Of a stretch of DNA of 35,017 nucleotides, positions 1 to 35,017 are shown one piece after another. The stretch covers positions 1-35,017 of the forward strand of contig JAPLJP010000164.1 in the NCBI GenBank assembly GCA_026388535.1. The letters are read 5' to 3'. Positions within the stretch are counted from its first letter, which is position 1; each line of letters opens with the position of its first letter. The translations under genes and the position numbers were made by a program. The notes beneath the pieces were generated by a model. It was not told where the DNA came from and searched no databases. It saw only the letters and a program-made list of their open reading frames with translations. This stretch comes from Deltaproteobacteria bacterium. Lineage in GTDB: Bacteria; Desulfobacterota; Syntrophia; Syntrophales; Smithellaceae.

Positions 1-1100
1 ATGTTACGTATGTGCCCGGCTCGATCAAAGTCAGTGTCAATGGCGCCGGCTTTGCGGTCAAAACAGACTCAGCGGACAACGATGGGATTAAGTATGACGC
101 GGGAACGAAGTCGGTCATCGCTCCCGACGGCGCGACCACTCTCACAATACCCAGCGGACAGACATGGGCCGTTCAGTTTCAGGCGACCCTCAACGCCGGC
201 ACCTCTTCAGGGAGCGCTGTCGTCAACCAGGCATCTATTCAATTTACCTCCGGCGGCAGCACCATTACGGAGCAGACTAACGGGGATACTTGCCTCGTTT
301 CCCAATTGGCCGGCATTGACCTGACCACCACCGCCACACCTAAAACAGGAGACCCAGGCGACCAGATCATCTATCCTTTCACGGCCGTCAACAACGGTAA
401 CAACCCCGACACCATCAATTTCACCACCCCCCCCACCTCAACGCAGGGATGGACATGGGCTATATGGGCGGACACCAATGGCGACGGGATTCCCGATTAT
501 CTTTTGACCGACACGAACGGCGATGGGAAGAAAGATACCGGAGTTTTGCCCCAGAACGGGACGATCAATCTCCTTGCTGTAGCAACGATTCCGGCGGGAA
601 CAGCAAACGGAACGACTGATACGGTGACGATTTCCGGATTCTCCGTTTTTGACCCGACGAAGACGGACACACTGTCTTTCACTACGACGGTCAGGGCTCC
701 GATATTATCTATGGTTAAAGAGCTTGTGTTTGTTAAAGTGCCCAGCGGCAGTGGTCTTACGGACTGTACTCCGACAAATAAGCAAACCGGAGCAGGTTGT
801 GAAAACACCTACGTTCCCGGTTCGATCCTGACCTATCAGGTGACAGCTACCAACTCCGGTAACGGAAATGCCACTGTTGTCGTGCTCACTGATCTTATAC
901 CTACTCACACGACCTACAAGACCGGCACCATCAGAACCGGCTCGAGCGTCGGCACTTTGACGGCGCGAACTGATGCTACGGACGGGGACGGGGCAGAATT
1001 CAATACGGGTGCCAATGCTATAGTGGTTCCCGACGGCGGCACTTTGACTATCGGTCCCACCGGGACATCGGTCTTTGAATTTCAGGTCACGATTAATTGA
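1..1100 (+). CDS. DUF11 (conserved repeat domain) surface/secreted protein, 5' truncated by window edge
   Basis: Open frame continues upstream of the GTG at 12 (...VTYVPGSIKVSVNG); repeated 'YVPGSILTYQVTATNSGNGNATVVVLTDLIPTHTTYKTGTI' style DUF11 units; stop at 1098-1100. Confidence 0.8.
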   Translation, partial: VTYVPGSIKVSVNGAGFAVKTDSADNDGIKYDAGTKSVIAPDGATTLTIPSGQTWAVQFQATLNAGTSSGSAVVNQASIQFTSGGSTITEQTNGDTCLVSQLAGIDLTTTATPKTGDPGDQIIYPFTAVNNGNNPDTINFTTPPTSTQGWTWAIWADTNGDGIPDYLLTDTNGDGKKDTGVLPQNGTINLLAVATIPAGTANGTTDTVTISGFSVFDPTKTDTLSFTTTVRAPILSMVKELVFVKVPSGSGLTDCTPTNKQTGAGCENTYVPGSILTYQVTATNSGNGNATVVVLTDLIPTHTTYKTGTIRTGSSVGTLTARTDATDGDGAEFNTGANAIVVPDGGTLTIGPTGTSVFEFQVTIN

Positions 1101-1136
1101 CGATCGTGATGATTTGTTGAAGTTGAGGATTTCCGC

Positions 1137-4100
1137 ATGAAAGCTTTTCTGCGCCATATAGCAGAAATTGGCTTCCCGCAGGGGAGGTTCTTCGCTATTG
1201 TTCTCGCTGTCGTTTTATGCTTATGGACGGCGGGCGCGATGGCGCTGAGCCCTCCTGTAGGGACGCCCATAGTAAACACGGCCACCGTTCAATACCGCGA
1301 TGCCAACGGGACCGGTGATGCCCTTGGGAGTTCTCTGTCTGCATTAAGCAATACTGTTTCGTTTCCACTTTCCGGCGCACCGCTTCTGCGCATTGAAAAA
1401 ACCGCCGATTCCAATCCGGTTGCCGCAGGCGCTGTCTTTACCTACACTCTCCGCTACGAAAATACCGGCAATGCTTCGGCTACGGGAGTGACACTGATTG
1501 ATACCCTTCCGGCGAATGTTACATTTCAAAGCGCCTCGGCGGGCGGCGTCTATTCGGCGGCAACCCGCACGGTCACCTGGAACATCGGAACACTCATTTC
1601 AGGAACCGGAGGCTTCCTTACGGTGACGGTTCAGGCTCAAGCTGATCTTATCATCGGCACATCCATTATCAATTCAGCGTCGATAACTTCCACGGGGGGT
1701 ATGACAGGTACGGCAAATTTAACAACGACGGTTGGTCTAGGTTCCAATCTGGTATTGGAAAAATCCGGCGCTCCTTCAACAGTGGCGCCCAACAGCACCA
1801 TTAATTACAATTTATCTTATCGCAACATCGGCAACCAGACAGCTCATGGAGTACGCGTTACAGACCAGATGCCTTCAGGCACGGCTTACGTGGCCGGTTC
1901 CGCAACCGCCCCGGGAATTCTTAATGCCAATGTTCTGATCTGGGACATCGGTGATGTGACTGCAGGGAGCAGAGGCGAGTTAACCTTTCAGGTTCGTGTG
2001 TCTTCCCTGGCAGTTTCCGGCCAGCAGATAAATAATCAGGCCTCAATTATCAGCACGGAACAAGCGAAGGCCTCCAACATGGTTGTAACCACAGTTTCAT
2101 CACAATCACTGATGCTGTTAAAAATAGATTCTCCCGATCCGGTGCGTGCCGGAAACAAAATAACCTATACTCTGCAAATTGAAAATACGGGCACCACCCC
2201 GCTGACCGGTATCGTTTTGAGCGATCCTCTGCCGGTAGGAACAACATTTGATTCAGCTGGCAGCGGCGGTGTCGTTGTAGCTGGCAACCGGCAGGTAAAC
2301 TGGAATATCGGCAATCTGGCCGTAGGACAGAAACAGACGGTTACTCTCACCGTATTGGTAGATAAGAATCTGTCCCAGGGCCAGATAATCGAAAACATCG
2401 CCACAGCCACGTCCAACGAAATGGCGACTCAGACGGTTCGAGCTGTCTCCGGCGTGAACGCCAGAACACCGGGGCAAATCGAATTCTTCAATGCCGCCTG
2501 GCAACCCGTTGTCGGCTACATGCACGGCGACACGATCTACATTCAGGTGATTGACCTCGATCAAAACGTCAATCCGACAGTTGCCGAAACGGTTACAATC
2601 GTTCTGACTGATCTGATCACCGGAGATACTGAAAACGTCATTCTTACGGAAACCGGTCCCGGTACGGGCATCTTCCGTGGAAGCATCCCCAGCACATTGA
2701 GCGCAACCGGCAACAACAGCGGCGCTCAGACCGTCGTTGCCAACTCCCGCATTCAGGCTACTTACACGGATTCCCTTGACGATTCCCCGGTCTCCACTGC
2801 CTTGGCCTTGATCGATCCTTTAGGAATTGTCTTCGATTCGATCACGGGGAATCAGGTTTCGGGTGCAGTTGTCACTCTCCGGAATTGGAACGGCGTTACC
2901 AACACCTGCGATCTGACCAGCTGGCCTACTCTGCCGCCCGGTCAGGTCAACCCGGCGGTTGCTACAGGCGCTGACGGCAAGTTTGCGTTTCCCCTTGTTC
3001 CCGCCGGAGATTACTGTTTTGATGTTACGCCACCTGCTGGCTATGTCTTTCCCTCGGTGGTATCCAATACGGATCTGCCCGCCGGTTTCAACATCGGCAA
3101 TGGATCACGAGGAGATAAATTCACCCTGAGCATCGGAGATCCGGCCCTGATACGCGATATCCCGGTGGACCCGCCGATAGGAAGACTCACCGTCACAAAA
3201 ACCGCCAACAAGACAACTGCGGCCATAGGTGATATGATCGGCTATAGCCTGAAAATTACAAACGCCGGAGAGGCTCCGGTCAGTAACATCACGCTAACTG
3301 ACGTGATGCCCCACGGCGTTCAGTATATTTCTGGATCATCCCGACTCAACGGTTCCCCGATAGCCGATCCTCAGCTGACAAGTCATCGAACCTTTGCCTG
3401 GTCCTTCGCCAGCCTCGCTCCGGGCGTGGCTTTGGAAATCACTTACCGAGCGGTGGTTGGTCCTGACGCTCAGCGGGGCGATGGTATCAATACAGTTTTT
3501 GCTTTGGGCTTGAGTCTTGGCCGAACAATTGCCTCCAATACGGCATCGTTTAAGATTAAAATCACGGCGGGGATATTTACCGAAAAAGGGACAATCATCG
3601 GAAAAATTTTCCTCGATCGTGATGGAAACAGAATTCAAAATCAAGGGGATCGCGACAAGGCCGGCAAGCCGGATGAACCGGGCATAGCCAATGTGGTCCT
3701 CTATCTTGAAGACGGGACACGGGTCATTACCGACTCAAGCGGCAAATATTCTATTCTTGGTATTCTGCCGGGAACCCATGTCTTGAGGGTTGACGAAACA
3801 TCCTTGCCCAAAGGTCTGTTCCTGGTTCCACTCTCCAATCGTTTTCTCGGAGACGGTGATTCTCAATTTGTGGATATGACGCCGGGCGGCCTCTTCAAAG
3901 CAGATTTTGCCGTCGAGCGCCGGGGACAGGAACCGGTCAAAGAAGAACTCCGGAAAGAAGAAAAAACAACCACCGCAACGCTCCGCACTACAAAGCTCTT
4001 CTTTGCACCTTCTGCTGAAGATGCCGCAGATGATGTGCTTTCGTCAGCCCCACAGGAAGTTTCTCCTGAATCCGAAGGCACTGTTGAGCAAACCGCAGCT

Positions 4101-7100
4101 TTGCCCATGTCGTCCGGCCTGGCAAACGGTAAGGAAACATCGGTGTTTGGGGAAGGTGGGTCGGATAGTTTCTCCGGACAACCCGAGACCGCATCTACAA
4201 TTGAAGCTCAGGAGAAATCCTCGTCGGATACTCAAAAAGCATTTAACGAATCGGCAGAGGCGACTTCTCCCCGGCAGTCGGTAAAAACAGTCAGCAGTAA
4301 ATGGCAAGAGGATATAAAAACGATGACGCCGGAATTGGCATTCCTCAGCCCGACCGATGCAACAACGACGCTCCGCAAGCAGATTCGCGTCGTTCTTAAA
4401 GCGCCCTTCGGAACAGAACCGTTCCTTTCCGTCAACGGCAAGCCTGTTGCCGCTAATCAGATTGGAAGCAAGATTGAGTATAAGAAGGGGCAGGTGGTGA
4501 TCTACGAGTATATTGATATCCACTTGAACATGGGCGAAGAAAATATTTTGAAGGCGGAGATTAAAGACCAATTCGGTATTTCCCGTGGGGCAAAACAGAT
4601 TACCGTGACGACCGCCGGGGCCCCTGAACGGATCGACATCAAGATGGATAAGGCGGAAATTCCCGCGGACGGAACGTCCCGGATAAAAGTTCAAGTGTCT
4701 CTCCGGGACAAAAAAGGAATGATTGTATCCGATGTGGGTTTTGCCACCGTTTCAGTCTCAGCCGGTGAGATAGTCGAGAAGGATGCGGATCCGCGTATGG
4801 AAGAACACCAGATCGCACTCAGTGAGGGTAACGGCGTTTTTACGATTCAGGCTCCCCGGGAGACGGGTGAGGCCGAGATCACAGTTTCTGTAAATGACCG
4901 CCATGAAACAACTAAGATATTCTTTTCCCCCCATCTCAGGGATCTCTTTATGGTCGGAATTGGTGAGATCAAAATCGGTTACGGCCAAACGAAAGGAGAT
5001 TACGGCTATCTGAAGGATCAAACATGGTTTGACGACGGTCTTTACAAGAATGGCCGGGGGGCGTTCTTTATGAAAGGAAAATTCTTTAAGGATGTTCTTA
5101 TTACCGCTGCCTATGATTCGGACAAGAAAAAACGTGACGATCTCTTCCGGGAGAATGACACCACGTTCGATACGGAAGATAAGTATCCTATTTACGGCGA
5201 CGAAAGCAAGACCGGTTACGAGGCTCTTTCCGCGGACAAATTGTATCTCAAAGTCGAGAAAAATCGTTCCTACCTTCTTTATGGCGATTACAGAACAGAC
5301 CTGAATGATGCGCGGTTGGCCGCTTACAACCGTTCCTTCAATGGTCTCAAATATGAATTAAATACTCCGCGGTTCAAAATACGCGCTTTCGGAAGTTATA
5401 CGGATCAGACGCAGGTGATGGACGCGCTTCCCGGCAAGGGAATATCGGGCTATTATTATTTGACCAAACGTCCGGTTATGGAAGGCTCCGAACGGGTTGT
5501 CATCGAAGTACGCGACCGCTATCGGACGGACATTGTTTTGAGCCGGGAAAGCAAGTCCCGAGGCAGCGATTACGAAATCGATTACGATCAGGGCGCTCTG
5601 CTCTTCAAGGGACCGATTCCGAGCCATGACGGCGATTATAATCCATTCTATATCGTGGTCAGCTATGAAAGCAAATCGAACGGTGAACAATATTATGTCT
5701 ACGGAGGTCGTGGCGCATTCAAGATTATCGATCCTCTGGAGATCGGCGTGACAGGCGTTATTGAGGAAAAAGCCCTCGGCAATTACCAACTCTTTGGAAC
5801 GGACATGACCCTTAATCTGCCTAAAAAGACCGTGGTCAAAGCGGAATATGCCGAGACCAGGGCCATTTTCGAAGAAAGCAGCCTCTTTAACTGGCAGTCT
5901 GATCGCGGCTGGTCAGTCGGTGTGGAAAGCGAGCCGCTCGACAAGTTGAAACTGAAAGGCTATTACCGGACACTGGGCAATTATTTTATGAATATGTCAG
6001 CTGCGGATGTCTCCCGTGGATCAACGAAATACGGGTTTGATGCAATTTACACACTTCGTCCGGACACTCAGATCCATGGCCAATTCTTTGATGAGAAGGA
6101 CGATCTTAACAACATGTATCACCGCCTGGCCTCTATCGGGGCTCAGACGAAATACAATAAAACAAAGTTCAGCGCCGAGCTCTCGAACGAATCCTCAAAT
6201 GCTAACTATATTCCACCGACGAGCACCACAACCCGGAGCCCGTTTGATGTCAGCCAAGACATTCCCCGGGAATTGACGGCCGCCAAGATTGGCATGGAGA
6301 CAGAGCTAAGAGATGATCTATCATTTATGCTCAGTCATAAACACAACCTTGCCGGTGATAACTTCCATACGACCCAGGCGGGTCTTAATTATCAACTCAA
6401 CAAATTAAATCGCCTCTATCTGCGTGAAGAGTATCAACAATACCAGGACCGCAGCGAAACGCGCACACTTTTCGGCGCCGAGTCTCAGGTGATCAAAAAC
6501 ACTGTTGCCTTCAACGAATACCGGCTGTCTAACGCCGCTGACGGTGCGCGGAACCAGTCGGTTATAGGCCTCCGGAATAAATTCTTTCTAGGGAAAGCAA
6601 TAACGGGCAATGCCACTGCGGAATATCTCCGGACGATCAGCGGTGCTCAGCGTCAGGGAGAACCGGATGCGGTGGCCCTATCGTTGGGACTGGAATATCT
6701 TGCTCCCAAAAACACCAAGATCATAAGCCGATTTGAACATCGTCGGGAATTGATGGATAGCGGCAGGGATTCCTATCTGGGAGAATTGGGCGTAGCTTAT
6801 AAGCTTAATCCGGATTATTCGCTTCTCGCAAGTGAAAGATTCTTTACAGAAGAAGGGGGGACGACTGGGCGCCATACGACTTCCCGGACCATGATGGGGC
6901 TGGCCTACAGGCCGCTCTTATCAAACCAGTTTAACGCCCTGACCAAGATGGAATACAAACACGAAACGAATTCAGGCGCCTCACCGGCCCTGCAGGAAGA
7001 CGCCTATATCTTCTCCGGAGAAGGGATTTGGCAGGCAACCTCGAAGCTCCAACTGACAGGGAAGTATGCAGGGAAGCTGTCCAGTGATGAGGATTTTTCG

Positions 7101-7382
7101 GCCTATACAGACCTCATATCGGCACGGTTCATTTATGACCTGACTGATCGCTGGGATGTGGGCGCAGAATACCGTCTCCTTACCAGCCATGCAGTGAACA
7201 CCTGCTACCAAGGCGGCTCCGTTGAAGTCGGCTACCGGATCATCAAAAACCTCTGGGCATCCGTCGGGTATTCCTTTGATAAATTCGACGCCGATCTAAC
7301 CGGTGACGGCTATCAGGGGAATGGGCCTTATTTGAAGCTCCGTTTCAAATTTGACGAAACAATCCTGCGAAGCATGAAATAA
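1137..7382 (+). CDS. Giant DUF11/SdrD-B-like repeat surface protein with C-terminal outer-membrane beta-barrel-like region
   Basis: 2081-aa ORF; N-terminal signal peptide (FFAIVLAVVLCLWTAGAMA); several DUF11 units (LRIEKTADSNPVAAGAVFTYTLRYENTGNASATGVTLIDTLP...); SdrD-B-like segment (GKIFLDRDGNRIQNQGDRDKAGKPDEPGIANVVLYLEDG); C-terminal ~750 aa of alternating aromatic amphipathic strands. Confidence 0.8.
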   Translation: MKAFLRHIAEIGFPQGRFFAIVLAVVLCLWTAGAMALSPPVGTPIVNTATVQYRDANGTGDALGSSLSALSNTVSFPLSGAPLLRIEKTADSNPVAAGAVFTYTLRYENTGNASATGVTLIDTLPANVTFQSASAGGVYSAATRTVTWNIGTLISGTGGFLTVTVQAQADLIIGTSIINSASITSTGGMTGTANLTTTVGLGSNLVLEKSGAPSTVAPNSTINYNLSYRNIGNQTAHGVRVTDQMPSGTAYVAGSATAPGILNANVLIWDIGDVTAGSRGELTFQVRVSSLAVSGQQINNQASIISTEQAKASNMVVTTVSSQSLMLLKIDSPDPVRAGNKITYTLQIENTGTTPLTGIVLSDPLPVGTTFDSAGSGGVVVAGNRQVNWNIGNLAVGQKQTVTLTVLVDKNLSQGQIIENIATATSNEMATQTVRAVSGVNARTPGQIEFFNAAWQPVVGYMHGDTIYIQVIDLDQNVNPTVAETVTIVLTDLITGDTENVILTETGPGTGIFRGSIPSTLSATGNNSGAQTVVANSRIQATYTDSLDDSPVSTALALIDPLGIVFDSITGNQVSGAVVTLRNWNGVTNTCDLTSWPTLPPGQVNPAVATGADGKFAFPLVPAGDYCFDVTPPAGYVFPSVVSNTDLPAGFNIGNGSRGDKFTLSIGDPALIRDIPVDPPIGRLTVTKTANKTTAAIGDMIGYSLKITNAGEAPVSNITLTDVMPHGVQYISGSSRLNGSPIADPQLTSHRTFAWSFASLAPGVALEITYRAVVGPDAQRGDGINTVFALGLSLGRTIASNTASFKIKITAGIFTEKGTIIGKIFLDRDGNRIQNQGDRDKAGKPDEPGIANVVLYLEDGTRVITDSSGKYSILGILPGTHVLRVDETSLPKGLFLVPLSNRFLGDGDSQFVDMTPGGLFKADFAVERRGQEPVKEELRKEEKTTTATLRTTKLFFAPSAEDAADDVLSSAPQEVSPESEGTVEQTAALPMSSGLANGKETSVFGEGGSDSFSGQPETASTIEAQEKSSSDTQKAFNESAEATSPRQSVKTVSSKWQEDIKTMTPELAFLSPTDATTTLRKQIRVVLKAPFGTEPFLSVNGKPVAANQIGSKIEYKKGQVVIYEYIDIHLNMGEENILKAEIKDQFGISRGAKQITVTTAGAPERIDIKMDKAEIPADGTSRIKVQVSLRDKKGMIVSDVGFATVSVSAGEIVEKDADPRMEEHQIALSEGNGVFTIQAPRETGEAEITVSVNDRHETTKIFFSPHLRDLFMVGIGEIKIGYGQTKGDYGYLKDQTWFDDGLYKNGRGAFFMKGKFFKDVLITAAYDSDKKKRDDLFRENDTTFDTEDKYPIYGDESKTGYEALSADKLYLKVEKNRSYLLYGDYRTDLNDARLAAYNRSFNGLKYELNTPRFKIRAFGSYTDQTQVMDALPGKGISGYYYLTKRPVMEGSERVVIEVRDRYRTDIVLSRESKSRGSDYEIDYDQGALLFKGPIPSHDGDYNPFYIVVSYESKSNGEQYYVYGGRGAFKIIDPLEIGVTGVIEEKALGNYQLFGTDMTLNLPKKTVVKAEYAETRAIFEESSLFNWQSDRGWSVGVESEPLDKLKLKGYYRTLGNYFMNMSAADVSRGSTKYGFDAIYTLRPDTQIHGQFFDEKDDLNNMYHRLASIGAQTKYNKTKFSAELSNESSNANYIPPTSTTTRSPFDVSQDIPRELTAAKIGMETELRDDLSFMLSHKHNLAGDNFHTTQAGLNYQLNKLNRLYLREEYQQYQDRSETRTLFGAESQVIKNTVAFNEYRLSNAADGARNQSVIGLRNKFFLGKAITGNATAEYLRTISGAQRQGEPDAVALSLGLEYLAPKNTKIISRFEHRRELMDSGRDSYLGELGVAYKLNPDYSLLASERFFTEEGGTTGRHTTSRTMMGLAYRPLLSNQFNALTKMEYKHETNSGASPALQEDAYIFSGEGIWQATSKLQLTGKYAGKLSSDEDFSAYTDLISARFIYDLTDRWDVGAEYRLLTSHAVNTCYQGGSVEVGYRIIKNLWASVGYSFDKFDADLTGDGYQGNGPYLKLRFKFDETILRSMK

Positions 7383-7750
7383 TCCGCGGAAAAAAATCGT
7401 TAATCTTTTTCTAATTGTACAACTGTATACTGAAATAAAAAAATCATTGTTAATTATTTGATTATAAAGATTATTAGGATAGTGATTGCACGTGGATATC
7501 CCGCTTTGCGTGATAATTCGACTAACGCTTCAAACTTCACTTCATTCGTTTTCAGCAAGCCTCATTACAACTAGCAGATATTACTGCGCTTTAATTGTAA
7601 TACCTGAGTTTCATTAACCCCGCGTCGCTTCGGGGATAATTCGACTAACGCTTCAAACTTCACTTCGTTCGTTTTCAGCGAGTCTTATTATAAAAATCCT
7701 TGATTTTCGTTCTAGTTTGGTATAGAAACCACCCCTACTAATTTTTAGGA

Positions 7751-7791
7751 CTCCTTGCCCGTGTAGTCATGGGCTTTAGAGCCGAAAGGAG
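7751..7791 (+). promoter_or_regulatory. rpsF leader: candidate S6:S18-binding autoregulatory RNA motif
   Basis: Outer stem CTCCTT(7751-7756)/AAGGAG(7786-7791), inner stem GCCCGTG(7757-7763)/CATGGGC(7768-7774), 3' bulge TTTAGAGCCGA containing CCG (7782-7784), directly upstream of the rpsF TTG start and overlapping its SD. Confidence 0.75.
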
Positions 7792-7797
7792 AAAGTT

Positions 7798-8283
7798 TTG
7801 CAAAGATACGAAGTTATAGCCATAGTTTTATCCAATGTAAATGATGACGACATCACCGCGTTAATCGAACGCAGCCAGACAATTATTACCGACCGCAAAG
7901 GTGTTATTGCCAAGATAGACAAGTGGGGTAAAAGACATCTTGCCTATGAAATCAAAAAACAAAAAGACGGGTACTATTTCCTTATCGATTTCTCCGGTGA
8001 CGGAGCTGTTGTTGCGGAAATTGAAAGAAATTATAAAATTGATGACCGCGTCCTGAAATTCATTACAGTGAAAAAAGAGGGGGCGACAACCCGGGAAGGC
8101 ATTGATCAGGAGATTGCCACGGCTGAGGCAAAACGTACCCAGGCGCGAGCGGAAGGTGAAACCGCTGGTTCAGTTGAAGGAAAATCTATCCGCCAGATAG
8201 AAAAAGCCACGGAAGAAACAAAACCTGCCGTTTCTTCATCCAGAAAAAACATTAAAGAAGAAACATCAGCGAAAGGGGAATAA
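7798..8283 (+). CDS. rpsF: 30S ribosomal protein S6 (TTG start, extended C-terminus)
   Basis: MQRYEVIAIVLSNVNDDDITALIERSQTII...KWGKRHLAYEIKKQKDGYYFLIDFSG; operon with rpsR. Confidence 0.95.
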   Translation: MQRYEVIAIVLSNVNDDDITALIERSQTIITDRKGVIAKIDKWGKRHLAYEIKKQKDGYYFLIDFSGDGAVVAEIERNYKIDDRVLKFITVKKEGATTREGIDQEIATAEAKRTQARAEGETAGSVEGKSIRQIEKATEETKPAVSSSRKNIKEETSAKGE

Positions 8284-8286
8284 GCA

Positions 8287-8559
8287 ATGTCAATACCAAA
8301 CGGAGATAAAACCAGTCGATATCCCCAGAAAAAATTTTTTCATAGAAAAAAGTTTTGCCGTTTCTGCACGGATTCCAATATAAAGATTGACTATAAAAAT
8401 CCCGCCATTCTCAATAATTTTGTTACTGAGCGTGGCAAGATTATGCCGCGCAGAATAACCGGCAATTGCGCCAGTCATCAGAGGGAACTTGCCGTAGCGA
8501 TAAAACGCGCCCGGATGATTGCTATTATGCCTTTTGTGACCGCTGACGGAAAATACTAA
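8287..8559 (+). CDS. rpsR: 30S ribosomal protein S18
   Basis: [63 protein letters not shown]. Confidence 0.97.
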
Positions 8560-8828
8560 ATTTGTAAACTGAATTGATTGTATCTTTCCAGTAAAAAAAA
8601 CCGGTTAATTCGTGTTTTTTAGGGAGCGACTGCTTCTATACAATTTGCATTGGATTGAAATTAATCCCGCGACTTGGAATTCTCCTAATCAAGCCTAGGG
8701 GGTGCCACTCTTGCGTAGATTCCCGATGAGGCGGTGTCTGTTTATACGGCGTTGTCGTTTTCCCCGAAACAATTAATCGTTCCAATATGATTGCATGAAA
8801 GTATCAGGTTTTGAGCAGGTTATAGTCC

Positions 8829-9794
8829 TTGAAAAATTTCAGCATACTCTTTCCCAATAATTCTTTTTTAAAGATTTTATTGATTATCTCGTTTTTTGTT
8901 TTCGTGGCGGCATTTATTCCCGTGATCGGTTCCATTTGCCTTCTTTTTCTGCCCATGATTTTATTTCTTAACGGTACGGTTAATGACCGAATTAAAACCA
9001 CTGCCGCTTTTTTAATTTCCTTTTCACTGCTTGTTCTCCTTGCCCCATTATTGCGAATGGATCTGCCAGTTATCGCCATTTTTACTATGGGCATGGCCGG
9101 TTTGCTTGTCCACATGATTGCGGTGCAAAACGGTTCAGTTGAAAAAACAATTATTTATCCGGCTATTTTTATTATTGCCGCCATTTGTTTATATTTCATT
9201 TACGGCGGTTTTGTACTTTCCGTGAATCCATGGCAACTTGTTGAAAAATATATCGCCTCGACAATCGAAGAAAATGTGAAGCTCTATAGCCAGTTGCCCC
9301 TGAAGGCGGAAGATATCAATTTTATTCAAGATAATAAAAAGAACATAATAGATGGTTTAACACGGATATTTCCGGCGATAATAGTTATGGGTTCGGCATT
9401 TATTATCTGGATAAATTTTCTTCTGGGGAAGAGAATTCTTAACAAAGCCGGTATCATCTATCCCGTGTTTGCCACCCTTGCTCATTGGAAGGCCTCGGAA
9501 TCCATCATCTGGATTTTTATCATCTCCGGCGCTCTTTTCTTTGTGCCGCATAAGGACGCAAATTTCATCGGCTTAAACATATTTCTGGTGATGTGCTTTG
9601 TATATTTTCTGCAAGGTCTTGCTATCGTTAGCTTCTTTTTTCAGAAGAAAAACGCGCCGCTCTTTTTTCGCTATATTTTTTATTTTTTAATTGCAGTTCA
9701 ACAATTCCTTGTGATACCTATAGCAATAATAGGATTATTTGATATCTGGATTGATTTCAGAAAGTTTTTTCAAAAAGACCAGACAACGGCTTAA
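8829..9794 (+). CDS. DUF2232 (YybS-like) polytopic membrane protein
   Basis: Multi-TM 321-aa ORF between rpsR and rplI, the position typical of this family; TTG start. Confidence 0.75.
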   Translation: MKNFSILFPNNSFLKILLIISFFVFVAAFIPVIGSICLLFLPMILFLNGTVNDRIKTTAAFLISFSLLVLLAPLLRMDLPVIAIFTMGMAGLLVHMIAVQNGSVEKTIIYPAIFIIAAICLYFIYGGFVLSVNPWQLVEKYIASTIEENVKLYSQLPLKAEDINFIQDNKKNIIDGLTRIFPAIIVMGSAFIIWINFLLGKRILNKAGIIYPVFATLAHWKASESIIWIFIISGALFFVPHKDANFIGLNIFLVMCFVYFLQGLAIVSFFFQKKNAPLFFRYIFYFLIAVQQFLVIPIAIIGLFDIWIDFRKFFQKDQTTA

Positions 9795-9831
9795 TTTATT
9801 CATCACTATTTTTACACGACGGAGGATTTTC

Positions 9832-10284
9832 ATGAAAGTAATTCTGAAGCAAAATGTGCCTTCTTTAGGCAAGGCCGGTAATGTGATTAAAGTTAATGAC
9901 GGATATGCCCGCAATTTTTTAATTCCGAAAGGTTTGGCTACCGAAGCTGACGAAAAAAATATCAAAACCTTTGAACATGAGAAAAAAAATATTTTAAAAA
10001 AGATGGCGAAGGAGAATAAGGATGCCAATGCTCTGGCAGATGTTTTATCAAATTTAACCATAACAATCGCCCGTAAAGTGGGCGATCAGGATAAAATTTT
10101 CGGATCGGTGACGACCAAAGACATAGAAACAGCGCTTAAAGAAAAGGGCTACGACATTAATAGAAAAATGATCGTCCATGAACATGGCGAGCATATAAAG
10201 TCGTTGGGCGAGTTTAAAATAAAATTAAAATTAACACATGATGTGGAAACAGAAATTAAACTGATTGTTACTGGCGAATATTAA
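9832..10284 (+). CDS. rplI: 50S ribosomal protein L9
   Basis: MKVILKQNVPSLGKAGNVIKVNDGYARNFLIPKGLA; real start is the internal ATG at 9832 after GGAGG, not 9739. Confidence 0.96.
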   Translation: MKVILKQNVPSLGKAGNVIKVNDGYARNFLIPKGLATEADEKNIKTFEHEKKNILKKMAKENKDANALADVLSNLTITIARKVGDQDKIFGSVTTKDIETALKEKGYDINRKMIVHEHGEHIKSLGEFKIKLKLTHDVETEIKLIVTGEY

Positions 10285-11642
10285 TGAGAGACATTGATCC
10301 TTCTTTATACAAGCTTCCGCCGCAAAATATCGAGGCCGAACAGTCTATCCTTGGTAGTATACTGCTGGAAAACAGCGCTATCAACAGCGTTCTTGAAATT
10401 CTATCACCGGGTGATTTTTACAATGAAGCTCATCGGAAAATTTTCAAGATCATAGTTGAGCTTTCTGAAAGAAACGAGCCGGTTGATCTTATTACTTTAA
10501 GCAACGCCCTGAAAGATAAAAATATGCTGGACCCGGTGGGAGGCGTGGCGTATCTCGCTTCCCTTGTGGATAACGTCCCCTCGGCGGCCAACGCCGCTAA
10601 TTACTCCAAGATTGTTAAGGAGAAAGCGATTCTCCGTGGATTAATCGGTTCAGCGACGGAGATTATCGATAGTTGCTATGAAACCGGTTCCGACGTTGAT
10701 CAGGTTCTGGATAAAGCCGAACACAGTATTTTTGAAATTTCTGAAAATAAAGTGCGCCCCGCTTTTTTCCCGATAAGGGATATTGTCAAGGACAGCTTTC
10801 GTTCAATTGAAGATTTATATTCCCGCAAAGAACTGATTACCGGAGTGCCGACCGGTTTTGAAAAAATTGATGATTTAACTTCCGGCCTGCAGAAATCAGA
10901 ACTGATCATTATTGCCGGACGTCCCAGCATGGGCAAAACAGCTTTCGCCCTGAACATTGCCCTGTTCGCCGCACTGGAAGCGCAGACGCCCGCCGCTATT
11001 TTTTCATTGGAAATGTCCAAGGAACAGCTTGCTTTTCGATTACTCGCGTCCGAGGGCAGGGTTGATTCTCAGCGTTTGAGAAAAGGTTTTTTGGGCGAAA
11101 CCGATTGGCCGAAACTGACGACCGCTGCCGGCCGTCTTTCCGATGCTCCGCTCTTCATTGATGATACTCCCGCTATTACTGTCTTGGAAATGAAAGCTAA
11201 ATCACGCAGGCTGAAAGCCGATTCCGGACTGGGATTGATTGTCGTGGACTACATTCAACTGATGCGTTCTGGAAGTTATCGAGATTCCCGCGAACAGGAA
11301 ATATCGGAAATCAGCCGCTCCTTAAAGGCTCTGGCCAAGGAACTGAGAGTGCCCGTTGTCGCCCTTTCACAGCTGAACCGCAAAGTGGAAGATCGCACCA
11401 ACCGCCGTCCGCAAATGGCGGATTTAAGAGAATCCGGCGCTATTGAACAGGACGCCGACGTTATCGCTTTTATTTACCGTGACGAAGTTTATAACAAAAC
11501 AGAAGAAAATCCCGAAAAAGGAACCGCAGAAATTATCATCGCCAAACAAAGAAACGGCCCCACCGGAACAGTTAAGCTCGCCTTTGTGGACAAATATACG
11601 AGTTTCCAGAATCTTGCCCGGGTGGAATCTCCTGAAAGTTAG
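10284..11642 (+). CDS. dnaB: Replicative DNA helicase DnaB
   Basis: LPPQNIEAEQSILGSILLEN...IIIAGRPSMGKTAFALNIA...DYIQLMRSG...SQLNRKVEDR. Confidence 0.97.
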   Translation: MRDIDPSLYKLPPQNIEAEQSILGSILLENSAINSVLEILSPGDFYNEAHRKIFKIIVELSERNEPVDLITLSNALKDKNMLDPVGGVAYLASLVDNVPSAANAANYSKIVKEKAILRGLIGSATEIIDSCYETGSDVDQVLDKAEHSIFEISENKVRPAFFPIRDIVKDSFRSIEDLYSRKELITGVPTGFEKIDDLTSGLQKSELIIIAGRPSMGKTAFALNIALFAALEAQTPAAIFSLEMSKEQLAFRLLASEGRVDSQRLRKGFLGETDWPKLTTAAGRLSDAPLFIDDTPAITVLEMKAKSRRLKADSGLGLIVVDYIQLMRSGSYRDSREQEISEISRSLKALAKELRVPVVALSQLNRKVEDRTNRRPQMADLRESGAIEQDADVIAFIYRDEVYNKTEENPEKGTAEIIIAKQRNGPTGTVKLAFVDKYTSFQNLARVESPES

Positions 11643-11711
11643 ACTTACCAGGAAATAACTAATATGGTGTCCGCCAATTACAATTAGATCGACTGCGTGA
11701 TTCAAAAAGAA

Positions 11712-11744
11712 AAGACCCCATAACCTTACAGGCTAAGGGGTCTT
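11712..11744. terminator. Bidirectional Rho-independent terminator between convergent dnaB and OmpA-family genes
   Basis: AAGACCCC ... GGGGTCTT with A-rich left flank and TTTTTATT right flank. Confidence 0.85.
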
Positions 11745-11774
11745 TTTATTTCAGATTTCTAAAATGCTACAGGT

Positions 11775-12917
11775 TTATTTTATTATTAATGTATTGATGA
11801 CAGCCTCAACCCTGCGATTCTTCTGCCGTCCTTCTTTTGTGTCATTACCGGCTATCGGTCTGGTTTCTCCATAACCAACAGCGGTAATTGTGGCTTGATC
11901 TATCCCGAATTTATCGATTAAGTATTGACGTACACTTTCAGCTCTGTTCTGAGACAGTGTGACATTGTGTTCCTCTGTGCCGACATTATCGGTATGTCCT
12001 TCGATAACAACGTTATTCTGGGGATACGCTTTCATAAAATCGGCTACTTTCTTAATATCTTCATAATATTTTTTCTTAACATAAAACTTATTGGTATCAA
12101 ATTCTACATTAAGCGTGATGGATATCTTCTCATGAACACAGCCGTCTTTATCTACCTTAGCACCGGCGGGTGTATTTGGGCACTTGTCAAGGTAATCGGG
12201 AACGCCGTCCTTATCGGAATCAAGCGGACAACCATCCTTGTCTACAGCCACGCCAGCCGGTGTATCGGGGCACTTATCAAGATTATCGGGAACACCGTCC
12301 TTATCGGAATCTACAGGTGGAGGTGGTGGAGGTGGAGGTGGAGGTGGTGGGGGGGGAGGAGGAGGTTCCTCAACCTTTTTTTCTCCGCCGAAGGCGAAAC
12401 AAATTCCAAAAGAGACAAGTAAGTCGTTATAATTGTCGTTGATCGGAAGAACATGCCGTACATCTGCCCGCAAAGCGATATCGTCCGTCATGAAAAGTTT
12501 AAACCCGGCGCCGTAATCGACAGAGAATTTACTCATATTAGGATCTCCGGGAGGAGTGGTATAATGAATTCCTCCGATACCGACCGCCAGAAATGGAACA
12601 AAGCGGCTCTCGGGCATGAAATGGTAAAGGCCTTCAATACCGTAACTAAATAGCTCAACTTCATTTTTACCGGGCATATCTTCAATTTCCGTTGGAACGT
12701 AGCCTAAAACTCCTTCCACGCCGATATTTTTTGTAAAGTTATAGCCGGCGCGCAAACCAGCGGTATATGTGTTTTTGAAATCATACTCGTTCCCCTCAAA
12801 GAAATAACCTCCAATATAAGGCGTAATTGAAATAGATCCTGCTCTTACTTCTGCCTGTGCTATAGTGGAGACAGCCATCAGCATTATGAGAATTATTAAC
12901 ATGCCAATTTTCTTCAT
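11775..12917 (-). CDS. OmpA-family outer-membrane protein with thrombospondin type-3 repeats and polyproline linker
   Basis: N-terminal barrel (YIGGYFFEGNEYDFKNTYTAGLRAGYNFT), ~17-residue Pro run, DSDKDGVPDNLDKCPDTPAGVAVDKDGCP repeats, C-terminal OmpA motif (VVIEGHTDNVGTEEHNVTLSQNRAESVRQYL). Confidence 0.93.
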   Translation of the reverse strand: MKKIGMLIILIMLMAVSTIAQAEVRAGSISITPYIGGYFFEGNEYDFKNTYTAGLRAGYNFTKNIGVEGVLGYVPTEIEDMPGKNEVELFSYGIEGLYHFMPESRFVPFLAVGIGGIHYTTPPGDPNMSKFSVDYGAGFKLFMTDDIALRADVRHVLPINDNYNDLLVSFGICFAFGGEKKVEEPPPPPPPPPPPPPPPPPVDSDKDGVPDNLDKCPDTPAGVAVDKDGCPLDSDKDGVPDYLDKCPNTPAGAKVDKDGCVHEKISITLNVEFDTNKFYVKKKYYEDIKKVADFMKAYPQNNVVIEGHTDNVGTEEHNVTLSQNRAESVRQYLIDKFGIDQATITAVGYGETRPIAGNDTKEGRQKNRRVEAVINTLIIK

Positions 12918-13072
12918 AATATCCTCCTTTCATACTGGTTGTTTATGATAAACATATTAAAAACACGAATAAGCACGCGTGATGCGATTTGATATTTATT
13001 TTTTTTAATATTTTACTTATATAAGATTGCCTATATTTAATGTCAAGGAAATATTTATATAAATTTCAAAGT

Positions 13073-16000
13073 TCAAATTCTTACATAAACCCTGTGTTCT
13101 TGGCCGTCATCAAGAAGAATAATGGTTTTTTCGCTTTGCTTTATTCCATCTATTATGACTTGCGTTTCTTTCTCTCCATTCTGCGCGCGCGAGATGATGA
13201 TGCGGTAGATTGTTTTTCCATATCGGTAATCTAAACTGAAACCATCCCAATCCGCGGGAAGACAAGGCATGAAACACAGTTTGTTTCCCTCACGCTTCAG
13301 TCCCAGGAGTGATTCCACGATCAGCCGGTACATCCAGCCTGCCGAGCCGGTATACCATGTCCATCCGCCGCGACCTGTGTGCGGTGAAAGCGCATAGACA
13401 TCGGCCGCGACAACGTATGGCTCCACTTTGTAAGTATAAATAGCCTCAGATGAACTCGTATGATTTATCGGATTGATCATGGTCATAATTTCCCACGCTC
13501 GCCGATTCTCCTCCAAAGCCGCGAATGCCATAGCCGCCCAGACGGCTGCTTGCGTGTATTGTCCACCATTCTCCCTTACGCCGGGGACGTATCCCTTTAT
13601 GTATCCGGGATTCAAATTGGACTTGTCAAACGGCGGCTTCAAAAGCTGAACCAATCCAATGTCGCTGTGAACAAGATGTTGATTCAGTGATTCCATGGCC
13701 TGACGCGAACGATCAGCTTTCCCGGCTCCGGACAAAACGGACCAGCTTTGGACAACCGAATCAATCCGACATTCAGGATTTTTAGCAGAACCGAGAGGCG
13801 AACCATCATCGAAGTAAGCGCGCCGGTACCACAAACCATCCCATCCATACTGTTCGATATTCAAACGCAATTGCGACGCCTCTTTTTTACAATATTCGCC
13901 AAAAGGCGTGTCGCCGCGATGACACGCAATTTTCGCAAATTGTATAAGGACTTCATAAAGGAAAAATCCCAGCCAGACGCTTTCTCCTTTTCCCTTTATC
14001 CCCACCATGTTCATGCTGTCGTTCCAGTCTCCGGAGCCCATTAGTGGCAATCCGTGCTCTCCGAATCTGAGTCCCCTCTTAACGGCCCTTACACAGTGCT
14101 CATATAAATCTGCCGTTTCCTGAGACCGGCCGGGCAAATCGTAATATGAATCCTCTTCTGGGTTTACCGGACGGCCTTTAATAAAGGGGATAGATTCATC
14201 CAGTATCTCTGTGTCACCGGTATTTGATATATAGCCGCAGGTTGTGAGGGGCAGCCAGAGGTAATCGTCCGAGCACTGCGTGCGCACACCGCGGCCCGAC
14301 GGGGGATGCCACCAATGCTGCACATCTCCTGCCTGAAATTGGCGGGAAGCGCAAAGAAGCAGATGCTCGCGCGCAAGTTTTGGTTCGGTATGAATGAGAG
14401 CTACTACATCCTGCAGTTGATCGCGGAAACCGAAGGCTCCTCCTGACTGGTAATTTCCGGTTCGCGCCCAGAGACGGCAGGCCAGCGTCTGGTATAAAAG
14501 CCAGCCGTTTGCCAGTACGTTGAGGGACGGGTCGGGTGTTTTTATCTGCACTGCGCCGAGCGTATGATCCCAGTATTTTCGAACCTCTTGGAGAGCTTCG
14601 CTGGCCGCCGTTGCGTCTTTGAAACGCTGGGCGAGTTTCCGAGCATCATAGACATTTTGCCCCATGCCGAGCGTGAAGACGATTTCTTTTTCTTCCCCAT
14701 CAACCAGATCAAAGGGAACCTGAATTGCGGCGCAGGGATCCAATCCGGTGCCTACTTTTCCGGAAAGATGCTGACGTTTCATGACGGCAGGATCGGCAAG
14801 CGTTCCATTTCGTCCCAGAAATTCCGTCCGGTTGCCGCTTAAAGTTCGCGTCAGCGCATTTGTGTTAAAAAAGGCAATTCTGTTGGGAAATTCCGTGTTA
14901 TAAGAATTGCGCGCAAAGATGGCGCCGCTTTGGTGGTCAACATCGGTAATTACATGCATGGCGGTTTTCGTTCTAAGGTCGCCCAGAACCCATTCGGCGT
15001 ATCCCATAACAGAGATACGTCGCGGTCGTCCCGTTAAGTTTTTTATCTTCAACACGACAAATTTTACTGCCGCGTCCAGAGCAGCATAAACCCATACTTC
15101 GGAATAGATGCCGCGCTCTGTATGTTCGAAGACGCTGTAGCCGAAACCGTGCCGGGTGATGTATGATGTGCTTCCACGTTTGGGGAGCGGCATAGGTGAC
15201 CAGAAATGGCCGCGCTCCTCATCGCGGATGTAAAAAGCTTCTCCGCTCTTGTCGCTCACCGGATCGTTGTGCCAAGGCGTAAGCCGAAATTCGTGGGCAT
15301 TTTCGGCCCAGGTGTAGGCCATGCCGCTTTCGGAAATTACAGTGCCGAACAGAGGGTTGGCCAGCACATTCACCCATGGCGCCGGCGTTATCTGATCATG
15401 GGCGGTCGAAATCACATACTCGCGGCCGTCAGAAGTGAATCCACCAATCCCGTTGAAGAACATCAGATCATGACGCGGTGGAGCGGAAGCCGGAATGAGT
15501 GGGGGACGATGGGTTCGGCTAGGTATCAGCCGCGGCACTGCTGTTTTCAAACCGCCGCGCTGATTGATCTGGCTGGCCAGTGTCCCACTTCTGTCAGAGA
15601 TGATAATATGAGCGACAGTTTGAATAAGGATTCGATCTTCTTCTGATATCTGGTCTGTGGATCTGACAAAAATACCACCGAGCTGATCGTTTAATTTGGC
15701 GACGATGTTAGAGGCAATGAGTCCCATGATCTGGTCATGCAGAATTTGCCTGTATCCAGCGTGGTCTTCATTCCAGATTACGAGATCCACGGCCAATCCT
15801 TTTAATCGCCAGTAAGCGTGCGCCTGTACGAGTTGACGTACCAATTCGATGTTGGCCTGATCGGCAATCCTTAACAATACAATCGGTAAATCGCCGGATA
15901 TGGCGTATCCCCATAAGCCGGATTGCCCCCGGTTATTTTCGATAATAACACTTGGATCGGCGCGCAAGGAGGCATTGGCGTAAATCAGGGAACTGGCCAT

Positions 16001-19000
16001 TCGGCAGTAAAGCTGCGCTTCCGCCTCGGTGGCATTTATTTGCCGCAGGAGCACCTGGCTTTGCGTCCAGGACAGATCGAAAACACGATCGGCGATCCGC
16101 CTGTCCTGATATTTTTCGACCAGAAACAAAGCAGTCTCCCTGGTTTCGCTGATTCCTAAAACCATATCAACGGTGACCGATTGCTCCGGATCAAGAGATA
16201 TGCGGGACCGGATGGCGACAATAGGGTCAAGCACCGAACCTTGACTGTCTGAGAGCGTTCCGAAAAGATCGGTGGGAGAATCCATCGCTTTTGGATTCCG
16301 GACGGTGTTTCCGCGACCGATGAACCGCATCCTGTCAGTCTCGTAGGAAATCTGCTCAATCTCCGTTTGGTGCACGGACATTAAGTGAATCATCCAGGGA
16401 TTCTTTTCGCCCTCGGAACGCGGCCGTCGAGTGCAAAGGATCGCCCGGCGCTGTTCGATGATCTCAGTTTGAACAAAGAGATTGCTGAACGCGGGATGGA
16501 TTTTATCGGTGGCAGGCGGCGCGAGAACAACCTCAGCGTAACTGGTTACGTCAATTGTTTTGCGCAACCGCGAATGGTTTGTGATGGTGGCGCGGCGTAG
16601 TTCGATGTCATCTTCCGGCGAAACAACGATCTCTGTGTGGATGTCAAAATCATGTTCCCGGCGGCGAAATTCTACGCGACCATCCGAAAAAATAGCTTCG
16701 TAATGCAGAGGTTGTTTAAGCGTCGGCTGATAAGCTGTTGACCAGACTTCCCCGCTTGTTACGTCGCGAATATAACAGAAAGTGCCGAAATTGTCGCAGG
16801 TGCTGTCTTCCAGAAAACGGGTGATGGCTATGTCCTTCCAACGGCTGTAGCCGCCGCCTGCGTTTGTCATCATTAAATGATATCTGCCGTTCGAAAGCAA
16901 CTGCACTTCCGGAACAGGTGTGTCGGGAGTGTTGAAAACACGCACAGGTGTTTCCATGACAACTGCTTCCCGCTGTGAATTGGCGAGTTCGGCGGGCGAT
17001 GTGTAAAAGGCGATGGCTTTAGGAACCCTCTCCTGAAGCAACAACATGGATGACTGGAATAATGGTTCCGATTCAAATCGTTTCTGCATAGGTTGGTTCA
17101 ATAGTAAATAGGCCAGAGCGAGCAAGGTCATGCCTTGGTGGTGCGCCATGAAGGAACGAACCACCGCGTGCGATTGTCCCCGCGACAGGCGCGACAGTGT
17201 GTAATCTATCGCTTCATAGAAACCGAATCTTCCTTCAAATCCCGCCGCGGAAAGCTTTTCCAGATTCAGGCAAGCCTCTTCGGGTGCTACCATTAAAGCA
17301 AGCGCTGAGGCATAGGGGGCGATTACCATATCTTCGGCTAATCCACGCTTGAGACCCAGGCCGGGTACGCCAAAGGCTCGATACTGGTAGTTAAGGTGAA
17401 CGTCAATTGCGTTGTAGCCGGATTCCGAAATTCCCCATGGCCGGGAGTGTTTCTTTCCATACGCGATTTGCGCGGCTACAGCCGCTTTATAGGTCTGATC
17501 TAGAAGAGAGTGTTCATATGTCGGCATGACCAGAAGCGGCATGAGGTATTCGAACATGGAACCACTCCATGATACGAGTGCCGGTTTTCCGCCGGCGGTT
17601 GTAAGAAGCCTTCCCAGGGCGAACCAGCTTTCCTGTGGAAGTTTCCCCTGCGCGATTCCCACGAAAGTGCAAAATCTTGCTTCCGCCGCCAGCAAATCGT
17701 AGTAACTTGTATCCCGCCGCCAGTTACCGACGTTGTATCCGATAGACAGCAAATTACATGCCTTGTCGAACAGAAAATCATATTCCATCTGGGCGAAATC
17801 GTCGCATTGCTTCGCCAGTTTTGCGATATCCTCCATTATGGTCCCGGCGCTCCGGCTGGCGTCGGTAACGAGTCTTCTCACTTCACCAAGCTGCATAAGC
17901 TCATCAGGAGTTATATCAGCTTTCATCTGCTTATCAATGGCAGATAGCAATTGCGCTTCCAGACTGGTTACTTCCAGCAAAGTGGGTATATCATTTAACT
18001 TGGGCAGTTTGTGGATCATATCCGATAATGCCGGGTAAAATATCCAGGGAGTGAGAAACCGCAACTCATCAAGGGCGGCCCAGCATTGATCAGAGAATTC
18101 CTTTGACCACCATCGCAAGGGGCTATTGGGATCGCTATCAAGAGCATTGACTCCGGTAACCATTCCTGCAGCTGATGTCGCCAGTTTTTCAAGGTATAAC
18201 CGCATTCCCATGAGCGTGTTTGTTTCGGAAGTGATTGCCTCTCCCAGTTCCTTTTTAAGTTGAAAGAGAGAAACAGATTTTCCCGCCGTATCCTCGAAAA
18301 CATCAAGAGTGTCTTTAAGTCCCGCAAAGAGTTGCGAACCGGTAATTTTCTGATCAGGAAGGGAAAGGAGCCCCGACTTTAATGTCAGTAGATGACCGGA
18401 AAGATTTCCGCTGTCCACCGACGAAATGTAGAGGGGGAGCAGAGGTTCCAGAGATTGAGTATCGTACCAGTTATAGAAATGACCTTTTTGCCTGTCCATG
18501 GATTCCATCGTGCGTAGCGTGTTTGCCGTACGCTCGATTAACTGCCGCGTTGTGATATAACAGAAATCGCGAGCGGAGAGATTAGCCAGAAGAGACAGAC
18601 CCACGTTAGTGGGTGATGTGCGATGCGCAATCACAGAAACGGGTTGTTCCTGATAGTTGTCCGGCGGCAACCAATTATCTTCCGGACCAACAAAGGTTTC
18701 GAAAAAAGCCCATGTTTTCCGGGAAATTTTCCTGAGAAAAATGATCTGGTCTGACGTCAATCTTACTTCACGGCGGGTTAATGGCCGGCTGACAAACCAG
18801 GCGATCAGGGGAGAAATCAGCCAGGTAACAAGAATAGGCCATGCCGCGATTAAAGCGGCCGGATGGGAAAAAAAGATGGTAATTGCCGTGACAACGGCAA
18901 ATATTGGAGCGAACCACATGGCCCGAAGATATCCGACTATGTCATGGCGATGATTTTGTTTTGGATTGTCCGAGGGATTCCATTCGAGAAGCCGTTTACG

Positions 19001-21802
19001 CGTAATCAGCATTCGCCAGAGAGTGCGCCCAATCGCGTCAATATTAAAATAAGCTTCATAGGGCAGGCATACGAGCATAAACAATGCCTGCATAATGTAA
19101 TTGACGGCTGAACGCGCCGTGGAAGTTAGATGCTGGGTCAGCATTACATTGCGCGGTTTTTGAAACAGAGCCAGAAAAGACATTATTAAAGAAGGAAACA
19201 AGATGATCCCGAGGATAGACAGTGTCCAAAACCAGGCTGTTGGCAGTACTGTCCAGCCCAGCACCATCAGAATAGTCAATGCCGCGGATGTGAGGCTTCT
19301 GCGCAGATTATCGAATATCTTCCATTGCGACAGCATTGATAAGGGATTTTTCTGAGTGCCTCCGCTGGGGGCGGGAATGCTCGATCTGACCCATCGCGAG
19401 ATCTGCCAGTCTCCACGAATCCAGCGATGTCTGCGGCTTACGTCCGCGTTGTAGCAGGATGGATATTCCTCGTATAACTGCACATCGCTTATCAATCCCG
19501 ACCGGGCGTAACATCCTTCGAGAAGATCGTGACTGAGGATTTTATTTTCGGGGAGGTGCCCATTGAGAGCGGATTCGAAGGCGTCAATATCGTAGATACC
19601 CTTGCCGATGAACGAACCTTCACCGTATATATCCTGGTAAATATCGGAAACTGCTTTTGTGTAAGGATCAATGCCGGAATTGCTCGCGTACATGGCCGCG
19701 TACAGTGAACGGGTCATGTTGGGCAGGCTTACGGAAACCCTTGGCTGAAGGATGCCGTATCCCTTGCAGACCCGCTTCTTTTTTTCATCATATTGCGCGC
19801 GATTCAGCGGATGCGCCATGGTTCCGACAAATTGCCGGGCCGCATCGCGTGGCAGGTTTGTATCCGTGTCGAGAGTGATCACATATTTCACATTTCTTAA
19901 TACAGTTGTATCGCCAACGATGAGCGAAAAATAATCTCCTGACGGACCCCGCGTTCTGCCGCGTAGGAAAGCGTTCAAATCCGCCAGTTTCCCCCTTTTT
20001 CGTTCGTAACCCATCCAAATCTGTTCTTGAGGATTCCAGCGGCGCGGGCGATGAAACAAGAAGAAAAAGTTGCCTTTTGAATCCTTGTATTTTTCATTCA
20101 ATCCTTCTATTCCTTTTCGGGCCAGACACAACAGATGTTCGTCTTCCTGCATGGTTTCTTCATTAGCGTCCTGGAAGTCGGTCAGGAGGGCGAAGAGCAG
20201 ATTGTCGTCCCGATTGGCCAGAAATCTGATTTCCAAAGCCTCGATTAGATTCGTAATGTTTTGCGCGCTTATGAGCATTGTCGGAACTGCAACCATGGTG
20301 CGGCACTCAGGTGGTATACCCCGGGAAAAATCCATTCGTGGCAATGGATGAGGCACCACCAGCAGAGTTGCCAGCCAGTTTACCAGGGCTACAGCCAGGT
20401 GGCTTGTGCATAGAAGCGCGAGGAATCCGGTTATAGCCAATGGCCAATACTGCAATCCATCGGTATACGCTTTCACTAGTAAACTTCCTGTAAAGATGAA
20501 GGTCAACCCAACGATAGCGCCAATATACATCAGCAAAGGAATTCGGCGACCTAACCGCAAAATGACTTCAAGTGGTGATAGGCGCACTTTCGCCAAACGT
20601 TCGAGTTCAGGCAATCCCTTGTCAATCAGGTAGAAACCGACATGAGCCGTGCAGTCATAACTGCCATTTCTGGTACTGCAATTGCGGGCGAGGCTTATCG
20701 CCATGCGTGCCACTTCACTTTCGGACAAGCGACTTTTCTTAGCGATTTTTTCCACGACGTGGCGGTAACGGTCACGGGTGGAAAAGTCCATTTTGACGTA
20801 AATATCGCGGGGATCCTCACGCAGGATCTGATCGGCTAAACTCATCGTCTCGACAAACTCGCGCCAGTTCATTGCGCCCAGAAAACGAAGACTACCAATA
20901 CTATTGCTCATGGAGACCTGGTCAGCGGCTTGCTGTTGGCTTTCCAGATGCACTAATGCCTTAATTGTCTGACCGTATTCAGAGAGGTGCTGCTCGATCC
21001 AGGTAAGCGGCAATGACAGAGAGGGACCTTTCCCTTGCAATTGACGCGCAATCTCTGCAACAAAAGCGCCCACCATCGGCGGGTCTGACCGTGCCATGTC
21101 CGCGATTTCCAGGAACAAACTTTTCGGGTCCTTCCGGGCAATCTCCATCATCTTATTCGCCCAATTATGGGCTATATTGCGGTTGGTTCTGTCAGTAGAT
21201 ATGCGAACGGCTATACGTCGAATATTTTCGATCAACGCCAGACGCAGCATAATAGGAATGGCCCACAATTCACCTAGGGTAAGCACTGTGACTGTTTGAT
21301 AAGCGGCTACAAAGAGACTGAGAGTCTTTGAATCCACCCGCCCATCGCCATGGGAGATCATCTCCAGCGCGATGTCATACACTCGCGGAAGATCGGCCGA
21401 CGGGCCATTTGCCAGATGAGGCAGTTCTCTGCTGTAAACTTTCGGCAAATGCCTTCTTGCTGTGCGAATCTGTTCTTCGATCAGATAGAAGTTATCCAGG
21501 AACCATTCTTCGGCCGGTGTAATACGGTGTTTGTCCGTGACTGCCTTCGTCAACAGGTTTCGAACGTCAAACAGGATATCTTCATTATCGGTCAATCTTG
21601 TTAGCAGTTGGTTGGAAGTTCGATCCGTGCTCAGCTTGTGTGCGCTTGCGATAGTCTTGCCGTGCTGCCGCATCTGCCTGGAACTGAATAATTCCGAGCG
21701 CAACAGTTCGTCGCCGGCGATTTTTTTCCGTGAGCCTACGCCAGGAAGGTGCTCCTTCAGACGGCTTAAGTACTTAAAAATGATCTTGCTGCGCATTTCC
21801 AC
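13073..21802 (-). CDS. ndvB: Cyclic beta-1,2-glucan synthase (GT84 plus GH94-like; NdvB/Cgs type)
   Basis: 2909 aa; central glycosyltransferase/TM segment ([45 protein letters not shown]) and GH94-like C-terminus ([73 protein letters not shown]). Confidence 0.9.
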   Translation of the reverse strand: [2909 protein letters not shown]

Positions 21803-22072
21803 TTTTTACACCTTATATGGCGGATGAAGAGTTTTTCGAAAATGTGTCCATGCTTCGAGGGAAACCAGTTTTTCAACAATTAACTGTAGGTTTTAATCGG
21901 GTCCCTCTAAATATTTCAGAAGCAAAATTAAAGGGACTGTTTTATATGTTTCTATTTTAAACGTTACTTGGTTAGAAAGCAAAAAAGTATATTTAAATAA
22001 AAGCCTTATATTTGTATCAATTTTAGATAGACGGGTCAATAGTTTAAACAAAAAATAAAGATTTATTGTGAA

Positions 22073-22366
22073 ACTCCAATTCCAAAAGCGAAGCGTATAA
22101 CCTAAAGGTCACGCGTTGGAATTGGTAAGTTGTAATGAGACTCAAACTTTAAAAAGCGAATAACCTAAATACCCTAAAGGGCACCGTGGGGTCACTATAG
22201 GCGTAGCGGAATTGGTAAGTTGTAATGAGACTCAAACTTTAAAAAGCGAAGCGAATAGAAGTTTGTTAGTCGAATTATCCAATAGCCAAAGGCTATTGGA
22301 TACAATCCAGCGAAGCGTAGGGTACAATACCCCGGAGCTTGTTTTGGGGTTCATACCCGTGATAAG
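22073..22366. repeat. Modular hairpin-mosaic intergenic element (copy E2)
   Basis: TAATGAGACTC/GTAAGTTG linkers, GCGAAGCG loops, exact 43-bp direct repeat 22118-22160 = 22208-22250, perfect hairpin CCAATAGCC-AAA-GGCTATTGG (22279-22299). Confidence 0.85.
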
Positions 22367-22381
22367 TACATTATGGTTTTG

Positions 22382-23227
22382 TTATTTATCGGGTTTAAAA
22401 TACGGCAACGCCAGTTGCATTTTTTTCAGGGCTTGTTTTTCAATCTGGCGTGCTCGTTCCCGCGAGATATTATACTTGCTCCCTATCTCCTGCAGTGTCT
22501 GGGGATCATCAGCCATTACACGGTTAAGAATAATATAACTTTCTCTTTCGTTAAGATTCGCCAGTGCTCCGGCGATATCGCGCCGGACAAGGCCTTTTTC
22601 TTCATCCTTGATTAAAGACACCTCCTGATCATCGCCTTCGTAGGCAAGAAAATCAATATGCGAATTACTGCTTTCGTCATTGATAATTTCATTCAGCGAA
22701 ACGTCACGCGAACCCATGCGCAAGTCCATTTCCGCTACCTCGGAATCTTTAACACCCAATGATTCAGCTATTTCACTGAATTCCGGATTCTTTCTGGAAA
22801 GCGTCTCCAGTTCTTTTTTCGTCTGTCCTAGTTTAAAAAATAATTTTCTCTGTGCCTGCGTAGTGCCTATTTTGACAATGCTCCAGGACTTGATAAGGTA
22901 ATTTTGAATGTAAGCCCGAATCCACCATACCGCGTAAGAAATCAATCTGTAGCCCTTGTATGGATCGAATTTTTTCACGGCGTGAATAAGGCCGATATTT
23001 CCTTCCTGGATTAAATCAGCCAACTTGAAGCCGTAGCTGCGGTATTCATGGGCAATCTTGACTACAAAACGCAAATTGGAAACTATAAGCTTTTCAGCCG
23101 CTTCCACGTCGCCATACTTTTTCAGACGCACGGCGAGCTTGAATTCCTCTTCCGCGGTTAAAAGAGAAAAGCGATTAATTTCAGCTATATATAAGTTAAG
23201 AGTGCCGGTTGCTACGGGCAGTTTCAA
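22382..23227 (-). CDS. rpoH: Alternative RNA polymerase sigma factor, RpoH (sigma-32) family
   Basis: NLRFVVKIAHEYRSYGFKLADLIQEGNIGLIHAVKKFDPYKGYRLISYAVWWIRAYIQNYLIKSWSIVKIGTTQAQRKLFF; C-terminal HTH NISRERARQIEKQALKKM. Confidence 0.9.
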   Translation of the reverse strand: MKLPVATGTLNLYIAEINRFSLLTAEEEFKLAVRLKKYGDVEAAEKLIVSNLRFVVKIAHEYRSYGFKLADLIQEGNIGLIHAVKKFDPYKGYRLISYAVWWIRAYIQNYLIKSWSIVKIGTTQAQRKLFFKLGQTKKELETLSRKNPEFSEIAESLGVKDSEVAEMDLRMGSRDVSLNEIINDESSNSHIDFLAYEGDDQEVSLIKDEEKGLVRRDIAGALANLNERESYIILNRVMADDPQTLQEIGSKYNISRERARQIEKQALKKMQLALPYFKPDK

Positions 23228-23259
23228 TGATCAGGCCTCCTTATTAATTTACCCTCTGT

Positions 23260-23384
23260 GGGGCTGTTGAAAAACGCTCATCTACTGTGTTGCGCTGCAA
23301 ACCGCACCGCTCAACGTATATCTATATACGCCTCGCGGTTCGGTTTTTTGTGCGCCTTGCATCTGAACATTTTTGAACAGCCCC
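23260..23384. repeat. ~125-bp palindromic repeat (copy P1) upstream of RAYT gene
   Basis: GGGGCTGTTGAAAAACGCTCA ... TGAACATTTTTGAACAGCCCC ends, with inner hairpin TATATctATATA. Confidence 0.8.
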
Positions 23385-23453
23385 CAAACATAGGTCTTTT
23401 CAACAACCCCTCTGTAACTTTTTATCCAACTATAATTTTCCGGTCAAGTGAAA

Positions 23454-23518
23454 TAATGACACTCGCTGAAAACGAGTGCAGTGGAGTTTGAAGCGTAAGT
23501 GGAATTATCCTAAATTAG
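23454..23518. repeat. Modular hairpin-mosaic intergenic element (copy E3, short)
   Basis: TAATGACACTCGCTGAAAACGAGTGCAGTGGAGTTTGAAGCGTAAGTGGAATTATCCTAAATTAGG; matches the E1 reverse-complement core. Confidence 0.8.
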
Positions 23519-23540
23519 GGACAACGCCCTATTAATTATT
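23516..23540 (+). repeat. RAYT-associated end motif, upstream copy
   Basis: TAGGGACAACGCCCTATTAATTATT; inverted relative to 24255-24278. Confidence 0.65.
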
Positions 23541-23573
23541 GACATTCCGGATTAAATAGTGCAATTGAAGATC

Positions 23574-24260
23574 ATGCCCCGATTAGCCAGAATAACAGCC
23601 ATAGGTTACCCCCATCATGTCACTCAACGCGGCAATTATCGCCAGCGAGTGTTTAAAACAAATAACGACTATAAGCAGTACTTGTCTTGGCTGAATGAAT
23701 ATTCTGAGAAGAACTCTCTGGATATATGGGCCTATTGCCTCATGCCCAATCATGTTCATTTTATCTGTGTTCCGCAGAAGATTGATTCTCTGGCTCGCAC
23801 CTTCAACACGCTTCATATGCGCTATTCGCAGTACATGAATAAAAAGCAGGGAGCATGCGGTCATTTATGGCAGGGCAGGTTCTTCTCATGTATTCTTGAT
23901 GAGAAACATCTATTTGCCGCAGTTCGCTATGTTGAAAATAACCCGGTGAGGGCAGGTATAGTCAAGTCACAGGGGGAATATCATTGGTCAAGCGCTAAAG
24001 GACATATTAATAAGGGAGGCGATCTCATATTATGCAAGAAATCATTTTTGCATGATGATATCGAGGACTGGTTATCATATTTAAATTCAGGCGAGGACAA
24101 TAATATAGTTGAATGCATAAGAAAGAAGACGAGAGTTGGCCAGCCTTATGGTGAAGATGGATTTATGATTAAACTGGAGAAAAAGCTCGGCATGAAGTTA
24201 AGTAAAGGCAAGCCTGGCAGGCCGAGGAAAGTCAGAGTGCCAAAAGGCGGCGATAAATAG
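23574..24260 (+). mobile_element. REP-associated tyrosine transposase (RAYT; Y1/IS200-like domain)
   Basis: MPRLARITAIGYPHHVTQRGNYRQRVF...YCLMPNHVHFICVP...HMRYSQYMNKKQGACGHLWQGRFFSCILDEKHLFAAVRYVENNPVRAGIVKSQGEYHWSSAKGH. Confidence 0.93.
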
Positions 24261-24278
24261 GGCGCTGTCCCCTATTTT
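24255..24278 (-). repeat. RAYT-associated end motif, downstream inverted copy
   Basis: AAATAGGGCGCTGTCCCCTATTTT; overlaps the transposase stop codon (24258-24260). Confidence 0.7.
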
Positions 24279-24293
24279 AATTTTGTGGCAGGT

Positions 24294-24418
24294 CAGACTG
24301 TTGAAAAACGCTCATATGCATCGTTTCCCTTATCATTCGGCGTTGCGGCGTACGCTAAAGTACGCCTCACTTCTCATGATTGCGGGAGCCTTGCCTCTGA
24401 ACATTTTTGAACAGTCTG
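24294..24418. repeat. ~125-bp palindromic repeat (copy P2) downstream of RAYT gene
   Basis: CAGACTGTTGAAAAACGCTCAT ... TCTGAACATTTTTGAACAGTCTG; inner perfect hairpin GGCGTACgctaaaGTACGCC; same orientation as P1. Confidence 0.8.
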
Positions 24419-24478
24419 AAGATATGATTAAAATAAGAAATTAAATAATAAAAAATATTTCTTAGGGAGATTGGTATT

Positions 24479-25300
24479 ATGAAAGAAAAAAATGGAAGGA
24501 GTGGAAATAAAATCAGCATTAGCTTTACTGCCTTACTTATTTTTATCGCAATGGCAGTTACAAGCATTAATGCCTGTGGATATTTGGGCATTTTGGGTGA
24601 ACTAAGCTGGAAAGAAGAGGTATTGCTGCATGACGGCAGTAAAATCATTGTTAAGCGATGGCAGAAATTAAAGACAGTATACACCTTCGAGCCAAGTGCA
24701 CTTATTAAGGAACAGTCCATCAGTTTTAAACTGCCGGGCACAAATAAAAAGATAGCTTGGAAAGATGGGCCTGCGAAGGATGTTATGGAAACTGTTAATT
24801 TTACTTTAATAGCCCTGCATATTAAGAATAACAAACCTTACCTTATCACCTCGCCATATGGTTGTTTGTCCTTCAATAAATGGGGCCGTCCCAATCCAAG
24901 TTATATTGTTTTCACGTATGAAGGCAAAGAATGGAACCGAATAGATATGACGAATTTGCCGCCAGAATTCAGAACTGTCAATCTTGTTCAAGGTACTATG
25001 AATCATAAAGTTAAAGTTGCCATTGGTCAGGGTTTGCTGACTGCAGAAAAGATAAAAGCACTCAACGAAGATGGCAATAAATCGGAGATATACAAAACCA
25101 TTGTTCGCACGCCGTTTAAGGGGAGTGGACAAGGTGGATGTCCGGAGATGGTTTATGATGGGCGAAAATGGATGGGGATTGGTTTTTTTAATAGGAAGGC
25201 TAACTATGAAGAATGTCTGGTTGTGTGTAAAGAAACCATGCACGACATTAAATATTGCCCCTGCAGCAGACTTTTCCCGAATAACAAGAAAGGAGAATAG
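24479..25300 (+). CDS. Hypothetical protein with N-terminal membrane/lipoprotein-like signal, unknown function
   Basis: 273 aa; ISFTALLIFIAMAVTSINACG signal; Cys-rich C-terminus (NYEECLVVCKETMHDIKYCPCSRLF); preceded by AGGGAG. Confidence 0.7.
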   Translation: MKEKNGRSGNKISISFTALLIFIAMAVTSINACGYLGILGELSWKEEVLLHDGSKIIVKRWQKLKTVYTFEPSALIKEQSISFKLPGTNKKIAWKDGPAKDVMETVNFTLIALHIKNNKPYLITSPYGCLSFNKWGRPNPSYIVFTYEGKEWNRIDMTNLPPEFRTVNLVQGTMNHKVKVAIGQGLLTAEKIKALNEDGNKSEIYKTIVRTPFKGSGQGGCPEMVYDGRKWMGIGFFNRKANYEECLVVCKETMHDIKYCPCSRLFPNNKKGE

Positions 25301-25313
25301 AAATGGAGAAACA

Positions 25314-25335
25314 GGGGACAGCGCCCTATTAAATA
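25314..25335 (+). repeat. Third copy of RAYT-associated end motif
   Basis: GGGGACAGCGCCCTATTAAATA, same orientation as the upstream copy at 23516. Confidence 0.6.
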
Positions 25336-25351
25336 AGCAAGAAACCCGTCC

Positions 25352-25379
25352 TAAAAGACTAGCCACGCGAAGTCTTTTA
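25352..25379. repeat. Perfect 9-bp hairpin with GCG-rich loop
   Basis: TAAAAGACT-AGCCACGCGA-AGTCTTTTA. Confidence 0.6.
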
Positions 25380-25398
25380 AATGAGAGATCGTTGACAA

Positions 25399-25609
25399 CT
25401 GAATATAGAATCACGGGTAAGACCCCGAAATGAGCGTCGGGGTTCTTACCCTCCGCTGTGCGGGATAATTTCCAATAGCATTTAGCTATTGGATAATTCG
25501 ACTAACCAACTTTAATTCGCTTTGCTTTTAAAGTTTGAGTCTTATTACGACTAACCAATTCCAATGTGTTTCACTTTTGGAATTGGAGTCTCATTAATTC
25601 TATATTCAG
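25399..25609. repeat. Modular hairpin-mosaic intergenic element (copy E4) with perfect 13-bp terminal inverted repeats
   Basis: CTGAATATAGAAT (25399-25411) / ATTCTATATTCAG (25597-25609) enclosing four serial hairpins. Confidence 0.88.
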
Positions 25610-25731
25610 TAAGCAGTAGTAAATAAATTCTTATTTGAAAGAAATTAGAGGCAGGAGGGGTAATGAAAAATCGCGCAGTATTAAGAGTCTAATAGTTCCT
25701 AACAATTAAACAAAAACAAACACATCCCACC

Positions 25732-25760
25732 TTGACACAAGACATATTTATGCTTATTCT
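25732..25760 (+). promoter_or_regulatory. Sigma-70-type promoter for the diadenylate cyclase gene
   Basis: TTGACA - 17 nt - TATTCT upstream of the ATG at 25798. Confidence 0.6.
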
Positions 25761-25797
25761 AAAGAAAATCCGATAAAAGGTAAGCAAAGGTGAACAA

Positions 25798-26670
25798 ATG
25801 AGATCTATAAACAAAACCATGATTGAACATGCCATTAAAATTGCGCATGAAATTAAAGCAGACGCTTTGCTTGTCAGTGTGGATGTAATCAACGATATGA
25901 GCCTGCTGATGGATGAACTAAAAAAAGATATCAGCTTCATTATCGTTTCTCGCGAGAATGAATCAATATCGGACGAAGTGAAGAAAAACGCCCGAATATT
26001 ATACATTCCCAATGTAAATCTAACCCGCGTGGGAAAAATTAAAATTGCCATTGCAAAAGGGATAGTTTTAGGCTTTTTTAAAAGAGGCGATAAAGTTGTC
26101 TGTTTAAGCGGTGTGCCCAGATTTGGTTACACAGACAGCATTTTTGTAATTGATGTGGGCAAAGAATTTGAGATTTTAACATCTGATTTTATCAATGATG
26201 TAATTGAAAATGTCCGGCCGGAAGTTTTTAACGCCGCATTAAATATAGCCTGCGAACTGGCCGCTCAGGGAAGAGAAAACAAAAAAGTGGGAACGATCTT
26301 TGTTCTGGGAGACGATGAGAAAGTTATGCAGCTTTCCCAGCAAATGATTATCAACCCGTTTATGGGATATTCGGAAGAACAGCTTAACATTTTGAATCCC
26401 GAACTGGAAGAAACCATCAAGGAATTATCGGCGATTGACGGCGCCTTTATTATCAAAGAAAATGGTGTACTTGTGACTGCCGGAAGACATCTTAACGCCG
26501 CGCTGGACAGCCGTGATTTTCCCGCAGGCCTTGGCAGCAGACACATCGCCGCTGCCGGTATTACCAGCGTAACAAAAGCAGTGGCTATAGTCATTTCCGA
26601 ATCTTCGGGAAACGTAACTGTTTTTAAGAACGGTAAGCTGTTTGTGACTATTGAAAAACCGGTAGAATAG
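25798..26670 (+). CDS. Diadenylate cyclase (DisA_N/DAC domain) with N-terminal pyruvate-kinase-C-like alpha/beta domain, DacZ-like
   Basis: C-terminal DGAFIIKENGVLVTAGRHLNAALDSRDFPAGLGSRHIAAAGITSVTKAVAIVISESSGNVTVFKNGK carries the DGA and RHxAA motifs of DAC domains; N-terminal ~150 aa resembles the PK C-terminal fold. Confidence 0.85.
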   Translation: MRSINKTMIEHAIKIAHEIKADALLVSVDVINDMSLLMDELKKDISFIIVSRENESISDEVKKNARILYIPNVNLTRVGKIKIAIAKGIVLGFFKRGDKVVCLSGVPRFGYTDSIFVIDVGKEFEILTSDFINDVIENVRPEVFNAALNIACELAAQGRENKKVGTIFVLGDDEKVMQLSQQMIINPFMGYSEEQLNILNPELEETIKELSAIDGAFIIKENGVLVTAGRHLNAALDSRDFPAGLGSRHIAAAGITSVTKAVAIVISESSGNVTVFKNGKLFVTIEKPVE

Positions 26671-26861
26671 TGACACTCGTTAAGAGTGAATCCCGACATG
26701 CCGGGATGAAGCTCGAAACGTAAGTGGAACTATCCTAGGAACGAAGTGACGTAGGGTAGTGAGTCCCAAGTTTTAGAAGCGTAGCGTATGGGGATAGTGA
26801 CATCAGCCAAATTATCCAATCCCAATGAGTCGGGATTGGAAATTATCCCGCAAAGCAGGGG
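26668..26861. repeat. Modular hairpin-mosaic intergenic element (copy E5)
   Basis: CACTCgttaaGAGTG; GAAACGTAAGTGGAACTATCC; hairpins CCAATCCC-aatgagtc-GGGATTGG (26816-26839) and CCCGCAAAGCAGGGG; lies between the cyclase stop and the clpB start. Confidence 0.82.
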
Positions 26862-26876
26862 TAGAGGAAATGCAAT

Positions 26877-29489
26877 ATGCGTTTTGACAAATTTACTTTA
26901 AAAGTCCAGGAAGCGATCCAGGAGGCGCAGACACTGGCCGGTTCATACGGTCATCAAGAGATTGAGCCGGAACATCTGCTTGTTTCTTTTTTGCGGCAGG
27001 AAGAAGGCATTGTTGGAGCTGTTTTGGAAAAGCTGGGTGCCAAGCCAAATCAGATTGAGAAGGCGCTTATAAGTTTTCTGGAAAGACAGCCTCGCATCGA
27101 GGGTTCAGCCACAGGTCAAATATATCTTTCTGCCCGTTTGAATAAAATTTTCGATAAAGCCCTTACCGAAGCAGCCCGTCTCAAAGACGAATATGTAAGC
27201 GCGGAACATGTCTTGATTGCGGTGACTGAGGAAAAAACCGGTGAAGCCGCGAAAATTTTGCGGCAAGCGGGGGTAACCAAAGACAATATCTTTAAGGTGT
27301 TGGTGGAAATCAGGGGCAATCAAAGAGTTACCGACCCTAACCCGGAGGGGAAATATCAAGCTCTGCAGCGTTACGCCAGAGACTTCAATGAACTGGCCCG
27401 TAAGGGTTCTTTTGATCCGGTAATCGGCCGCGATGAAGAAATACGGCGCATCATGCAGGTGCTTTCTCGCCGTACAAAAAATAATCCGGTCTTAATCGGA
27501 GAACCGGGTGTCGGGAAAACAGCGATTGTTGAAGGATTAGCGCAACGCATTGTCAATGGCGATGTGCCGGAAAACCTGAAAAATAAACGCGTCATTGGTC
27601 TGGACATTGGTTCTCTGGTGGCCGGCGCGAAATATCGCGGCGAATTTGAGGAACGTCTGAAAGCGGTTTTGAAGGAAGTGATCAGCGCTCAAGGTGAGAT
27701 AATTCTCTTTATCGATGAAATACATACAGTTGTCGGAGCGGGTGCGGCGGAAGGTTCGATGGACGCTTCTAACATGCTCAAACCTGCTCTGGCCAGGGGG
27801 GAGTTGCGTTGTGTGGGCGCGACAACGCTTAACGAATATCGAAAATACATAGAAAAAGATGCGGCTCTGGAGCGTCGTTTTCAACCGGTTTTGGTCAAGG
27901 AGCCGACGGTGGAGGATACAATCGCCATCCTACGCGGACTGAAAGAACGTTATGAAGTTCATCACAGGGTGCGGATAAAAGATTCGGCCATAGTAGCCGC
28001 CGCTACGCTTTCGCACCGTTACATAACCGATCGCTTTCTGCCGGATAAGGCTGTGGACCTGATTGACGAGGCGGCATCCCGTTTAAAAATAGAGTTGGAC
28101 AGTATGCCTTCGGAAATTGACGCTATTGATCGTAAAATCATACAACTGGAAATAGAACGTCAGTCTTTGAAAAAGGAAACTGATAAAACCGCCAAGGAAC
28201 GGCGCGACAAGATTGAAAAGGAACTCGCCGATCTTAAATCCAGCATGGCTCAGATGAAAATACACTGGTCAAGTGAAAAGGATATAATCAATAAAATCCA
28301 AAATACTAAAGGCAAGATAGAGGCTTTAAAAACAGAAGAGGCCAATGCCCAGCGCGAAGGCAATCTTGCGAAGGTCGCGGAGATTCGCTACGGAAAGCTT
28401 GTAGCTTTGGACAAAAATTTACAGGAGGATCAGACAAAACTTCTGGAGATTCAAAAAAACAAACAAATGCTCAAAGAAGAGGTGGATGCGGAAGACGTGG
28501 CCGAAGTTGTCTCCAATTGGACGGGCATACCGCTATCAAGGATGATGGAAAGCGACGTGCAGAAACTCATTCATATGGAAGAACGGCTCAAAATGCGTGT
28601 CATCGGTCAGGATGAAGGCATTGGGGCGGTCTCCGCGGCGTTGCGCCGAGCGCGGTCCGGATTGCAGGATCCTAACCGTCCCATCGGATCGTTCATTTTT
28701 CTGGGACCCACAGGTGTTGGCAAAACCGAACTCGCACGCGCTTTGGCGGAATTCATGTTTGATAATGAACAGGCGATGATTCGCGTTGACATGTCGGAAT
28801 ATATGGAAAAACACGCGGTGGCTCGTCTGATCGGCGCTCCACCCGGTTATGTAGGCTATGACGAAGGAGGATATCTGACTGAAGCGGTGCGGCGTAAGCC
28901 CTACAGCGTATTACTTTTCGATGAAATTGAAAAAGCTCATCCCGATGTTTTTAATATTTTATTGCAGATACTCGATGACGGAAGGTTGACTGACGGGCAT
29001 GGCCGAACCGTTGATTTCAAAAACACAATAGTGATTATGACTTCCAACGTTGGCAGTCAATGGATACAGGATCCGACTTTAGATGATAAAGAAAAACAAA
29101 GCCGGACACTGGAGGCATTGCGTGCGACGTTTAAACCGGAATTCTTAAACCGCATAGACGATACGATTATGTTTTCCGCACTGAAACTGGAGGATATCTA
29201 TAAGATTGTTGATATTCAGATGAGTCTGATTGACAAGCGGCTCAAAGAGCGAAAACTGAGCATCGAATTGACAGAAAAGGCGAAAAACTATATAGCCGAA
29301 CAGGGCTACAGCCCTGTTTACGGTGCCCGTCCGCTTAAACGTTCATTGCAGAAACTTATTCTGGATCCGCTGGCGATGGAAATTCTGACCGGCAAATTTG
29401 CCGAGGGAGATCGAATCATCGCGGGTTTATCCAAGAAAGGTGAAATAACTTTAATGAGGCTCGCTAAAGACGAACGCAGTGAAGTCTGA
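26877..29489 (+). CDS. clpB: ATP-dependent chaperone ClpB
   Basis: [35 protein letters not shown]; two AAA+ modules ([37 protein letters not shown]); ClpB middle domain. Confidence 0.97.
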
Positions 29490-29533
29490 AGCGCAAGCCG
29501 AATTATCCCCGGAGCGTAGCGGAGTGGGATAAG
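29471..29533. repeat. Modular hairpin-mosaic element (copy E6) overlapping the clpB 3' end
   Basis: CGAACGCAGTGAAGTCTGAAGCGCAAGCCGAATTATCCCCGGAGCGTAGCGGAGTGGGATAA; matches the E1/E3 core. Confidence 0.78.
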
Positions 29534-29567
29534 CGATTCACTGACAAAATAATTTGGAGGAAAGATA

Positions 29568-30416
29568 ATGGGTAACACGATAAAAACCGCTCTTTTACTG
29601 GGAGCGTTGACCGGATTATTGATGTTTATCGGCGGCCTTGCTGGTGGAAGGGGAGGCGTTTATATCGCTTTCATTTTCGCTGTAATTTTAAATTTCGGCA
29701 GTTACTGGTTTTCCGATAAAATTGTTCTGCGAATGTATAAGGCGCAGGAAGTTTCAGAAAGCTCGGCGCCTGATCTTTACAGTCTTGTTCGTAACCTGGC
29801 GTTAAAAGCCAATTTGCCTATGCCGCGGGTTTTTATTATTCCCGAAGAAACAGCCAATGCTTTTGCGACCGGTCGTAACGAGAAACATGCGGTTGTCGCC
29901 GTGACGGAAGGAATAATGCGGATTTTGAATAAAGAAGAACTCGAAGGTGTAATCTCCCATGAGCTCACACATATTAAGAACAGAGATATGCTTATCAGCT
30001 CTATTGCCGCAACTCTTGCCGGCGCCATTGTATGGCTGGCTCATATGGCTCAATTCGCGGCTATTTTCGGCGGCGGCCGCAGTGATGATGATGATCACGG
30101 CGGAATAATCGGTTTGATAGCGATGGCCATTTTTGCTCCTCTGGCCGCAGCCGTTATTCAAATGGCCATCTCCCGTTCCCGCGAATATCTGGCTGATGCC
30201 GGTGGCGCTAATATCACCAAAAACCCTTACGGATTGGCTTCCGCTTTGGAAAAACTTTCCAGAGCTTCGCAGATTATTCCGATGAATGCCAATCCCTCCA
30301 CGGCGCATTTGTTTATTGTTAATCCTCTGACTGGAAAATCACTCATGAACCTCTTCAGCACTCATCCGCCGCTGGAGGAAAGAATCGCCCGCTTAAGAAG
30401 CATGAAACCATATTAA
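29568..30416 (+). CDS. htpX: M48 zinc metalloprotease HtpX
   Basis: [26 protein letters not shown] (HExxH), [35 protein letters not shown]. Confidence 0.95.
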
Positions 30417-30419
30417 AAA

Positions 30420-30437
30420 AATTATTCCGCAATGCGG
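30420..30437. repeat. Mini hairpin module resembling the AATTATCC-CGCAAAGCG unit (copy E7)
   Basis: AATTATTCCGCAATGCGG upstream of the SD of the next gene; compare AATTATCCCGCAAAGCAGGGG at 26841-26861. Confidence 0.45.
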
Positions 30438-30451
30438 CAAGGAGAAAAAAT

Positions 30452-30868
30452 ATGGAAGAAAATAAGAAGGAATCGGGGTTTGTAGTGAAGGATAAACGTC
30501 TTTTTGATGAGTCAGGCAAAGAACGTTCAGAAGAAAAAGCGCAGTCTCAATCTGTCAAAAAAAATCCTGAAGTTCAGGAGAATTCACAAACTGCGCAAAC
30601 TGAAACCAAACAGGATTTCGATTATCCGCCGATAACCTTTACTAATTTTGTTCTGTCTTTAAGCACTTCGGCCCTTTTTCATTTTGGAGATTTTCCCGAT
30701 TCTGAAGGTGGAGAAATACAAAAAAACCTGCCGGCGGCGAAACAAACCATTGATATTCTCGATATGCTCAATGAAAAGACCAAAGGAAATCGCGACGAAA
30801 ACGAAAACAAGTTGATCCAGAGCGTTCTCTACGAATTGAAGATGCGCTACGTCAAAGAAAAGGTTTAA
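30452..30868 (+). CDS. DUF1844 family protein
   Basis: FTNFVLSLSTSALFHFGDFPDSEGGEIQKNLPAAKQTIDILDMLNEKTKGN. Confidence 0.85.
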   Translation: MEENKKESGFVVKDKRLFDESGKERSEEKAQSQSVKKNPEVQENSQTAQTETKQDFDYPPITFTNFVLSLSTSALFHFGDFPDSEGGEIQKNLPAAKQTIDILDMLNEKTKGNRDENENKLIQSVLYELKMRYVKEKV

Positions 30869-30869
30869 A

Positions 30870-31709
30870 ATGCACTGGATTGCTCCGGCGAAAATAAATC
30901 TTTTCCTGCGCGTCTTGCGGAAACGTGCCGATGGATACCACGACATTGTTTCCCTCATGCAGAAAATTACACTCTATGATGAATTGATTTTTTCTCCCCG
31001 TCCGAAAGGTATTATTCTAAACTGCCCCGGGAGCAATTTGTCGGCAAATGAAGATAATCTGGTAATTCGCGCCGCAAAATGCATTTTTGATTATTGCAAT
31101 TATCCTTCCGGCATGGAAATTACTCTTTATAAAAAAATACCTATGACCGCCGGTCTGGGAGGCGGAAGTTCCGATGCCGCTACAACTTTGAAAGCCTTGA
31201 ATAAAATATGTTCTTTAAAGTTGAAAAAGGAAGAACTGCTCAGACTGGGAGCAAAAATAGGGGCGGATGTCCCCTTTTTTATTTTTGGAAACACGGCCTT
31301 AGCATCTGGAATAGGCGATAAACTCAAACACTTACCAAACCTTCCACAATTGAACCTTCTTCTCATTAAACCCCCTTTCGATCTTTCTACAAAAATGGTT
31401 TATAAAAACCTCAATTTAAGATTGACAAGGGGGAAAAATAATTATAGCATTCCGCGGTTTTTTGCACTGAGCGATATAGTTCAGGGGTTGTATAATGACT
31501 TGGAGTCAGTTTCGTTGGAAATTTACCCTGAATTGGCTGATTTTAAAAAAATGTTGCTCAGTCATGGTGCGCTTGGCGCATTGATGTCGGGTAGTGGCCC
31601 AACAGTCTTTGGAATATTTAGGAACGGAAAAGAGGCAAAAAAAGCCCTGGAATCTATCAAGAAAGAAGTTTCAGACCAATGCACGGTCTTTCTTGCCAAG
31701 TCTTTGTAA
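30870..31709 (+). CDS. ispE: 4-diphosphocytidyl-2-C-methyl-D-erythritol kinase
   Basis: APAKINLFLRVLRKRADGYHDIVSLMQKI; KKIPMTAGLGGGSSDAATTL; MSGSGPTVFGIF. Confidence 0.96.
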   Translation: MHWIAPAKINLFLRVLRKRADGYHDIVSLMQKITLYDELIFSPRPKGIILNCPGSNLSANEDNLVIRAAKCIFDYCNYPSGMEITLYKKIPMTAGLGGGSSDAATTLKALNKICSLKLKKEELLRLGAKIGADVPFFIFGNTALASGIGDKLKHLPNLPQLNLLLIKPPFDLSTKMVYKNLNLRLTRGKNNYSIPRFFALSDIVQGLYNDLESVSLEIYPELADFKKMLLSHGALGALMSGSGPTVFGIFRNGKEAKKALESIKKEVSDQCTVFLAKSL

Positions 31710-31765
31710 TTATTGCATCTTCCTAATAAGATTGTGAGTTATACCCTTCATTGAAGTATTTGTAT

Positions 31766-31840
31766 TGGGGCGTCGTCAAGCGGTAAGACACAGGATTTTG
31801 GTTCCTGCATTCGGAGGTTCGAATCCTCCCGCCCCAGCCA
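31766..31840 (+). tRNA. tRNA-Gln (anticodon TTG)
   Basis: TGGGGCGTCGTCAAGCGGTAAGACACAGGATTTTGGTTCCTGCATTCGGAGGTTCGAATCCTCCCGCCCCAGCCA; full cloverleaf with encoded CCA. Confidence 0.96.
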
Positions 31841-31865
31841 ATAAATATATTGAAAAGGGCCTAAG

Positions 31866-32807
31866 ATGTTAGAAAAGATCAGGATATTTTCCGGTAATGC
31901 CAACATCGCACTGGCAACAAAAATTTGCAAACATTTGGGAGTGCCTTTAGGCAAAGCTAATGTGACGACTTTTAGCGATGGAGAGACCCGTGTAGAAATT
32001 GATGAAAACGTCCGGGGTATGGATGTTTTCATTATCCAGTCCACTTGCCCGCCTGTTAATGTGACACTAATGGAATTACTCATAATGATTGATGCCATGA
32101 AAAGGGCTTCCGCTGACCGTATCACTGCGGTTGTTCCTTATTACGGATACGCCAGGCAGGACAGAAAAGTTGCTCCCCGCGCTCCTATTTCAGCAAAACT
32201 AGTGGCCGATCTGATTACCACCGCCGGAGCCAACCGTGTACTTTCCATGGATCTACATGCCGGTCAGATTCAGGGATTTTTCAATATTCCGGTGGACAAT
32301 CTTTTTGCCAAACCAGTTCTAATGGATTATATGAAGAAAAATTTTTTAGATAATACAGTGGTTGTTTCGCCGGATACCGGCGGCGTGGAACGGGCCAGAT
32401 CTTTCGGAAAAAAGCTGGGAGCGAGCCTCGCTATTATTGACAAGAGAAGGGAAGGGCCTAACGAAGCCGAAGTGATGAATATCATCGGTAATGTAAAAGG
32501 TAAAAGAGTCATTATTCTGGATGATATGATTGACACGGCGGGAACAGTTGTGCAGGCCGCAAGCGCCATGAAGGAAGCAGGCGCTTTGGAAATTTCCGTT
32601 TGTTGTACGCATCCTGTTTTATCCGGGCCAGCGCTGGAACGTATCGAAGGTTCCAAGATCAAGGAAGTCCTTGTAACTGACACGATACCGCTTGGTGAGA
32701 GGGCGAAAAAATGTAAAAAAATAAAAGTTTTATCGGTATCCGGAATTTTAGGTGAGGCCGTGCGCCGGATTTATTACAACGATTCCGTAAGCTCATTATT
32801 TATATAG
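31866..32807 (+). CDS. prs: Ribose-phosphate pyrophosphokinase
   Basis: [67 protein letters not shown]. Confidence 0.97.
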
Positions 32808-32829
32808 GAATTTATATTAGGAGGAACAA

Positions 32830-33534
32830 ATGGAGGTAACAGATTTAGCGGCTCAAGTCCGTAAAGAACAAAAGAAAGGACCATCTCGCCGTCTGCGGCA
32901 AAGTGGATTTATCCCGGCGATTTTTTACGGCCGCGCTGCCGAAAATATTTTATTGGCGGTAAGGAATGATGAATTGGTCAAACTGCATAAAGATAAAAAG
33001 GACCATGCCTTTATTAAATTGATTATTGATGACGGTGGCAGTAAAAAGACAGAGAAACTATCATTAATTAAAGAGTTGCAGGTACAGCCCCTGACGGGGA
33101 AATTTTACCATGCCGATTTTTATGAAGTGGATATAAAGCGCAAGATCACCATGGATGTATCCCTGCGTTTTATAGGTAAAGCCATTGGCGTGGAAAACGG
33201 CGGCGAATTGCAGCATATAAGGCGGGAAGTAAAAGTTTCTTGTTTGCCTTTAAACCTTCCGGATCATATTGACGTGGACGTAACTAATCTCGAAATAGGT
33301 GATTCCATAAAAATCAGGGATTTGACGGTTGCCGAGGGAGTAACAATGTTGGATAGGCCCGATTCTTCGGTCGCGTCGGTTGCCGTCATCAAGGTTGCCA
33401 AAGTTGAGGAACCGGTGAAAGAAGAAGGTGCCGCTGAAGAAGGCGCTGCGGTAGCTGAAGGCGAAGCTCCGGCAGCGGGTGCGGCAGCTCCGGCAGAAAA
33501 GGGGAAGGCGGCTCCGGCAGAAAAGGGGAAGTAA
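32830..33534 (+). CDS. rplY: 50S ribosomal protein L25/general stress protein Ctc
   Basis: VRKEQKKGPSRRLRQSGFIPAIFYGRAAENILLAV; C-terminal TL5-like domain; Ala/Glu/Pro-rich tail. Confidence 0.94.
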   Translation: MEVTDLAAQVRKEQKKGPSRRLRQSGFIPAIFYGRAAENILLAVRNDELVKLHKDKKDHAFIKLIIDDGGSKKTEKLSLIKELQVQPLTGKFYHADFYEVDIKRKITMDVSLRFIGKAIGVENGGELQHIRREVKVSCLPLNLPDHIDVDVTNLEIGDSIKIRDLTVAEGVTMLDRPDSSVASVAVIKVAKVEEPVKEEGAAEEGAAVAEGEAPAAGAAAPAEKGKAAPAEKGK

Positions 33535-33629
33535 CTTTATAGAAGAATGTAATAATTGGGTGACAGCAAGTGCTTCCCTCGAGTTTAACAAAAATATTTT
33601 TCTGGCGCGGTAAAGAGAGGGAGCAGGCC

Positions 33630-34205
33630 ATGTATCTGATTTTGGGTTTGGGAAATCCCGGCAGCCGTTATCAGTATACAAGACACAACATCGGATTTAT
33701 GGTGTTGGAAAAAATTGCCACTCAATGGGAAGTGGATTTAAAGCAAAAAAGTTTCGAAGCTCTTTGGAATAGAGGTAAAATTTCCGGTATAAATGTGTTG
33801 CTGGCAATACCTCAAACATATATGAATTTAAGCGGCAATGCGGCAAGAAAGTTACTTGCCTACTTTAAAATGGATATAAGTAATTTAATAGTAATTCATG
33901 ATGATCTTGATTTACCTTTTGGAAAGCTTCGCCTTAAGACAGGCGGAGGAGACGCTGGTCATAAAGGATTGAAATCTATTACTACATGCCTCGGTTCTGG
34001 CGATTTTATGCGAGTCAGAATGGGTATTGGTAAACCTTCTGACAGGTCTCGCGTTGAAGATTATGTTTTAAAACAGTTTGGTTCGGAAGAATCTGCTATG
34101 CTCCAGCAAATCATTCAATTTGCAGCCGAAGCCACAACTGATATTGTTATGTCAGGTATGCAACAAGCTATGGCTAAATACCATACAAAAAATATAAGTA
34201 ATTAA
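33630..34205 (+). CDS. pth: Peptidyl-tRNA hydrolase
   Basis: MYLILGLGNPGSRYQYTRHNIGFMVLE; HDDLDLPFGKLRLKTGGGDAGHKGLKSI; start at 33630 rather than 33570. Confidence 0.96.
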   Translation: MYLILGLGNPGSRYQYTRHNIGFMVLEKIATQWEVDLKQKSFEALWNRGKISGINVLLAIPQTYMNLSGNAARKLLAYFKMDISNLIVIHDDLDLPFGKLRLKTGGGDAGHKGLKSITTCLGSGDFMRVRMGIGKPSDRSRVEDYVLKQFGSEESAMLQQIIQFAAEATTDIVMSGMQQAMAKYHTKNISN

Positions 34206-34222
34206 AAAAGGAGGATGGATTA

Positions 34223-35017
34223 ATGTTACACAACAAACGAAGTATCTGGACATTTTTACTGAGCTCATTGATGTTTCTGCTCATGGCTGGCGTCGCATTT
34301 GCCGGTGAAGCGGATATCAAGTTGCCAGATTTAACAACAATTTCTTTTCTGGGCGGCGCCTTGTCAGGCATGATGATTCTTAATGTCGGACTTGTTGTCT
34401 GTCTCATAGGTATGATTTTCGGCGTGCTTCAATACGTACAAACAAAAAATCTGCCCGCACACAAAGCAATGTTGGATGTATCCCAGACAATCTGGGAAAC
34501 CTGCAAAACCTATCTTTTCCAGCAGGGTAAATTTTTGATTGCGCTGTGGATTCTGATCGCTGCTTGTATAGTTTATTATTTCGGCGCTTTACAGGGTAAA
34601 GTAGTATCAGACATCATTATTATTCTTGCGTGCTCGATCGTGGGTATTCTGGGTTCTTATACAGTTGCCTGGTTCGGTATTCGCATCAATACCGTGGCTA
34701 ATTCCCGCGCTGCCTTTGCTTCCCTGAGTGGAGATCCTTTAAACATCGTCAACATCTGTTTACGTTCCGGCATGAGCGTTGGATTGCTTCTGGTCAGCAT
34801 CGAACTGTTCTTCATGATCCTCATTCTGGCTTACATTCCCAAAGAATTAGCCGGTCCCTGTTTTATCGGTTTTGCCATCGGTGAATCTCTGGGCGCTTCC
34901 GCTCTGCGTATCTGCGGTGGTATCTTCACCAAGATTGCCGATATCGGTTCCGACCTGATGAAAATTGTTTTCCATCTACCGGAAGACGACCCCAAAAACC
35001 CCGGTGTTATTGCCGAC
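34223..35017 (+). CDS. hppA: Membrane-bound ion-translocating pyrophosphatase, truncated at window edge
   Basis: Reading from ATG 34223 after GGAGG: MLHNKRSIWTFLLSSLMF...RINTVANSRAAFAS...GGIFTKIADIGSDLMKIVFHLPEDDPKNPGVIAD (GGxxTKxADxGxDL...PEDDPxNPxVIAD signature); absent from the supplied ORF track. Confidence 0.92.
   Translation, partial: MLHNKRSIWTFLLSSLMFLLMAGVAFAGEADIKLPDLTTISFLGGALSGMMILNVGLVVCLIGMIFGVLQYVQTKNLPAHKAMLDVSQTIWETCKTYLFQQGKFLIALWILIAACIVYYFGALQGKVVSDIIIILACSIVGILGSYTVAWFGIRINTVANSRAAFASLSGDPLNIVNICLRSGMSVGLLLVSIELFFMILILAYIPKELAGPCFIGFAIGESLGASALRICGGIFTKIADIGSDLMKIVFHLPEDDPKNPGVIAD

Follow-up and report, generated by a model that had tools for sequence, protein, structure and literature searches.

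The question raised by this locus is whether a perfect inverted repeat enclosing a chain of hairpins marks the ends of a repeat unit. The window, that is the whole 35,017-nucleotide stretch of DNA that was analysed, has such an arrangement, and the preliminary description read it as a copy of a repeat family whose 13-bp terminal inverted repeats may define the unit boundaries. The body at 25410-25596 is indeed one copy of a modular, high-copy family of hairpin-chain repeats and has the standard left end of that family, but the arms are not family ends. The best explanation is probably that a non-autonomous, modular, BOX-like mobile repeat without terminal inverted repeats (TIRs) was inserted at the centre of a palindrome. 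The features on which the analysis is based are given below in the coordinates of the window.

25398-25411, no strand: left 14-bp arm ACTGAATATAGAAT, beyond the family end as judged from 18 complete copies; its overlap with the family left end is the shared AAT only (25409-25411)
25410-25596, + strand: family element proper, ATCACGGG...GAGTCTCATTA, without a TIR of its own
25415-25451, + strand: hairpin 1, the left-end module, GGGTAAGACCCCGA/TCGGGGTTCTTACCC
25452-25464, + strand: mini-hairpin TCCGC-TGT-GCGGG, with two-sided changes at 3 of 4 pairs across copies
25471-25493, + strand: hairpin 2, TCCAATAGC/GCTATTGGA
25494-25547, + strand: hairpin 3, with feet TAAT/ATTA and GACT/AGTC and a strongly covarying stem
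25549-25590, + strand: hairpin 4, GACT..CCAATTCCAA/TTGGAATTGG..AGTC
25597-25610, no strand: right 14-bp arm ATTCTATATTCAGT
22062-22363, - strand: second complete copy, with standard family ends and no outer arms

The inverted arms are perfect and were correctly located, and their true length is 14 bp (25398-25411 and 25597-25610), one base more than first noted. The four serial hairpins were found where they had been placed, hairpins 3 and 4 being extended by GACT/AGTC feet, and the fold also has a fifth small hairpin which had been missed (TCCGC-TGT-GCGGG, 25452-25464). Hairpin 4 is a tandem relative of hairpin 3, with 49-bp spacing and 71% identity. The closed multibranch structure suggested earlier is predicted for both strands by RNA folding of 25390-25620, with -89.2 kcal/mol (z -9.7) for the + strand and -91.8 kcal/mol (z -11.5) for the - strand; 0 of 200 dinucleotide shuffles were as good in either case, and the 14-bp closing stem is present in both predicted folds. 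The share of the arms in the fold energy is about 17 kcal/mol (-87.8 with arms versus -71.0 without). Markov shuffles of 35 kb contain on average about 0.4 inverted 13-mer pairs spaced by no more than 400 bp, so the arms taken alone are only mildly surprising. They adjoin the family ends, which were defined independently from other copies, at 0 and 4 nt, and this abutment is not chance.

The complete copies of the family are 97-341 bp long, start with AATCACGGGTA and usually end with GGAGTTTCAC(N)AATAAA. In the flanks of the 18 complete copies the left end reads (A)ATCACGGGTA, also written AATCACGG, and the usual right end reads GGAGTTTCA(C)(N)AATAAA, while some copies, that at 25410-25596 included, have the alternative right end GAGTCTCATTA (CATTA, no AATAAA). 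At 40 left ends having AAT next to CACGGG, the three bases before the junction are A in 80%, A in 88% and T in 88%, the bias being much lower at positions more distant from the junction. Of the right ends, about 40 were compared, and most have the form ..TTTCAC(N)AATAAA. The left end and the right end show no inverted-repeat relation to one another. Inverted flanks are absent from 17 of 17 other complete copies, in which the runs are of 4-8 nt, at chance level; the longest run at the 25410-25596 copy is 13 nt, and none of about 5,000 permuted pairs of left and right flanks exceeded 10. Empty orthologous sites of other loci also put the junctions at the family ends and not at the arms. Since inverted flanks are at chance level in the other 17 copies and the junctions fall at the family ends, the arms do not form the unit boundary, and the unit has no TIRs of its own. 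The case is a warning that inverted repeats enclosing a structured element, even perfect ones, need not mark where that element ends.

At least 42 BLAST matches to the stretch were obtained in its own 2.86-Mb draft genome, most of them covering the interior without the arms; all such per-genome counts are lower bounds. A covariance model (A1/R1), built on the mini-hairpin, hairpin 2 and hairpin 3, gave matches in every one of the 17 genus genomes, in 41 of the 51 family genomes (about 80%) and, outside the family, in only 10 of the 104 other genomes from the order, where a single weak match was the rule. The single strong match outside the family lies on a 3.5-kb contig of one genome (G061) and may reflect a binning error. 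Named records carrying a core string of the repeat are mostly Smithella and Syntrophaceae MAGs, and the plasmid records and viral contigs searched with the repeat gave no match. An Rfam search of the window at the gathering threshold returned tRNA only, so that the repeat matches no family there, and no relevant work on Smithella repeats came up in our literature search. To judge by the literature and databases searched, the family looks undescribed, its kind, the bacterial interspersed repeat, being already known, and it is most likely a mobile repeat mainly of Smithella-like bacteria. The analysis gives the ends, modules and host range of this abundant, apparently undescribed TIR-less mobile repeat, to which no transposase is assigned.

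The same site was found both occupied and empty at several loci. Between leuD and leuB the site is empty in 11 genomes (for example GAGGAAAGA directly followed by ATGAAAC, or in G014 CAGGAAATGAGGAAAGA directly followed by ATGAAACAAAAC) and three others, G000, G012 and G011, have a copy at this very base; the copies begin with ATCACGGG and finish with GTTTCACA immediately 5' of the ATG. Between gatB and mtnA it is empty in most genomes (GCCGGATA joined to ATGATTAA) and occupied in G000, G008 and G003. The DisA-like diadenylate cyclase (DAC) gene of G006 has a copy 3' of the -10 box of its conserved promoter and 5' of its start codon, which should alter the leader RNA of this gene. Because occupied and empty versions of one site occur, the family is mobile or precisely excisable, and its clean sites of both states are usable for experiments. 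In a tree of three genes the genomes occupied at leuD-leuB do not group as sisters, yet their copies have a common unusual insert in hairpin 1; this would fit one old insertion precisely lost several times, or exchange of the locus, and gain versus loss is ambiguous. Most copies have AAT at each of their junctions, the empty sites have it once (a single AAT in two of them), and deviations of the left-junction AAT are not mirrored on the right, so that a 3-bp target duplication and a target preference are both possible and the data fit either.

The stems of the hairpins covary strongly across copies. In 28 copies the paired cells in stems amount to 93.6% versus 88.0% in shuffles, two-sided stem changes to 43 cells versus 12.3, and the covariation score to 0.206 versus 0.108, the signal being lost when the partners are slid. 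At leuD-leuB the stem of hairpin 3 is wholly different in G000 and G012 and complementary in each. Such compensatory change may come from selection for the hairpins or from template-switch correction of quasipalindromes. Minimal copies (about 106-119 bp) have hairpin 1, the mini-hairpin and hairpin 4 only, while larger copies add hairpins 2 and 3, their relatives or other modules, the internal modules being optional and interchangeable. The loop of the last hairpin holds hairpins nested one within another (CCTATAGTGACC..GGTTATTTAGG units), with loop lengths mainly of 16, 34-36, 56 and 76 nt, the classes lying about 20 nt apart (27 distinct cases), as if each round adds 20 nt. Nested-loop hairpins were seen in L024, L011, L147, L055, L006 and other copies, and within the window at 22090-22200; the copy at 22062-22363 (- strand) has an internal 43-bp tandem duplication along with its nested loop hairpins. 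We tentatively suggest, as a rather speculative idea, that both growth and spread of the family proceed by insertion of hairpins into hairpin tips, at the level of the whole element (the 25410-25596 copy at a palindrome centre) and at that of the module (nested loops of 16, 36, 56 and 76 nt). If true, this would be a TIR-less, structure-targeted movement, or a templated growth, with folded single-stranded DNA as its substrate. The stepwise nesting of hairpins and the replacement of stems in place offer a natural record of palindromic DNA growth and correction.

When the element is deleted in silico, the arms join as a perfect 26-bp palindrome, ACTGAATATAGAATTCTATATTCAGT, which is centred on GAATTC and has AAT, the usual junction of the family, at its centre. 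In the preferred reading, the copy would have inserted at this AAT, the exact centre of the palindrome, and the palindrome halves would then clamp the hairpin chain into one closed structure. No empty orthologue of the site was found among the 51 genomes of the family, no relative having these flanks, and the intact palindrome occurs nowhere in the 17 genomes of the genus; for these reasons we infer, rather than observe, that the palindrome predates the insertion. Against such a target, palindromes of this kind are rare (in 400 kb of G008 the sole perfect spacerless palindrome of at least 22 bp is one of the family's own hairpins), and a random strike would be unlikely unless hairpins are preferred, a preference which the 17 other copies do not show. 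The arms may instead have grown after insertion, for which we see perhaps one chance in a few: replication would stall at the hairpin chain, the template would switch at its base, and one flank would be copied as the inverse of the other, giving an outer 14-bp stem from unlike flanks (quasipalindrome correction). This would also explain, without selection for structure, the two-sided replacement of whole stems in other copies. It agrees with arms that are perfect and unique to the 25410-25596 copy, with the atypical right end of this copy, with stems elsewhere that change on both sides together, including the whole-arm replacement at one orthologous site (G000 versus G012), and with template-switch homogenisation of inverted repeats, which is documented (PMC7202029, PMC8604942). 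It requires, however, a 14-bp copying event that stops exactly at the left end of the family, and the AAT of most other insertion sites is here the palindrome centre, as insertion into a palindrome predicts. We favour insertion at the palindrome centre over later growth of the stem. That the arms are a genuine terminal stem, lost or diverged in other copies, so that the unit is a TIR-bearing MITE or a BOX-like element with pairing ends, is quite unlikely. The arms do lie immediately outside the conserved ends, the fold is closed, and the ends of BOX do pair (PMC3049150), but paired flanks were found in 0 of 17 other complete copies, the occupied/empty junctions fall inside the position of the arms (between AAT and CACGG, and between CAC and AAT), and the joined arms have no second copy in the genus. 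The missing flanks and these junctions largely refute it.

A reading of a different kind, which we consider improbable, is that the repeat acts as a structured RNA, for example as regulatory leader, terminator or mRNA stabiliser, and is conserved locus by locus for this function. The strong covariation would suit it, and several copies lie in likely transcripts: at leuB (L004/L177) and mtnA (L109, L212) the right end TTGGAGTTTCACAATG abuts the start codon and has GGAG 7-8 nt before it, and here the element seems to supply its own putative ribosome-binding site. The copies are almost all intergenic, with one apparently inside an ORF by simple ORF calling. They show no preferred orientation relative to the genes (14 co-directional in the same sense, 22 opposite, 14 divergent and 5 convergent), presence or absence at the same locus varies among close relatives, and neither an Rfam match nor a terminator signal was found, all of which speaks against such a role. 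A terminator role was considered separately and rejected, there being no T-tract signal and no favouring of convergent gene pairs (5). The 25410-25596 copy itself is upstream of the promoter (25732-25760) of the DAC gene (25798-26670), in a 2.5-kb stretch which is specific to its own genome and also contains a Y1 (RAYT-like) transposase gene; G003 has the same interval between sigma factor and DAC genes without such a repeat.

Non-inverted ends, each occupied by a hairpin, suit enzymes whose substrate is a folded single strand better than they suit classical DDE transposases. As the family has ends of this type, the enzyme that moves it would act on single-stranded DNA in folded form. No transposase could be tied to the family, and an autonomous partner, expected as two family ends spaced by 0.5-5 kb, was not present in the about 0.5 Mb sampled, which is part of the genomes only. 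The nearest candidate is the IS200-like tyrosine transposase (RAYT) encoded at 23559-24260, which would make the family a REP/BIME-type repeat. Its Y1_Tnp gene is 1.1 kb from the copy and is one of three in the genome, but it is bracketed by a different sequence, AGGGGACAGCGCCCTATT, and not by ends of the hairpin-chain family; G008 (98% complete, 10 contigs) is rich in copies and has no Y1_Tnp match, while G020 has four Y1_Tnp genes and zero copies. We regard this assignment as highly improbable. Repeats without a Y1_Tnp match are found in G008, G011, G012 and G003, and with all three genomic Y1_Tnp loci flanked by other repeats and no correlation between transposase and repeat, Y1_Tnp/RAYT is not supported as the mobiliser. 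The gene at 23559-24260 is also bracketed by a second repeat family, CTGTTGAAAAACGCTCAT...TGAACATTTTTGAACAG, at 23264-23380 and 24298-24414.

Among the known systems, the family is closest in architecture to the BOX repeats of Streptococcus pneumoniae, which have end modules and a variable number of internal modules over about 67-637 bp (PMC3049150). It has the composite modules, high copy number, intergenic location, hairpin-rich sequence, nested or clustered insertions and restriction to one group of related species described for BOX (PMC3049150), as well as the A-Bn-C plan with optional internal modules; the comparison is with the description of BOX and no shared sequence is claimed. Unlike BOX, its ends do not pair as terminal inverted repeats (0 of 17 other complete copies), and each internal module is a hairpin with a covarying stem and loops with nested hairpins. 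REP/BIME repeats are intergenic palindromes of 20-40 bp with RAYT transposases (PMC2817692, PMC3733652), and the family resembles them in its intergenic palindromic mosaics, compensatory change in hairpins and the RAYT-like gene in the window. It differs in copy length (97-341 bp), in its ends (AATCACGG and TTTCAC-AATAAA, with no GTAG or CGTC head), in having no RAYT gene flanked by two inverted repeat copies and in the lack of correlation between transposase presence and the repeat. Like bacterial MITEs (e.g. RUP, ERIC and Nezha) it is short, non-coding and dispersed, with occupied and empty orthologous sites (leuD-leuB, gatB-mtnA and, with copy L083, the DAC leader in G006), but it is without terminal inverted repeats, and its AAT target duplication is only possible.

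Some further features were recorded in the window. Partial modules of the same superfamily (GGATAATTCGACTAACGCTTCAAACTTCACT...AGCGAGTCTCATTA) are at 7512-7693, 23454-23509, 26756-26863 and 29452-29507, and a hairpin outside the family, TAAAAGACT..AGTCTTTTA, is at 25352-25379, to the left of the element. A run of AGGTGGAGGTGG repeats occupies 12315-12362 on the + strand, within the reading frame 11775-12917 (- strand).
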